Assembly: GCA_020049465.1 (NCBI GenBank)
Contig: JAIFKS010000011.1
Coordinates: 1 to 64,000 of the forward strand
DNA from: a bacterium
GTDB lineage: Bacteria; Krumholzibacteriota; Krumholzibacteriia; LZORAL124-64-63
Direction: 5' to 3'
DNA: 64,000 nucleotides
The translations under genes were made by a program, and so were the position numbers. Below the pieces are notes generated by a model. The model worked only from the letters and a program-made list of their open reading frames with translations. It had not been told where the DNA came from and made no database searches. Below, piece by piece: positions 1 through 64,000 of the stretch; within the stretch, counting starts at the first letter, position 1; the number at the start of each line of letters is the position of its first letter.

Positions 1-261
1 GCGGTGTACTGCCTGATGGAGGGCGTCGCCGAGCGCGACGCCATCGACAGCGTCATGAAGCTGGGCATGGCCCACCCGATGGGGCCGCTGACGCTGGCCG
101 ACTTCATCGGACTGGATGTCTGCCTGGACATCATGAACGTGCTGTACGACGGCTTCGGCGACAGCAAGTACCGGCCCTGCCCGCTGCTGCGGCGGATGGT
201 CGATGCCGGGTACCTCGGTCGCAAAAGCGGCCGCGGTTTCTACGAATACGAACCCAAATAG
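1..261 (+). CDS. hbd: 3-hydroxyacyl-CoA dehydrogenase, C-terminal end (partial at window start)
   Basis: The reading frame is open from base 1 and ends at TAG 259-261, so only the last 86 residues are visible. They match the C-terminal helical domain of 3-hydroxybutyryl-CoA/3-hydroxyacyl-CoA dehydrogenases: the segment [18 protein letters not shown] and the closing [11 protein letters not shown] are hallmarks of that domain, which completes the substrate pocket and dimer interface. The family oxidises (S)-3-hydroxyacyl-CoA to 3-oxoacyl-CoA with NAD(P). The next gene, 36 bases downstream on the same strand, is an acyl-CoA dehydrogenase, so the two probably form a beta-oxidation or butyryl-CoA operon. 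The NAD-binding Rossmann half lies outside the window, so the cofactor cannot be judged. Confidence 0.88.
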
Positions 262-297
262 CCCCGCGGGCCCCGAACCCGGCGACAGGAGTCCGAC

Positions 298-1440
<1,143 letters not shown>

Positions 1441-1563
1441 TCCGGGGGGCGGGAGGCCAGCCGGCCTTCCGCCCGTCCGATGCCCCGGGGCGCCGCTCGC
1501 CCCCTCATCGCCGGGGCGGACCGCCGCACGCGATCACCACGGCCGAACACCCTGGAGAACGGC

Positions 1564-4500
1564 ATGCCGACGTCCTGTCGCGTCGTCCGCGCATTTCCGC
1601 CCCCCCGCCTGCTTCTGTCGGTCCTCTGGGCGTTGGGCGCACTGACCGCCGATGCGGCGTTCGCGGCGCCGCCCGCGCCCGTGGCCGCACCGCTGAACCA
1701 GGGCCTGAGCGGGTTGGAGCCGTCGGCGTTGTTCGTCGGTGCGGTGTTCGATCCGTCGGTCCCCACGCAGCGCGAAGTCACGGGCGTCGGCCCGGCCGAA
1801 CGCGCGCTGCGTCCGGAAGAGGTTCTCGCCTGGTTCCGCGCGCTCGACGAGGCTTCGCCGCGTGCGAAGCTCATCGAAATCGGACGCACGTTCGAGGATC
1901 GTCCCCTGGTCCTGCTGGCCGTCTCCGACGAGGCGACGATCGCCGGGCTCGAAGCCTTCCGTCTCGAGCACCTGGCGCGGCTGGACCCCCGCCGGGCGCC
2001 GGCGCCGGGCGCCGTGCCCCTGTCGGACGCCAAAGCCGTCGCCTGGCTGGCCTACGGCATCCATGGCGACGAACTGAGCAGTACGGATGCCGCCTGCGCC
2101 CTGGCCGGCTGGCTCGTGGCGGGCACCGACGCGAAGGCCGAAGCCCTGCGCCGCGATCTGGTCATCCTCATCGACCCCAGCGAGAATCCGGACGGCCGCG
2201 CGCGGTATCTGGCGCAGATCCAGTCGTTCGCGCACCAGTCGGCCAATCCCGACCAGGACGATCTGTCGCACACCGGCGTCTGGCCGTGGGGGCGGGGCAA
2301 CCACTACCTGTTCGACATGAACCGCGACTGGATCTCGATGCGCCTGCCGGAAAGCGTGCGCGCGCGAGAGATCGCCGGCTGGCTCCCGCAACTGCTGGTC
2401 GACAGCCACGAGATGGGCGCGGACGACAGCTACCTGTTCCCGCCGGCGCGGCACCCGTTCAATCCGCACCGGCCGCTGACGGTGCGCAAGTGGGAGAAGG
2501 TGTTCTCCGACGAGCAGGCAGGCGCCCTGGACACCAGGGGCTATCCCTATTTCTCGGGCGAGTGGAACGAGGAGTTCTTCCCCGGCTACGGCTCGTCCTG
2601 GGCCGCCTACCACGGCGGCATCGGCGTTTTGTACGAGATGTCGCGCACGGCCGGCACCACGGTGCGCAAGCGCGACGGAACCGTGCGCACGTTCGCGCAG
2701 GCAGTCGAACATCAGGTCATCTCGTCGCTGGCCAATCTGGAATCGCTGCGTTCGCGTCGCGCGGAAATCCTGGCCGACCATCGCGCCGCCCGCGCCGAGG
2801 CGGTGGCCCTCGGCGGCCGCGGCGACTGCCGGGCCTGGCTCTTCACCGACGATCCGCGGCACCCTGATCGCCTGCCGGATCTGGCCGGGTTGCTGGCGGC
2901 CCAGGGCGTCGAAGTGCAGACGCTCGGCGGCAGCCGGGATCTGACCGCGACGGTGACCGACGCGCGCACGGGACTTCGTGAAGCGCGCACGTTGCGGCCC
3001 GGCGCCCTGCTGGTGCGTCTGGACCAGCCGGCGGGCCTGCTCGCGCGCGCCCTGCTGGACCCGCATGTGCCGATGAACGCCGGGTTCTTCCGCGACGAAC
3101 GCGAATACCTCGAAAAGGAGAAGGGCAGCCGGCTGTACGACACGACCGCTTGGTCGCTGCCGCTGTTGCGCGGCGTGCCGGCGGCCTGGTCCGGTGTCCC
3201 GCCCAAGGGGGACTGGCGGCCATGGACCGCCATTCCCGTTGCGGCTGCGGCGGTGCCGACCGGGCCCTGGACCTCGCTGGTGATCGACGGCGACCCCGAC
3301 GCCAGCGGCCGTCTGCTGGCCGAGCTCCTGCAGAAGGGCGTGACCGTGCGCGTCGCGCACAAGCCCTTCGAGATGGAGGGCCGAGCCTATGCGGCCGGCG
3401 CGCTGGTCATCCGCCGCGAGGGGAATCTGCCGGATCTCGACGAAGTGCTCGCGGGCCTGGAGACCCGGGCGCCGATGCAGGCCATCTCGACCTCGCGTTC
3501 TGGGTCCGGTCCCGACCTGGGCGGCGCCGAATTCGATGTGCTGGTCGCGCCGCGGGTCGGCGTCCTGGCCGGGATGCCGGTCTCGCCGGACGACTATGGC
3601 CACGTCTGGCATCTGCTCGACCAGGAACTGGGGCTGCGATTCAGCAGTCTCGATGCCGGTCGTTTCGAGCGTGTCGACCTTTCGCGCTACAACGTGCTGG
3701 TCTTCCCGCCGATCCGCGGCGGCACCGGTATGTACCGACAGGTGCTGGGTGCGGACGGGCTGCAGCGTCTGCGCGGCTGGATCGAGGCCGGGGGAACGGC
3801 CATCGGCTTCGAGGGCGGCGCGCGGTTGCTGGCGGACTCGACGCTGGCCCTGACCGAGGCCCGGTTCCGCGCCGAAGCGCTCGAGTCGTACCCGCCGCCG
3901 GTCTGGTCCATCCCCGCGGTCATGGCCGAACGGGCCGGCCGGCACCCGGCTACGGGCCTGCGGCCGGCCGCGCCGGCCAAGCCCGGCCCGGAGGCGGTCC
4001 GCAGCGCGGCGGACGACCCGACGGGCCGTCGCGCCTCGCCCTACGACGTCGCGCCGATCCTGGGTCCGGGCGCCGCGCCGTTCGCCGCCGGCGTGCCTCA
4101 GGGCACGCCTCTGGGGGGAGCGCCGCGCCGGATGGACGACTGGCTGCACGATACGTTGCCGGCCGGCCGCAAGGAAGCCGGGGCGGCCGATCGCGCACGC
4201 GCCGACGAGCGCCTGCGTCGATTCATGCCGCAGGGCGCGCTGCTGCGTGCACAGCTGGATCCGGAGGAATGGCTGGGCTTCGGCCTGGACTCCGAGATCA
4301 CGGTTCTCTTCGGCGCCGATGACGCGCTGATCGCCCGGGCTCCGGCCACGGCGGCCGTCCGGTTCCCGGATATCGACCAGCTGCACCTGGGTGGCCTGTT
4401 GTGGCCGGAGGGCGCCGCCCGGCTGGCGCGCACGGCCTACGCCACGCGGGAGTCGGTCGGCCGCGGCCAGGTCATCCTGTTCGCCGGATCGCCGGCCTGG

Positions 4501-4590
4501 CGGCGCTGGCTGCGCGACAGCGAGCGGCTGCTCGTCAACGCCATCCTGCTGGGACCGGGGCTGGGCACGCGCTGGTCGACGCCCTGGTAA
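1564..4590 (+). CDS. Secreted M14-family zinc carboxypeptidase with long C-terminal extension
   Basis: A 1008-residue exported metallopeptidase. The start at ATG 1564 gives a clear signal peptide (basic start, hydrophobic core, cleavage near AFAAPP). The M14 catalytic domain covers roughly residues 80-400: zinc ligands His167 and Glu170 in the HGDE motif, third zinc ligand His282 in DSHEMG, and the catalytic Glu358 in VLYEMSRT. The remaining 600 residues include a class-I glutamine-amidotransferase-like fold around the FPPIRGGTGMYR segment, as in other large M14 proteins of about 900-1000 residues. It probably trims peptides in the periplasm or outside the cell. It sits between two acyl-CoA dehydrogenase genes, which suits a peptide-degrading lifestyle but does not prove joint regulation. 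An in-frame upstream extension to 1480 exists but would bury the signal peptide. Confidence 0.9.
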   Translation: MPTSCRVVRAFPPPRLLLSVLWALGALTADAAFAAPPAPVAAPLNQGLSGLEPSALFVGAVFDPSVPTQREVTGVGPAERALRPEEVLAWFRALDEASPRAKLIEIGRTFEDRPLVLLAVSDEATIAGLEAFRLEHLARLDPRRAPAPGAVPLSDAKAVAWLAYGIHGDELSSTDAACALAGWLVAGTDAKAEALRRDLVILIDPSENPDGRARYLAQIQSFAHQSANPDQDDLSHTGVWPWGRGNHYLFDMNRDWISMRLPESVRAREIAGWLPQLLVDSHEMGADDSYLFPPARHPFNPHRPLTVRKWEKVFSDEQAGALDTRGYPYFSGEWNEEFFPGYGSSWAAYHGGIGVLYEMSRTAGTTVRKRDGTVRTFAQAVEHQVISSLANLESLRSRRAEILADHRAARAEAVALGGRGDCRAWLFTDDPRHPDRLPDLAGLLAAQGVEVQTLGGSRDLTATVTDARTGLREARTLRPGALLVRLDQPAGLLARALLDPHVPMNAGFFRDEREYLEKEKGSRLYDTTAWSLPLLRGVPAAWSGVPPKGDWRPWTAIPVAAAAVPTGPWTSLVIDGDPDASGRLLAELLQKGVTVRVAHKPFEMEGRAYAAGALVIRREGNLPDLDEVLAGLETRAPMQAISTSRSGSGPDLGGAEFDVLVAPRVGVLAGMPVSPDDYGHVWHLLDQELGLRFSSLDAGRFERVDLSRYNVLVFPPIRGGTGMYRQVLGADGLQRLRGWIEAGGTAIGFEGGARLLADSTLALTEARFRAEALESYPPPVWSIPAVMAERAGRHPATGLRPAAPAKPGPEAVRSAADDPTGRRASPYDVAPILGPGAAPFAAGVPQGTPLGGAPRRMDDWLHDTLPAGRKEAGAADRARADERLRRFMPQGALLRAQLDPEEWLGFGLDSEITVLFGADDALIARAPATAAVRFPDIDQLHLGGLLWPEGAARLARTAYATRESVGRGQVILFAGSPAWRRWLRDSERLLVNAILLGPGLGTRWSTPW

Positions 4591-4618
4591 GCAGCGCCGA
4601 ATCGACGACCGCGGCGGC

Positions 4619-4647
4619 TTGGGTTGCCGCGGACCGCGGGCTATCTT
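4619..4647 (+). promoter_or_regulatory. Candidate sigma-70-type promoter for acyl-CoA dehydrogenase 2
   Basis: TTGGGT (4619-4624), a 17-base spacer and TATCTT (4642-4647), about 64 bases before the ATG at 4711. Each box matches consensus at four of six bases. It is a pattern match only. Confidence 0.3.
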
Positions 4648-4710
4648 GGCTGCCGATATTCCGCTGGCCGACCAGTGCAGCGGCTGACGTTCAATGACCG
4701 GGAGCGACCG

Positions 4711-5853
<1,143 letters not shown>

Positions 5854-5895
5854 GCGGGCGGTCGCCTTTGCGTTTCGCATGGACGACGTGTCGCC

Positions 5896-7254
5896 TCATT
5901 CGACCAGCGCGAGCTTCCGGGTGCGGCTCTCCCTGCCCTGGGTCAGCCGACAGAGATAGACGCCGGCCGGATCGGCCGACCAGTTTAGTTCCGTGCCGCG
6001 GTTGAAGGGATTGGGCACGTTCTGCCCGAGCCGCAGGAGCGTGACCGGCGGCGTGCTGCCGGTCGTCGTCGGTTCGAGGCGATGGATGCTTCCGCCTCCG
6101 TGATCCAGGATGTAGAGCTCGCCGTCACTGTCCTGCCCGAAAGCCGAGATCGACGTGTAGCCGCCGGCTGGTGTCAACGGGGCTGTCCAGTCGGTCACCA
6201 TGCCCGGCCCCCCCGTCGCCGTCCACCGCAACCCCCAGATCTGGCAACTGCAGTAGTCCGCGAAGAAATAGGTGCCCTGCAATTCCGGGATCGCTTCGCC
6301 CCGGTAGACGTAGCCGCCCGAGATCGAGCAGCGGAAAGGCGAGCCGCCGTGGGTGTACTGGTGGATCGGAAGCGTCAGCGTGCCGTCGTTGCACCTCGTA
6401 GCCGGATTGAAACAGGCGTCACCCTCCATCAGCCGCCAGCCGTAGTTGAGCCCGCCGGTGCCGACCGGCGTGGCGTCGATCTCCTCGAGCGTGTTCTGGC
6501 CGACGTCGGCGACGTAGAGGTCCCCGCTCAGGCGATCGAACGAGAAGCACCAGGGATTGCGCAGTCCCAGGGCCCAGATCTCGTCGCGCGGCGGTGCGCC
6601 GATGTACGGGTTGCCGGCAGCCGCCACGTATCCGATTCCCGAGACGTCCAGCCGCAGCAATTTGCCCAGCAGTGATTGCCCGTTCTGCGCGCGGTTGCCC
6701 GGATCGCCGGCGCTGCCGCCGTCGCCCAGCCCGAAGTAGAGCATCCCGTCCGGCCCGAACTCCAGATGCCCGCCGTTGTGGTTGCTGAACGGCTGGTCGA
6801 TCGTCAGCAGCGTGACGCCGCTCGCGGCGTCGGCGCGGTCCGGGTCGGCGCTCACCAGGTAGCGGGCAAGGCGCGTGTCGCCGTCCAGGCCGGTGTGGTC
6901 GACGTAGAATCGTCCGGATGTCGCATAGTCCTGGGGAAAGGCCAGGCCGAGCAGACCGCGTTCGCCGTCCGCCGCGATGATTCCGGAAAGATCCAGGAAG
7001 ACCCCGCGATCGGTACCGTCGCGGTCGAACACGCGGATCCGGCCCGTCTGTTCGACCACGAACAGCCGCGCGTCGCCCGGCGGGGCCACCAACCGGACCG
7101 GCTTCTCGACTTCGCCGACCACCAGTCGGGCGGTCACCTGCGCGGTCGTCGGCCCGGCCGCCGACAACAGCAACAGGGCAGCCAGCATGTTCAGCGCGTG
7201 CCGGTCGAACGGGGTTCCAGGGCGTCTATGAAGCAATAGCGACAGGCAGGACAT
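5896..7254 (-). CDS. Secreted PQQ-dependent sugar (glucose/sorbosone-type) dehydrogenase with shortened C-terminal sorting domain
   Basis: A 452-residue exported six-bladed propeller of the glucose/sorbosone dehydrogenase family. Supporting segments are RDGTDRGVFLDLSGI, ERGLLGLAFPQDY, GGHLEFGPDGMLYFGLGDGG and the repeated GLRNPWCFSFD-like blade motif. Family members use PQQ and calcium to oxidise sugars in the periplasm; this substrate is unknown. The start ATG 7254 follows GAGGTG, and a signal peptide runs to about residue 39. The last 50 residues begin VPNPFNRGTELNWS and end AGVYLCRLTQGRES...KLALVE, the two ends of a FlgD/T9SS-like sorting domain, but the usual 30-40 residue middle is missing. 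It is convergent with the preceding acyl-CoA dehydrogenase. Confidence 0.88.
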   Translation of the reverse strand: MSCLSLLLHRRPGTPFDRHALNMLAALLLLSAAGPTTAQVTARLVVGEVEKPVRLVAPPGDARLFVVEQTGRIRVFDRDGTDRGVFLDLSGIIAADGERGLLGLAFPQDYATSGRFYVDHTGLDGDTRLARYLVSADPDRADAASGVTLLTIDQPFSNHNGGHLEFGPDGMLYFGLGDGGSAGDPGNRAQNGQSLLGKLLRLDVSGIGYVAAAGNPYIGAPPRDEIWALGLRNPWCFSFDRLSGDLYVADVGQNTLEEIDATPVGTGGLNYGWRLMEGDACFNPATRCNDGTLTLPIHQYTHGGSPFRCSISGGYVYRGEAIPELQGTYFFADYCSCQIWGLRWTATGGPGMVTDWTAPLTPAGGYTSISAFGQDSDGELYILDHGGGSIHRLEPTTTGSTPPVTLLRLGQNVPNPFNRGTELNWSADPAGVYLCRLTQGRESRTRKLALVE

Positions 7255-7297
7255 GTCGCACCTCGTGGCTGTCGGGTGAATGCAGCTTCAGGAAGTC

Positions 7298-7326
7298 ATG
7301 ATACCGGGGCCGTTGCGCGTCGGCAA
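7298..7326 (-). promoter_or_regulatory. Candidate sigma-70-type promoter for the sugar dehydrogenase gene
   Basis: On the minus strand TTGCCG (7326-7321), a 17-base spacer and TATCAT (7303-7298) stand 43 bases before the ATG at 7254. Both boxes are near consensus with ideal spacing. Confidence 0.5.
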
Positions 7327-7344
7327 CGCGGCCGGCCGGCCGGT

Positions 7345-7764
7345 TCAGTGCACGGAGAGTTCCCAGGCCCAGTTCGCAGCCAGCAGCAGCAGGACCAGCC
7401 AGCGCAGGGCCTTCACCGCGCCGCGGCTCAGATCCAGTGAGCGCCGCCACCTGGGCACGAAGGTGGCCGCCACCGCGTACAGGCACCACAGTCCACCGCC
7501 GAGCGCCACCAGGGTCAGCAGAGGGTTGGCCGTCAGCGCGGCCGGCAGGCGGCCCTCGGCCAGACGGATCGCCGCCAGCGTCCCGCCGCAGGTGGGGCAG
7601 GCGATGCCTACGCCTTCGCGCAGCGCGCAGTGGGCGCTGCGGAGCAGCAGGTCGGCGTTGACGCGGGCCAGCGTGGCGAACATCACCGCCATCATCAGCA
7701 GTGGGAAAGCCAGCAGGCGGGGAAACGGTGAACGTTCGGGCGCCAGACGCGCAGGTGTGGTCAC
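7345..7764 (-). CDS. DUF2752 family membrane protein
   Basis: A 139-residue protein with about three hydrophobic segments (near residues 15-33, 60-95 and 115-135). Between the first two it has the DUF2752 signature GIACPTCGGTLA, a CPxCGxT motif typical of this small inner-membrane family of unknown function. The start is a GTG at 7764 that overlaps the stop of the YIP1-like gene by four bases (GTGA), so the two are translationally coupled. A longer frame upstream is only antisense readthrough of the YIP1 gene. DUF2752 genes often accompany YIP1 or TM2-domain genes, as here; a role in membrane organisation is guesswork. Confidence 0.8.
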   Translation of the reverse strand: MTTPARLAPERSPFPRLLAFPLLMMAVMFATLARVNADLLLRSAHCALREGVGIACPTCGGTLAAIRLAEGRLPAALTANPLLTLVALGGGLWCLYAVAATFVPRWRRSLDLSRGAVKALRWLVLLLLAANWAWELSVH

Positions 7765-8441
7765 TGCAGGCCCATCAGTGCCAGCATCACCACCGCACCT
7801 ATCGTCGAGGCACAGATCAGAGCGGGCGCCAGCACCGCTACCATCGCACGCCAGGGATCGGTGCCGTGGATGCTGTACAGTCCGATCACATCGATCGCCA
7901 GTTCCCACAGCAGGGCGACCAGGCCGCCGCAGAACGGCAGCAGGGCCAGCACGCCGGCCGCCTGGCCGTAGGCCGCGACCCGGAAGGTAGCCTCGAATCC
8001 CAGCTGGTTGCCGCCCAGCAGCATCAGCATCAGGTGCATCAGCGCCGCCCGCACGAACACCGCGATGGCCACCGTCAAGGGGCTGCCCACGAAGGCGAGG
8101 AACGACCAGAGTGGACCGCGGAAAGCATCGCCCAGATCCTCGGCCACCAGCACCTGCAGTGAACTGCCGGCGAGCGACCACATCCACCCCAGGAACGCGG
8201 CCGTCACGCCCAGGATCAGCGCGTACAGCAGCGGCTGGGTCAGGCCCACGCGCGACGGCATGCGATGGAAGAACTTCTGCGGGGACATCAGCACTTCGCG
8301 CGTGGTCAGGTAGAGCGCGTTGAGGAATCCGAACTGTTCCCGGCGTTCCCACGGACACAGTTGGAGTCCTTCGGGGCCCTTCTCCTGGAAGCCGCCGTAA
8401 CCGCCGTAGCCGTTATCGCCGTCGTGATCGCGCGGTTCCAC
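7761..8441 (-). CDS. YIP1-family integral membrane protein
   Basis: About 226 residues. A hydrophilic Gly/Asp/Tyr-rich N-terminus leads into the YIP1 entry segment (FLNALYLTTREVLMSPQKFF), followed by five membrane spans. This 'treatment of a short cytoplasmic region before five helices' layout is typical of bacterial YIP1 proteins, whose function is unknown. I prefer GTG 8441 as start because GAAGGGG lies six bases before it; the frame also allows TTG 8459, which has no ribosome site. It overlaps the following DUF2752 gene by four bases, so the pair forms a two-gene operon. Confidence 0.78.
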   Translation of the reverse strand: MEPRDHDGDNGYGGYGGFQEKGPEGLQLCPWERREQFGFLNALYLTTREVLMSPQKFFHRMPSRVGLTQPLLYALILGVTAAFLGWMWSLAGSSLQVLVAEDLGDAFRGPLWSFLAFVGSPLTVAIAVFVRAALMHLMLMLLGGNQLGFEATFRVAAYGQAAGVLALLPFCGGLVALLWELAIDVIGLYSIHGTDPWRAMVAVLAPALICASTIGAVVMLALMGLQ

Positions 8442-8585
8442 AGGTTTCCCCTTCGCCAATCCAGGAATTCATCCAGCCGATGGTGACCCCTCTTGCCGGC
8501 GGCCGCGTCGGCACCGATCCAGACCCAGTACGGCGGAACGCGGTGCTTCGTTGCAGCGACCGTCCAATCAGACGCTGGTGGGGCT

Positions 8586-9860
8586 TCATCCCGCCAGAAC
8601 GCCGGTCTCGCCCTCGCTGCGGGCCACGACCACCGCCACACAGGTGTCGCTGAACACGTTAACCGTGGTGCGGCACATGTCCAGCACCGGATCGATCGCC
8701 AGGATCAGCGCGATGCCCTCGAGCGGCAGTCCGGCCGCTTCCAGCACGATCGACATCATGACCAGTCCGGCCGCGGGAATCCCGGCCGCGCCGATGCTCG
8801 CCAGCAGGGCCGTCAGCACCACCACGAACTGGACCCCGAACCCCAGATCGATGCCGTAGGCCTGGGCGATGAACATGGCGGCCACGCATTCGTACAGCGC
8901 GGTGCCGTCCATGTTGATGGTCGCGCCCAGCGGCAGCACGAAACTCGTCACCCGGTTGCTGACGCCGGCGCGGTTCTCCACGCATTCCATGGTCAGGGGC
9001 AGCGTGGCGGAACTGCTGCGGGTGGAAAACGCGGTGAGAAGGGCCGGCGCGACGGCGCGCATGTGACGAAGTGCCGGCAGTCGGCCGACCACGCTCACCA
9101 GCAGCGGCAGCGTCACGAAGGCATGCAGCGTGAGCGCGCCCAGTACCACGAGTCCGTAACGCGCCAGCGGCCCGAAGGCCGCGAAGCCGCTGGTAGCGGT
9201 GATCTGCGCCACCAGCGCGAAGATGCCCACGGGAGCCGTGGCCATGACCCAGCCGGTGACTTTCATCATGGCGGCCAGCAGGCTCTCCCAGAAGCCGAGT
9301 TGCCGCAGGCGCATTTCTTCCGGCAGGGCCGCGACGCCCAGACCGAGGATGATGCAGAAGAAGATCAGGGCGAGCATGTCGCCCGCGGCCGCGGCGGCCA
9401 GGGGATTGTCCGGCACCATCCGCTGGACAATGCCGATGATGTCGCCGGCGCCGCGCTCTTCCAGCCCGGCCGCCAGGTCGGCCACCGGCGCGGTCAGCCC
9501 CAGGCGCGCGGCCACCGGACCTTGAGCGTCCACGCCCGGCCGCACCAGGTTGACCAGCAGCAGGCCCGTCAGGATGGCGATCAGGCTCGTGGCGATGTAC
9601 CAGGAGAAGGTCTTGGCGAAGAGCCGGCCCAGCCCGCGGCCGGCGCCGATGCCCGCCACGCCGGCGATGATCGACGCCGCCACCAGCGGCACGATCACCA
9701 TTTTCAGGCCGCGCAGGAACAGCGAGCCGACGAAAGCGAACGCGGTGACCGGCTCGAAGCCGCCGGGCGTTGCCGAGCCCTGGGGCCACAGCAGGCCGGC
9801 GCCGACGCCGAGCAGCAGGGCGATCAGGATCTGCCAGTGGAGGTCCAGACGGCGGCGCAT
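8586..9860 (-). CDS. Dicarboxylate/amino acid:cation symporter (DAACS family)
   Basis: A 424-residue secondary transporter that imports C4-dicarboxylates or acidic amino acids with Na+ or H+. It has about eight membrane helices and two re-entrant hairpins. The hairpin-1 Ser-rich motif is FSTRSSSATLP, and the helix-7 motif is INMDGTALYE, which supplies ligand- and sodium-binding residues. Length matches GltP, GltT and DctA. Whether glutamate/aspartate or C4-dicarboxylates are carried cannot be settled here. Transcription is divergent from the leucyl aminopeptidase gene, with a shared 204-base intergenic region, and an amino-acid substrate would fit that neighbour. Confidence 0.92.
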   Translation of the reverse strand: MRRRLDLHWQILIALLLGVGAGLLWPQGSATPGGFEPVTAFAFVGSLFLRGLKMVIVPLVAASIIAGVAGIGAGRGLGRLFAKTFSWYIATSLIAILTGLLLVNLVRPGVDAQGPVAARLGLTAPVADLAAGLEERGAGDIIGIVQRMVPDNPLAAAAAGDMLALIFFCIILGLGVAALPEEMRLRQLGFWESLLAAMMKVTGWVMATAPVGIFALVAQITATSGFAAFGPLARYGLVVLGALTLHAFVTLPLLVSVVGRLPALRHMRAVAPALLTAFSTRSSSATLPLTMECVENRAGVSNRVTSFVLPLGATINMDGTALYECVAAMFIAQAYGIDLGFGVQFVVVLTALLASIGAAGIPAAGLVMMSIVLEAAGLPLEGIALILAIDPVLDMCRTTVNVFSDTCVAVVVARSEGETGVLAG

Positions 9861-9960
9861 GCGACTCCAGATCGGGCGCGGGGATGAAAGATGCCGTGGC
9901 GCGCAGTCTACCGACTGGCGGCCGCCGGCTCAAGGTCCAAAACCCGTGCACGCCGTGCGG

Positions 9961-9989
9961 TTGGCAGCTTCGGCGCCCCATGCTACGAT
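9961..9989 (+). promoter_or_regulatory. Candidate sigma-70-type promoter for leucyl aminopeptidase
   Basis: TTGGCA (9961-9966), a 17-base spacer and TACGAT (9984-9989), 75 bases before the pepA ATG at 10065. Five of six -35 bases and four of six -10 bases match consensus. Confidence 0.5.
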
Positions 9990-10064
9990 TGCCGGGCCAT
10001 GGCCCCGGCGCGCGTTGCCGGGGCTGCCGATCCGGCGGCCCTGCCGCCGCCAAAGGAGCCGTTC

Positions 10065-11627
10065 ATGCGCTTTTCCGTCGCCGATTCCCGTTTGGCCGCC
10101 ACCGCCGCCGATCTGGTCGTGATTCCCGTCTTCCAGGCCGGGGACGCTCCCGACTTCGCCGCCGCCCTGGCGGCGCTGGCGCGTTGCGGGGGGGTGGCCG
10201 CCGGCGTGCGTTCGGGAGGCCGCCGCGCGCGCAAGGCGACTCCCGCTCCGGCCGACGTCCTGGCCGGCTCGGGTTTCACCGCCAAAGCCGAGGCCCTGTT
10301 GCCGGTGGCCCGGGGCGATGGCGGCTGGGCGCTGCTGGTGGGCATGGGACCGGCCGACAAGGTCGGGCTCGAAACGGTGCGACGGGCAGCCGGCCGGTCC
10401 GCGGCGCGCGCCGCCGACATGAAGATCGCCCGCCTGCAGATCGCGCTGCCGGCGCCCGGAGTCTTGCCGTTCGACGACACGGCCCTGGCCCGCTGCTGGG
10501 CCGAGGGCGCCGAACTGGCGCTCTCGCCGGTCGGGGCGCTGAAATCGGGCAAGGCAGCCCGGCAGCCGGCCACGCCCGCCCGGGTGACGCTGGTCGGTGC
10601 GGGCAATCGCCACGCGGCGCTGCGCCTGGGGCTCACCGAAGCGAGCGCCTTCAGTGCCGGCTGCCTTCTGGCCCGCGAACTGGTGAACCTGCCGCCGAAT
10701 CTCCTGACCCCCGCCGCCCTGGCCCGCCACGCGCGCGCCATGTCCCGTCGCGAGGGCCTGACCTGCCGCGTGCTGGGTCCGGCCCGCCTGCGCCAGCTGC
10801 GCATGGGCGGCCTGCTGGGCGTGGGGCAGGGCAGCCCGAATCCGCCGCAGCTGATCGAGATCCACTGGCGCCTGCCCCGTCGCGGCCGCAAGCCCCTGCC
10901 GAAGGTGACGCTGGTGGGCAAGGGCATCACGTTCGACGCCGGCGGCATCTCGCTCAAGCCGGCCGCAGGCATGGAGCTGATGAAGTCCGACATGGGCGGC
11001 GCCGCCGCCGTGCTGGGCGCGGCGCTGATCGCCGCGCGCCTTCGGTTGCCGCTGGATCTGACGGTGATCGTGCCGACGGCCGAGAACATGCCCGACGGCC
11101 GCGCGGTGCGGCCGTCGGACATCGTCACCATGGCCAGCGGCCAGACGGTCGAGATCCTGAACACCGACGCCGAAGGTCGTCTCATCCTGGCCGACGCCCT
11201 GTGGTACGCCGCGCGCGGCAAGCCCGACCATATCATCGACGCCGCCACGCTGACCGGAGCCTGTGTCGTGGCGCTGGGCAACCACTTCGCCGGGCTGATG
11301 GGCAACAGCGCCGAACTGATGGACACGCTGAGCCAGGCCGGGGGCGAGACGTTCGAACGCGTGTGGCAACTGCCGGTCATCCAGGAGCATCGCGACGAGA
11401 TGGTCGGCAGCCTGAGCGACCTGAAGAACCTGGGCGACGGGCGCGACGGCGGCGCGTTGACGGCCGCGGCCTTCCTGTCGCATTTCGTGGCCGACGAGAC
11501 CCCGTGGGCGCACCTGGACATCGCCGGTGTCGCCTGGGCGGCGAAGCCGACCGCGACCTGTCCGCGCGGAGCGACGGGCTTCGGCGCCCGGCTGATCGCC
11601 CGCGCGCTGCAGATCCTTGTCGACTGA
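10065..11627 (+). CDS. pepA: Leucyl aminopeptidase, M17 family (cytosol aminopeptidase)
   Basis: A 520-residue di-zinc aminopeptidase that removes N-terminal residues from peptides in the cytoplasm, normally as a hexamer. The C-terminal catalytic domain has GKGITFDAGGISLKP, with the metal-binding Lys and Asp; MKSDMGGAAAV, with a further Asp; and the family signature NTDAEGRLILADAL. The N-terminal domain is the usual variable macro-like fold. ATG 10065 is chosen because AAGGAG lies ten bases before it; the upstream extension of the frame is Ala/Arg-rich noise. The MATE exporter gene starts seven bases downstream and its ribosome site overlaps this stop, so the two are probably cotranscribed. 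Confidence 0.96.
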   Translation: MRFSVADSRLAATAADLVVIPVFQAGDAPDFAAALAALARCGGVAAGVRSGGRRARKATPAPADVLAGSGFTAKAEALLPVARGDGGWALLVGMGPADKVGLETVRRAAGRSAARAADMKIARLQIALPAPGVLPFDDTALARCWAEGAELALSPVGALKSGKAARQPATPARVTLVGAGNRHAALRLGLTEASAFSAGCLLARELVNLPPNLLTPAALARHARAMSRREGLTCRVLGPARLRQLRMGGLLGVGQGSPNPPQLIEIHWRLPRRGRKPLPKVTLVGKGITFDAGGISLKPAAGMELMKSDMGGAAAVLGAALIAARLRLPLDLTVIVPTAENMPDGRAVRPSDIVTMASGQTVEILNTDAEGRLILADALWYAARGKPDHIIDAATLTGACVVALGNHFAGLMGNSAELMDTLSQAGGETFERVWQLPVIQEHRDEMVGSLSDLKNLGDGRDGGALTAAAFLSHFVADETPWAHLDIAGVAWAAKPTATCPRGATGFGARLIARALQILVD

Positions 11628-11634
11628 GGTTCCC

Positions 11635-13005
11635 ATGCCGGGCGTTGGCGCCGCGGCGACCCTGGCGGCGCTGACGCGCCGTCGCGTAGCGGCGACCATC
11701 ACGGCGCTGGCGGTGCCGCTCGTGCTCACCCAGCTCGCGGCGACGCTGATGGGGCTGGTCGACGCCTTCATGGTCGGCCGGCTCGGCGGCCCGGCACTGG
11801 CCGCGCTCGGCCTCGCCACGCTGCTGTTCTCGGTGCTGGCGATGAGCCTCAAGGCCGTGGATGTCGCCTGCCAGACGTTCACCGCCAGACGTGTCGGTGA
11901 AGGCCGTGACGACCAGGTGGGCACGGTCCTGGCAACGGCGCTGACCGTCGTTCTGGTCCTGGGCGCGGCGGCGTCGTGGCTGGGCATGCGGTGGCCCGAC
12001 CAGATGATGCGGCTGGTGACACGCGACCCGGAAGTCGACCGGCTGGGCGCCGGCTATCTGTACTGGCGAAGCATCGGCCTGGTGCCGCTGCTGGTCTTCT
12101 TCCAGTTCAAGGCGATGGGTGACGGCGTCGGCTGGACGCGTGTCGGCATGGTCGCCGGGCTGGGCATGAACCTGCTCAACGTCGTGCTGAACTGGCTGCT
12201 CATCTTCGGCCATGCCGGTCTGCCGGCGATGGGTGTGGCCGGAGCGGCCCTGGCCAGTTCGCTCAGTTCGGCGCTGGCGGCCGTGGCGCTGATCGCGGTC
12301 TACCTGCGCCGCGGACCCCGGCGGCGATTTCGCCTGCTGGCGCGCGGGAATTTCCATCGCGAGCTGGTGCGCCCGTTCCTGGTCATGGCCTGGCCGCCGA
12401 CGGTGCAGACCCTGGGCATCGTGCTGGCCCTGATGGCGTTTTACGTTATTCTGGGCGGGATCTCGACCGCGACGCTGGCCATCGGGGCGGTGGTCCTGCG
12501 ACTGGCTTCGGTCAGCTTCATGCCCGGCATCGGCGTCGGCGCCGCGGTGCAGACGATGGTCGGCCAGGCTCTGGGCGCCGGCGACCCGCGCGGAGCCCGC
12601 CGCGCCGCGTGGACGGGCCTGGGCCTGTCCATGCTGATCATGGGCGCGTTCGGAACGATCTTCGTCCTCCTGCCGGCGCCCCTGCTGCGCCTGTTCGTCC
12701 CGGACGAGGCCCTCGTGCGGGCCGGCGTGCCGGCGCTGCGGCTGATCGGCCTCGCCCAGTTGATCGATTCGGTCGGCCTGACGCTGGCGGGCGCCCTGCG
12801 CGGGGCGGGACGCACGCGGGCGGTCATGCTCGTGGACGTCGTGGCCGGCTTCGCCCTGATGCCGCCGTTGGCCTGGCTGTTCGGGATCATGCTCGGCGGC
12901 GGCCTGCTGGGCGCGACCTGGGCGCTGGTGACCTGGTTCACGCTGTACGCCGCGGGCATGCTGGTCCTGTTCCTGCACCCGCGCTGGCACGAGGTGACGC
13001 TTTGA
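11635..13005 (+). CDS. MATE-family multidrug/metabolite efflux transporter
   Basis: A 456-residue, twelve-helix inner-membrane exporter built from two MATE half repeats. The first repeat opens with ALAVPLVLTQLAATLMGLVDAFMVG, written here only in outline, and has the MVGRLGGPALAALGLA segment. The second repeat carries ASVSFMPGIGVGAAVQTMVGQALG, with the conserved GQ..GAGD turn. Such proteins use Na+ or H+ gradients to expel cationic drugs or metabolites. ATG 11635 is preferred to an in-frame TTG at 11617. The C-terminus overlaps the possible TTG start of xseA by three bases. Substrate cannot be inferred. Confidence 0.92.
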   Translation: MPGVGAAATLAALTRRRVAATITALAVPLVLTQLAATLMGLVDAFMVGRLGGPALAALGLATLLFSVLAMSLKAVDVACQTFTARRVGEGRDDQVGTVLATALTVVLVLGAAASWLGMRWPDQMMRLVTRDPEVDRLGAGYLYWRSIGLVPLLVFFQFKAMGDGVGWTRVGMVAGLGMNLLNVVLNWLLIFGHAGLPAMGVAGAALASSLSSALAAVALIAVYLRRGPRRRFRLLARGNFHRELVRPFLVMAWPPTVQTLGIVLALMAFYVILGGISTATLAIGAVVLRLASVSFMPGIGVGAAVQTMVGQALGAGDPRGARRAAWTGLGLSMLIMGAFGTIFVLLPAPLLRLFVPDEALVRAGVPALRLIGLAQLIDSVGLTLAGALRGAGRTRAVMLVDVVAGFALMPPLAWLFGIMLGGGLLGATWALVTWFTLYAAGMLVLFLHPRWHEVTL

Positions 13006-14582
13006 TCGAGGACCCCTCCGCGGATCCCGGCGCCGGCATGCCGGCCCGCCCTGTACTGTCGGTGCGCGAGTTGAACGAGAGCATCGCGGGCGCGCTGCAG
13101 GCGGCCTTCCCGCGCACGGTATGGGTGCGCGGCGAGGTCCAGCGCCTGCCGCACGACGCCGCGACGCGCCAGCACGTGTATTTCGAACTGCACGAGACCG
13201 GCCGCAGCGGCGCCGCCGAATATGCGGTGTCCGTCTCGCTGATGGGGTGGGACCGGCAGAAATTCGGGCTCACTCGTTTCCTCGACGGAACCGACCGCGA
13301 CCTGCAGCTGGCCAACCAGCTGGAGGTGTGTCTGGAATGCCGCGTCGACTTCTACCCGAAGTTCGGCAAGCTCACGCTGAAGATCGTCGGCATCGATCCG
13401 ACGTTCTCGCTGGGCCGGCTCGAGGCGCGCCGGCGCCAGACGCTGGCCCATCTCGAGCAGGCCGGGCTGCTGGAGGCGAACGCGCGGCTCCCGCTGCCCG
13501 AACTGCCGCTGCGCGTCGGTCTGATCACCGCGCGCGGCAGCGCCGCCGAACTGGATTTCCTGACCGGCCTGGACGCCAGCCCCTGGGGCTTCCGCGTGGT
13601 GGCCCGCGGCGCGCGCATGCAGGGCGAACAGCTCGAGGCCGAGGTCATCGCGGCGCTGCGCCACCTGCAGGGCGAAGCGGTGGACGTCATCGTGATCACG
13701 CGCGGCGGCGGTTCCCGCGCGGACCTGAGCTGGTTCGACCAGCGCGATCTGGCGGTGGCCATCGCCACCTGCCGCGTGCCGGTGATCACGGCGATCGGTC
13801 ACGAGATCGACCGCTCGATCGCCGACGCGGTGGCGCACCACGCCTGCAAGACGCCGACCGCCGCGGCATCCTTCCTGGTCGAACGGGTGGACGAGGCAGC
13901 GGCCCGCGTGAACGATGCCGCCCGCCAACTGGCCCGTCTCGCCGAGAGCCTGCTTCAGGAGGCCGGCGCGCGACTGGTTTCGACCGGACGTCTGGAACGG
14001 GCCGTGCGCGCCGTGCTGGGCGACGGCCGGCTCCAGGTCCAGCGTGACGCGACGCGTCTGCAGGGCGCCGTGTCCGGCCGTCTGGCGGCCGCGGGCGCCC
14101 GGCTGGCCGACCGGCGCGCGAGCGTCGCACAGGCAGCCACCGCGGCGCTGGCGCGACGACGCGACCGTCTGGCAGCGGCGCCGGCGCGGCTGTCCGCCGG
14201 CGTGGCCGCGCGCCTGCTCGCGGCGCACCGCGGCGAGGCGGCGCAGGTCGCCCGCCTGGACCGGGAAACCCGCCGCACGCTGGTGGACCGGGACCGTAGA
14301 CTCGTTTCGCTGGCCACGCAGGCGCGGTTGCTGGATCCGGCCCGCCTGCTCGCCCGCGGCTACACGATGACGACCGCGGCCGATGGCCGCATCCTGACGC
14401 GCGCCGCGGCGGCGCAGGCCGCCGGCACGCTGCTGACCCGTTTCAGCGACGGCGTGGTGGCCAGCCAGGTACTTCCCGCACCCGGCCCCGCGGCGGGCGG
14501 CGAACCCAGCAAAGGAGCCCGTGTTGGCGGAAAAAAAACCAAATCCGAAACGAACCCCGGCCAGGAGCCTCTCTTTCGGTGA
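13002..14582 (+). CDS. xseA: Exodeoxyribonuclease VII large subunit
   Basis: Catalytic subunit of exonuclease VII, which degrades single-stranded DNA in both directions and acts in mismatch and damage repair. The N-terminal OB-fold (LSVRELNESI ... VWVRGEVQRLP) is followed by the nuclease domain with LRVGLITARGSAAELDF, VIVITRGGGSRADLSWFD and ITAIGHEIDRSIADAVA, then a long helical coiled region. Two starts are possible: TTG 13002, which overlaps the MATE stop as TTGA and has GAGGTG seven bases upstream (526 residues), or ATG 13038 (514 residues), closer to the usual family N-terminus. The same TTGA arrangement starts the gene at 58313. The 3' end overlaps xseB by 62 bases and contains an A8 run. 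Confidence 0.93.
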   Translation: MIEDPSADPGAGMPARPVLSVRELNESIAGALQAAFPRTVWVRGEVQRLPHDAATRQHVYFELHETGRSGAAEYAVSVSLMGWDRQKFGLTRFLDGTDRDLQLANQLEVCLECRVDFYPKFGKLTLKIVGIDPTFSLGRLEARRRQTLAHLEQAGLLEANARLPLPELPLRVGLITARGSAAELDFLTGLDASPWGFRVVARGARMQGEQLEAEVIAALRHLQGEAVDVIVITRGGGSRADLSWFDQRDLAVAIATCRVPVITAIGHEIDRSIADAVAHHACKTPTAAASFLVERVDEAAARVNDAARQLARLAESLLQEAGARLVSTGRLERAVRAVLGDGRLQVQRDATRLQGAVSGRLAAAGARLADRRASVAQAATAALARRRDRLAAAPARLSAGVAARLLAAHRGEAAQVARLDRETRRTLVDRDRRLVSLATQARLLDPARLLARGYTMTTAADGRILTRAAAAQAAGTLLTRFSDGVVASQVLPAPGPAAGGEPSKGARVGGKKTKSETNPGQEPLFR

Positions 14583-14784
14583 GGCCGTGGCCGAGGTCGA
14601 AGAGATCCTCTCCGGACTCGAAGAGGATGCCGTGGACATCGACCGCCTCGGCGACGAAGTGGCGCGCGCCGTCGAACTGATCCAGGTCTGCCGCGAGAAA
14701 CTGGAAAAGACGGACCGCGAGGTCCGCGACCTGGTGGCGGGGCTGCAGTCGGCGCCCGCCGAAGACGGGAACGGCGAAGCCTGA
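14521..14784 (+). CDS. xseB: Exodeoxyribonuclease VII small subunit
   Basis: An 87-residue protein matching XseB. The core SLSFGEAVAEVEEILSGLE, followed by DIDRLGDEVARAVELIQVC and REKLEKTDREV, forms the helical hairpin that binds several copies per large subunit. The start is GTG 14521 with AAAGGAG just upstream, inside the end of xseA but in the +1 frame. The stop shares one base with the ATG of the next gene. The N-terminal dozen residues are Lys/Pro-rich and coded by an A-rich patch (14531-14538 is A8) unusual in this GC-rich region. Confidence 0.92.
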   Translation: MLAEKKPNPKRTPARSLSFGEAVAEVEEILSGLEEDAVDIDRLGDEVARAVELIQVCREKLEKTDREVRDLVAGLQSAPAEDGNGEA

Positions 14785-15800
14785 TGGAGCCGTTGATCCA
14801 CGTCCGCGATCTGTGCAAGGACTACCGGCTGACCGACCGCCGCGAAGGTGTGCGCGGCGGTCTGCATGATCTGATCAGTCCCCGCCGCCGCCTGCTGCGC
14901 GCGGTGGACAATGTCTCGTTCTCGATCGCGCCCGGCGAGATGGTCGGCTACATCGGCGCCAACGGCGCCGGCAAGTCCACCACCATCAAGATGCTCACCG
15001 GGATCCTGACGCCGTCCGCCGGCGAGGTGACCGTCGGGGGCATGGTGCCGTGGCGGCAGCGCCAGCAGTACACGCGTCACATCGGCGTGGTCTTCGGCCA
15101 GCGCACGCAGCTCTGGTGGGACCTGGCCGTCGTCGAATCGTTCCGACTGCTGAAGAAGATCTACGAGGTGGATGACGCCACCTACGATCGCCAGATGAAG
15201 CTGTTCGACGAACTGCTGGACACCGGCAAGCTGCTCAGCCAGCCGGTGCGCAAGCTCTCGCTGGGACAACGTATGCGCTGCGACCTGGCGGCCGCGCTGC
15301 TGCACCGGCCGCGGGTGTTGTTCCTGGACGAGCCGACCATCGGCCTTGACGTCGTCGGCAAGGGAAACATCCGCGAGTTCCTGCGCGGCATCCAGGAGCG
15401 CGAGGGCGTGACGGTGATCCTGACCACGCACGATCTGGGCGACATCGAACAGCTCTGCCGCCGCGTGATCATCATCGACCAGGGACGCGTCCACTTCGAC
15501 GGCGAACTGGCGGAACTGCGCCGGCGCGTGGGGCAGAGCGTGCGCCTGTCGGTGGACCTGCACGAACCGACGGACAGCGAAGCGCTGGCGGCCGTCACCG
15601 CCGGATTGCCGGTCGTCTGGGATGCGCAGCAGGGCCTGCGCCACGTGGCCCGCTTCAACCGCGTCGAAGTCCGCGCGGCCGATGTCATCCGTCTGGTCGT
15701 CAACGACCGCCCGGTGCAGGACCTGCACCTGGCCGAGCAGCCCATCGAGGATGTCGTTCGCGAGATCTACCGCCAGGCCGCCGCGGGCGGCGACAAGTGA
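14784..15800 (+). CDS. ABC transporter ATP-binding protein (ABC-2 export system)
   Basis: A 338-residue ATPase of an ABC-2 exporter. Walker A is GANGAGKST, the signature loop is LSLGQRMRCDLA, Walker B is VLFLDEPTIGLD, and the H-loop is TTHD. A 20-residue insertion before the first strand (region GVRGGLHDLISPRRR) and a C-terminal extension of about 90 residues place it in the subfamily that pairs with two unlike six-helix permeases, as in cyanobacterial viologen exporters. The gene overlaps xseB by one base and the first permease gene by four (GTGA), so it is part of a tightly coupled operon. The exported compound is unknown. Confidence 0.93.
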   Translation: MEPLIHVRDLCKDYRLTDRREGVRGGLHDLISPRRRLLRAVDNVSFSIAPGEMVGYIGANGAGKSTTIKMLTGILTPSAGEVTVGGMVPWRQRQQYTRHIGVVFGQRTQLWWDLAVVESFRLLKKIYEVDDATYDRQMKLFDELLDTGKLLSQPVRKLSLGQRMRCDLAAALLHRPRVLFLDEPTIGLDVVGKGNIREFLRGIQEREGVTVILTTHDLGDIEQLCRRVIIIDQGRVHFDGELAELRRRVGQSVRLSVDLHEPTDSEALAAVTAGLPVVWDAQQGLRHVARFNRVEVRAADVIRLVVNDRPVQDLHLAEQPIEDVVREIYRQAAAGGDK

Positions 15801-16675
15801 ACGCCGCGGGCCTGGATGCGGCCGCCGGTCGCCTGGCGCCCTGGCGCCGCACCCCGACGGGATCGCTGGGCCTGTACGGCCATTTCGTGCGTCTGGCCTT
15901 CCTGAAATTCCTGGCCTACCGCCTGCGCTACTACACGGGCGTGTTCAGCTACACGATCTTCGTGGCCGGGCACTACTATCTCTATCTGGCGCTCTACGCC
16001 GGCCGCGCCGCCGACGGCCTGTCCGCCACGGTGGGCGGCCTGACCGTGCGCGAGATGGTGACCTACGTGGCCATCAGCTGGATCGGACGCAGCCTCTACT
16101 TCAACAACATCTCGCGCGATCTGGCCCGGATGGTGACCGAGGGCGAGATCGCCATGCACCTGATCAAGCCCTTCCATCTGCAATCGGTGATGATGTTCGA
16201 AGCCGTGGGCGAGGCCGGATTCCGGCTGATCATGTTCACGGTACCCATCATGCTGGTCGTGGTGCCGCTGTTCGGGGTGGGCGCGCCGGCCGGTGCAGCC
16301 GCACTGGCCTGGACGCTGGTGAGCTTCACGCTGTCGCTGATCATCTACAGTCAGCTCGGATTCCTGGTCGGGTGCCTGGCCTTCGCCATGAAGAACATCC
16401 AGGGCGTGCTGCGCGCGCAGATGGTGGGCATGGATTTCCTGACCGGGGTGATCGTGCCGTTCACCTTCTTTCCCGGCTGGTTCCAGACGGTGGTCGCCTG
16501 GCTGCCCTTCCAGTGCATCAGCTACGTTCCGGTGATGATCTATCTTGGCAAGCGCACCGGACCGGACCTGGTCTCGGGCCTGCTGCTGCAGAGCGCGTGG
16601 GCCGTGGGCTTGACCGTCGCGGCGCGGCTGGTGTGGCGGTTCGCCATCCGCCGCGTGACGGTGCAGGGAGGCTGA
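15797..16675 (+). CDS. ABC-2 exporter permease, first subunit
   Basis: A 292-residue inner-membrane protein with six predicted helices, of the ABC2_membrane_6 type. Family-like segments include KFLAYRLRYYTGVFSY at the first helix, the amphipathic stretch after it (GRSLYFNNISRDLARM) and FFPGWFQTVVAWLPFQ before the last helices. It starts at GTG 15797, overlapping the ATPase stop as GTGA. A second, only distantly similar permease follows one base after its stop, so the transporter is probably a heterodimeric membrane channel with a dimeric ATPase. No substrate clue is visible. Confidence 0.88.
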   Translation: MNAAGLDAAAGRLAPWRRTPTGSLGLYGHFVRLAFLKFLAYRLRYYTGVFSYTIFVAGHYYLYLALYAGRAADGLSATVGGLTVREMVTYVAISWIGRSLYFNNISRDLARMVTEGEIAMHLIKPFHLQSVMMFEAVGEAGFRLIMFTVPIMLVVVPLFGVGAPAGAAALAWTLVSFTLSLIIYSQLGFLVGCLAFAMKNIQGVLRAQMVGMDFLTGVIVPFTFFPGWFQTVVAWLPFQCISYVPVMIYLGKRTGPDLVSGLLLQSAWAVGLTVAARLVWRFAIRRVTVQGG

Positions 16676-16676
16676 G

Positions 16677-17522
16677 ATGGAAACCCCGACACGCTTCGCC
16701 TCCGGCAGCGACCGCTCGAAGGTGGCGCGTCTGGCCTGGCAGGGCCGGATCTTCGGCGCCTATTTCGTGCAGTTCCTCAAGATGCGTCTGGCCTACCGCA
16801 TGGACTTCTTCATCGACACGCTGGCCGTCGGTTTCAGCCTGCTGATCCAGCTGGCGGTGCTGGGCGTCCTGTTCAGCAAGGTGCGTGAACTGGACGGCTG
16901 GAGCTTTCCGCAGGTGCTGTTCATCTACGGCTTCAGCCTGGTTCCCCTGGGTCTGTTCAACCTGGTCAGCGTCAATCTCTACGGGTTCGCCGACGAGTAC
17001 CTGATCGGCGGGCGCTTCGACCGGGTGCTGCTGCGCCCGGTCGGCAGCCTGGCTCAGGTGATCTTCGAGTCGTTCAACGTGTCGGGTCTGAACGAGATCT
17101 TCCTGGGGCTGGCGGTGATGGCGCACGCCAGCTGGAAACTCGGCGCCGATTTCGGGGTAATAGACCTCTTGGCCCTGCTGTTCCTGGCGCCGGGGGCGGC
17201 GCTGGTGTATCTGGGCGTTTTCCTGGCCATCACTGCGGTCAGTTTCTGGGTCGAGGACAAGATGGGGTTGGCGCCGCCGGTCTATAACCTGATCCGGTTC
17301 AGCCGTTACCCCATCACGATCTACAGTTTGCCGGTGCGGATCTTCCTGACGTTCGTGCTGCCGTTCGCCTGGGTGGCGTTCTATCCGGCGGCCTGGTTCG
17401 TGGGGGGGCCGGAACTGGCGAAAGTGGCGTTGGCCACGCCCCTGGTCGGGGTGGTGGTGTTCACGGGAGCGGCTCTGATGTGGCGGCGGGGTGTCCGCAA
17501 CTACGTCAGCACCGGCAGTTGA
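16677..17522 (+). CDS. ABC-2 exporter permease, second subunit
   Basis: A 281-residue partner permease. Six hydrophobic spans are evident, with the family-like entry segment FLKMRLAYRMDFFIDTLAV and the pre-helix-5 stretch YNLIRFSRYPITIYSLPVRI. The last helices resemble the first permease weakly, as expected for ancient duplication. ATG 16677 lies one base after the previous stop. A bulged inverted repeat begins four bases after the stop (17526-17553), probably marking the end of the ABC operon or a processing site. Confidence 0.88.
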   Translation: METPTRFASGSDRSKVARLAWQGRIFGAYFVQFLKMRLAYRMDFFIDTLAVGFSLLIQLAVLGVLFSKVRELDGWSFPQVLFIYGFSLVPLGLFNLVSVNLYGFADEYLIGGRFDRVLLRPVGSLAQVIFESFNVSGLNEIFLGLAVMAHASWKLGADFGVIDLLALLFLAPGAALVYLGVFLAITAVSFWVEDKMGLAPPVYNLIRFSRYPITIYSLPVRIFLTFVLPFAWVAFYPAAWFVGGPELAKVALATPLVGVVVFTGAALMWRRGVRNYVSTGS

Positions 17523-17525
17523 GCA

Positions 17526-17553
17526 GGGCACGCGGGCCATTCAGCCCGTGCCC
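17526..17553 (+). other. Inverted repeat between ABC operon and secreted-protein gene
   Basis: GGGCAC-GC-GGGC (17526-17537) can pair with GCCCGTGCCC (17544-17553), giving a ten-base-pair stem with a two-base bulge and a six-base loop. No T run follows, so intrinsic termination is doubtful. It stands 17 bases before the next ATG. Confidence 0.3.
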
Positions 17554-17569
17554 GAAGAAAGGGTCTGCA

Positions 17570-18265
17570 ATGTCTGAACAGATGACGCCGCGGGGCGCGA
17601 AGTCGCTGGTCCTGGCCCTGACCGCCGCATTGGCGCTGGCGGCGGCCCAACCGGCGGCCGCCTCGATCTGGTGCGGCGAGAACGGGACGATCCGCTTCAT
17701 GTTCGCGGCGGGGGACTCTCTCGTCGAAACGCTGACGACCGGTGAGCCGACCGGCGGCGTGACCGTCGTGGAGGTGCAGGCCTGGCTGACCGGCATCGAC
17801 GACGTGGCGCGTGACGGTGAAGCCTTCCTGCGGGTCGGCGGGGCGGAATTCACGTTGAGCATCACGGGCGCCGAGGCCAGCGTGATCTCCCAGGAATTCT
17901 CTGAAAAGAACGCGCTGAACATCGCGCCGAAGCCCGGTCAGGTGGCGGTGGGTTTCGATCCCGGCGCCCGCCTGAGGGACGGCGCCGTGATGCTCGTGCG
18001 CTGGAAGGTCCTGTTCCAGGGGCAGCCGCGAAACGTGCGCTTCGGCCTGGATCCGACCGGGCTGCGTTCCTGCACGACGCTCGTCGGCTGCCCGGGCACG
18101 GGCACCCAGGCCCTGTATGTAGGCGCGGATTCGGCCAATCAACTGGACTGCATGTTCGGAGCCGGGTACGTGCCGGCCTGGCTGAATCCCGAGGGCGAAC
18201 CGGACCGTACCCCCGTGACCGGCACGGTTTCCTGGGAGCAGGCCGGGGTGTTCCAGGCGCGCTAG
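17570..18265 (+). CDS. Secreted protein of unknown function
   Basis: A 231-residue protein with a clear signal peptide (basic start, LVLALTAALALAAA, cleavage after AAAS or so). The mature part begins IWCGENGTIRFMF and reads as an all-beta domain with alternating hydrophobic residues and paired cysteines (SCTTLVGCPGTG, QLDCMFG). The recurring 'DSLVETLTTGEPTGG' and 'VSWEQAGVF' segments hint at a cohesin- or fibronectin-like sandwich, but I do not recognise a family. ATG 17570 follows AAGAAAGGG. It ends five bases before the convergent epimerase gene. Confidence 0.7.
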   Translation: MSEQMTPRGAKSLVLALTAALALAAAQPAAASIWCGENGTIRFMFAAGDSLVETLTTGEPTGGVTVVEVQAWLTGIDDVARDGEAFLRVGGAEFTLSITGAEASVISQEFSEKNALNIAPKPGQVAVGFDPGARLRDGAVMLVRWKVLFQGQPRNVRFGLDPTGLRSCTTLVGCPGTGTQALYVGADSANQLDCMFGAGYVPAWLNPEGEPDRTPVTGTVSWEQAGVFQAR

Positions 18266-18270
18266 GAGCC

Positions 18271-18741
18271 TCAGGCGTCCGCCGGGGCCGGGCCGCAGAT
18301 CTCCAGCAGCACGCCGCCGGTTCCGCGCGGGTGGACGAAGGCGATCAGCTTGCCGCCCGCGCCGCGCCGCGGCGTCTGGTCGATGACGGCGATGCCGGCT
18401 TCGCGGCAGCGGTCGAGGACCAGTGTGACGTCGTTCGCGGCCACCGCCACGTGGTGCAGTCCCGCTCCGCGCTTGGCGATGAAGGCGGCGATCGCGCCGA
18501 CTTCGGACAGGGGCGCCAGCAGTTCGATGTGGCCCGGTCCGCCCTGGCGATCCAGCTTCAGGAAGGCAACGCGGACGTTTTCCTGCGGGACTTCCTCGAT
18601 GCGCTCCAGTTCGAGCCCCAGCAGATCCCGGTACAGGGCCAGGCCCTGATCGAGGTCCGCCACCGCGATGCCGATGTGATCGACGTGGCCGGCGGTGCCG
18701 GCCGGCAGCCCTGCCAGGGCGCCCTTGATGTCGTGGTTCAT
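18271..18741 (-). CDS. mce: Methylmalonyl-CoA epimerase
   Basis: A 156-residue vicinal-oxygen-chelate enzyme that interconverts (S)- and (R)-methylmalonyl-CoA, linking propionyl-CoA carboxylase to methylmalonyl-CoA mutase. The two beta-alpha-beta modules are clear: VDHIGIAVADLDQGLALYRD opens the first, with the metal His, and GLHHVAVAANDV opens the second, with its His. LLEICG near the end supplies the Glu ligand. Length is slightly above the usual 130-150 residues because of a 15-residue N-terminal tail. The carboxylase operon lies 3 kb downstream on the same strand; the mutase is not in the window. Confidence 0.93.
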   Translation of the reverse strand: MNHDIKGALAGLPAGTAGHVDHIGIAVADLDQGLALYRDLLGLELERIEEVPQENVRVAFLKLDRQGGPGHIELLAPLSEVGAIAAFIAKRGAGLHHVAVAANDVTLVLDRCREAGIAVIDQTPRRGAGGKLIAFVHPRGTGGVLLEICGPAPADA

Positions 18742-18776
18742 CCGTCCGCCTCTTTCCGCCTCCGGGGCGGGTCGAC

Positions 18777-18803
18777 GGCCGCCATGGCCGCCATGGCCGC
18801 CGT
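18777..18803. repeat. Short 9-bp tandem repeat (three units)
   Basis: GGCCGCCAT occurs at 18777-18785 and 18786-18794, then GGCCGCCGT at 18795-18803, with a degenerate fourth unit following. It lies in the divergent region between the epimerase and M29 aminopeptidase genes. It may affect spacing of promoter elements or may be neutral. Confidence 0.6.
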
Positions 18804-18900
18804 GGCCGCTTTGGTCGTTCTGCCGCCGGGTCTGTTTTTTTGCGCTGGGGCGGGCGCCCCGGCTCCGCTAAAATGGTACGACCAACCCCGGGAGGAAAGC

Positions 18901-20016
18901 ATGGACCCGCGCAATACGAAACTGGCCGAGCAACTGATCACCTACAGCGTGAAACTGCAGCCGGGCGAGAAGATCTACATCGAGATCAAGGGCCTCGAAG
19001 CCCTTGAACTGGGCCGCGAACTGGTGCGCGTGGCCACCGAACACGGCGGCGTGCCGTTCTGGTACTACAACGACGAGACGATCAGTCGCGGATTCATCCG
19101 CAACGCGGGCCAGAAGCAGTTCGAGGACTGGGGCGCCTTCCACCGGACGATCATGGAATCCGTCGATGCCTACATCGGAGTGCGCGGCAGCACCAACCCG
19201 TTCGACCTGGCGGATGTCGATACCGAGCGCCAGAAGTGGCACGACCAGGCCTACTGGGGCCAGGTGCACATCCCGGTGCGGCTGAACAAGAAGTGGTGCG
19301 TGCTGCGGTATCCGAATCCGTCGATGGCGCAGGCGGCCGAGCGGTCGACCGAGGACTTCGCCGACTTCTATTTCAAGGTCTGCACGCTGGACTACGCGCG
19401 CATGAGTCGCGCCATGGACCCGCTGCACGCGCTGCTCGAGTCCACCGACCGCGTGCACCTCAAGGGACCGGGAACGGACCTGCGGTTCAGCATCAAGGGA
19501 CTGCCGGCGGTCAAGTGCGACGGCGGGCGCAACATTCCCGACGGCGAAGTCTACACGGCGCCGGTCCGCGATTCCGTCAACGGCGTCATCCGCTACAACA
19601 CGAAGACCCGACAGGGCGGGGCGGTGCTGTCGAACATCTGCTTCACCGTGAAGGACGGGCGCATCGTCGAAGCGACCTGTGACGGGGACGAGACGAAGCT
19701 GCGACAGGCGCTGGATCTTGACGAGGGCGCGCGTTATTTCGGCGAATTCGCTCTGGGCGTCAACCCGCACATCACCAAGCCGATGCTCGACACGCTGTTC
19801 GACGAGAAGATCAGCGGCAGCTTCCACCTGACGCCGGGCAACGCCTACGCCAAATCCGACAACGGCAACAAGTCGGCGCTGCACTGGGACATCGTGATGA
19901 TGCAGTCCCCGGAGTGGGGCGGGGGCGAGATCTGGTTCGACGACCGCCTGGTCAGGAAAGACGGCCTGTTCGTGATCCCGGAACTGATGGGACTCAACCC
20001 GGACAGCCTGGCCTGA
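18901..20016 (+). CDS. M29-family aminopeptidase
   Basis: A 371-residue metallo-aminopeptidase of the AmpS/thermophilic type, acting on N-termini of peptides in the cytoplasm. The N-terminal domain has PGEKIYIEIKG. The C-terminal metal site is visible as FGEFALGVNP (Glu), FDEKISGSFHLTPGNAY (Glu, His) and KSALHWDIVM (His and Asp), the expected ligands of a dinuclear centre. ATG 18901 is preceded by GGGAGGAAAGC, an excellent ribosome site; the long upstream extension of the frame is antisense to the epimerase gene. A strong hairpin terminator follows 37 bases after the stop. Confidence 0.94.
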   Translation: MDPRNTKLAEQLITYSVKLQPGEKIYIEIKGLEALELGRELVRVATEHGGVPFWYYNDETISRGFIRNAGQKQFEDWGAFHRTIMESVDAYIGVRGSTNPFDLADVDTERQKWHDQAYWGQVHIPVRLNKKWCVLRYPNPSMAQAAERSTEDFADFYFKVCTLDYARMSRAMDPLHALLESTDRVHLKGPGTDLRFSIKGLPAVKCDGGRNIPDGEVYTAPVRDSVNGVIRYNTKTRQGGAVLSNICFTVKDGRIVEATCDGDETKLRQALDLDEGARYFGEFALGVNPHITKPMLDTLFDEKISGSFHLTPGNAYAKSDNGNKSALHWDIVMMQSPEWGGGEIWFDDRLVRKDGLFVIPELMGLNPDSLA

Positions 20017-20053
20017 GTGGACGCTCCCGCGCGTCCGCTCCCGTGAAATCAGG

Positions 20054-20089
20054 AACGAAGCCGCGCCCGTGGTCGGGCGCGGCTTCGTT
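20054..20089. terminator. Bidirectional hairpin terminator between M29 aminopeptidase and DUF4252 genes
   Basis: A perfect 16-base-pair inverted repeat: AACGAAGCCGCGCCCG (20054-20069), loop TGGT, and its complement (20074-20089). The ends of the stem provide TTT on either strand. It lies between two convergent genes, so it can serve both. Confidence 0.8.
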
Positions 20090-20131
20090 TCATCCGGATC
20101 CGGCAGGGCGCCGCGTCGGCGCCATCATCGG

Positions 20132-20731
20132 CTATTCGTTGCCGCCGGCCTTGTCGGGTTCACCGTGCATGTGCGCCTCATCCATGCCCGAGAGCATGCC
20201 GTTGAGATCGGCGCCGTGCATCTGGGTGGCCAGTCGCAGCAGCGTCGACAGGTCCAGGTCACCGACCACGTTGATGAAGGTCGCGCTGTCGCCCGGCTCG
20301 TAGGTCAGGAGCATCAGGCCGACCATGTCCTCGCCGTTGTAGAGCGTGCTGACGGTCACGGTCTCGTCGCCGTCCTTCACGTAGATCAGCCGCTGCCATT
20401 TGTCCTTCTCGAGCCTGTCCTGGAGCTTCTTCACGTCGGCGGCCACGCTGGTCTCGCTCTGGCCGGGGGCCAGCGTGAACGACTTGACGCGCACGGACTT
20501 GACCATGGCCAGGGCCTGGTTGATGGCGGCTTCGTCCTCGACGTTGCCCTTGATCGCCAGGCCGGCCAGGACCGGGTCGAGCACGATGTCCTGGATCTCG
20601 GCGGCGCCGTCCGGAATGCGGATCCAGTCCAGATCGACATAGCCCGGCATCTTCGAAATCTCGGTACCCAGGGCGGGCACGGCGAGTACCGCGCACAAAG
20701 CCAGGGTGATCAGCAGTCGTTGCGCTTTCAT
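20132..20731 (-). CDS. DUF4252 domain exported protein
   Basis: A 199-residue protein with a signal peptide (LLITLALCAVLAVPALG) and a DUF4252 domain, recognised from its order: MPGYVDLDWI, the Val-rich VKSVRVKSFTL strand, DRLEKDKWQRLIYVKDGDETV and the ending TFINVVGDLDLSTLLRLA. The function of DUF4252 is unknown. It is very often coded beside an ECF sigma/anti-sigma pair, as here. ATG 20731 is chosen because GAGGAGG is seven bases upstream; ATG 20737 is in frame and overlaps the anti-sigma stop, but the same ribosome site would touch it. A short His/Gly tail (HMHGEPDKAGG) follows the domain. Confidence 0.82.
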   Translation of the reverse strand: MKAQRLLITLALCAVLAVPALGTEISKMPGYVDLDWIRIPDGAAEIQDIVLDPVLAGLAIKGNVEDEAAINQALAMVKSVRVKSFTLAPGQSETSVAADVKKLQDRLEKDKWQRLIYVKDGDETVTVSTLYNGEDMVGLMLLTYEPGDSATFINVVGDLDLSTLLRLATQMHGADLNGMLSGMDEAHMHGEPDKAGGNE

Positions 20732-20733
20732 GG

Positions 20734-21288
20734 TCATCCTCCTCGGGTGGGATCGTCCAGCGGACGCAGGGAGCCGGCCACCGCGGCAGGCAGTCGTTCA
20801 CTGAACACGTCGGCAAGGGTGCGCCGCCCGGCCTGGTCCAGGACGCGGGCGGTCAGGGTCACGGTCTGGATCAGTTCGCGTCGGGCCGTGGCAATCTCCT
20901 CGGCGGTGTACGTCGTCGTGGCCGCGGCCTGGCCGGTGGAGCCGGTTTCGGCCCCCGGCGTCGGCGCTGTGCCCGGACGCAGGAGCAGGGCTCCGGCCAG
21001 GGCTGCCGCGGCCAGGGTGGCGCCCGCGCCCGCGAACCACAGCCGCTGCCGTGCGCCCGCCCGCTGGCGCGCGATCGTCTCAAGCACGCGCCCGGTGACG
21101 GCCGCAGGACAAGTCACCAGCGGCAGCCCCGCCAGTGCCGTCCGCATTTCGTTTTCGCGTTCCAGTTCGCGGCGGCAGTCGGGGCAGGCGGCCAGGTGGG
21201 TCGCCACCGCGCTTCTGGTCCCGGGATCGCCGTCGCCGGCGGCATAGGAAGCCAGTTCCGGCCCGCAGGCTGCGCAGTCGATCTTCAT
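20734..21288 (-). CDS. Zinc-finger anti-sigma factor
   Basis: A 184-residue membrane-anchored anti-sigma protein. The N-terminal cytoplasmic zinc-finger domain has the HxxxCxxC core HLAACPDC and an upstream CAAC. One membrane helix lies near residues 82-105 (FAGAGATLAAAALAGALLL), followed by an 80-residue presumably periplasmic part. It should bind and inhibit the ECF sigma factor coded just upstream. ATG 21288 overlaps the sigma stop as ATGA and has GGAGGGG seven bases upstream; an in-frame ATG at 21294 is too close to that site. Confidence 0.85.
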   Translation of the reverse strand: MKIDCAACGPELASYAAGDGDPGTRSAVATHLAACPDCRRELERENEMRTALAGLPLVTCPAAVTGRVLETIARQRAGARQRLWFAGAGATLAAAALAGALLLRPGTAPTPGAETGSTGQAAATTTYTAEEIATARRELIQTVTLTARVLDQAGRRTLADVFSERLPAAVAGSLRPLDDPTRGG

Positions 21289-21839
21289 GCCCATCCCCTC
21301 CGTTCGGCGGCGGCTTCGCCGGCCGTGCCGTTTCCTATCGCCAGCCGCAGGCTGCGGCGAGCCCGGTGCACCTGCACCTTGACCGCGCTCACGGATTTCC
21401 CCAGCGCGGCGGCGATATCGGCGAGCTTCCGGCCTTCGTAGTAGTGCATCAGCATCACGCTGCGGGTTTCGGCGGGCAGCGTCTGCAGGGCGTCCACCAG
21501 TTGCCGCTGGCGGTCGTCCAGGTCCAGATTCCGCAGCGGATCATCGTCGGCGCCCGCGGCCGCGACCAGGTCGTCCATGCCCTCGGGGACAGCCACGCCG
21601 AGATGCCGGCGGGTGGCGGCCCGGCGGCGGCACTGGTCGATGCACAGGTTCCGGGTCACGTGCGCGAGCCACGGCGCCACCTTGTCCGCGGGAACCGCGT
21701 CGCCCTGCCGCCACAGGCGCAGGAAGGCCTCCTGGGCAACGTCTTCGGCGTCGCGTGCGTCGCGCAGGCTGTACAGGGCCTGGGTGTAGACCCGGTCCCG
21801 GTGGCTCTCGAGGAGTTCTGTGAAGGTGCTGTGTTTCAT
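21285..21839 (-). CDS. ECF-family RNA polymerase sigma factor
   Basis: A 184-residue group-4 sigma factor. Region 2 (DVAQEAFLRLWRQ, then TRNLCIDQCRRR) recognises the -10 element. Region 4 (LPAETRSVMLMHYYEGRKLADIAAALG, shown here only in part, then VSAVKVQVHRARRSLR) recognises the -35 element. It is followed by its anti-sigma factor and a DUF4252 gene, all overlapping by four bases, so the three are translationally coupled. A possible autoregulated ECF promoter sits just upstream (21852-21876). The carboxylase operon runs into this locus from 33 bases upstream on the same strand. Confidence 0.92.
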   Translation of the reverse strand: MKHSTFTELLESHRDRVYTQALYSLRDARDAEDVAQEAFLRLWRQGDAVPADKVAPWLAHVTRNLCIDQCRRRAATRRHLGVAVPEGMDDLVAAAGADDDPLRNLDLDDRQRQLVDALQTLPAETRSVMLMHYYEGRKLADIAAALGKSVSAVKVQVHRARRSLRLAIGNGTAGEAAAERRGWA

Positions 21840-21851
21840 CTCGGGGTATAG

Positions 21852-21876
21852 GACGGCTGTCCGGCCCCGGGGTTAC
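21852..21876 (-). promoter_or_regulatory. Possible ECF-sigma autoregulatory promoter
   Basis: On the minus strand GTAACC (21876-21871), 15 bases, then CGTC (21855-21852) resembles the 'AAC ... CGTC' pattern of ECF promoters. It begins over the stop codon of the biotin carrier gene and ends 12 bases before the sigma ATG. Confidence 0.3.
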
Positions 21877-22415
21877 ACGCTTTGATCGGAGTTCGCGGGC
21901 GTGATGACCACCAGGATGTCGCCCGGGTTGACGGACTGCCCCACCGCGACCGCGATGCGCTCGACCGTTCCGGTGACTCCGGCGGTCAGTTCGTTCTGCA
22001 TCTTCATGGCCTCGACCACGATAAGCGGCTCGCCCCTTTGGACCGCCTGCCCCGCCGCGACCCGGATGTCGATGACCAGGCCGGGGATGTCGGCGGTCAG
22101 GTTGCCGCTGCCGGCGGCCGGGCCCTGGGCTTCCAGGGCCTGCGCGCGGAGCTCGTCCATGACCGACAGCGTGACCGGCCAGCCGTTCAGCGTGGCCCGG
22201 AGGCCGCCCTTGGCATCGGCCGCGGTCAGGTGGACCAGCCGGCGACGTCCGCCGACGGTGACGGAGACCGCGCGACCACCCAGCACCGGCAGGGACACGG
22301 CGGGTGCGGGCTCGCCGCCGTCGATCCGCAGTTCGACCCGCGCGCCGTCGCGGGCCACTTCGGCGGTGTGCCGCCGGTCGCCCACATCCACGACGTAGTT
22401 CTTTCGTATCAGCAC
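21873..22415 (-). CDS. Biotin carboxyl carrier protein of an acyl-CoA carboxylase
   Basis: A 180-residue carrier subunit. The C-terminal 75 residues are a biotinyl/lipoyl domain with the biotinylated Lys in VVEAMKMQNEL, preceded by IPGLVIDIRVAAGQAVQRGEP. The N-terminal 100 residues form a beta-rich segment similar to the BT/linker part of propionyl-CoA carboxylase alpha subunits rather than acetyl-CoA carboxylase AccB. Here that module is separate from the biotin carboxylase gene, 21 bases upstream. It shuttles carboxybiotin between the biotin carboxylase and the carboxyltransferase. The ribosome site (GGAAAGGAAG) is strong. Confidence 0.93.
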   Translation of the reverse strand: MLIRKNYVVDVGDRRHTAEVARDGARVELRIDGGEPAPAVSLPVLGGRAVSVTVGGRRRLVHLTAADAKGGLRATLNGWPVTLSVMDELRAQALEAQGPAAGSGNLTADIPGLVIDIRVAAGQAVQRGEPLIVVEAMKMQNELTAGVTGTVERIAVAVGQSVNPGDILVVITPANSDQSV

Positions 22416-22436
22416 CTGGGCTTCCTTTCCCTGCCG

Positions 22437-23993
<1,557 letters not shown>

Positions 23994-24002
23994 AGAGCGC
24001 TC

Positions 24003-25559
<1,557 letters not shown>

Positions 25560-25673
25560 GGCGATTCCTCTGGGGTCCGTCCGGAAAAACGGTTGATTCA
25601 GGCGGCGGTCAGGATAACAGATGAAGCAGGCAGGAGATAGTCGGAATGACGGTCAGGGGCAGGCGCCGGGGCG

Positions 25674-27014
25674 TCAGCCGCGGCCTTCCATGCGCTTGAG
25701 CACGTGGCGGTCCACCAGCGCGGCCAGCGCGCGGTGGCTGGTGGGCTTGAGGATGAAATCGGCGACGCCGGCTTCACGGGCAGCTTGCTCATTGTAGCTG
25801 TCGCGGAAACCCGTGCACAGAGCCACCGGGATGTCGGGCCGCACGTCGTGGATGCGCTGCGCCAGGCGGACTCCCGACATCTGCGGCATGATCTGGTCGG
25901 TGATCACGATGTCGAACAGGTGCGGCGTCTGCGTGAAATCGTTCAGCGCCGTGCGGCTGTCCAGATGGGTGACCACGCGGTAGCCCAGGCGGCGCAGTCC
26001 GCGGGCCAGCACCTGGGCGACCATCTCCTCGTCATCGACCAGCAGGATGGTGGCGCGCGGCGGGCCGGTGGCTGCCGGCGTTTCGTCGTCGACGGGCTCG
26101 GGCACGCTGGGCACCACGGGGATGCGCGGCACCGCGGTAATGGCCGTGTCCTGATCGCTGGCGACCCGCCAGGCGATGAGAGGGAACCAGATTTCGCAGG
26201 TCTGCCGGCGGCCGTCGCGCGCCGTCGAGTAAGTCAGGCCGCCCTGGTCGCCCAGCAACCCGCACAATGCCGTCAGTTCGCCGTCACTGAGCGGCGGCCC
26301 GGCCGGGGAGGGGGTGTGCCTTTCGGCAGGCGTGATCTCGACGCTCAGGCAGGCGTAGACCCCGATCGGCAGATCGGCGGGTTGAGCCGCTTGCGCGTCG
26401 AGCCGGCGTTCGTTGAGACGAACCGTCAGCCGCCCGCCCGCCGCGCCCAGGCCGCGCACGGCGCCGCTGCCGACGCTCATGATGACCTGCTGGACGCCAG
26501 CCCGCGTGGCCAGCACGGGGCCGCAGACGCGCAGTTCAGCGCGAACGTCGACAGTCGAGGGAACGATGTCCTGCAGGAGCTTCACGGTGTCGCGGACGAC
26601 CGGAACCAGGTCCTGCGGACGGCGGGCCTGATCGGCATCACGGTAGAAGTCGGCCAGTTCCCGGACCAGATCGGCGGCCTGATGGCCCGCCTTGACCAGG
26701 CGGTCGAGTTCCTGGCGGGCGGGAGCGGGCACGCCGGCTTCCTGTCCGGCCAGGCGCGCGCTGCCCAGCACGGCCGACAACAGATTGTTCAGGTTGTTGA
26801 CGATGCCGCCGGCGAGAATCCCGACCGCTTCCAGACGGCGGGCGTCCAGCAGATGCTGACGCAGACGCTCGATTTCCGCGTTCCGCCGCTGCACCCGCAG
26901 GGCGACATGCCGCGCCCGGCGCTTTTCGCGCACGAGGAGAACGACCGCGACGCCGCAGCCCAACCCCAGCAGGCCAATGATGGCCAGGTGCAACTGTGAG
27001 GGCAGGCCGGGCAT
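25674..27014 (-). CDS. Degenerate membrane histidine kinase fused to an intact response-regulator receiver domain
   Basis: A 446-residue protein. An N-terminal helix (residues 8-28) is followed by a short coiled segment and an H-box-like stretch LEAVGILAGGIVNNLNNLL. Related hybrid kinases read AGGIAHDFNNLL; here the phospho-accepting His is Asn73. The region that should bind ATP lacks the Asn-box (VIMSVGSGAVRGL) and the glycine-rich G1 box. The C-terminal receiver (about residues 320-440) is complete: acidic pair in LLVDDEE, phospho-acceptor Asp in VITDQIMP, Thr in ALCTGF and Lys in ILKPT. It is probably a phosphorylation target or scaffold rather than a kinase. ATG 27014 follows AGGTAGGAA; the frame extends to 27098. 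No partner gene is adjacent. Confidence 0.85.
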   Translation of the reverse strand: MPGLPSQLHLAIIGLLGLGCGVAVVLLVREKRRARHVALRVQRRNAEIERLRQHLLDARRLEAVGILAGGIVNNLNNLLSAVLGSARLAGQEAGVPAPARQELDRLVKAGHQAADLVRELADFYRDADQARRPQDLVPVVRDTVKLLQDIVPSTVDVRAELRVCGPVLATRAGVQQVIMSVGSGAVRGLGAAGGRLTVRLNERRLDAQAAQPADLPIGVYACLSVEITPAERHTPSPAGPPLSDGELTALCGLLGDQGGLTYSTARDGRRQTCEIWFPLIAWRVASDQDTAITAVPRIPVVPSVPEPVDDETPAATGPPRATILLVDDEEMVAQVLARGLRRLGYRVVTHLDSRTALNDFTQTPHLFDIVITDQIMPQMSGVRLAQRIHDVRPDIPVALCTGFRDSYNEQAAREAGVADFILKPTSHRALAALVDRHVLKRMEGRG

Positions 27015-27177
27015 GAGATTCCTACCTGAGGACCGCATGGCGCATGGCGGCCGGACAGGGGACCCATCCGTTCGCACTCCGTACAAAGATAACCGCAAAC
27101 GCGACCGCCGTCATCATCATAATCGCATTCCCGTGAGGCCCGCCGGCGTGGGGCGGGGGGTACGGCCGGAAAGCGAA

Positions 27178-27236
27178 GGGGCGGACCCGATTGGATCCGC
27201 CCCCGTCGATCAGGATTTCCGGTCCGGGGCCGGAAA
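27178..27236 (-). terminator. Two-hairpin terminator region after the 27248-27949 gene
   Basis: Reading the minus strand after the stop, a TTTCCGG/CCGGAAA stem (27216-27236) is followed by GGGGCGGA/TCCGCCCC (27178-27203, ten-base loop) and then TTCGCTTT. The second hairpin with its T-rich tail is the better candidate. Confidence 0.5.
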
Positions 27237-27247
27237 CCGTCCGGTGC

Positions 27248-27949
27248 CTACCGGAACAGAGCCTTGATCGTGCCCAGGCTGACCGTTTCCTCGTTGACGG
27301 AGCAGTTGACGATGGGCAGTCCGTCGTCGAACGGCTCGAACGTGTACACGCCGCAGGCGTCGTGGATGATGCCGGTGGCGTTGTTGTAGCACTGGCCTTC
27401 CATGACCTGGGCGAAGTTGTACCAGAAGTCGTCGAACAGCAGGGGGGTGCCGTCAAGCGCGTTGACGAGCCACTGGCCCGAGCCCAGGCTGAAGCCGGCG
27501 GGGACCGTCATGCCGTCGACGATCGTGATCGTCACGCTTTCCCACTGCTCGGGCGACGCCATCAGATCGGCCGCGGTGACGTAGTTCACCGGCGGGATCG
27601 GGGCCGTGCCGGTCTTCAGGATGTAGCCGTAGAGTCCGGCTGCCGGAATGTCGATCGTCGTCAGCCCGCAGACTTCCTTGAAAAGACCGCAAATGCTGAT
27701 CAGATCGCCGGGCGCGAAAGTGTGGCCGGGATAGTAGACCCAGATCGCGTCATAGGGGCCATGCGGCGCCTGCGATGCGAAGAAGCCGGTGCTGCGCACC
27801 TCCGTGATCACGGCGTCGCACGGAGTCACCAGCGAGTTCAACGCTGCGGGAGAGTTGACCTGAAGCGTGTGGATCGACATCCCGCATGCGTAGGCCATAC
27901 CCGCCGTCATCAGACTGATTGCCAGAAGCGCGAGAGCAAATTTCCTCAT
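27248..27949 (-). CDS. Secreted Cys-containing protein of unknown function, OB-fold-like
   Basis: A 233-residue exported protein. The signal peptide is LALLAISLMTAGMAYA, and the mature protein starts at a Cys. The middle (VTITIVDGMTVPAGF preceded by YVTAADLMASPEQWESV) resembles secreted OB-fold domains in which a choice of 'effect on cost, then nature of the value' strands repeats; the similarity is weak and I assign no activity. Seven Cys are spread through the mature part. The C-terminus ends ETVSLGTIKALFR, close to the end of the CxxCH protein at 42940-43368. That suggests a shared sorting or interaction tag. Start ATG 27949; upstream lies a 388-base gene-free stretch. Confidence 0.7.
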   Translation of the reverse strand: MRKFALALLAISLMTAGMAYACGMSIHTLQVNSPAALNSLVTPCDAVITEVRSTGFFASQAPHGPYDAIWVYYPGHTFAPGDLISICGLFKEVCGLTTIDIPAAGLYGYILKTGTAPIPPVNYVTAADLMASPEQWESVTITIVDGMTVPAGFSLGSGQWLVNALDGTPLLFDDFWYNFAQVMEGQCYNNATGIIHDACGVYTFEPFDDGLPIVNCSVNEETVSLGTIKALFR

Positions 27950-28337
27950 CGTGATCCCCCCGGTTGTCGTCCTGGCAGCTCATCCAGCCGCCTGTCCGAA
28001 TCGGAAATCCATCTAAATCGTACCGGAAGCCCCCACCGAATTCGGTTCATGGTGCGATCATCTCGTGGGCGCCGGATGACGTTCCATACGGTGACTCGGC
28101 GCGACGATACCACCGGCCTTGGGGGGTGTCCAGCCAAAAAAAGCCGAATATCTGCCTTTTTTCGTGCCGTCTGTGGGTCGGTTGCTCGTTCTGTTGCGAT
28201 TTTATGACATATTATTTGACTATTTGGCGGATGGGCGCCTGCGCGGTCACTGGACGCCCGCCCGGACCGTGCCGTATAGTCCGCGCGGCCGCACCGACGC
28301 GGCCCTTGGGACACCAGCCGAAGCGGGTCGACAAGAC
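27950..28337. other. 388-base intergenic region, divergent promoters
   Basis: The region separates the divergent secreted-protein gene and the enoyl-CoA hydratase gene. The middle (about 28130-28225) is much richer in A and T than the rest of the window, with A8 near 28138, T6 near 28157 and several TAT-rich words. No coding frame with family similarity or stable RNA fold was found. A promoter candidate for the plus strand is listed separately; none is convincing on the minus strand. Confidence 0.6.
28251..28280 (+). promoter_or_regulatory. Candidate sigma-70-type promoter for enoyl-CoA hydratase
   Basis: TGGACG (28251-28256), an 18-base spacer and TATAGT (28275-28280), 58 bases before ATG 28338. 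The -10 box matches five of six consensus bases. Confidence 0.4.
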
Positions 28338-29138
28338 ATGGCCACCGAAAAGCACATGACCTATGAAAATCTGCTGTACGGAGTGAGCGACGGGGTCGCC
28401 ACGGTGACGGTCAACCGTCCCGAAAAACTGAATGCCCTCAACGACCGCACCATCGCCGAGCTGACCGACTGCCTGGCGACGCTGGCCACGGCGACGGAAG
28501 CGCGGGTGGTCGTGCTGACCGGAGCCGGGCCGAAAGCGTTCGTCGCCGGTGCGGACATCGCGGAACTGTCCGGATTGACGGCCGCGGGCGCGCATGAATT
28601 GGCCCGTCGTGGTCAGGCGCTCATGGACCTCATCGAACATCTGGGCAAACCGGTCATCGCCGCCGTGAACGGATTCGCCCTGGGCGGTGGCTGCGAACTG
28701 GCGCTGGCCTGCAGTTTCCGGTGGGCGGCCGACACGGCGCGGCTGGGGCTGCCGGAGACCGGCCTCGGCCTGATTCCCGGCTACGGCGGGACACAGCGGC
28801 TGGCCCGCCTGGTGGGACGCGGTCAGGCGCTGGAGATGATCCTGCGCGGCAACATGATCTCGGCCGGCGATGCGCTGGCGATGGGCCTCGTCAATCGCGT
28901 GCTGCCCGCGGCCGAGCTTTCCGCGGAGGTGGCGAAGGTCGCGCGCGAGATCGCCGGCCGGTCGACGCTGACCCTGCGCTGCGCGCTGCAGGCCGTCGAT
29001 GGCGGCCTGGCGTCCGATCCGTCCGCGGGCCTGCGCCTGGAGGCGGGCCTGTTCGCCGTGGCGGCTTCGTCCGAGGACGGACACGAGGGCTGCCGCGCGT
29101 TTCTCGAAAAGCGGCCCGCGTTGTTCGTGGATCGCTGA
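28338..29138 (+). CDS. Enoyl-CoA hydratase/isomerase (crotonase family)
   Basis: A 266-residue crotonase-fold enzyme, expected to hydrate trans-2-enoyl-CoA to 3-hydroxyacyl-CoA. The oxyanion-hole segments are AFVAGADIAEL and AVNGFALGGGCELALACS. Both catalytic glutamates of hydratases appear present: GGGCELAL (first) and LGLPETGLGLIPGYGGTQRL (second). That favours a true hydratase over an isomerase lacking them. ATG 28338 gives a normal N-terminus; ATG 28356 is also possible. It complements the acyl-CoA and hydroxyacyl-CoA dehydrogenases at the start of the window. A 12-bp hairpin follows the stop. Confidence 0.94.
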   Translation: MATEKHMTYENLLYGVSDGVATVTVNRPEKLNALNDRTIAELTDCLATLATATEARVVVLTGAGPKAFVAGADIAELSGLTAAGAHELARRGQALMDLIEHLGKPVIAAVNGFALGGGCELALACSFRWAADTARLGLPETGLGLIPGYGGTQRLARLVGRGQALEMILRGNMISAGDALAMGLVNRVLPAAELSAEVAKVAREIAGRSTLTLRCALQAVDGGLASDPSAGLRLEAGLFAVAASSEDGHEGCRAFLEKRPALFVDR

Positions 29139-29170
29139 CGCGCCGCGATCCAGCGTGCGCAAGGCCAGGC

Positions 29171-29205
29171 GCGCGGTCCGGTGGCTCCCGCATACCGGAC
29201 CGCGC
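29171..29205 (+). terminator. Hairpin after enoyl-CoA hydratase gene
   Basis: GCGCGGTCCGGT (29171-29182) and its perfect complement (29194-29205) make a 12-base-pair stem with an 11-base loop, 33 bases after the stop. No T run follows, so it may pause or protect the transcript rather than end it. Confidence 0.4.
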
Positions 29206-29247
29206 AGGTCCATGAAGCGGGCGCGCCGCCGTCGCGGAAGTATTCCT

Positions 29248-29275
29248 TTGGCCGCTCCGCACGCCCGATTATCTT
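29248..29275 (+). promoter_or_regulatory. Candidate promoter for the 2-oxoacid oxidoreductase operon
   Basis: TTGGCC (29248-29253), 16 bases and TATCTT (29270-29275), 56 bases before the ferredoxin-subunit ATG. It would drive the 29331-34592 gene run. Confidence 0.4.
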
Positions 29276-29330
29276 TGCCGGGCAACGACCTCGACGCCTC
29301 CGCAACCCGCGACGATGAGGTGGGAATCCC

Positions 29331-29561
29331 ATGGCTGAGAAAACGGCGCTCGACGTCCCCTTCATGGAAGTCAACAGCGAGTTGTGCAAAGGCTGCCAGC
29401 TGTGCCTGGCCGCCTGCCCCAAGAGCGTGATCGCGATCAGCGAGAAGCTCAACAGCTCGAGTTACCACCCAGCTTTCTACACCGGCGCCGAATGCACCGG
29501 CTGCGGGCTTTGCTTCTATGCGTGCCCGGAGCCGGGCGCCATCCGCGTTTACAAGCCGTAG
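29331..29561 (+). CDS. 2-oxoacid:ferredoxin oxidoreductase, ferredoxin-like (delta) subunit
   Basis: A 76-residue 2[4Fe-4S] protein. The two cluster-binding motifs are [12 protein letters not shown] (residues 19-30) and [12 protein letters not shown], each contributing cysteines to both clusters. It is the electron-carrying subunit of a keto-acid oxidoreductase, passing electrons from the thiamine site to soluble ferredoxin. The alpha subunit starts 70 bases downstream. First gene of the operon and preceded by a promoter-like sequence. Confidence 0.92.
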
Positions 29562-29630
29562 TCCGGCGGGCCGGTGCGCGTCGGTGCGCGTCGGCCTGAG
29601 GCACGGACCGCACGCACGAAACGAGGGATC

Positions 29631-30692
29631 ATGGCCAGACAATTCATGAAGGGCAACGACGCCATTGTCGTCGGAGCGCTCGCCGCGGGGTGCCGCGCCT
29701 ACTACGGCTACCCCATCACGCCGGCCAGTGAAATCGCCCACGCCGCCGCCCTGCACTTCCCCGCGCTCGGCGGCGTTTTCATCCAGGCCGAGAGCGAAGT
29801 CGCGGCCATGAACATGGTCTACGGCACGGCCGGGATGGGCGTGCGCACGATGACCGCCTCCTCGAGCCCGGGCTTCAGCCTCAAGCAGGAAGGCCTGTCG
29901 TACTGCGCCGGCGCCGAGTTGCCGTGCGTGGTCGTGAACATCGTGCGCGGCGGGCCTGGACTGGGCAATATCGCGCCCGAGCAGGCCGACTACTTCCAGA
30001 TCACCAAGGGCGGCGGTCACGGCAACTACCGGCTGATCGCCCTGGCGCCCAACGGCGCGCAGGAGATGTGCGATCTGACGATGCTCGCCTTCGACCTGGC
30101 CGACAAGTACCGCAATCCCGCCTGCATCATGGCCGACGGCATCACCGGCCAGATGATGGAAGTGGTGGAGATCCCCACGGCGAAGGTGGAGCAGTGGGAC
30201 CACTCGTCGTGGGCCGTGACCGGCACGCCCGACACGGTGGGCCATCTGGTCAGCAGCATCACGCTGGAGCCCGAGGAACTCGAGAAGCACAATCTGAAGC
30301 TCGACGCCAAGTACAAGCGGATCATGGCCGACGAGGTGCTCTTCGAGAAGTACGCCGTCGATGATGCGGACCTGGTCGTGGTCGCCTATGGCGTGGTCAG
30401 CCGCATCGTCTATTCGGCGGTGGATCAGGCGCGGGCCGAGGGCCTGAAGGTCGGTCTGCTGCGCCCCATCACGGTATGGCCGTTCCCCAGCGAGGTGATC
30501 GGCGGACTTTGCGGCAGCGCGAAGGCGTTCCTGGCGGTCGAACTGTCGACCGGCCAGATGGTCGAGGACGTCCGGCTGGCGGTCGAAGGCCGCCGCCCGG
30601 TGCACTTCTATGGCCGGTGCGGCGGCATGGTGCCGGGCGGCGACGAGCTGCTGGCCGAATTCCGGCGACTGCTGAGCGGAGGATCGCGCTGA
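29631..30692 (+). CDS. vorB: 2-oxoacid:ferredoxin oxidoreductase alpha subunit (2-oxoisovalerate type)
   Basis: A 353-residue pyrimidine-binding and transketolase-C part of a keto-acid oxidoreductase, which converts 2-oxoacid plus CoA to acyl-CoA, CO2 and reduced ferredoxin. It has the family hallmark [12 protein letters not shown] near residue 25, the [19 protein letters not shown] loop and the C-terminal [13 protein letters not shown]. Length and sequence style resemble VorB (branched-chain 2-oxoacid) rather than pyruvate or 2-oxoglutarate enzymes, but specificity cannot be proven from sequence. ATG 29631 follows GAGGG. The stop shares one base with the ATG of the next gene, so the subunits are translated in step. 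Confidence 0.9.
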
Positions 30693-32113
30693 TGAAGACC
30701 TATGAAAAGTCCGCCGGGTTCTTCCCGGTTTTCGAACGCAAGAGCGGTCCGGCCAAGGACGCCACGCACTATTGTCCCGGCTGCGGGCACGGCAACGTGC
30801 ACAAGATGATCGCCGAGGCGCTGAACGATCTGGGCCTGATCGACCGCTCGGTGTTCGTCTCGCCGGTCGGTTGTTCGGTGTTCGGTTACTACTACTTCAA
30901 CTGCGGCAACTTCCAGGCCGCGCACGGGCGCGCGCCCGCCGTGGCCACCGCGGTCAAGCGCACCAATCCCCAGGCGATCGTCATCTCGTACCAGGGCGAC
31001 GGCGACCTGGCGGCCATCGGCACCGCCGAGACGATCCACACCGCCAACCGCGGCGAGAACATCTGCGTGTTCTTCGTGAACAACGCGATCTACGGCATGA
31101 CGGGCGGCCAGATGGCGCCGACGACCATGATCGGGCAGCGTTCGACCACCACGCCCCACGGCCGGATCGAGGCCCTTCACGGGAACCCCATCCGGATGGC
31201 CGAGATGCTGGCCACGCTGCCGGCGCCGACCTACATCGAGCGCGTGGCCATCGGCGACAGCAAGCACATCATGAAGGCGCGCAAGGCCATCCGGAAGGCC
31301 CTGACGATCCAGGCCGAAGGGCGCGGCTACAGCTTCGTCGAGATCGTTTCGGCCTGCCCGACCGGCTGGAAGATGGATCCCGTGCATTCGCGCGACTGGC
31401 TCATCGAGGAGATGCTGAAGGTCTTCCCGCTTGGCGTGTTCAAGGACGAGAGCGAGAACCGGGACGAGAATTCGTGGCTGCGCCGCTGTGACGCCTACGA
31501 TCCGGCGAAGGTCGACGAGTATCTGGACCGCCTCAAGAGCACGCTTGGCGACGCCGCTCCCGTGGCGTTGACGAACGACCTGCACTGCAAGTTCGCCGGC
31601 TTCGGCGGCCAGGGCATCCTGACGCTCGGGCTGCTGCTGTCGCAGATCGGGATGCGCGCGGGCCAGCATGTCAGCTGGTTCCCGGCCTACGGACCGGAAA
31701 TGCGCGGCGGCACCGCCAACTGCTCGGTGAACGTTTGCGGCGGTCGGATCGGAACGCCGCTGGTCGACACCCCGAACCTGCTCGTGGTGATGAACCAGCC
31801 GTCGCTCGACGCCTTCGCCGACCAGGTCATCGACGGCGGCACGATCATCATCGACTCGACCATCGTCGAAGGCCGTCTCGATTCGACGCGGTTGCGCCAG
31901 GTCCTGATCCCGGCCACCGCGATCGCGGACGAGGTCGGCACCGCCAAGGTCGCCAACGTGGTCGTGCTGGGCGCGCTCGTGGCGGCCACGGACTGCTTCC
32001 CGCGCGAGTTCTGCGAAGACACGCTGCGGGCGGCGATCAAGAAGCGCAGTCTGGTGGACATGAACATCGATGCGTTCGGACGCGGCTATGAATTCGTGAA
32101 GAACGCCCGCTGA
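30692..32113 (+). CDS. 2-oxoacid:ferredoxin oxidoreductase, fused beta and gamma subunits
   Basis: A 473-residue fusion. Residues 1 to about 280 form the thiamine-diphosphate-binding beta subunit: CPGCGHGNVHK supplies cluster or active-site contacts, and GDGDLAAIGTAETIHTANRG with NNAIYGMTGGQ forms the Mg-TPP site. From about residue 290 the gamma subunit follows (FAGFGGQGILTLGLLL, then FPAYGPEMRGGTANC). Separate beta and gamma genes are common; the fused form occurs in Vor-type enzymes of several anaerobes. With the ferredoxin and alpha subunits it makes a complete enzyme. ATG 30692 overlaps the previous stop by one base. Confidence 0.92.
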   Translation: MKTYEKSAGFFPVFERKSGPAKDATHYCPGCGHGNVHKMIAEALNDLGLIDRSVFVSPVGCSVFGYYYFNCGNFQAAHGRAPAVATAVKRTNPQAIVISYQGDGDLAAIGTAETIHTANRGENICVFFVNNAIYGMTGGQMAPTTMIGQRSTTTPHGRIEALHGNPIRMAEMLATLPAPTYIERVAIGDSKHIMKARKAIRKALTIQAEGRGYSFVEIVSACPTGWKMDPVHSRDWLIEEMLKVFPLGVFKDESENRDENSWLRRCDAYDPAKVDEYLDRLKSTLGDAAPVALTNDLHCKFAGFGGQGILTLGLLLSQIGMRAGQHVSWFPAYGPEMRGGTANCSVNVCGGRIGTPLVDTPNLLVVMNQPSLDAFADQVIDGGTIIIDSTIVEGRLDSTRLRQVLIPATAIADEVGTAKVANVVVLGALVAATDCFPREFCEDTLRAAIKKRSLVDMNIDAFGRGYEFVKNAR

Positions 32114-32139
32114 CGGGCGCGCACAGCAGGGAGCAGACC

Positions 32140-33270
32140 ATGATCATCGGTATTCCCCGCTCGCGACTGGCCGACGAGCACCGGGTGGCGCTGCCGCCGC
32201 GCGTGGTGGCGGAACTGACCGCGCGCGGCCAGGCCGTGCACGTGGAGGTGCGCTCGGGACTGGGCGCCGGTTTCACCGACGAACAGTACGAACAGGCCGG
32301 TGCGTTCATCGCCCACAGCGCCGAAGAGATCTGGGGGCGGGCCGACCTGGTGGTCAAGGTGGGCAAGCCGCAGCCCGACGAATATCCGCTCATCCGCGAG
32401 GGCCAGATCCTGGCTTCCGTGATGAACCTGGCGGCGGCCGAACGGAGCCTGATCGACCTGCTGATCGAACGGGGCTGCCTGGCCCTGGATTTCGTCACGA
32501 TCCAGGAGGACAACGGCAACCTGCCGGTGCTGCGGCCCCTGAGCCAGATCGCCGGGCGCATGGTGCCGCAGATCGCGGCGCGCTATCTGCAGACCGATCA
32601 CGGCGGCCTGGGCATCCTGCTGGGCGGCGCGCCGGCCGTGCCGCCGGCAGAGGTCGTGGTCATCGGCGCGGGCACCGTCGGTCGCAACGCCGTGCGCGCC
32701 TGCGTGGGCGCCGGCGCGCGCGTGACGCTTCTGGACAGCGACTTCGGGCGCATCACCGAACTGGACTGGACGTTCCCCGGCCAGGTCACGACGTTCCTGG
32801 CCAGCGAGTCCACGATCCGCAAGGCCCTGTCCTACGCGGACGTCGTGGTGGGCGCCGTGCTCATCCCGGGCGCCCGCACGCCGCACCTGGTGACGCGCGA
32901 AATGGTCGGACTGCTGCGCGAGAAGAGCCTGGTGATCGACATCTCGGTCGATCAGGGCGGCTGCTTCGCGACGAGCCGGCCCACACGCCTGTCCGATCCG
33001 ACCTATGTCGTGGACGGTGTGACGCACTTCTGCGTGCCGAACCTGCCGAGCCTGGTCGCGCGTTCCGCGAGCTACGCGCTGGGCGGGGCGATCCTGCCCT
33101 ATCTGGCGGCCATCGCCTCGCTGGGGCCGGCGGCCGCGCTGGCGGCCGACCCGGCGCTCGCGCGCGGGGTCAACCTGATGGAGGGCCGCGTGACGCAGCC
33201 CGGGCTGGCTGCCGCGCACGGTTGCGACTGGACGCCGGTGGCCGATCTGCTGGGCGGGGGCCGCCCATGA
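32140..33270 (+). CDS. Alanine-dehydrogenase-like protein with altered active site
   Basis: A 376-residue member of the alanine dehydrogenase/transhydrogenase-alpha superfamily. The order is that of Ald: MIIGIPRS start, EHRVALPP with Arg15, the NAD Rossmann motif [13 protein letters not shown] near residue 172, and [12 protein letters not shown] with Asp271. Other substrate-site positions differ from alanine dehydrogenases: the Lys at position 75 is Gly (KVGKP), the catalytic His96 is Asn (SVMNLAA), and no Glu stands near 118 (LDFVT). It is therefore probably a dehydrogenase for a different 2-oxoacid or amino acid, or a non-catalytic relative. Its place between a 2-oxoacid oxidoreductase and a CoA-transferase suggests it supplies or removes the 2-oxoacid. 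It overlaps the next gene by four bases (ATGA). Confidence 0.8.
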
Positions 33271-34592
33271 GCTGGATGGCCCGTTACCGCGAACGACTGC
33301 GCACGCCGGGCGAAGCCGTGGCGGCCATCGCCTCCGGCGAGCGCGTGTATCTGGGCTCGGGCTGTGCCGCGCCGCATGAGTTGATCACGGCGCTGACCGC
33401 CCGCCACGAGGATCTGCGCGCGGTGGACATCATCCACCACCTGACCCTGGGCGACGCGCCGTACATCGCCCCGGGCATGGAGGAGAGCTTCCATCTGCGC
33501 GACTGCTTCGTCGCGTCCAACACGCGCGAGGCCGTCAACGAGGGGCGCGCCGACTTCATCCCGATCCATCTGCACGAGATGCCGCGCCTGTTCCGACGCG
33601 GCCTCATCCCGCTGGACTGGGCGCTGATCCAGGTGAGCCCGCCGGATGAACACGGCTTCTGCTCGTTCGGCATCGAGGTGGGCGTCACCAAACCGGCGGC
33701 ACTGGCGGCGCGCAATATCGTCGTTGAAGTGAACCGCCGGATGCCCCGCACGCTGGGCGACAGCTTCATCCACGTTTCGAAGATCGAGGCTTTCGTCGAG
33801 GTCGACCGCGACCTCGACGAACTGCGACCGGCGCCGCCCACCGAGATCGAGCGCGCCGTCGGCAGGCATGTGGCGGGGATGATCGGCGACGGCGCCTGCC
33901 TGCAGTTGGGGCTCGGGGCCATCCCCAATGCCGTGCTCGGGTTCCTCGGCGACCGGCGCGATCTGGGCATCCACACCGAGATGATCACCGAGGCGCTGCC
34001 CGGTCTGGTGCAGAGCGGCGTCGTGACCGGCGAGCGCAAGACGCTGCACCCGGGAAAAGTGGTGGCCGGATTCATCATGGGAACGCGCGCGACCTACGAC
34101 TTCGCCCACGACAATGCGCTGTTCGAGTTTCATCCGACCGACTACGTGAACCACCCGGCCACCATTGCGCGCAACCACGGCATGATCGCCGTCAACAGCG
34201 CCATCGAGGTGGATCTGACCGGCCAGGTCTGCTCCGACTCGATCGGCGAGCGCATCCACAGCGGGTTCGGCGGACAGGCCGATTTCATGCGGGGCGCGGC
34301 GCTGGCCGAAGGCGGACTGCCGATCATCGCCCTGCCGTCGACGACCGCCGACGGCACCCGGTCGCGGATCGTACCGGTGCTGGAGCCGGGGGCCGGCGTG
34401 GTGATCACGCGGGCCGATGTGCACATGGTGGTGACCGAGTACGGGGTCGCGCCCATGCTGGGCCGCAGCCTGCGCGAACGGGCCGAAGCGTTGATCGCGA
34501 TCGCCCACCCGGACTTCCGCGAGTCGCTGCTCGCCGCCGCTCGGCGCCGCGGCGCCTTCGGCCGCGTCTGGCCGGGAGGCCTGCCCGGCTGA
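33267..34592 (+). CDS. Acetyl-CoA hydrolase/4-hydroxybutyrate CoA-transferase family protein
   Basis: A 441-residue class-I-type CoA-transferase that swaps CoA between an acyl-CoA and a carboxylic acid. The first half has VYLGSGCAAPHELI and the acyl-binding loop; the second has LGIHTEMITEALPGLV, where Glu238 matches the catalytic glutamate of 4-hydroxybutyrate CoA-transferase, and GFGGQADFMRGA with the GxGG oxyanion motif. Acceptors in this family include acetate, butyrate and 4-hydroxybutyrate. After the 2-oxoacid oxidoreductase it could release the branched acid or salvage CoA, conserving the thioester energy. ATG 33267 overlaps the previous stop (ATGA). Confidence 0.92.
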   Translation: MSWMARYRERLRTPGEAVAAIASGERVYLGSGCAAPHELITALTARHEDLRAVDIIHHLTLGDAPYIAPGMEESFHLRDCFVASNTREAVNEGRADFIPIHLHEMPRLFRRGLIPLDWALIQVSPPDEHGFCSFGIEVGVTKPAALAARNIVVEVNRRMPRTLGDSFIHVSKIEAFVEVDRDLDELRPAPPTEIERAVGRHVAGMIGDGACLQLGLGAIPNAVLGFLGDRRDLGIHTEMITEALPGLVQSGVVTGERKTLHPGKVVAGFIMGTRATYDFAHDNALFEFHPTDYVNHPATIARNHGMIAVNSAIEVDLTGQVCSDSIGERIHSGFGGQADFMRGAALAEGGLPIIALPSTTADGTRSRIVPVLEPGAGVVITRADVHMVVTEYGVAPMLGRSLRERAEALIAIAHPDFRESLLAAARRRGAFGRVWPGGLPG

Positions 34593-34639
34593 TCCGGCGG
34601 CCCCCTCCGCAGGGGCTGACGTTGACACCGGAGGCGATC

Positions 34640-34711
34640 ATGGACAAACTGTCCGTTGGTCCGCAGCCGCGTCCGGCGGCCGCGGGGTGCCCCTGGACGG
34701 GAGTTCCATGA
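34640..34711 (+). CDS. Short leader ORF upstream of the NtrC-type regulator
   Basis: ATG 34640 is preceded by GGAGGCGATC, a stronger ribosome site than that of the regulator itself. The 23-codon frame begins MDKLSVGPQPRP and ends WTGVP, and its stop TGA (34709-34711) overlaps the regulator ATG at 34708 as ATGA. Such an arrangement allows translational coupling or attenuation. The peptide is Pro-rich (five Pro), which could slow ribosomes. It may also be chance; no homologue is known to me. Confidence 0.4.
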   Translation: MDKLSVGPQPRPAAAGCPWTGVP

Positions 34712-36099
34712 CGCAGATCGATCCGAATGCCCCCGAAGGAACCGCCGCCCCGGTGGAAGAGGCCTCCGGCGCCACGATCCTGGTCGTCGACGACGAACCG
34801 GAGTTGTGTCGCGCCCTGAGCAAGCTGCTCGGACGCAACGGCTTCCAGGTCGTGACGGCCGGCAACGGCGAAGAGGCTCTGCTGCAGTTGCGCCGCCAGG
34901 AGATCCACCTGGTACTGTCGGACCTGCAGATGCCGCGCATGGGCGGCCTCGATCTTCTGAAGGCCGCCCAGATCATCTCCCCGGCCACCGAATTCGTGAT
35001 CATCACCGGCCACGGTTCGATCGAAACCGCCGTCGATGCCATGAAATCCGGCGCCTACGACTTCATCGAAAAGCCGTTTTCCACCTCGACCACGCTGAAG
35101 GTCGTCCGCAAGGCGCTCGAGAAGCAGAACCTCGTGACGGAGAACCGGCAGTTGAGGCGCCGCCTGGAGGAGATCCAGGGAATTTCGGACATCATCGGCC
35201 GCAGCGAACCGATGCGGCGCGCCATCGCCACCGCGCGGCAGGCCGCGCCCAGCAGCGCGACCATCCTGATCACCGGCGAGAGCGGCACCGGCAAGGAGGT
35301 TTTCGCTTCCGCCATCCACCGCTGGAGCGACCGGGCGCGCCGCAACATGGTGACCGTCAGTTGCGCAGCGCTGCCCGAGACGCTTCTCGAGGCGGAACTG
35401 TTCGGGTACGAAAAGGGTGCCTTCACGGGGGCCGTGGCGCGGCGCAAGGGCCGTTTCGAACTGGCGGACCGCGGCACGCTGTTCCTGGACGAGGTGGGGG
35501 AGATGAGCCCGACCACCCAGGTGAAGCTGCTGCGCGTGCTCCAGGAAGGCACGCTCGAACGCCTGGGAGGGGGCGAGACGGTGGCCGTCGACGTGCGGAT
35601 CATCGCCGCGACGAACAGCGATCTGCCCACGCTCGTGGAAACGGGGCGTTTCCGGGAGGATCTGTACTACCGATTGAACGTGATCAATCTGGAGTTGCCG
35701 CCGCTGCGCCGACGCGGGGACGACGTGACCCTGCTGGCCAATTTCTTCCTGGCCAAGTACAACAGCAAGAACGGCAAGCAGCTGACCGGCTTCACACCGG
35801 CCGCCCTGGAGGTCCTGGGACGTTACGGCTGGCCCGGCAATGTGCGTGAACTGGAGAACGCCGTCGAGCGCGCCGTGGTGCTGTGCCGCCAGTTGCAGGT
35901 CGACGTCGACGCGCTGCCGCCCAACGTGGTGGCCGGACGGGCCCGGCTGGAGCAGATCGTCATCCCCATCGGGACCACGCTGCGGGATGCCGAGATGGAA
36001 CTGATCCAGGCTACGCTCGAGAGCGCCGGCGGGGACAAGGAGATGGCCGCCAGGATTCTGGGCATCGCCGCCCGGACCATCTACCGGCGCCTCCAATAG
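34708..36099 (+). CDS. NtrC-family sigma-54-dependent response regulator
   Basis: A 463-residue activator. The receiver domain spans about residues 20-140 (ILVVDDEPEL, phospho-acceptor Asp in LVLSDLQMPRMGG, FIEKPF with Lys). The AAA+ domain (about 155-390) has Walker A GESGTGKE, the sigma-54-contacting loop YEKGAFTGAV and Walker B GTLFLDEVGEM. A Fis-type helix-turn-helix ends the protein (ESAGGDKEMAARILGIAARTIYRRL). It should be phosphorylated by a histidine kinase and open sigma-54 promoters. No kinase gene is adjacent. ATG 34708 (after GGGAG) is preferred to an in-frame GTG at 34687, and it overlaps the end of a short leader ORF. Confidence 0.95.
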   Translation: MTQIDPNAPEGTAAPVEEASGATILVVDDEPELCRALSKLLGRNGFQVVTAGNGEEALLQLRRQEIHLVLSDLQMPRMGGLDLLKAAQIISPATEFVIITGHGSIETAVDAMKSGAYDFIEKPFSTSTTLKVVRKALEKQNLVTENRQLRRRLEEIQGISDIIGRSEPMRRAIATARQAAPSSATILITGESGTGKEVFASAIHRWSDRARRNMVTVSCAALPETLLEAELFGYEKGAFTGAVARRKGRFELADRGTLFLDEVGEMSPTTQVKLLRVLQEGTLERLGGGETVAVDVRIIAATNSDLPTLVETGRFREDLYYRLNVINLELPPLRRRGDDVTLLANFFLAKYNSKNGKQLTGFTPAALEVLGRYGWPGNVRELENAVERAVVLCRQLQVDVDALPPNVVAGRARLEQIVIPIGTTLRDAEMELIQATLESAGGDKEMAARILGIAARTIYRRLQ

Positions 36100-36116
36100 G
36101 GCGCCGGCGGGTCCGC

Positions 36117-36145
36117 TTGACCCGTTTTGAGGACGAGGCTATATT
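36117..36145 (+). promoter_or_regulatory. Promoter for tRNA-Leu (and possibly the tig-clpPX-lon run)
   Basis: TTGACC (36117-36122), a 17-base spacer and TATATT (36140-36145), 41 bases before the tRNA. This is one of the two best sigma-70 matches in the window. Confidence 0.65.
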
Positions 36146-36186
36146 CCGGCGGCCCGCACCGTCGGCCCGGATTGTCCCCAGGTATC

Positions 36187-36271
<85 letters not shown>

Positions 36272-36443
36272 GGCAGCACTGGAAAATTGCTGTGTCCTGA
36301 CCATTGCCGAATGTGGCCGCGCCTCGCGATTCCGGCGACGCGACCAGTCCGTGGCCACGCGTTGCGACCCTGGCCACGCGCCGTGCCCGGAAGCCGACCA
36401 GCGCCGGGCCGTTTTCACATTCCATCCGCGAGGACCGTGACCC

Positions 36444-37784
36444 ATGTCCGAGAACCAGACCGGCGCCGACCGGCCCATCACCACCACTGTGGAATCGCCC
36501 GAGCCCTGCCGCCGCGTGATCCGCGCCGAAGTGGCCCGCGCGATGTACGACCGTGAATACGCCGACCGGCTCAAGAAGGCTGCTCGGACGCACCATCGCC
36601 CGGGCTTCCGCAAGGGACACACGCCGAAGGCGGTCCTGGAGCGCGAACTGGGCGACGCCCTGCGCGCCGAAGCCGTCGAAGCGCTGGTGCCGAAGGCGTG
36701 GATCAGCGCCGTGCTCGAGCACAAGCTGGCCCCGGTAAACGACCCCGCGCTGGAGAATCTCGAATTCAAGGACGAGGGTCCGTTGAAGTTCGACCTGGTG
36801 GTGGAGGTCCGGCCCGAGATCACCCTGAAGGCTCTGGACGGTCTGCCGGTGAGCCGTCGCCAGGTGACCGTCGCCGAGGAGGACGTGGAGCGCGTGATCG
36901 AGCGGCTGCGCGAGGCCCGGGCCACCTGGGAAAAGGTCGAGCGTGAAGCGGTCGACGGCGACCAGGTGACGCTGGACCTGATCCCCGGCGACGACCAGGG
37001 CCAGTTCGACGAGAACCGGACGATCGCCGACCAGCGTTTCGTCCTGGGCGCCGAGCACAATCTGCCGGCCTTCAACGAGCGGCTCGCCGGCTGCGCCGCC
37101 GGCAGCGAACGGATCGTCGAGGTGGAGTACCCGGCGGACCACCCGAATCCCGCCCTGCAGGGACGCCCGGTGAAGTTCCGCTGCCTGATCCGCGAAGTGG
37201 GCCAGAAGAAGCTGCCGGACCTGGACGACGCGTTCGCAGCCACCTGCGGCCCGGTCCAGGATGTGACGGGCCTGCGGGAGGACATCCGGCGCGATCTGGA
37301 GAAGGAAGCCGCACGCCGCGTGGCCCAGGAACTGGACATCCAGCTCCAGGCGGAACTTCTGAAGCGGCACGAGGTTCCCCTGCCGTCGTCGATGGTCGAA
37401 AAGTACCTCGAATCCGGCCTGGCCGAATTGCACCAGCGCAACGCCCGCTCGGGACGGCCCAACACGGCCCAGGAAGACGCCGAGTACCGGGAGCAGGGCC
37501 GCTCGCACGCCGAGCGCGCGCTGCGGGGCATGCTCCTGCTCGAAGCGGTCCGCCGTCAGGAAGGCATCAAGGCGGACAAGGAGGCGGTCGATGAACGGAT
37601 CGCCGAGATCGCGGCCGAGAACGGTTTCGAGATTGACCGGTACCGTGAATTCGTCGACAGTGGCGACGAACGGGAACGGATCGAGTACGACCTTCTCGAG
37701 CGCCGCACGTTTGATTTCCTGCTGTCGCGCGCGGTGGTCCAGGACGTACCCGCGGACATGGATGTCCTGAGCGATAAGGAGTGA
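36444..37784 (+). CDS. tig: Trigger factor (ribosome-associated chaperone)
   Basis: A 446-residue chaperone that binds nascent chains at the ribosome exit tunnel. The N-terminal ribosome-binding loop is [13 protein letters not shown], close to the usual GFRKGKxP with His replacing Lys. The middle PPIase domain (about 160-255, [10 protein letters not shown] ... [13 protein letters not shown]) and the long helical arms with [13 protein letters not shown] follow in normal order. The protein is highly charged. Its TGA lies two bases before the clpP start, and AAGGAG at the end of tig acts as clpP ribosome site, so the genes are coupled. Confidence 0.95.
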
Positions 37785-37786
37785 CG

Positions 37787-38398
37787 ATGCTGGTTCCCAT
37801 GGTCGTTGATCAGACCAGTCACGGCGAACGCGCCTACGACATCTATTCGCGGCTCCTGAAGGACCGCATCATCTTTCTGGGCTGGCCGGTCGATGACAGC
37901 ATCGCGAACCTGGTCATCGCCCAGATGCTCTTCCTGCAGGCCGAGGACCCGGAACGGGATATCTACCTATATATCAACAGTCCTGGCGGCAGTGTGACCG
38001 CAGGTCTTGCCATCTACGATACGATGCAATACATTACGAATGATGTGGTTACCATCTGCATGGGGCAGGCCGCCAGCATGGGTGCGGTTCTGCTCGCGGC
38101 CGGCAAGCATGGCAAGCGGTCGGCGCTGAAGAACTCGCGGGTGATGATCCATCAGCCTCTGGGAGGCAGCCAGGGCCAGGCGAGCATGATCGAGATCTAC
38201 ACCCGGGAGATCCTGAGCATCCGGGACAAGCTCTACGCCATCCTCGCCAAGCACACCGGCCAATCCCTGGAGAAAATCGCCGCCGACAGCGACCGTGACT
38301 TCTTCATGTCAGCCGAGGAAGCGTGCTCGTACGGGATCGTCGATAAGGTGATCGAGAGCCGCAGCGAGATCGAGTCCGACAAGGCGAAGAAGAAGTAG
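37787..38398 (+). CDS. clpP: ATP-dependent Clp protease proteolytic subunit
   Basis: A 203-residue serine protease that forms the double-heptamer chamber fed by ClpX or ClpA. The catalytic triad is complete: Ser97 in GQAASMGA, His122 in RVMIHQP and Asp near 171 in [12 protein letters not shown]. The handle region and [17 protein letters not shown] segment match the family. ATG 37787 follows AAGGAG; a GTG at 37781 is in frame but overlaps that site. Cotranscription with clpX, 39 bases downstream, is expected. Confidence 0.97.
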
Positions 38399-38437
38399 GG
38401 GCCGCAACGGCCCGCGGGGCGCGGTCGGGGAGCAGGG

Positions 38438-39700
38438 ATGAAACGTCGCCAGAATGGCAGTCCGCAGATGATCAAATGCTCCTTCTGTGCCCGCGGGCAG
38501 GACGAAGTGGCGAAGCTCGTCGCCGGGCCGTCGAGTGTCTACATCTGTAGCGAGTGCATCAAGCTCTGCAACGACATTCTCGAAGGCGAGATGCTGGACG
38601 AGGCGGCGCTGGCGCCGCCGAAGTTCCCCAAGCCCCGCGAGATCCGCGAATACCTCGACCTTTACGTGATCGGGCAGGATGAGGCCAAGGTCAGCCTGTC
38701 GGTGGCCGTCTACAACCACTACAAGCGGATCCACCAGAAGGTCACCGGCGACGGCGTCGAGATCGACAAGAGCAACATCCTGATGCTCGGCAGCACCGGC
38801 ACGGGCAAGACGCTGCTGGCGCAGACGCTGGCGCGTTACCTGAACGTCCCGTTCGCCATTGCCGACGCCACGGCCCTGACCGAGGCCGGCTACGTGGGCG
38901 AGGATGTCGAGAACATCCTGGTGCGTCTGCTGCAGGCCGCAGACTACAACATCGCCGCAGCCGAACAGGGCATCGTCTACGTCGACGAGATCGACAAGAT
39001 CGGGCGCAAGAGCGGCAACCCCTCGATCACGCGCGACGTATCGGGTGAAGGCGTGCAGCAGGCGCTCCTGAAGATCCTCGAGGGCACGGTGGCCAATGTG
39101 CCGCCGCAGGGGGGGCGCAAGCACCCGCAGCAGAAGTACCTCGAGGTGAACACGCGCAATATCCTGTTCATCTGTGGAGGCGCTTTCCAGGGGCTCGAGA
39201 AGATCATCGAGCGCCGGGTCGGGCGCAACACGCTGGGGTTCGCCCGCACCGAGGAGTACACCAAGCGCGAGGAACGCGAGGAGTTCTTCTCGCTGGTCGA
39301 GCCGCAGGACCTGATGCAGTACGGTCTGATCCCCGAACTCATCGGCCGCCTGCCGGTGGTCACGAGCCTGAAGGAACTGGACCGCGACGCGATGATCCGC
39401 GTCCTGTCCGAGCCCCGCAACGCGCTGACCAAGCAGTACCGCAAGCTCCTCGACATGGAAGACGTCGAGCTGGTCTTCGAGCCGGCGGCCCTCGAGGCCA
39501 TCGCCGATCTGGCCATCAAGCGCAAGACCGGCGCCCGCGGCCTCCGCTCGATCCTCGAACGCATCATGCGCGGCACCATGTACGAGGTTCCGTCGCTGGA
39601 CGACGTGCGACAGGTCGTCATCACCCGCGAATCGGTCGATAAGCAGACCGAGCCGGAGCTGGTGCTCGGCGAGCCGCCACTGGACATCAAGGAAGCCTGA
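38438..39700 (+). CDS. clpX: ATP-dependent Clp protease ATP-binding subunit ClpX
   Basis: A 420-residue AAA+ unfoldase that delivers substrates to ClpP. The N-terminal zinc-binding domain has [18 protein letters not shown] and [10 protein letters not shown] (four Cys). Walker A is GSTGTGKT near residue 120, Walker B is [11 protein letters not shown], and the pore loop GYVGEDV and the ClpP-binding IGF-type loop region ([14 protein letters not shown]) follow; the latter reads LGFAR rather than exact IGF. Sensor-2 is [13 protein letters not shown] ten-residue Lys/Arg-rich extension precedes the usual start; ATG 38471 could be the real one. Confidence 0.96.
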
Positions 39701-39807
39701 TCCCGCACGCGCTCCGGCCTCGACGGGGTCGCCCGGTTCCGCCGGCGCGGTCCCGTCGCTGGCGTCGCCGGACGTCGCGCGCGTGGACCGCCTTGCCAAG
39801 GAGTACA

Positions 39808-42234
39808 ATGAATCCGATCAGTTCCGATCGCGCCCCCGTCACCGAGGCGCCGACCCTGTCCAACCGCCTGCCGCTCCTGCCTCTGCGGGATGTCGTGGTG
39901 TTCCCTTACATGGTCACGCCGCTGCTGGTGGGCCGCGCGGCCTCCGTGGCGGCGGTCGAAGCGGCCATGGAACGTGACAAGCGCCTGTGCGTCGTCGCCC
40001 AGCGCGAACCGGACACCGAGGAGCCGGGCGGCGCCGACGTGTTCGCTGTGGGCACGATCATCCGCGTGCTGCAGATCATCCGCACGCCGGACGAGACGCT
40101 CAAGATCCTGGTCGAGGGCGCCGCGCGCGTTCGTCTGGACGAGGTGACGCAGGCCGACGGTTTCCTGGAAGTTTCGGCGACCCCGATGTCGGAGGAGCTG
40201 GCGGAGGGCCCGGAGATCGAGGCGCTGAGCCGTTCGATCAAGGACCGGTTCAAGGAATACGTGCGGCTGAACAAGCGGCTTCCGGACGAGGTGCTGCTTT
40301 CGGTGCTCAACCTCGAAGAGATCGGGCGCATGGCCGACTCGATCAGCGCCTACATCCTGGGCAAGGTGCCGCTCAAACAGGAACTGCTGGAAGAGCCGGT
40401 GCTGACGAAGCGCCTGACCCGCATCAACCAGATCCTGGCCGCCGAACTGGACATCCTGGAGATCGAGCAGCGCATCGATGGCGAGGTGCAGACGGCGGTG
40501 CAGCGCAACCAGCGCGAGTTCTACCTGAACGAGCAGCTGCGCGCCATCCGCAAGGAACTGGGCTACACGTCGGACGAGGACTCGGAGATCGAGGACTATG
40601 GTGCCCGCATCGAAGCCAGCGACATGAGCCCCGAGGCGCTGGAGGTGGCCCGTCGCGAAGTGGTTCGGCTGGAGCGCATGTCCGTGATGAGCCCCGAGGC
40701 CACGGTGGTTAGAAACTACCTGGACACGCTGCTGGCCCTGCCCTGGAAGAAGAAGTCGCGCGACCGCGTGGATCCCCTGCACGTGAAGGCGCGCCTGGAC
40801 GACGACCACTTCGGACTGGAGAAGGTCAAGGAGCGCATCGTCGAATTCCTGGCCGTCTACAAGCTGACGCGCCGGCCGCAGGGCACCATCCTCTGCCTGG
40901 TCGGGCCCCCCGGCGTGGGCAAGACCAGCCTGGGCCGCAGCATCGCCGAGAGCATGGGCAAGAAGTTCGTCCGCATCAGCCTGGGCGGCGTCCGCGACGA
41001 GTCGGAGATCCGTGGCCACCGGCGCACCTACATCGGCAGCAAGCCGGGGCGCATCATCGAGTCGCTGCGCAAGGCGGGCACGCGTAATCCGGTGTTCCTG
41101 CTGGACGAGATCGACAAGATGGGCGCCGACTTCCGGGGCGACCCGGCCGCCGCGCTCCTGGAAGTGCTGGATCCGGAGCAGAACTCGACGTTCAGCGACC
41201 ACTACCTGGAGGTCGAATTCGACCTCAGCCAGGTGATGTTCATCACCACGGCCAACAGCCTTCATTCGATCCCGCCGGCGCTGGAAGACCGCATGGAGAT
41301 CATCCGCTTGCCGGGCTACCTGGAGCACGAGAAGCGTACCATCGCCGAACGCTTCCTGGCTCCGCGCCAGATGAAGCGCAACGGGGTGGCACGGTGGTCC
41401 GGCGGCTTCAAGACCTCGGCGTTCCAGGCGATCATCGACGGCTACACCCGCGAGGCGGGCGTGCGCGGGCTCGAACGCGAGATCGCCGGCATCTGCCGCA
41501 AGGTGGCGCGTCACCACGCGGAGACCGGCAAGTGGCCGGCGGCCGTCACGGCCGCGAACCTCGAGAAATACCTCGGCATCCCGAAGTACCGCCGGCGCGT
41601 GATGGAACGGCAGCCGGAAATCGGTGTCGTCGTCGGCCTGGCCTGGACCATGGTCGGGGGCGAGATCCTCGAGATCGAGGTGAACTCGGTGCCCGGCGCG
41701 GGCAAGATCACCATCACCGGCAACCTCAAGGACGTGATGAAGGAGTCGGCGGAGACCGCGCTCAGCTATGCGCGCGGCCTGTGCCGCGAGATGTCCGGCG
41801 AGTGGTTCAAGAAGAACCAGATCCACCTGCACGTGCCCGAGGGCGCCGTGCCCAAGGACGGTCCGAGCGCGGGCATCGCCATGGCCACGGCGATCGTCTC
41901 CCTGCTCCGGGGAGTTCCGGTGCGCGCCGATGTGGCGATGACCGGCGAGGTCACCCTGCGGGGCCGTGTCCTGCCGATCGGCGGCCTGCCGGAAAAGGCG
42001 GTGGCCGCCGTGCGGGCCGGCTGCAAGCACCTGATCATTCCCAAGGAGAACGAGAAGGATTTCCTGGAACTGGCTCCGGAGATCCGTCGTGATCTGACCG
42101 TCCACCTGGTCGAGACCATGGAGGAAGTGCTGCCGCTGGCGCTGGTTGACGGCGGCAAGCCGGCCGGAGCGCGCCGCAGCGGCGCCCGCGGCCGCGGAAC
42201 CCGCAAGGTCAAGTCGCCGGCGCGGCCCAACTGA
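39808..42234 (+). CDS. lon: ATP-dependent protease Lon
   Basis: An 808-residue Lon protease that degrades damaged and regulatory proteins. The N-terminal LON domain (LPLLPLRDVVVFPYMVTPL) is followed by the AAA+ domain with Walker A GPPGVGKTS near residue 366 and Walker B VFLLDEIDKM. The C-terminal serine protease domain carries the Ser/Lys dyad: Ser near 686 in PKDGPSAGIA and Lys near 729 in GGLPEKAVAAVRAG. ATG 39808 is chosen over TTG 39793 because AAGGAG lies just upstream. The C-terminal tail is basic (RRSGARGRGTRKVK), an unusual extra. engB follows after 15 bases. Confidence 0.96.
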   Translation: MNPISSDRAPVTEAPTLSNRLPLLPLRDVVVFPYMVTPLLVGRAASVAAVEAAMERDKRLCVVAQREPDTEEPGGADVFAVGTIIRVLQIIRTPDETLKILVEGAARVRLDEVTQADGFLEVSATPMSEELAEGPEIEALSRSIKDRFKEYVRLNKRLPDEVLLSVLNLEEIGRMADSISAYILGKVPLKQELLEEPVLTKRLTRINQILAAELDILEIEQRIDGEVQTAVQRNQREFYLNEQLRAIRKELGYTSDEDSEIEDYGARIEASDMSPEALEVARREVVRLERMSVMSPEATVVRNYLDTLLALPWKKKSRDRVDPLHVKARLDDDHFGLEKVKERIVEFLAVYKLTRRPQGTILCLVGPPGVGKTSLGRSIAESMGKKFVRISLGGVRDESEIRGHRRTYIGSKPGRIIESLRKAGTRNPVFLLDEIDKMGADFRGDPAAALLEVLDPEQNSTFSDHYLEVEFDLSQVMFITTANSLHSIPPALEDRMEIIRLPGYLEHEKRTIAERFLAPRQMKRNGVARWSGGFKTSAFQAIIDGYTREAGVRGLEREIAGICRKVARHHAETGKWPAAVTAANLEKYLGIPKYRRRVMERQPEIGVVVGLAWTMVGGEILEIEVNSVPGAGKITITGNLKDVMKESAETALSYARGLCREMSGEWFKKNQIHLHVPEGAVPKDGPSAGIAMATAIVSLLRGVPVRADVAMTGEVTLRGRVLPIGGLPEKAVAAVRAGCKHLIIPKENEKDFLELAPEIRRDLTVHLVETMEEVLPLALVDGGKPAGARRSGARGRGTRKVKSPARPN

Positions 42235-42249
42235 GAGGCGGCGCCTGCC

Positions 42250-42870
42250 GTGGAAGTCACGTTCGTCACCAGCACCCCCGATCTGCGCGGCCGCCCCGAA
42301 CTGGTGCTGCCGGAGTTCGCGTTCCTGGGACGCTCCAATTGCGGCAAATCTTCGCTGCTCAATCATTTCCTGGATCGGCGCGATCTGGCCCGCACCAGCG
42401 GCAAGCCGGGCAAGACGCGGTTGCTCAACTATTACCTTGTCGACGACCGTTTCTATCTGGTGGACCTGCCCGGCTACGGCTTCGCGAAGGTCAGCCGGAC
42501 CTTGCGCGAGGCCTGGTGGCGCCTCTTCCAGGCCTACCTGGGAGCGGATGACCGCCCCATGGCGGTATTTCACCTGCTGGACGTCCGGCACCGGCCTACC
42601 GCCGAGGACAAGGAAGTGGCCGGCTGGATCCGCGAAGCGGGGCACCCCTGCGCCATCGCCGCCACCAAGATCGACAAGGTGGGCACGACGAAGCTGGCGG
42701 GACGCTACCGCGAATTGAGCGAGGCGCTCGGGGTCGACCCCCACACCCCGTTCATCCCCACCTCGGCGGCGCGGGGCAAGGGACGGGACGAAATGCTGGC
42801 CTGGGTGGACGCCCTGCTGGCAGCCCATAGCGGCGACGGATTTGACGGTGATGAAGCCGGGGCGGTATAA
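42250..42870 (+). CDS. engB: Ribosome biogenesis GTP-binding protein EngB (YihA/YsxC)
   Basis: A 206-residue P-loop GTPase needed for assembly of the large ribosomal subunit. G1 is GRSNCGKSSLL, G2 includes the Thr of KPGKTR, G3 is DLPGYG, G4 is TKIDKV, and G5 is the TSAARGKG segment. It starts at GTG 42250. Length and motif spacing are standard. Linked to lon as in many bacteria; it closes the tig-clpP-clpX-lon-engB run. Confidence 0.94.
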   Translation: MEVTFVTSTPDLRGRPELVLPEFAFLGRSNCGKSSLLNHFLDRRDLARTSGKPGKTRLLNYYLVDDRFYLVDLPGYGFAKVSRTLREAWWRLFQAYLGADDRPMAVFHLLDVRHRPTAEDKEVAGWIREAGHPCAIAATKIDKVGTTKLAGRYRELSEALGVDPHTPFIPTSAARGKGRDEMLAWVDALLAAHSGDGFDGDEAGAV

Positions 42871-42939
42871 TGGGTGCGGCGGGGCGCCGGCTGGCGGTCC
42901 GCTTTCCGGGTGGGTTCCGCGGCGCGGATGGTGACGGAC

Positions 42940-43368
42940 ATGCAAGCGACAGCCTACGCCGGCCGACTGGCGGTGACCGCTCTGGCGGTCGCCCTAGCGG
43001 TGGCGTGCGTCGGGCAGGCCCGGGCCACCAATCTGGACATGTCGCGCCTGCCGGTCATCGTGCCCAACCTTTGCCTGTCCTGCCACACGTCCAGCGCGCC
43101 GACGACGGGCAACGCCGCGCTCAATGTGTTCGGGCTCGATTTCCGCACCAACGGGCGGATCTGGGACTCGAACCTGGCCGCCATCGATTCGGACGGGGAC
43201 GGCTGCCTCAACGGGGTCGAAGTCGGCGACAGCGACGGCGACGGCGTGCCGGATGGCAACGTCAGTTCCCAGGCGGGCAATCCGGGGGTGGCCGACGACT
43301 GCGGGTCCGGGCCCCTGGTCGACGAGAAGGTTTGGGGTACCTTGAAGGCGATGTTTGACGGCAACTGA
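42940..43368 (+). CDS. Small secreted CxxCH protein with calcium-binding repeats
   Basis: About 142 residues. The signal peptide is LAVTALAVALAVACVGQARA. The mature part has one heme-type motif, CLSCH, then NVFGLDFRTNGRIWDSNL and two calcium-loop repeats DSDGDGCLNG and DSDGDGVPDG. The order 'G.DF..NG..W...L...DSDGDG..NG.E.GD' recalls temptin-like calcium-binding domains, here joined to a cytochrome-c-like motif. Possibly a periplasmic or surface electron carrier or binding protein; function unknown. The end, DEKVWGTLKAMFDGN, resembles the end of the unrelated protein at 27248-27949. The start is uncertain: ATG 42940 (after GGTGACGG) or ATG 42928. Confidence 0.72.
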   Translation: MQATAYAGRLAVTALAVALAVACVGQARATNLDMSRLPVIVPNLCLSCHTSSAPTTGNAALNVFGLDFRTNGRIWDSNLAAIDSDGDGCLNGVEVGDSDGDGVPDGNVSSQAGNPGVADDCGSGPLVDEKVWGTLKAMFDGN

Positions 43369-43464
43369 CGGATCGGGGATGATGCGGTCTGGAGCCGCTC
43401 GACATCCGGTGCGATGATCGGGTGTTTTTTTTGGGCCGAAAGGGTCCGGAACGGGGAGTCGGTC

Positions 43465-44760
43465 GTGCGCAATCGGGTGATCATCGGCGGACAATGGGGC
43501 GACGAAGGCAAGGGCAAGATCGTCGATGCCCTGAGCCGCGACGTGGACTGGGTGCTCCGCTATCAGGGGGGCGCCAATGCCGGTCACACCATCCACATCG
43601 GCCAGGAAAAACACGTGCTGCATCTGATCCCGTCCGGGATCCTGCACCAAGGCGTGCGTTGCCTGCTTGGCGGCGGGATGGTGGTCGATCCGTGGGCCCT
43701 GCGCGATGAGATCATCGGGCTCGAGGAACGTGGATTCCAGGTGCGGGACCGTCTGTTCGTGGCCGCCAACGCGACGCTGCTGATGCCCTACCACATGCGC
43801 ATGGACGAGTTGCGCGAGGCGAAGCTCAGTCGCCACAACATCGGCACCACGGGTCGCGGGATCGGCCCTGCCTATCTGGACAAGGTGCAGCGCACGGGCC
43901 TGCGCATGGGCGATCTCCTGCTGTCGGCCGACCGTCTGGAGCGCAAGGTCATCGAGAAGATCCTGTCGGCCAACGAGGTTCTCAGCAACACGTACCAGGC
44001 CGAGCCGATGCCGGCCCGCCTGCTGGCCGAGGAACTGGTGGTGCTGGCGCAGACGCTGGCCCCGCTGGTCGTCGACGCGCACGTGGCCCTGGCGGGCGTG
44101 CGGGCCGGGAGCGAGTCCGCGCTGTTCGAGGGCGCGCAGGGCACCCTGCTCGACATCGACCACGGCACCTTCCCCTATGTGACCAGCAGCAACACCACCG
44201 TGGGTGGGGCGCTGACCGGGACCGGCCTGCCGCCGCGCGCGCTCGGTGAGATCCACGGCGTGTTCAAGGCCTACTGCACGCGTGTGGGCAACGGACCGTT
44301 CCCCAGCGAATTGCTCGGCGAGCCGGGCGACCGGCTGCGTGAAGCGGGCGGCGAATTCGGCGCCACGACCGGACGCGCCCGGCGCTGCGGCTGGTTCGAC
44401 GCCGTCGCCTCGCGGTTCGCCGTCGACATCAACGGGATGACCGGCGTCATGATCACGAAGCTGGACGTTCTGGATACGGCGGCAACCGTGCCGGTGGCGG
44501 TCGCCTACGACCTGGACGGCGAGCAGCTGGACGTGTACCCGACCGTCGCCGAGATGCTGCCCCGGTGCCGGCCGGTCTATCGCGAATTTCCCGGCTGGGG
44601 CCAGCCGTTGACCGGTTGCCGCGCCCTGACGGACCTTCCGCCGGCTGCGCGCCGGTACCTGGAATTCCTGGAGCAGATCCTGGGGACACCGGTGGTCGGG
44701 GTCAGCGTGGGTCGGGACCGGGAGCAGATGATCTGGACTCCCGGCGGCGTAACTGTTTGA
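43465..44760 (+). CDS. purA: Adenylosuccinate synthetase
   Basis: A 431-residue enzyme that joins IMP and aspartate with GTP to give adenylosuccinate, the first committed step to AMP. The N-terminal GQWGDEGKGKIVD loop binds GTP, with the catalytic Asp in it; QGGANAGHTIH contains the catalytic His; GTTGRGIGPAYLDK and EGAQGTLLDIDHG are further signatures. GTG 43465 with GGGGAG upstream gives the standard N-terminus; the frame extends 17 codons further upstream without similarity. A T8 run lies just upstream of the ribosome site (about 43424). It is followed by the tRNA-Lys promoter. Confidence 0.97.
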   Translation: MRNRVIIGGQWGDEGKGKIVDALSRDVDWVLRYQGGANAGHTIHIGQEKHVLHLIPSGILHQGVRCLLGGGMVVDPWALRDEIIGLEERGFQVRDRLFVAANATLLMPYHMRMDELREAKLSRHNIGTTGRGIGPAYLDKVQRTGLRMGDLLLSADRLERKVIEKILSANEVLSNTYQAEPMPARLLAEELVVLAQTLAPLVVDAHVALAGVRAGSESALFEGAQGTLLDIDHGTFPYVTSSNTTVGGALTGTGLPPRALGEIHGVFKAYCTRVGNGPFPSELLGEPGDRLREAGGEFGATTGRARRCGWFDAVASRFAVDINGMTGVMITKLDVLDTAATVPVAVAYDLDGEQLDVYPTVAEMLPRCRPVYREFPGWGQPLTGCRALTDLPPAARRYLEFLEQILGTPVVGVSVGRDREQMIWTPGGVTV

Positions 44761-44773
44761 AAACAGCCGCATT

Positions 44774-44802
44774 TTGACACCCGGCGCCGGGCCGCGCATA
44801 TT
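44774..44802 (+). promoter_or_regulatory. Promoter for tRNA-Lys
   Basis: A perfect TTGACA (44774-44779), a 17-base spacer and CATATT (44797-44802), 21 bases before the tRNA. It also lies just after the purA stop. Confidence 0.65.
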
Positions 44803-44823
44803 TCGCGGACAGAATCAGGGCGC

Positions 44824-44899
44824 GGGCCGCTAGCTCATCAGGTAGAGCACCTCCCTTTTAAGGAGGTTGTACCGGGTTCGAGTCCCGGGCGGCCCACCA
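44824..44899 (+). tRNA. tRNA-Lys (anticodon TTT)
   Basis: A 76-base tRNA with encoded CCA (44897-44899). The acceptor stem GGGCCGC/GCGGCCC and D-arm with GGTAGAGC are standard. The anticodon stem CCTCC/GGAGG closes the loop CTTTTAA, giving anticodon TTT. The T-arm CCGGG-TTCGAGT-CCCGG is perfect. It reads AAA/AAG lysine codons. A terminator follows two bases after the CCA. Confidence 0.97.
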
Positions 44900-44901
44900 G
44901 C

Positions 44902-44937
44902 GTTCCGCCGGAGCCTTTGCTCCGGCGGAACTTTTTT
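44902..44937 (+). terminator. Rho-independent terminator of tRNA-Lys
   Basis: A perfect 13-base-pair stem GTTCCGCCGGAGC/GCTCCGGCGGAAC with loop CTTT, followed by six T (44932-44937). It is the most canonical terminator in the window. Confidence 0.95.
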
Positions 44938-44986
44938 CAGGAAAGGCTCAAGTTCGGGTTCGGGCCTGCCGATTAAGGGACATCAG

Positions 44987-45029
44987 GCGGAATCCGCCCG
45001 CGACCGCCAGGTCGGTCGGGCGGTTCCGC
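44987..45029 (+). other. Strong hairpin in the leader of the 45051 gene
   Basis: GCGGAA (44987-44992), CCGCCCG (44994-45000) and CGACC (45001-45005) pair with GGTCG (45010-45014), CGGGCGG (45017-45023) and TTCCGC (45024-45029). This makes 18 pairs with a one-base and a two-base bulge and a GCCA loop. It stands 21 bases before the ATG and lacks a T run, so a regulatory or stabilising leader fold is more likely than a terminator. Confidence 0.55.
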
Positions 45030-45050
45030 GCAGCCCGAAGGAACGGCATC

Positions 45051-45446
45051 ATGAGTCTGCGCATCCCGGGCGCGCCGCCGCCGCCGACACCCGCGGTCCG
45101 TCGCACCGAACCCGTCCGCCGGCCCACTGCGAACGCCGCCGAAACTCCGGCAGCGCTGCAGACGCCGGCCGCGACCAGCATGGCCAGCCTGCCCACATCC
45201 GTCTCCGCTCCCGCCGTGGAGGCGAAGGTGGACCAGTGGGTCGCCCGCGAAAACACGTCCTCACCACTTCCGGACCCGGTGGCGGCACCGGACGGCGGCG
45301 CCGCTTCGGCGGCGCCCGGCCTGGCGGCTGACCAGGCGCAACTGGCGGCTGCGCGCATGGGCGCGGACGTTCTCGCCCAACCGCAGCAGGCGAGCAGGGC
45401 CCACGGCAATCTGGTCGCGGCGACGGTGCTCAACCTGCTGGTCTGA
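45051..45446 (+). CDS. Small Ala/Pro-rich protein of unknown function
   Basis: A 131-residue protein with ATG 45051 after GAAGGAAC. The first 95 residues are Ala/Pro/Thr-rich and probably disordered. The last 38 (DQAQLAAARMGADVLAQP and then VAATVLNLLV) form a likely amphipathic helix. They distantly resemble the C-terminal helix of flagellins (LAQ..Q...VLsLL), but too weakly to call. No signal peptide or membrane helix is visible. Codon use and ribosome site make it a plausible gene. It has a strong structured leader and an inverted repeat after the stop. Confidence 0.55.
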   Translation: MSLRIPGAPPPPTPAVRRTEPVRRPTANAAETPAALQTPAATSMASLPTSVSAPAVEAKVDQWVARENTSSPLPDPVAAPDGGAASAAPGLAADQAQLAAARMGADVLAQPQQASRAHGNLVAATVLNLLV

Positions 45447-45469
45447 GGACATCGTACAGGCAAGACGAA

Positions 45470-45494
45470 GGCGCCGGGCGTGGAGCCCGGCGCC
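45470..45494. terminator. Hairpin between convergent 45051 and pepF genes
   Basis: GGCGCCGGGC (45470-45479) and GCCCGGCGCC (45485-45494) form a perfect ten-base-pair stem with a GTGGA loop. T runs are weak on both sides (TTCGTCTTG on the minus strand). Its placement between convergent stops supports a terminator role. Confidence 0.6.
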
Positions 45495-45527
45495 TGTCAC
45501 GATGCGTCCAGTCGGAGAAAATCCCGG

Positions 45528-47486
45528 CTAGTTCTTGCCGTATTTCGTCGTCCACAGACGATCGAATTCCTCCACCGTCCGCTCGAACATGTCCATGGCC
45601 GCCACGATGGGCGCCGGCGTCTCCAGGTCGACGCCCGCGTTGCGCAGGATGTCCAGCGGCGGCGCGCTCGAACCGGCCTTCAGCATGTTGTTGATGTAGC
45701 GCTCGGCGGCCACGTCGCCGCGCGCGCTGATCTCATCGGCCAGCGCCAGGCCGCTGGTCAGGCCGGTGGCGTAGGTGAACACGTAGAAGTTGTAGTAGAA
45801 GTGGGGGATGAACATCCACTCGCAGGCGTCGTTGGCGGCCAGTTCGTAGTCCGGGCCGTAGTATTCCTTGATCATCTCCGCGTACAGCCCGTTGAGGAAC
45901 TCGGCCGTCAGCGGATTGCCCTGTTCGGCATGCTCATGGAAGCGCAGTTCGAAGTCCGCGAACAGCGTCTGGCGGAAGATCGTCTGACGGATCGATTCCA
46001 GCCGCTGATTCAACAACATCAGCTTGATGTCGACATCGTCCGCTTCGGCCAGCAGGTGGTTCGTCAGCAGCGCTTCGTTGCAGGTCGAGGCGACCTCGGC
46101 CAGGAAGGTCGTATAGCCGGCGTAGACGGGCGGCTGGTTGCGGCTGGAGAACACGGAGTGCAGGGCGTGGCCCATCTCGTGCGCGGTGGTGCTGACCGCG
46201 TCCAGCGTGTTGTCGAAGTTGTGCAGCACATACGGGTGGACATCCCGGGCCAGGCTGCCGTTGCTGTAGGCGCCGCTGCGCTTGTCCTTGCTGTAGGCGC
46301 CGCTGCGCTTGTCCTCGTTCGGATAGACGTCGATCCAGCCGTTCTTCGGATCCAGGCCTTCGGCCAGCAGCGCGCAGTATTCCTTGCCCAGCGGCTTGAG
46401 GCCCTCGGTGATCACGTTACGGGCCTGATCGTACGTGTACTCGGGCTCGATTCCCGCGACCATGGCGTTGTAGAGATTCGGGAACGTCAGCGCGCCGTCC
46501 AGGCCCATCACCTTGCGCCGCAGGTTCACGTACTTGTGCATCGTGCGGGGCAGGTTCTCGCGAACGGTGCCGATCAGCATGCGGTACGCGTCGGGGCTGA
46601 TGTTGTCGGGCGACAGGGCCGCGTCGAGGCACGTCTTGTAGCCGCGGGCGTCCTTGCTCATGATGTGCGACTTGACCGCACCGTCCAGCAGCACGGAGAA
46701 CGTGTTCTCGTAGCCGCGAAGCGTGCCGAAGAAGGCGTCGCGCGCCTGCACCCGCAGCGTTGCGTCGTCACTCGAGCGCAGACCCGAGAAGCCGCTGACC
46801 GTCAGGGGGATCTTCTTGCCCTCGGCATCGGCGATCTCGGGGAACTTCATGTCCACGCCCAGCAGGGATTCGTGGGCGTCGCCCGGGGTCGAGCGCATGT
46901 TGCCGGTCAACGCCATCAGGCGTTCCTCGGGACTGCTGAGCGTGAATTCCTTCTGCCGCCAGAGTTCCTCGAAGTAGTAGGCGTAGACAGCCAGGCCCTT
47001 GTCCTCGGCCATGAAATTGCGGATGACCGCAGGATCGATCTCCAGGAGCTCCGGCTGCATCCAGGATGTGGCTTCGCCGAAGGCCGGGAACAGCGCGGCG
47101 ACGCGGCCCTGCATCTGGCGGGCATGGCCGTCGCTCTGGTTCACGTCGTAGAGGGCCTGCGCATACGTGTAGAGCTTGGTCAGCCGGAGTCCCATCTCGG
47201 TGGCCGCCGCCTGGGCGTCCAGCATCGTGGCGGCCGATTCGCCAAGGCGTCCCTTGAACCCGTTGAGCTTCGGGATATCGGCCCCGACAGCCGCCAATTC
47301 CGCCTCCCAGGCGGCCTCGTTGGCGAAAATGTGTCCGGCGGCCCACTGGTATTCGGCGGGGATGGCCGAGCGCGGGGCGGACGGATCCGGTTTGAACTCG
47401 GCGCGGGCGCCGCCGGCGGCCAGGCAGACGCCGATGGTCAGGGCGAGAGCGGCGCCGGCGAGGTGACGGCTTGAAGGATGGGACAT
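45528..47486 (-). CDS. pepF: Secreted oligoendopeptidase F (M3B) with duplicated conserved segment
   Basis: A 652-residue M3-family zinc endopeptidase for oligopeptides. The zinc site is HEMGHALHS (HExxH), with the third ligand region in FLAEVASTCNEALL. Unlike cytoplasmic PepF it has a signal peptide (LAGAALALTIGVCLAAGGARA), so it acts outside the cytoplasm. The substrate-contacting segment normally reads KRSGAYSNG once; here DKRSGAYSK and DKRSGAYSN stand in tandem, from an exact 27-base duplication (46261-46314 on the plus strand). ATG 47486 follows GGAGGT; the frame extends to 47519. Whether the enzyme tolerates nine extra residues is unknown. Confidence 0.93.
   Translation of the reverse strand: MSHPSSRHLAGAALALTIGVCLAAGGARAEFKPDPSAPRSAIPAEYQWAAGHIFANEAAWEAELAAVGADIPKLNGFKGRLGESAATMLDAQAAATEMGLRLTKLYTYAQALYDVNQSDGHARQMQGRVAALFPAFGEATSWMQPELLEIDPAVIRNFMAEDKGLAVYAYYFEELWRQKEFTLSSPEERLMALTGNMRSTPGDAHESLLGVDMKFPEIADAEGKKIPLTVSGFSGLRSSDDATLRVQARDAFFGTLRGYENTFSVLLDGAVKSHIMSKDARGYKTCLDAALSPDNISPDAYRMLIGTVRENLPRTMHKYVNLRRKVMGLDGALTFPNLYNAMVAGIEPEYTYDQARNVITEGLKPLGKEYCALLAEGLDPKNGWIDVYPNEDKRSGAYSKDKRSGAYSNGSLARDVHPYVLHNFDNTLDAVSTTAHEMGHALHSVFSSRNQPPVYAGYTTFLAEVASTCNEALLTNHLLAEADDVDIKLMLLNQRLESIRQTIFRQTLFADFELRFHEHAEQGNPLTAEFLNGLYAEMIKEYYGPDYELAANDACEWMFIPHFYYNFYVFTYATGLTSGLALADEISARGDVAAERYINNMLKAGSSAPPLDILRNAGVDLETPAPIVAAMDMFERTVEEFDRLWTTKYGKN
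46261..46314. repeat. Exact 27-bp tandem duplication inside pepF
   Basis: Two identical adjacent copies, 46261-46287 and 46288-46314, beginning TTGCTGTAGGCGCCGCTGCG on the plus strand. In frame, it duplicates nine residues (DKRSGAYS plus one) of a highly conserved catalytic-domain loop. Confidence 0.95.
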
Positions 47487-47559
47487 GAAACGACCTCCAG
47501 AATCGTTGGCAAGGAACAACGCAGCAGGCCGCCCGCAGGCGGCAGGTCGGGGAGGAACG

Positions 47560-47583
47560 ACGGGGCGGCCGGGGCCGCCCCGT
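47560..47583 (-). terminator. GC-rich hairpin after the propeller lipoprotein gene
   Basis: ACGGGGCGGC (47560-47569) pairs with GCCGCCCCGT (47574-47583), with a four-base loop. A second hairpin GCCGCC-CGCA-GGCGGC lies at 47528-47543. On the minus strand both follow the lipoprotein stop at 47594 and precede pepF. The T tract is poor (CGTTCCTCC). Confidence 0.5.
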
Positions 47584-47593
47584 CCGGGGAAAC

Positions 47594-48829
47594 TCAGTTG
47601 AGCGGGCGTCCGAGGTGGTCGGTGGTCGCGGGCGCCGGGGCACCCTTGTCAGGGAAGACCACGCTCGTCGTCGTCACCACGAAGTCATCGGTGCCCTGAT
47701 CGTGCGCTCCGTGGAGGATCGTCTCCTCGCGGTAGCCCACGAACCACAGGTCATCCGGTCCGGAGCCCCAGATGCCCGTCAATCGGTCGACGCTGTCGTA
47801 CAGCACCACGCGCCGGCCGGAGCCTTCGCTGTAGTTGTAGTCGACCGACTGGAACACGACCCGGCCCTCGTCGGTCACCAGATAGATGTTGCCGGCTGCG
47901 TCCAGCCAGATGTCGTTGATGCCCGCGCCCGGATTTGTCGTCAGCGTCGGATAGAACTTCTGCCACACGTTCTTGCCGTCGTCGTCGCGGGTCAGGCGGA
48001 ACAGCCAGCCCTCGGAAGTACCCAGATAGTTGCGGCTCAGATCCGCCGGGTCCGAGGTCGTGCTCAGCACCCACTCATGGGGCACGATCTGTTCACCGCT
48101 GAGCGGACGCAGGATCCACTCGCCGATCAGGTTCTCATCGGTGTTGACGGCAAGCACCATGCCGCGGGTGCCGAGGATTCCGACGCGCGTGCCCGTGTAA
48201 CCGGGATCCACGTAGGCCCCGCCCAGGAAATAGTGGTTGACCGTGACCAGCGACGCGATGTCCTCGGCCACCAGCAGTGTGTCGACGGGCGCGCCGACTT
48301 CGTTCAACTGGAACATGCTGCCGGCAATCGTGGACCAGGTGGAGCCGGAAAGGCGCAGGATCGTGCCGTCCTGGCCGACCGCGTGCACGACGCCGCCGAG
48401 CGCGCCGATGCCGTACAGGTTCTGAGTGGTGCCGCTGGTCATGCCGGACCAGTCGGCGCCGGAGTTGCGCCAGACGCGGCCCTTGTGGCCGACGGCATAG
48501 AGGGTGCCGCTGGCGTCCTCTTTCCACATGCGAACGACCGCGTCGTTCGTGCCCATGCTCATGGCCGTCCAGGCGGTGCCGTCGAAGTGGAACATGGCGC
48601 CCTTCGAGCCGCAGGCATACACATCGTTCGCCGATGTGCCCTGCACGTCGAAGAGCCAGTCCTGCGTCTCAGGAACGGGGGGTTGCGTGAAAGGCGGGTC
48701 GCTGCTTTCGGACGAGCAGGAGCTGAGCAGCACCATCGCCGCCAGCACGCACAAGGCAAGGCGCATGGCACTGGCCGGCCCGGCGGCCGGGCCCCTGGCG
48801 CCCGCGGGGGCGGTACCGAAACTGTTCAT
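47594..48829 (-). CDS. Lipoprotein with repeated beta-propeller motifs
   Basis: A 411-residue lipoprotein. The lipobox LLSSC places the lipidated Cys near residue 38, after an Ala-rich hydrophobic stretch. The mature part repeats the pattern 'W/D-V-x-G-[TS]-x-x-D-V-[YW]-A-[CV]-G-x-x-G-x-[ML]-x-x-[FY]-[DN]-G': for example DVQGTSANDVYACGSKG, then GTLYAVGHKGRVWRN, GVVHAVGQDGTILRL and GIWGSGPDDLWFVGYRE. This is a propeller family common in myxobacteria and related secretomes, thought to bind ligands or matrix. No catalytic residues are recognised. ATG 48829 is used; ATG 48766 would start just before the lipoprotein signal. Confidence 0.8.
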   Translation of the reverse strand: MNSFGTAPAGARGPAAGPASAMRLALCVLAAMVLLSSCSSESSDPPFTQPPVPETQDWLFDVQGTSANDVYACGSKGAMFHFDGTAWTAMSMGTNDAVVRMWKEDASGTLYAVGHKGRVWRNSGADWSGMTSGTTQNLYGIGALGGVVHAVGQDGTILRLSGSTWSTIAGSMFQLNEVGAPVDTLLVAEDIASLVTVNHYFLGGAYVDPGYTGTRVGILGTRGMVLAVNTDENLIGEWILRPLSGEQIVPHEWVLSTTSDPADLSRNYLGTSEGWLFRLTRDDDGKNVWQKFYPTLTTNPGAGINDIWLDAAGNIYLVTDEGRVVFQSVDYNYSEGSGRRVVLYDSVDRLTGIWGSGPDDLWFVGYREETILHGAHDQGTDDFVVTTTSVVFPDKGAPAPATTDHLGRPLN

Positions 48830-49106
48830 TCCTGGGTCATCCTCACGTTCAGTTGGTGGGGAGAACGGAACGGCCGGCCGCCGCGATCACCGACGCCCTG
48901 CGGCGCGAGAAAACCGCCATGCCCGCCACGTGGCCGTGGCCGTCTTGCCAACTGGTGAATATTACGTTCCCCACCCCTGAAAGTCCATACCCAACCCCGT
49001 TTGCGGTAACCTGATCCGGCGGCGCGGGCTTGCCGAATCGACGGCTTTGGGCAAGATTGGCGGCATGGCGCCGGGCCCGGCAGGCCCGGCCCGGCAAGGA
49101 TGTGGC

Positions 49107-50066
49107 GTGAAGGATCCAGATTTCGGCAAAGGCGGCCCGGCGAGGGACCTGTTCGGGGAAATCGACCGCCTGCGGCGGGAGCGTCGGGCCGTCATTCTGG
49201 CCCACTATTATCAGGATGCGGACATCCAGGATGTCGCCGACTACGTGGGGGACAGCCTGGGCCTGAGCCAGGCGGCGGCCGCGACCGACGCCGAGGTGAT
49301 CGTGTTCGCGGGCGTCCATTTCATGGCCGAGACCGCCAAGCTGCTCTGTCCTGACAAGACCGTCCTGCTGCCGGACCTGGACGCCGGCTGCAGCCTGGCC
49401 GACGGCTGTCCGCCGGACGCCTTTGCCGCCTTCCTGGAACGGTATCCGGGCCACAAGGTGGTCAGCTACATCAACTGCTCCGCCGCGACCAAGGCCCAGA
49501 GCGACGTGATCTGCACCAGCAGCAACGCCGTGAAGATCGTGGCCTCGTTTCCGCCCGACCAGCCCCTGGTGTTCGCGCCGGATCGATTCCTGGGGGACTG
49601 GGTGTCGCGGCAACTGGGACGTGATCTGGTGCTGTGGCCGGGATCGTGCGAGGTCCACGAGACCTTCAGCGAACGCAGGCTGGTCGAGTTGAAAGTCACG
49701 TATCCGGACGCGGTCGTGGCTGCGCATCCCGAGTGTCCGCCGGCCGTACTGCAGCATGCCGATCACATCGGCAGCACGACAAGCATCCTGGATTTCGCGC
49801 GGCGTTCGCCCGCGCGGCGGATCATCGTCGTCACCGAGCCGGGCATCCTGCACCGGATGCGCCAGGAGAACCCGGACAAGGAACTGATACCGGTGCCCGG
49901 GGCGGACGAGTCCTGCAGTTGCAACGAATGTCCGTACATGAAGAAGAACACGCTGGAGAAACTGTACCTTTGTCTGAGGGACGGCACGCCCGAGATCTCG
50001 CTGGATCCGGCGTTGGCCGCGCGCGCCCGGGAACCGATCGCGCGGATGCTCGAGTTGAGCCGCTGA
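49107..50066 (+). CDS. nadA: Quinolinate synthase A
   Basis: A 319-residue [4Fe-4S] enzyme that condenses iminoaspartate with dihydroxyacetone phosphate to quinolinate, for NAD synthesis. The three cluster cysteines are visible in [17 protein letters not shown] and CNECPYMK. The N-terminal [20 protein letters not shown] is a family hallmark. GTG 49107 with AAGGA upstream is preferred; the frame continues to 49047 and ATG 49065 is also possible. A cysteine desulfurase gene follows after 53 bases, a frequent pairing because NadA needs an iron-sulfur cluster. The nadB and nadC genes are not in the window. Confidence 0.95.
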
Positions 50067-50119
50067 TCCCTGACCGATCGGGCTGCCGGGCCGCGGCCGC
50101 GGCGCCGGGAGACGACGCC

Positions 50120-51277
50120 ATGACCGTGCGCACGCCGGTTTACCTGGACAACCACGCTTCGACGGCGCCGGATCCGGCCGTGCTCGAGGTCATGCACCGG
50201 GTGGCCCGGGACCACTACGGCAACCCGGCCAGCGCCGGCCATGCCTTCGGCTGGGCCGCGGCACGGGTCGTGGAGGACGCGCGCGAGCAGATCGCGTCGC
50301 TGATCCACGCCACGCCACGCGAAATCGTGTTCACCAGCGGCGCCACCGAGGCGGACAATCTGGCCATCCTGGGCCTGGCGGCGGCCATCGAGGTACCCGG
50401 GCACATCGTGACCAGCGCCATCGAGCATGCGGCGGTGTCGGCGCCCCTGGCCTGGCTTGCCGCGCGCGGATGGCGTGTCACGTCCGTGGGCGTCGACGCC
50501 TCGGGTGTGGTGGAGCCGGAGCGGATCGCCGCGGCCATGGAGGGGGACACGCGTCTGGTGTGCTGCCTTGCCGCGCAGAACGAGATCGGCACGGTGCAAC
50601 CAGTGGCGGCTCTCGGCAGCCTGTGCCGCGCGCACGGCGTGCCGCTGCTCTGCGACGCCGCCCAGGCGGTCGGTCGGGTGCCGGTGGACGTGGCCCGTGA
50701 CGGTATCGCCCTGTTGGCCATGTCGGCGCACAAGCTGCATGGGCCGAAAGGTGTCGGCGCGCTCTACGTGCGGCGGCGGGATCCCCGCGTGACCCTGGCG
50801 CCGATCTGCTTCGGCGGGGGCCAGGAGCGGGGGCTGCGTCCGGGAACGCCCGCTGTGGCGGCGATCGCCGGTTTCGGGGAGGCGTGCCGTCTCGCCGCGG
50901 GGCGCCTGGACCTCGACGCCGCGCACCTGCGTGACCTGGCCGCCCGTTTCCTGACCCGGCTCCGTCAGCGCCTGCCCGGGACCGTCGTCCACGGCGACCC
51001 GGTTCGGCGCCTGCCGGGCAGTCTGAATCTGGGGTTCCCGGGCCTGCCGGGCGGCATTTTGTTGACGTCCTTGCCGCAACTCGCGGTCTCTGCGGGATCG
51101 GCGTGCTCGGCCGGGACGGGGGAGACGTCGCCCGTGCTGGCGGCGCTCGGCGTCCCGCCGGATCTGGCGGCTGCCAGCCTGCGCCTGTGCTTTGCACGCA
51201 CCAGTACGCCCGAAGAAGCCGATTTCGCTGCCGACGTCATTGCCGACGCCGTGATCTCGCTGCGGCGTTCGGTGTAG
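50120..51277 (+). CDS. iscS: Cysteine desulfurase (NifS/IscS type)
   Basis: A 385-residue PLP enzyme that takes sulfur from cysteine for iron-sulfur cluster assembly. It shows YLDNHASTAPDPAVLEVM at the start, TSGATEADNLAILG, the PLP Lys in MSAHKLHGPKG, and the sulfur-carrying Cys in SAGSACSAGTGETSPVL on a class-I-type loop. Next to nadA it may serve the quinolinate synthase cluster, as the NadA-associated NifS homologue (NadR/IscS-like) does in Bacillus. ATG 50120 is the natural start; the longer upstream frame overlaps nadA antisense-like sequence without similarity. Confidence 0.94.
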   Translation: MTVRTPVYLDNHASTAPDPAVLEVMHRVARDHYGNPASAGHAFGWAAARVVEDAREQIASLIHATPREIVFTSGATEADNLAILGLAAAIEVPGHIVTSAIEHAAVSAPLAWLAARGWRVTSVGVDASGVVEPERIAAAMEGDTRLVCCLAAQNEIGTVQPVAALGSLCRAHGVPLLCDAAQAVGRVPVDVARDGIALLAMSAHKLHGPKGVGALYVRRRDPRVTLAPICFGGGQERGLRPGTPAVAAIAGFGEACRLAAGRLDLDAAHLRDLAARFLTRLRQRLPGTVVHGDPVRRLPGSLNLGFPGLPGGILLTSLPQLAVSAGSACSAGTGETSPVLAALGVPPDLAAASLRLCFARTSTPEEADFAADVIADAVISLRRSV

Positions 51278-51319
51278 GGTGCCTGAGCGGGTGCTCTGGG
51301 CCGCTCCGTCGACCGAACG

Positions 51320-51356
51320 AAAATGGGCCTCTGTCCCCGGGACAGCGGCCCATTTT
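51320..51356. terminator. Bidirectional terminator between iscS and S1-like gene
   Basis: AAAATGGGCC (51320-51329) pairs with GGCCCATTTT (51347-51356). Inside it CTGTCC (51331-51336) pairs with GGACAG (51340-51345). The A/T ends give a TTTT tail on each strand, between convergent genes. Confidence 0.8.
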
Positions 51357-51385
51357 CCATTCATCATGTGCGATCAACAACCGGT

Positions 51386-52549
51386 TCACTCGCCGTCGTA
51401 GCCGCTCGCCTGTTTGCGCGACAGCGAAATGCGCCGCCGGCTCAGATCGACGTCAAGCACGCGCACGGTGATCTCCTCCTCCTCGTTGACCACTTCGCGC
51501 GGATGCACGATCCGCCGGTTGGCCAGCTCGGAGATGTGGATGAGGCCCTCGATGCCCGGCTGCAATTCCACGAACACACCGAAATCGACCAGGCGGGTGA
51601 CGCGACCGACAACGTCGGCGCCCGGCGCCAGCGAGCCGGCCGTGGTGGGCCAGGGATCGCTGGCCAGCGCCTTGATCGACAAGCTGATGCGCTCGTTGCG
51701 GCCGCCGCCGAGATTCTGGATCTCGAGAACCTTGACCTTCACCGTCTGCCCTTCGCGCAGGACATCGGCGGGATTGGCCACGCGCTGGTGCGAGATCTGC
51801 GAGATGTGCACCAGTCCTTCGATGCCGCCGATGTCGATGAAGGCGCCGAACGGAACCAGTCGGGTGACTGTGCCTTCGCGCTCATCGCCGAGCGCCAGGC
51901 CCTGGCGCGTGCGGGTGGCTTCGGTATCGCGGTGCTCCTGCAGGAAGGCGCGGCGCGAGACCACGACGTTGCGACCGTCTTCCGACAATTCGACGACCTT
52001 GAACTTGAAGGTCTGGCCGACGAACTGCGTGGGGTCATCCGCGCGGCGCAGGTCGATCTGGCTGAACGGACAGAACGCGCGCACGCCGGACAGGCTGATC
52101 GAGAAGCCGCCCTTGTTCGTCTCGCCGACCTTGCCTTCGACAGGTGTGCCGTGGGTGAAGGCATCGGTCAGGGCGCGCTTGCCGGCTTCGCGCAGGTTGA
52201 TCGCCAGCGTGAACTTCAGGTTGCCGTCCTTGGCCTTGGCCAGGTGACCGGAAATCTGATCCCCGACCTTATGAGCCAGTTGACCCTGGTCGTCCTTGAG
52301 TTCCTCCAGGGACATCGGCAGTTCGTTGCGGCCGCCGCAATCGACGAACGCTTCGGTGTCCGTGATCTGGACAATGGTGCCGGTGACCTTGTCGCCGGCC
52401 TTGGGCTCGACGGGTTCGGCGTTGTCCGCGTCCGCCAGCAGGGCGGCGAACTCGGTGGAGGGCTCATCGTCGCCACCGGGCATCGGCTCGGCTGGCGTGG
52501 GGACGACGTTGTGGTCGGGTTCCTGGATTTCGTTCGGTTCGCTGGTCAT
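51386..52549 (-). CDS. rpsA: Ribosomal protein S1-like protein with four S1 domains
   Basis: A 387-residue RNA-binding protein. After an acidic N-terminal tail of about 50 residues come four S1 domains at roughly 52-120, 135-205, 220-290 and 305-375. The last two are the best: [26 protein letters not shown] and [24 protein letters not shown], shown in part. It probably binds mRNA on the 30S subunit; the four-domain form is as in several non-proteobacterial S1 proteins. ATG 52549 is chosen (AGGAT upstream); the frame extends to 52669. A non-ribosomal RNA-binding role cannot be excluded. Confidence 0.88.
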
Positions 52550-52717
52550 GTCGGATCCTGTTCGCCTTGACGGTGACTGGCCGGGACTGGGCGCAAGACG
52601 GACCCGCCGCCCCGCCGGCCGCGGGGAGGGGTCTGCGCAAGTATAGCACAATCGGGCATACGCGCCCACCGGGAGAGCGTTTCGACAAAAGGGGATAAGG
52701 GGTTCCCGCAGGCCGAT

Positions 52718-53410
52718 TCAGCCCATCACGCAAAGGTAGATGCAGTAGAAATGAACGGCGGCCGCAGCCAGAACCAGGACGTGCCAGATCGCATGGTTCC
52801 AGGCCAGGCGCTTGGCGGCGTAGATGCCCGCGCCACCGCTGTAGAGCAGACCGCCCATCAGCAGCAGCAGCGGCCCGGGCGCCGGCAGGTGCCGGACCAG
52901 CGGGACCGCCACGATGACGGCCAGCCAGCCGAGGACCAGATAGAGCGCCAGCGACAGCTTGCGCAGGAAACGGCGCCTGACCAGGACCTCGAACACGATC
53001 CCCCCGGCGGCCAGAGCCCAGGTGATGCCCAGCAGCGACCAGCCCCACGGGCCGCGCAGGGTGACCAGGGCGAACGGCGTGTAGGTGCCGGCGATGAGCA
53101 TGTAGATGGCGGCGTGATCCAGGGCCTGGAACACGCTCTTGGCGCGGCCCGGTCGCAGCGCGTGGTAGATCGATGAAGCGCTGAACAGGAGGATCAGGCT
53201 CGTTCCGTAGATGGCGCCCGCGACCACGCGCCAGGGGTCGTCCGCCTGGATGCCGCGCCAAACCAGCAGCACCAGCGCGACCACCCCCAGAAGGGCGCCC
53301 GCCCCGTGTGTCACCGCGTGCGCGATCTCCTGCCCGAGCGTGTAGCGGGAGCGGTGGGGTTCGCCGGCGGGCTGGCGGGCGGACTTGTTGACGGACTTGC
53401 CGGCGGTCAT
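52718..53410 (-). CDS. Hemolysin III/PAQR family membrane protein
   Basis: A 230-residue protein with seven membrane helices. It has the family motifs QEIAHAVTHGAGALLG in helix 1, FSASSIYHALRP with the conserved Ser/His, LDHAAIYMLIAGTYTPF, and WHVLVLAAAAVHFYCIY in helix 7. These residues form a zinc site in the PAQR superfamily, possibly ceramidase-like or involved in fatty-acid homeostasis; the 'hemolysin' name is historical. ATG 53410 is used; the frame extends to 53455. Transcribed alone, between the S1 gene and the HDOD-PP2C gene. Confidence 0.92.
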   Translation of the reverse strand: MTAGKSVNKSARQPAGEPHRSRYTLGQEIAHAVTHGAGALLGVVALVLLVWRGIQADDPWRVVAGAIYGTSLILLFSASSIYHALRPGRAKSVFQALDHAAIYMLIAGTYTPFALVTLRGPWGWSLLGITWALAAGGIVFEVLVRRRFLRKLSLALYLVLGWLAVIVAVPLVRHLPAPGPLLLLMGGLLYSGGAGIYAAKRLAWNHAIWHVLVLAAAAVHFYCIYLCVMG

Positions 53411-53498
53411 GGGCGCGTCCCGGGGACGAAGAAAGGTCTCTGCTTGGCGGACCACACAAGTCTAGGCGCGGACCGGTGCGCGGTCAAATCGGGCGGGT

Positions 53499-55250
53499 TC
53501 AGGCGTCGCGCGCCAGCACGACGAGTGTGATGTCGTCGCCGGCCGCGGCAAGCCCCGGCGGAATCGCCGCCGAGCCCAACAACCGGTCGGCCGCGGATTC
53601 CTCCGCGCATTGGCGGATGTGCAGGGCGATCGCCTCGAGCACGCGGTCGATGACGGCCTGCGGCCCGTCGGCGGCCGCCGCGCGGACGACGGCCTCCAGG
53701 CCTGCTTCGCCGAATTCATCGCCTTCGGGCGTCATGGCTTCGGTGACGCCGTCGGTGTACGCGACCAGCAGATCGCCCGGACCCATCGCCACCGGGAACA
53801 CCGGGTAGGTCATGTCCGGGATCATGCCCAGGGGGGTGCCGGCGGGCTTGAGCCACTGGGCCCGGCCGTCGGCGCGCAGCATGAGCGGCGGGTTGTGGCC
53901 GGCGCTCGCGTAGCGCAGTCCCGAGCCGTCGGGACACAGCACGGCCAGGAACAGCGTCGCGAATCGTTCGGGATCGGTGCTTTCGAAGAGCGCGCCGTTG
54001 GCGGCTTCCAGCAACTGGCCCGGGTCGTCGGTCACGCGCGACAGGGCGCGCAGACTGGCCTGCAGCGTGCCCGTCAGCAGCGCCGCGGGCATGCCCTTGC
54101 CGGAAACGTCGGCGATGGCCAGCGCGACCGCGCCGTCGCTCATGCGCAGGCAGTCGTAGGTATCGCCGCTGGTGTGGAGCGACGGGACATTGACCGCCGC
54201 CAGCCGATGTCCCGGCAGATCGGGCAGACAGCGGGGCAGCAGGCGCTGCTGGATCTCCCGCGCGGCGTTCATCTGCTGTTCGAGATCCTCGCGCGCCATG
54301 GTCTCGTCCAGCCCGGCCAGACCGAGGCGCGCCACTTCCTCCTGCGATTTCGCCAGCGTCGACGCGAAATGGTCCGCGGGCACGTCCAGGCCGATCAGCC
54401 GTGAGGTTTCCTGGACTTCGCGGTCGACCTTGTCGGCCAGCGCCTGCATTTCCGGTTCGGCCAGCCCCAGCCTTCCGGCGAGTTCCTCGGGCAGGCAGCA
54501 TTCGTCGCCGTCGCCGTTGTCGCCGAAGCCGATCGCGCGGACGGCCAGAACCGCTTCGCGCAGAAGCGCCACCAGGCCGGCCGTTTCCGCGGAGATTTCA
54601 CCGGATTCGAAATTTTCCGGCAGGTATTCGACCGCGTCGGCGAACAGCGTCGGCAGATGCCATTCGCGCAACAGGCGACCGCCCACTTCGCCGTGGTGGA
54701 AATCGAAGACGCGCATCTCCGCCTCGGCCAGCGGCATGTTCGCGGACCGCGCCATTTCCACCGCGCGCAGCATTTCCGGGCCGGCGCGTTGCGCCATGAC
54801 GGCCAGACCGATCGTGTGGAGGATGCCGGCAAGCCAGGCATCCTCGTGCTGCTGCGAGCCGCGCAGCCAGGCCAGTCCCTGGGCGCAACTGGCCGTGGCC
54901 AGGTTGAACTTCCAGAGTTCGCTCGAGTCCGGCCACTGGCGGCTGGCGCCGCTGGGCACCATGTCGTGCATGCCCATCAACAGCGCCACGTTGCGCACGC
55001 GACGCAATCCCAGTTTGAGCAGGGCCGCGCGCAGGTTGCGCGTTTCGCGTCCGTGCGAGACGGATGCGGCGTTGGCCAGGGCCAGAAAGCGCATGGACAT
55101 GGCGTTGTCGCTCATGATCACGCGCGCCAGCGAGCCGATGTCGCAGGCGGGATCGGAGGCCAGGCTCACGACCTGTGCGGCCACGGACGGCAGGCTGCCG
55201 ACCCGGCTGACCAGGTCGGCGACGAAGGTGCGGGAGGTTGCTGTTTCCAT
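53499..55250 (-). CDS. HDOD domain fused to SpoIIE/PP2C-type serine phosphatase
   Basis: A 583-residue cytoplasmic signalling protein. Residues 10-220 form an HDOD domain (LPSVAAQVVSLASDP, MSMRFLALANAASV, then EDAWLAGILHTIGLAVM), a degenerate HD module that senses or binds signals. A coiled linker with AREIQQRLLPRCLPDLPG follows. The PP2C domain spans 345-583: the metal Asp in SGDTYDCLRM, IADVSGKGMPAALL, YASAGHNPPLML, VAYTDGVTEAM and the final GDDITLVVLARD. The phosphatase is probably active and would act on anti-sigma antagonists or other phosphoserine proteins. No target gene is adjacent. Confidence 0.92.
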   Translation of the reverse strand: METATSRTFVADLVSRVGSLPSVAAQVVSLASDPACDIGSLARVIMSDNAMSMRFLALANAASVSHGRETRNLRAALLKLGLRRVRNVALLMGMHDMVPSGASRQWPDSSELWKFNLATASCAQGLAWLRGSQQHEDAWLAGILHTIGLAVMAQRAGPEMLRAVEMARSANMPLAEAEMRVFDFHHGEVGGRLLREWHLPTLFADAVEYLPENFESGEISAETAGLVALLREAVLAVRAIGFGDNGDGDECCLPEELAGRLGLAEPEMQALADKVDREVQETSRLIGLDVPADHFASTLAKSQEEVARLGLAGLDETMAREDLEQQMNAAREIQQRLLPRCLPDLPGHRLAAVNVPSLHTSGDTYDCLRMSDGAVALAIADVSGKGMPAALLTGTLQASLRALSRVTDDPGQLLEAANGALFESTDPERFATLFLAVLCPDGSGLRYASAGHNPPLMLRADGRAQWLKPAGTPLGMIPDMTYPVFPVAMGPGDLLVAYTDGVTEAMTPEGDEFGEAGLEAVVRAAAADGPQAVIDRVLEAIALHIRQCAEESAADRLLGSAAIPPGLAAAGDDITLVVLARDA

Positions 55251-55296
55251 GCGGCTCAGATCGACCGCCGTCGGCGATCGTTGAGCGATTTCGCGG

Positions 55297-57147
55297 CTAC
55301 TTCAACAAAGTGAGCCGTCCGCGCAACGCCGCGCCGCGGCCGTCGATCACCCGCACCAGATACGTGCCCGACGGCGCGGGGCGTCCGTTCCCGTCCAGCC
55401 CGGGCCAGATCAGGGCCGCGGCGCCGGCGGGACGTTCCCGGGGGCCGTCGGACCAGACGCGCCGGCCCCTGAGATCGTGGACGGCGACCGTCACGGTGCC
55501 CGGCGCATCGAGATGGAACGAGATCCGCGCGGCCGGATTGGCCGGGTTTGGCGAAATGGCCAGCATCGTCAGGCCCGAGCCCGCCGGGGGCGGCGCCGCG
55601 GCCACGCCGGCGTCCAGTTCGACGATTTCGTCGACATTGATGTAGCCGCCGACCGAGCTTTCCTGATCGACGATGACGATGCGGCACAGCCGTCCGCGAA
55701 CGTCGGTCAGGTCCCATTCGCGCGGCGTCATCGTCACCGCGCCGTGGCCGGTTTCGCTGCGCAGGATGGAGTCGGTCTCGGCATCGACCAGCGCGACATA
55801 GCAGGTGTTGGGGAAGTAGCCGCCGCCGACCAGGAGTTCCATGCGGTGACCGGTGACCACGAACGGGTGGCTTCCCAGGCTTCCGGTGACGGCGTCGCCC
55901 AGCATCGTGCCGGGGCTGCCGCGTCCGGACAGCGGTCCCGGGTAGTATTCGCGGCTGCCGAAGAAGCTGTTGCCGACCAGGCCGCTGGTGGCCTCGCCCC
56001 GGTAGCGCGGATTGTCGCCGAAAGTCGGATTGCCGAGCGCGACGGAACCCGAGCGCAGGGGCCAGTCGGCGGCCAGGGGATGCGGCATCCACACTGCGGG
56101 GACGGCGCCGTCGACGGCCGTCCGCAGGGTGTCGAGCCGAACGACGTAGCCCAGCCCGGCGCCCAGCGGCCGGTTGTAGGGCGCCAGCCGCGAATAGATG
56201 TGGATCCCCGGATCGAAGGTGTCCAACTGGGGAGCGTAGCCCGCGTCGAGCAGGCGTTTGGTGGCCATCGTCCAGTCCACCGGGTCGGTCGCCGACAGGA
56301 TGGTCACCCCGACGGCGTCGAATTCGCCGAACAGCAGGTGGTGCCAATCGCCGATCTCGCGGTACTGCGGACTTTCGAGCACCAGAGCCGGTGAAGGCCC
56401 GTCGTTCACGTAGGCCGGACCGACATCCGTCCAGTTCAGCAGGTCGACCGAAGTGGCGTGGTAGATGACGCCGGTATTCTGGCCGCCGATGTTCTGGCGG
56501 GCCGTGACCAGCACATTCCAGAGGCCGTCCTGCCGGTACAGGAAAGGATCGCGGAAATTGCTCCAGGTCGCGCTGGCGCTCCACACGTACTGGGTGGAGT
56601 CCGGCACGATGACCGGTTCATCCGATTCGCGCGTCCAGGTATCCAGGTCGGGCGAACTGGCCAGCCCGATGCGTTGGTTCATGTTCGCGTCGCAGCCGGT
56701 GTAAAGCATGACCCAGCGGTTGTTCGCCTCGTCCCGCGTGACCGACGGCGCCCACATGGCGCCCCGTTCCCAGCTCGAGCCCGAGGCGGTCACGAGTACC
56801 GGGCCGCGCACCTCCCAGTGGCTCAGGTCCGGACTGACCGCGTGCCAGATCGTGTCGGCGTATGACGCGTGCGAGGTCGTCTCGAGGATCGAGTGGTAAA
56901 AAATGTGGTAGAGGGAGTCGGGCCGCACGATACTGAAATCCCAGACCTGCCGTCCGGGATGGCGGAAGTACTTCTGTTCGAAGTCGAAGCGCACCAGGGC
57001 GCGGGCCGGCGGCGCCGCCGCCAGCATCCAGCCCAAGGCCAGAAGGGCAGCGAACGCCAGCATCCCCGGGGCCAGCCGCGTGGGAGAGCACGCGCGTTCA
57101 CTGGGCATCCGGGAGCGGCGGCCGGGATCGGGCGACGATCGGGGCAC
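55297..57147 (-). CDS. Secreted GH43-like (clan GH-J/F propeller) protein with C-terminal sorting domain
   Basis: A 616-residue exported protein. After a signal peptide (MLAFAALLALGWMLAAAPPARA) comes a five-bladed-propeller domain with VWDFSIVRPDSLYHIFYH, TIWHAVSPDLSHWEV, GAMWAPSVTRDEANNRWVMLYTG and the FRDPFLYR motif, all typical of GH43/GH32-type hydrolases. The likely catalytic acids are the Asp of FRDP and the Asp in the first blade; a general-acid Glu is not clear. An accessory beta domain (about 350-510) follows. The last 80 residues (ISPNPANPAARISFHL to GTYLVRV) are a full-length T9SS/FlgD-like sorting domain. GTG 57147 has GGAG upstream; it is divergent from a TPR gene. Confidence 0.84.
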   Translation of the reverse strand: MPRSSPDPGRRSRMPSERACSPTRLAPGMLAFAALLALGWMLAAAPPARALVRFDFEQKYFRHPGRQVWDFSIVRPDSLYHIFYHSILETTSHASYADTIWHAVSPDLSHWEVRGPVLVTASGSSWERGAMWAPSVTRDEANNRWVMLYTGCDANMNQRIGLASSPDLDTWTRESDEPVIVPDSTQYVWSASATWSNFRDPFLYRQDGLWNVLVTARQNIGGQNTGVIYHATSVDLLNWTDVGPAYVNDGPSPALVLESPQYREIGDWHHLLFGEFDAVGVTILSATDPVDWTMATKRLLDAGYAPQLDTFDPGIHIYSRLAPYNRPLGAGLGYVVRLDTLRTAVDGAVPAVWMPHPLAADWPLRSGSVALGNPTFGDNPRYRGEATSGLVGNSFFGSREYYPGPLSGRGSPGTMLGDAVTGSLGSHPFVVTGHRMELLVGGGYFPNTCYVALVDAETDSILRSETGHGAVTMTPREWDLTDVRGRLCRIVIVDQESSVGGYINVDEIVELDAGVAAAPPPAGSGLTMLAISPNPANPAARISFHLDAPGTVTVAVHDLRGRRVWSDGPRERPAGAAALIWPGLDGNGRPAPSGTYLVRVIDGRGAALRGRLTLLK

Positions 57148-57257
57148 GTATCACTCCGCAGGCAGGTTGAAAAGTCCGCACTTCAGGGCACGCGACGCGG
57201 CACCCGATGAATTTGTTCAGGCAATCTTTATTTTACCACAAGAGGTGGTGGGGGTCA

Positions 57258-58316
57258 ATGCGACGGACGGGAGCGCTGCTGGCGGTTGCCTTACTCGTGG
57301 CCCATGTCGGAGTCCGGGCCGGGTCGTCGCCCGCGGTGGCGGACCCGCCGGGACCGGCTGCGGTCGCCCTGGCGCGCGTGGACAGCCTGCTGGCGGCCGG
57401 CGCGACCGGGCAGGCGGCGGTGCTGGGGCTGTGGGCGGTGGCGCGGTGGGGCGACGATCCGCTGTACGGTGGGCAGGTCCAGGGCCGGACAGGCGCGGCT
57501 CTGCGGTTGGCCGGTCGGCCGGTCGAAGCCTTGGTGCACCTCGAGCAGGCCGTGGGCCTGCGCCCGGAGGACGCCGGGCTGCGCCACGAATTGGGGCTGA
57601 CCTTGGCCGAACTGGGCCGAATCGGCCGCGCCCTGGCAGAGTTCGAACAAGCGGCAGTACTGGATCCTGTCGATCCGGCCCCGCATCTGGAAGCCGGCCG
57701 ACTTCGCGGCGCTCTCGGTGACTGGCAGGGGGCGCGCGTCGAGTTGGCCGCAGGGCGAAAGTTGTGCGGGGACTGCCCGGAGGCCGATCGGCTGCTGGCG
57801 TCGGTGCTGATGGCGGCCGGCCGGCCAGCCGAGGCCATCGAGCCCCTGCAGCGTCTGTGGGCGGCTCAGCCGGATTCGCAGCTACGCCACCACCTGCTCG
57901 GCGCCCTGGCCGGCGCGGGGCGGGACAGCGCCACCCTGGCGCTGGTCGGGGCGACCCCGGCCCGGGACCGTACGCGGGATGATTGGCGCATGGCGGTCCG
58001 CGCCGAAGGGCGCGTCGGCGGTGCCCGCTGGTCGGCGGCGTCGCTGGCCGTCGCGGACACGTCGGCCCCGGCGCGATTCCCCGGGGACGACGCCGTATTC
58101 TGGGGTCAGGCGTCGCTGAATCTGCTGGCGGCGGGAAGGGCATCCGAAGCGCTGCAGGCCGTGGACCGCGCCCTGGCTCTGGATGCCGGTCAGGCCGTCC
58201 TCTACCACAACCGCGCGGCGATCCTCGCGGCGCTGGGCCGCCCCGATGAGGCCCGCCGGTCGCTGGACACGGCCCGCTCTCTGGGCCCGCACCCCGATCA
58301 GGAGGAGAGGCATTGA
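57258..58316 (+). CDS. Exported TPR-repeat protein
   Basis: A 352-residue protein with a signal peptide (ALLAVALLVAHVGVRAGS) and about seven tetratricopeptide repeats, for example GRPVEALVHLEQAVGLRPE, GRIGRALAEFEQAAVLDPV and GRASEALQAVDRALALDAG. TPRs are protein-interaction scaffolds. ATG 57258 follows GAGGTGGTGGGGG. It ends in TTGA shared with the TTG start of the next gene, so the two are translationally coupled and likely act together in the periplasm. Confidence 0.85.
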   Translation: MRRTGALLAVALLVAHVGVRAGSSPAVADPPGPAAVALARVDSLLAAGATGQAAVLGLWAVARWGDDPLYGGQVQGRTGAALRLAGRPVEALVHLEQAVGLRPEDAGLRHELGLTLAELGRIGRALAEFEQAAVLDPVDPAPHLEAGRLRGALGDWQGARVELAAGRKLCGDCPEADRLLASVLMAAGRPAEAIEPLQRLWAAQPDSQLRHHLLGALAGAGRDSATLALVGATPARDRTRDDWRMAVRAEGRVGGARWSAASLAVADTSAPARFPGDDAVFWGQASLNLLAAGRASEALQAVDRALALDAGQAVLYHNRAAILAALGRPDEARRSLDTARSLGPHPDQEERH

Positions 58317-59236
58317 GACGAATCCGCCGCGGTCGCCCGGAATGGCAGGGGACGGCCGCTCTCGCGCTGCTGCTGGCGCTGGCCGGATGCGCGACGCCGA
58401 AGGTGCCCTCGCTACCGGTCGAAGTCGCGGCGCCGCCAGCGGCGGTGGCCGGCCCGCCGGAATTGTCGGAATCGCCGGCCCCGGCCGGCGCCTGGCGCGA
58501 GCACCGTCTGGCCCGCTGCCAGGATGATCTCGAGGTGCCGCCCGCGGTGGAGAAGCTCCTGGCCCTCAGTTCCGAGTTCTACCGCGAGGGCGCGGGGTCC
58601 GATGGCATGATCGAACTGGAACTGGCCCATGCGGCGGGGCAGGACCACCCGCTGGTGCTGGTGACAATGGGGCAGTTGTACCTGATGGCGGGGCAGGGCG
58701 AGCCGTCGCTGTTGCCGAAAGAGGGTCCGGCCCGCGATGTGGGGAGCTGGGCGCGCAATCAGCCGCGGCTGCTGGGCCGCGCCCGGTTGCTGCTGGAGGC
58801 GGCCGCCCGGGCCCGGCCCGACGATGCGGGCATCGATTACCTGCTGGCCGATGTCCATCGTGCGGCTGGTGATACCCTGCGCGCTGCGTCGCTCGTGTCC
58901 GCGGCCATGGCCAAGTGCACCGGCGGCCGTAGTTTCCGCATCATGCAACTGTACCAGCAGCTGAACCGGTACCCCGCCCGCCACGAGGGTGGGCCAGCAC
59001 CGGTTTACCCGGCCGAAAGCATGGAGCGCCGCGAACAGGGCGAAGTCGTGGTCGATCTGCTCCTGAGCCCCGCCGCCGAGGTCCGGCAGGCGAAAATCGT
59101 CGCGACGCCGTCGCCGGAACTGGCGGATGCCGCGGCCGTCTGCCTGCGTCAGGGCCGCTTCACGCCCTCGCGGCTGGGCAAGTATCCGGTATGGAGTTGG
59201 CTCCGGGTGACCGTGGCCTTCCGGCTCGAAGGGTAG
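58313..59236 (+). CDS. Lipoprotein with TonB-like C-terminal domain
   Basis: A 307-residue predicted lipoprotein: basic start, hydrophobic core and lipobox LALAGC, with lipidated Cys near residue 26. A Pro/Ala-rich stretch and a helical TPR-like region (VLVTMGQLYLMAGQG, DYLLADVHRAAGDTLRAASL) follow. The last 85 residues fit a TonB C-terminal domain: YPAESMERREQGEVVVDLLL, then AECLRQGRF-like AVCLRQGRFTPSR and the final VTVAFRLEG. The start is TTG 58313 with GGAGGAGAGG just upstream, overlapping the TPR stop as TTGA; no nearer ATG would keep the lipobox. A TonB domain on a lipoprotein is unusual. Confidence 0.8.
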   Translation: MRRIRRGRPEWQGTAALALLLALAGCATPKVPSLPVEVAAPPAAVAGPPELSESPAPAGAWREHRLARCQDDLEVPPAVEKLLALSSEFYREGAGSDGMIELELAHAAGQDHPLVLVTMGQLYLMAGQGEPSLLPKEGPARDVGSWARNQPRLLGRARLLLEAAARARPDDAGIDYLLADVHRAAGDTLRAASLVSAAMAKCTGGRSFRIMQLYQQLNRYPARHEGGPAPVYPAESMERREQGEVVVDLLLSPAAEVRQAKIVATPSPELADAAAVCLRQGRFTPSRLGKYPVWSWLRVTVAFRLEG

Positions 59237-59287
59237 CCCGGCGGCGGCATCCCGGACCGCGGCCAACGCAGTGATGTCAGATGCCGG

Positions 59288-59317
59288 TTGCTTTGCCCGG
59301 TCGGTTTGCCTTATTTT
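59288..59317 (+). promoter_or_regulatory. Candidate sigma-70-type promoter for the TolB-like lipoprotein gene
   Basis: TTGCTT (59288-59293), an 18-base spacer and TATTTT (59312-59317), 80 bases before the ATG. Fair match only. Confidence 0.35.
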
Positions 59318-59397
59318 TCCATGTCCCTGGTGTGGCTGCGGCGGAAGCATGTCCGCACGGCCGCGCGTCTTACCCCGCGCCGGAGGTCATCCAGAAC

Positions 59398-60813
59398 ATG
59401 ACGTGGCTGCGACACCGCTGCCTGCCCATGGCTTATCTCGCCCTGCTGGCGGCCCTCATCGTGGTGGGCTGCACCAGCAAGGAAGATCCGTCCGAGACGC
59501 TGCCGATCTGCGGCAACCACTCGTGCGGGGAACTGGTCATGGTCACGACCGACACCTCCAGTGACGGGTACCACTACCTGAATCCCAGGCTGTCGCCTGA
59601 CGGCACCACCATTGCCTTCACCTGCGACTGGTGGGCGCTGCCGTCGGATCCCCGCTATGCCGGCGACGACTACTTCGTGAATTACCGCCAGGTCGGTCTC
59701 ATCCCCGTGCAGGCGGGCGTGCAGCCGGAGCGGAACCTCGACCAGCTCGGCGCCCGCCTCGTGCGTTTGCAGGATTTCAGCATCCCCATCGGCGGAACGT
59801 CCGATTTCCAGCAGGACGCGGTGGATTTCGACAAGGCCGGACCCGTGTGGCTGGACGACACCCATCTGGCGTTCCCGTTGCGTGTGCGCGTCGGCTTCCG
59901 GTTGTTCCGCGCGGACATCAACACTCCTTCGCAGACGACGGTCGCGCCGCTGTACATGGAGCCGAGCGATGCGCAGGCTTCGCCGACCCTCTGGCAGCAC
60001 CTTGAACCGGCACTGTCGGCCGACGGGCGCTGGATGGCCTTCACGCGGTCGGGGTGCGCGATTCCCGATTCGTTCGAGACCTGCAGCGGACTTTCGATCT
60101 GGATCATGGACATGGCCACGGCCGGAGCGAACAACGGCTACGGAACGCGGGCCTTCCCGGTGACGAGCGAGTTCTCTCGCATCGAGGCGCCGTCGTGGTC
60201 GCCGGACGGGACGCGTCTGGTGTTCAGCGGCGGTCTCGATGTAGCCGGCCTGAGCGGTGTGGGCACAGAACTGTTCACGGTCGACTTCGACACCACCGGT
60301 CTGGCGACCGGTACGATGCCGCTGGACCGGAACGTGCGGCGCCTGACGTCGACTTCGATGTCCGCGGGCGATCCGATCACCGGCATCCAGAACGGTTCGC
60401 CGACCTATTCGGTGGACGGCCAGACGATCTACTTCGTTTCGACGCGCCGCGCGCCGTCGATCACGCTGCATGACCGGAACATCTGGCGGGTGCCGGCTGA
60501 CGGCAGCCTCGATCCGGAGATCTACTACTTCACCCGTTCGGATGAATCGGATCCGTCCATCAATCCCGACGGTTCCATGCTGTTCAGCAGCGCCCTCGGC
60601 TTCCCGACGGAGATGCTCGACAGGCTCGAAGCGGAAGCCTATCAGCGCATCGTGGCGCAGGATCTGTTCGACGAGGAACATGACCTCGACGACGGGCGGG
60701 AAGACTACACGCCGAAGACCGAATTGCAGATGCGCGCGGAAGCGGCGGACGAGCGTCGTCTGCTGAGCTTCTTCGAGGGCGTCATGATGCACCTGTATTT
60801 CTACCGCCCCTGA
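59398..60813 (+). CDS. TolB-like propeller lipoprotein
   Basis: A 471-residue lipoprotein. The lipobox is LIVVGC near residue 22-27. The mature part has WD40-like PD40/TolB beta-propeller repeats: YLNPRLSPDGTTIAFTCD, HLEPALSADGRWMAFTR, APSWSPDGTRLVFSGG, SPTYSVDGQTIYFVSTRR and DPSINPDGSMLFSSA. Such domains bind proteins or peptidoglycan-linked partners. No enzyme motif is seen. ATG 59398 follows GGAGG; the frame extends to 59281 but that would place the signal peptide internally. The stop TGA forms the loop of a hairpin (60803-60821). Confidence 0.85.
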   Translation: MTWLRHRCLPMAYLALLAALIVVGCTSKEDPSETLPICGNHSCGELVMVTTDTSSDGYHYLNPRLSPDGTTIAFTCDWWALPSDPRYAGDDYFVNYRQVGLIPVQAGVQPERNLDQLGARLVRLQDFSIPIGGTSDFQQDAVDFDKAGPVWLDDTHLAFPLRVRVGFRLFRADINTPSQTTVAPLYMEPSDAQASPTLWQHLEPALSADGRWMAFTRSGCAIPDSFETCSGLSIWIMDMATAGANNGYGTRAFPVTSEFSRIEAPSWSPDGTRLVFSGGLDVAGLSGVGTELFTVDFDTTGLATGTMPLDRNVRRLTSTSMSAGDPITGIQNGSPTYSVDGQTIYFVSTRRAPSITLHDRNIWRVPADGSLDPEIYYFTRSDESDPSINPDGSMLFSSALGFPTEMLDRLEAEAYQRIVAQDLFDEEHDLDDGREDYTPKTELQMRAEAADERRLLSFFEGVMMHLYFYRP

Positions 60814-60821
60814 GGGGCGGT
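60803..60821 (+). other. Hairpin with the TolB-like gene's stop codon as its loop
   Basis: ACCGCCCC (60803-60810), loop TGA (60811-60813) and GGGGCGGT (60814-60821) form an eight-base-pair stem. The loop is exactly the stop codon. The GAGG just after it is the only ribosome-site candidate for the next ATG at 60828. Confidence 0.6.
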
Positions 60822-60827
60822 GCGCTG

Positions 60828-61430
60828 ATGGACAATCTGGTCCTCCTGCGACGGCAGATGGTCGAGATCGGCCGCCGTCTGCAGCAGCAGAACCTGATCG
60901 TGGCCGCCGAGGGGAACCTGTCGGTTCGACTCGGCGGCCGTGCTTTTCTCGTGACACCATCGGGCGTGGGCAAGGGTGCGCTGCGGGTGCAGGACCTGCT
61001 GGAGATCGATTCGGCTGGCCGGTGCGCGCAGGGTCGTCCGTCCAGCGAGTGGCCCCTGCACCGGTGCATTTACGAATCACGGCCCGACGTGAAAGCCATC
61101 TGCCACGCGCATCCGCCCTGGGCCACGGCCTTCGCTGCGGCGGGGAAGGACCTCGACGGGTCCCTGCTCACCGAGACGGCGGCCATCCTGCGCAGCGTGC
61201 CTGTGTGCGCGCGGTCCGAGCCCGGGACCGAAGCGGCGGCCGCTTCGGTCCTTCCGTACATCCTCGATCATGATGCCGTGCTGCTCGGGAGCCACGGCGC
61301 GGTCACCGTCGGCCCGGATCTGCCGACGGCGTTCGCGCTGCTCGAGACGGTGGAGCGTCTGGCCCAGGTCACGCTGCTGACCGCTCTGGCGCGGGGGGAA
61401 GGCGGAGCGCTGCCGCCGGGTGTGCGCTGA
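60828..61430 (+). CDS. Class II aldolase/adducin family protein
   Basis: A 200-residue protein of the L-fuculose-phosphate aldolase/ribulose-phosphate epimerase/methylthioribulose dehydratase superfamily. It has NLIVAAEGNLSVRL, TPSGVGKG, the acid EWPLHRCIYESRPDV, and the zinc-binding HAHPPWATAFAA, with a later DAVLLGSHGAVTVG. The third zinc His of FucA is not evident (LLETVERLAQ), so metal geometry may differ. Activity could be aldolase or dehydratase on a sugar phosphate. ATG 60828 is 14 bases after the previous stop. Confidence 0.85.
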   Translation: MDNLVLLRRQMVEIGRRLQQQNLIVAAEGNLSVRLGGRAFLVTPSGVGKGALRVQDLLEIDSAGRCAQGRPSSEWPLHRCIYESRPDVKAICHAHPPWATAFAAAGKDLDGSLLTETAAILRSVPVCARSEPGTEAAAASVLPYILDHDAVLLGSHGAVTVGPDLPTAFALLETVERLAQVTLLTALARGEGGALPPGVR

Positions 61431-61494
61431 GGCGGTGTGACGCAGCGGGATCGTTCGAGGTGATGAGGTCGGAGGGCGTTCAGCCGCCGGGTGT

Positions 61495-62748
61495 TCAGCC
61501 GGATTGCCCGGTGTAGATGTGTGACAGCTGCTCCGTGATCGCGGCCCACCCGAATCGTTCCTCCATGAGACGGCGCCCACCCAGAGCCAGACCAGCCCCC
61601 AGATCGTGGTTGCCGGCCACGCGCAGCAGCGCGTCGGCGAAATCGGCGTCGGCCGGAGCCACGACCAGCGCCGCCCCATCCGCGGTGGCGATGCCTTCGG
61701 CGCCCACCACCGTGGTGACGACCGGTACGCCGCGCGCCAGCGCTTCCAGCACCTTGATCTTGATGCCGCCGCCTTCGGTCAGCGGCGCGGCGAATGCGCG
61801 GCAGCGGCGGAACAGCGGGCCCAGATCGTCGACGTAGCCCAACGCGGTCACGCCCTGCGCGGACCAGGCGTCTGATCCTCCCCGTTCCGCCAGGAATTCA
61901 GCGGACCCGCGTCCCACCAGGTCCAGCGCCGCATCCGGCCGCGCAGAGCGGACGCGCGGCCAGATCTCGTCGAGCAGCAGCCGGGCGCCGGTTCGATTCG
62001 GGGCGTGGCCGAACGAACCGACGAACAGGAACCGGCAGGTTCCCCGAACCGGGGCCCAGTCCGCCCGGATGGCCTCCAGGTCCATGCCCAGAGGCACCGT
62101 GGAGAGTCTGGTGCCTCCCATGGCGGCCAGCAGCTCCCGGTCCTGGGTCGTCACGCACAACGTCCGGTCGGCCCAGCCGCAGGCGGCTACCTGCAGGCGG
62201 CGCCAGCGGGCAGCTTCGTTCCTGGCCAGCGCCCTGCCCAGAGGATTGCCGGCCAGTTGCGCGCGCCGTTCCCGCGGCAGCGAGCCGAGTTCATGCGTGT
62301 TCAGGATCAGCCTCGGCCGGGATCCGGCCGGCGATCGTCCGAGGTCGCGGCAATGCAGGGACATCTGCAGGTACTCGAACTGGACCACTTCGGGGCGGCA
62401 GTGCCCGACCACCGCGCGCAGTTGCGCGGCCAGAGCAGGTGTCCAGTACTTCTCCACGTAGAAGGGAAATCCCGAAACGAGCGCCCGGCCGGCCGCGGCG
62501 GCGCGGTCTCGCAGGAGCGGTGCCCGCGCGGTACCCTCTGCCGCGCGATCGGCAAATGGCAGGGCCGCCACGGCCACCCCGAGGGCTCGTACGTCATCGA
62601 CCAGATCCGTTTCACCCGGCCGGACGAGGCAGGCGGCGGTCACCTCGTGTTTCCGCGCCAGCCAGGCCAGCAGATCGCGAACAGCCGTCCCGCCGCCGTG
62701 GCCGACGCGGCGGTGGGGAAGGTAGGGGGTCAGGACCAGGACTCTCAT
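61495..62748 (-). CDS. Glycosyltransferase, GT4-like family
   Basis: A 417-residue GT-B glycosyltransferase. The N-terminal Rossmann domain begins MRVLVLTPYLPHRRVGHGGG, with GGGTAVRDLL in the donor/acceptor groove. The C-terminal domain has FVGSFGHAPNRTGARLLLDEIWP, ALGYVDDLGPLFRRCRAFAAPL and the EGGGIKIKVLEALARGVPVV nucleotide-sugar signature. It likely adds a sugar to a lipid or polysaccharide in the inner-membrane leaflet. Substrates unknown. It is convergent with the aldolase gene and isolated from other sugar genes. Confidence 0.92.
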   Translation of the reverse strand: MRVLVLTPYLPHRRVGHGGGTAVRDLLAWLARKHEVTAACLVRPGETDLVDDVRALGVAVAALPFADRAAEGTARAPLLRDRAAAAGRALVSGFPFYVEKYWTPALAAQLRAVVGHCRPEVVQFEYLQMSLHCRDLGRSPAGSRPRLILNTHELGSLPRERRAQLAGNPLGRALARNEAARWRRLQVAACGWADRTLCVTTQDRELLAAMGGTRLSTVPLGMDLEAIRADWAPVRGTCRFLFVGSFGHAPNRTGARLLLDEIWPRVRSARPDAALDLVGRGSAEFLAERGGSDAWSAQGVTALGYVDDLGPLFRRCRAFAAPLTEGGGIKIKVLEALARGVPVVTTVVGAEGIATADGAALVVAPADADFADALLRVAGNHDLGAGLALGGRRLMEERFGWAAITEQLSHIYTGQSG

Positions 62749-62811
62749 GCCGGGTGACGACGGGCTGCACGGCAGGGGGCGGGGGCCGAAATGCGCCCGG
62801 CAGGATCGGGG

Positions 62812-63096
62812 TCAGAAGGGCACATAGCCGCGGGCCATCGCCAGATCGAGCTTCTTGCGCTCGAACTCGACATCCCAGGCCGTCGACCCGTCTTCGAGCT
62901 GCGGGCGGTTCTTCAGGAGAAAAGCGGTCGTCTGCTCGTCGATCTCGTCCTCGATCCGCAGATCGGACAGGATCAGGGCCTCGACCAGGACCACGAAATC
63001 GCTTTCGGCCATCTCCAGATCGACCAGTTCCTCGTCCAGCAGGCGGTCGCAGACCTCCCGTGCCAGGACGGCAATGCGTTCTTCGGACAGGCGCAC
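62812..63096 (-). CDS. DUF507 family protein, second of two
   Basis: A 94-residue DUF507 protein: the family-defining MRLSEERI start, helices rich in Glu/Asp, and the end DLAMARGYVPF. It begins at GTG 63096 with AAGGGAG upstream. DUF507 proteins are small, helical and of unknown function, often in tandem. This one is more acidic than its neighbour at 63121-63402; the gap between the two genes is 24 bases. The acidic and basic partners could pair into one unit. Confidence 0.85.
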   Translation of the reverse strand: MRLSEERIAVLAREVCDRLLDEELVDLEMAESDFVVLVEALILSDLRIEDEIDEQTTAFLLKNRPQLEDGSTAWDVEFERKKLDLAMARGYVPF

Positions 63097-63120
63097 CAGA
63101 TCGCTCCCTTGCCGGCTGAA

Positions 63121-63402
63121 CTAAAGGACGAAGCGGCGCTTGCGGGCCAGTTCGCGTTTCATCTTCGAGCGCAGGGCACCGACATCCATCTCCATGGCGC
63201 GGATCTCGTTGACGTTCTGCTCAAGGAGCTTCTCGACTTCCTGGTCGATCTCCTCCTCGGTCCGCAGATTGTCGGCCAACGCATCCTCGACCGCCCGCAA
63301 CACCAGGTCGGTGTTGCCGGCGGGGTGGATGCGCGGATCCTCCTGCATCATCTTCAGGACGCGCTTGCCCAGATGCTCGATCTTGCGGTTGCTCAGGCGC
63401 AC
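63121..63402 (-). CDS. DUF507 family protein, first of two
   Basis: A 93-residue paralogue of the previous entry, starting MRLSNRKIEHLGKRVL and ending KMKRELARKRRFVL. GTG 63402 follows GGGAG. The first half holds the conserved VLRAVEDALADNLRTEEEID, matching the sister gene's LVEALILSDLRIEDEIDEQ. The C-terminal half is strongly basic while the sister protein's is acidic. Function unknown; the two are probably cotranscribed. Confidence 0.85.
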   Translation of the reverse strand: MRLSNRKIEHLGKRVLKMMQEDPRIHPAGNTDLVLRAVEDALADNLRTEEEIDQEVEKLLEQNVNEIRAMEMDVGALRSKMKRELARKRRFVL

Positions 63403-63508
63403 GGCGGTTCTCCCGTTCGCGGGGCGTGGTCGGCCGGCCGCGGGGGTCGCGTGCCGTGCTGCGGTCCAACGCCGCGAACGCTATCCATTCAAGTGCTTTT
63501 AACCGGGG

Positions 63509-63537
63509 TTGGCAAGCGAAAACGGGTCGGCTATTGT
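63509..63537 (+). promoter_or_regulatory. Candidate sigma-70-type promoter for the MoxR gene
   Basis: TTGGCA (63509-63514), a 17-base spacer and TATTGT (63532-63537), about 116 bases before the preferred ATG at 63654. Both boxes are good matches. Confidence 0.5.
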
Positions 63538-63653
63538 GACGTTCGCGGAAGTTCGTCACGCGGGGAACTCCGGCCCGTGGCGCGCGTATGAGTCGCCCGT
63601 CCCATAATCCAGCCATCGCCCTGATGACGGCCGACCCGGCCGGGAAGGTGAAC

Positions 63654-64000
63654 ATGTCCGACCTGCATCCGCTCGACAAGGTGCGCGCCGAGGAACTGGC
63701 CGGTCGCCTGCGCGGCGTTTACGCCGAAGTGGGCAAGGTCATCGTCGGCCAGCGCGAGATGATCGAAGGCCTGCTCCTGGGCCTGATGACCGGCGGTCAC
63801 ATCCTGCTGGAGGGCGTGCCCGGTCTGGCCAAGACGCTTGCCGTCAGCACGCTGGCCCGGACCGTCCACACCGGATTCCGCCGCATCCAGTTCACGCCCG
63901 ATCTGCTGCCGGCCGACGTGACCGGCACGACGATCTACAACCGCGAGACGGGCGGCTTCTCCGTGAAGAAGGGCCCGGTGTTCTCGAACATCATCCTGGC
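63654..64000 (+). CDS. MoxR-family AAA ATPase (partial at window end)
   Basis: The first 115 residues of a MoxR-type AAA+ ATPase. The start at ATG 63654 has GGGAAGGTG just before it; ATG 63624 and 63588 are in frame but lack a ribosome site. Residues include GKVIVGQREMIEGLLLGLM, Walker A LEGVPGLAKTL and the following FRRIQFTPDLLPADVTGT, a MoxR signature. Such ATPases assist assembly or activation of VWA-domain protein complexes, usually coded next to them. The Walker B motif and partners lie beyond the window. Confidence 0.92.
   Translation, partial: MSDLHPLDKVRAEELAGRLRGVYAEVGKVIVGQREMIEGLLLGLMTGGHILLEGVPGLAKTLAVSTLARTVHTGFRRIQFTPDLLPADVTGTTIYNRETGGFSVKKGPVFSNIIL

Follow-up and report, generated by a model that had tools for sequence, protein, structure and literature searches.

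We have found that a pepF-like gene in the window (the whole stretch of DNA analyzed here, 64,000 nucleotides) carries an exact 27-bp in-frame tandem duplication in the GAYS segment of oligoendopeptidase F, and that the second copy is probably an assembly artifact, an origin assigned to it by the class of tandem pairs to which it belongs. The artifact is likely because the draft holds an excess of perfect tandem pairs, two such pairs lie at the ends of other contigs, another breaks the frame of a helicase gene, and the insertion is absent from all 28 relatives' loci that cover the site. It is also favored because the insertion sits in a block without indels in 26 orthologues. The preliminary description of this DNA had listed assembly error as one possibility among several, and it is the one that emerges as the most likely origin.

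The window is part of contig C19 (66,567 bp) in a draft of 177 contigs and 3.92 Mb with an estimated completeness of 93.6%, whose nearest named relatives are bins of uncultured bacteria (isolates LJ_bin-5039 and Loclat_bin-10883). Among the 20 rows that Tandem Repeats Finder gave for the 64-kb window, the clear leader was a perfect repeat at 46261-46315, with a score of 110, 100% matches and 2.0 copies of a 27-base period. A direct scan of the window found two perfect tandem pairs with a period of at least 10, the pepF array included, and between 44000 and 49000 this array was the sole perfect pair of period at least 8. With 28 matches in an unbroken run at offset 27, it is not a chance occurrence. 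Both searches and the open reading frame (ORF) confirm the duplication that had been described at this location, although its extent needs amendment: the array is 55 bp long, as one extra base matches, and the inserted unit is the nine residues DKRSGAYSK, the junction adding a Lys. The features referred to below are as follows.

45528..47486, minus strand: pepF-like gene encoding an M3B oligoendopeptidase F of 652 aa, whose N-terminus is hydrophobic and resembles a signal peptide (from the ORF, TIGR00181 and Pfam matches and a comparison of N-termini).
46261..46315, minus strand: perfect tandem repeat with a 27-bp unit, one base longer than its two copies (Tandem Repeats Finder and direct scan).
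46287..46313, minus strand: copy 1, codons 392-400, DKRSGAYSK, the nine residues unique to this protein (orthologue alignment).
46260..46286, minus strand: copy 2, codons 401-409, DKRSGAYSN, aligned with the conserved block of the family; modeled strand at 407-409 (alignment and model).
46167..46181, minus strand: zinc-binding motif HEMGH at codons 436-440, with little or no variation in the alignment (ORF).

The repeat lies in frame within the 652-aa ORF, which runs from 47486 to 45528 with no stop or frameshift and reads ...DVYPNE-DKRSGAYSK-DKRSGAYS-NGSLARDVHPYV...HEMGH around the array. The conserved DKRSGAYS segment is 28 residues upstream of HEMGH, and the extra DKRSGAYSK precedes it. Judged by its sequence, the ORF is a full-length oligoendopeptidase F of the M3B type with predicted peptidase activity: it scored 529.3 bits against NCBIfam TIGR00181 (pepF), above the curated cut-off of 490.55, and also matched the Pfam domains PF01432 and PF08439 (Peptidase_M3 and Peptidase_M3_N). 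Residues H436, E437, G439 and H440 and the downstream E464, which we take to be the third zinc ligand, do not vary among 29 aligned sequences. Descriptions of PepF usually place it in the cytosol. The hydrophobic, signal-peptide-like start of this protein (47400-47486, minus strand), common to the orthologues of its family (f1), suggests an exported enzyme. Elsewhere in the window, tRNA-Leu (36187-36271) and tRNA-Lys(ttt) (44824-44899) are encoded on the plus strand.

Comparison with sister genomes uncovered no doubled, stable variant among the relatives. The block is single in the three congeners (81-82% amino-acid identity) and in 23 more full-length or nearly full-length orthologues of the family; with the partial loci L030 and L032, this amounts to one block in 28 of 28 orthologue loci covering the site, a count that leaves out the partial locus L031, which falls short of it. 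When the doubled block was searched for as a degenerate pattern, 1 of 58 genomes matched, that of the draft itself. A looser pattern matched in 4 of 80 genomes and its backward control in 7 genomes, and the letters of the three looser matches outside the draft show that they are not this block. There is next to no likelihood that the doubling is an old and stable variant of the family, given that the 27-bp-period form occurs in 1 of 80 genomes, again the draft itself, and that all three congeners have the single form.

The site is close to the catalytic motif and among the most constrained in the protein, as had been proposed: KRSGAYS ranks 14 of 589 seven-residue windows for conservation across the 26 orthologues. 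Between residues 45 and 586 these orthologues have three small internal indel sites, each of 1-3 residues; two of the three are just downstream of the block, at 413-415, and none of the 26 has an indel within it (gaps after residue 587 in the alignment are cut ends). On this alignment, the insertion is unique and placed where the family appears to tolerate nothing. The preliminary description had also taken the identity of the two copies to imply a recent event. Nucleotide identity is weak evidence for recency because 7 of the 26 orthologues, of which four belong to other genera, have exactly the nine codons of copy 2, although whole-gene codon identity at shared residues is only 66-74% in those seven. 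Absence from the three congeners is the better bound, and by this comparison the event, if real, postdates the split of the species. The same genome has two further M3 peptidase matches, a full-length paralogue on C36 (L002; 37% identity) and a fragment cut by the end of C47 (L003; 47% identity). The C36 paralogue was considered as the donor of the second copy and rejected, since its single block differs in sequence.

A slippage-prone or phase-variable site, expanding and contracting over time, had been suggested as well. A 27-bp tandem repeat, once formed, can contract again. Against such a site stand the microhomology of one base, the weak secondary structure (DNA folding was near that of shuffled controls, z -0.75 to -1.54) and the single block at every one of the relatives' loci; a search of the array for the marks of replication slippage, namely flanking direct repeats and a hairpin, found none beyond the one matching base. 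We consider this origin highly improbable.

The evidence that bears most on the origin of the copy comes from tandem pairs across the draft. In the draft, 1,159,223 bases in 81 pieces were sampled, the window included, and in the three congeners (G001, G002 and G003) 721,283 bases; these samples are uneven, as G003 is represented by one long contig and G001 and G002 largely by contig starts. Low-complexity rows were removed before rates were counted (3 of the 16 initial rows of the draft and 4 of G001). Perfect pairs with a period of at least 20 numbered 13 in the draft vs 1 in the congeners (one-sided p 0.011); G001 has a perfect 21-bp pair. Near-perfect pairs (85-99%) numbered 12 vs 4, with no significant difference (p 0.32). 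The excess in the draft is concentrated in the perfect class. Perfect pairs were also close to contig ends more often than expected: 4 of 13 within 500 bp (p 0.005), 5 of 13 within 1000 bp (p 0.010) and 6 of 13 within 2000 bp (p 0.049). Away from contig ends the excess was 8 vs 1, which is suggestive only (p 0.074). Five pairs have clear coding DNA on both sides, and three of these are in frame and two out of frame, where a blind process would be expected to leave one third in frame; the numbers are tiny. Two of the three in-frame pairs bear contig-end fingerprints, and since both pairs so marked are in frame, being in frame does not prove the pepF pair real.

These fingerprints consist of a redundant contig that ends at the pair. 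The 36-bp unit at 375-447 of C64 (L144) lies where the first 411 bases of that contig match the last 411 of C152 (L197; 11,560 bp) at 93%, and the terminus of C152 is exactly copy 1 of the repeat plus one base. For the 30-bp unit at 339-398 of C45, base 1 of C107 matches position 368, the last base of copy 1, and the match extends over 269 bp at 94%. Redundant contigs were found at these 2 of the 7 places searched in the draft's own genome (pepF, C27, C39, C45, C64, C79 and C77, whose two pairs are treated as a single place); none was found at the C27, C39, C79 and C77 pairs, and the bin has no other contig ending at the pepF array. The 411 bp shared by C64 and C152 at 93% identity, both in one bin, look like strain variation left in the bin. 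Separately, the first 91 bases of C11 (L053) and C56 (L116) are a perfect shared end in opposite orientation, and the two contigs look like neighbors whose overlap was left in place.

Other pairs coincide with broken genes. On C39 (L099), a perfect 50-bp tandem pair at 320-419 splits a helicase ORF that bears the motifs VDEFQDTN and GDDDQSIYSWRGA, by which it is presumably UvrD/PcrA-like. All three congeners have the helicase as one uninterrupted ORF of 799-818 aa, and in G001 the matching stretch falls 50 bases short of the query length. On C27, the coding frame changes where a 31-bp pair lies (8717-8779). On C77 (L157), perfect pairs of 43 and 20 bp (7653-7739 and 8064-8104) lie about 0.4 kb apart and look like a short patch glued in at its two edges. 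Matches in two congeners fall short by 75-81 bases, as fits the pairs, which were left out of the frame-breaking count because of their unclear coding frames. From these sequences, the pairs on C64, C45, C39 and C27 appear best explained by overlapping contig ends that were joined untrimmed.

Under this explanation, neighboring contig ends or short gap-filling pieces of the draft would overlap by about 20-67 bases, and where such ends are joined end to end without trimming, the overlap would be written twice. At pepF the overlap would be 27 bases; this length is divisible by three, so the frame would survive and the gene would resemble a variant with a nine-residue insertion. We infer both the joining step itself and the common origin of the pepF pair with the other pairs. 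Several observations speak against assembly error at this gene. The array is in the middle of its contig, 20 kb from the nearer end, is in frame and lacks a redundant contig, and assemblers that join via long k-mers normally carry such a junction only if the reads contained it. A rough sum gave 0.59 for the artifact on the observed counts, with the constraint on the site not yet considered, and falls to 0.35-0.09 if the single pair counted in the congeners understates their true number. The mid-contig position and the lack of a redundant contig leave room for a real, recent in-frame duplication, a possibility of appreciable weight that falls well below an even chance.

Such a duplication could be either tolerated or harmful. 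In the tolerated case, to which we give a modest chance, a lineage-specific in-frame duplication would have arisen after the split from the congeners, with copy 2 keeping the active-site strand and copy 1 looping out near the cleft, where it may alter substrate entry. The rest of the gene is intact, the orthologues have their 1-3-residue insertions just downstream, and the perfect 21-bp pair in G001 implies that real duplications or other such cases arise at some rate. The AlphaFold model of the protein with the insert also retains the fold, with a mean pLDDT of 87.5 vs 88.0 for the G001 orthologue; the best PDB match of both models was 3ce2 (TM-score by target length 0.93), and the model with the insert matched 2qr4 at 0.85. 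Where the insert is included, the pLDDT drops below 50 at 393-398 in copy 1, and copy 2 supplies the strand at 407-409, the equivalent of a strand predicted with confidence at 397-400 of the G001 orthologue. The models suggest that, if the copy is real, copy 2 would keep the active-site strand and copy 1 would form a disordered loop. The change to a substrate-contacting loop that had been described would hold only if the copy is real: the extra nine residues are modeled in a low-confidence loop, while the conserved strand would be retained. The model is consistent with tolerance but is not independent evidence for it, because the input alignment had already put copy 2 on the family block, so that the choice of copy 2 partly reflects what was supplied. 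Also against tolerance are the placement of nine residues in a very conserved block that is indel-free in 26 orthologues and the surplus of perfect pairs across the draft, contig-end fingerprints included.

In the harmful case, which we regard as quite unlikely, the duplication would be a loss-of-function or minority strain allele, with the two paralogous M3 matches covering for the enzyme. The extreme conservation of the site and the presence of the C36 and C47 matches are compatible with damage, and the other perfect pairs break frames, as a mutational process would too. The gene, however, has no other lesion and is generally kept, with a match in 44 of 58 genomes searched, including every genome of family f1, and the contig-end fingerprints favor assembly for the class as a whole.

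A functional role can also be imagined, although the chance of it is very slim: the enzyme might dock either copy of the active-site edge strand next to the zinc, so that the substrate cleft would have two registers and cleavage specificity would be altered. In a PDB profile search, the GAYS block aligned with K-x-S/G-G-G-Y of Pz peptidase A and related enzymes. An M3-family dipeptidyl carboxypeptidase is reported to bind its inhibitor via two backbone hydrogen bonds of Met420, with Ala as the equivalent in ACE homologues (PMC5157764). By its position before HExxH, the Met420 strand may correspond to GAYS of PepF.

Exact short tandem duplications in drafts are easily mistaken for evolution in action. 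This draft suggests that many of them are doubled contig overlaps, two of which sit at the end of another contig, and it argues for a check of the reads before in-frame insertions are called in conserved enzymes. Perfect tandem pairs of 20-70 bp, in any frame and close to contig ends, offer a simple screen of draft quality. If reads backed two copies of the pepF unit, it would be a compact natural insertion at a site under strong constraint in an M3 peptidase.

The protein resembles PepF of the M3B type (TIGR00181) in passing the curated cut-off, in its HEMGH motif and in having, by sequence and model, the fold of 3ce2 and 2qr4; it differs in the nine extra residues before KRSGAYS and in the hydrophobic N-terminus that it has in common with the family f1 orthologues. 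Literature searches returned a single protease review for M3B structures, nothing for Pz peptidase and mostly other families for PepF structures, and a search on overlap artifacts in bacterial drafts found nothing specific. The false duplications known from assemblies (PMC9516828, PMC8081667) are alike in that sequence doubled at a join reportedly led to a false biological reading; they concern vertebrate assemblies and larger duplications, whereas this bacterial draft has units of 20-67 bp. Tandem duplications that keep the frame in KPC beta-lactamase genes (PMC12593533) likewise place a short exact copy in a loop near the active site. They are reported from cultured isolates and were tested for their activity, whereas the pepF repeat is known from draft sequence alone.
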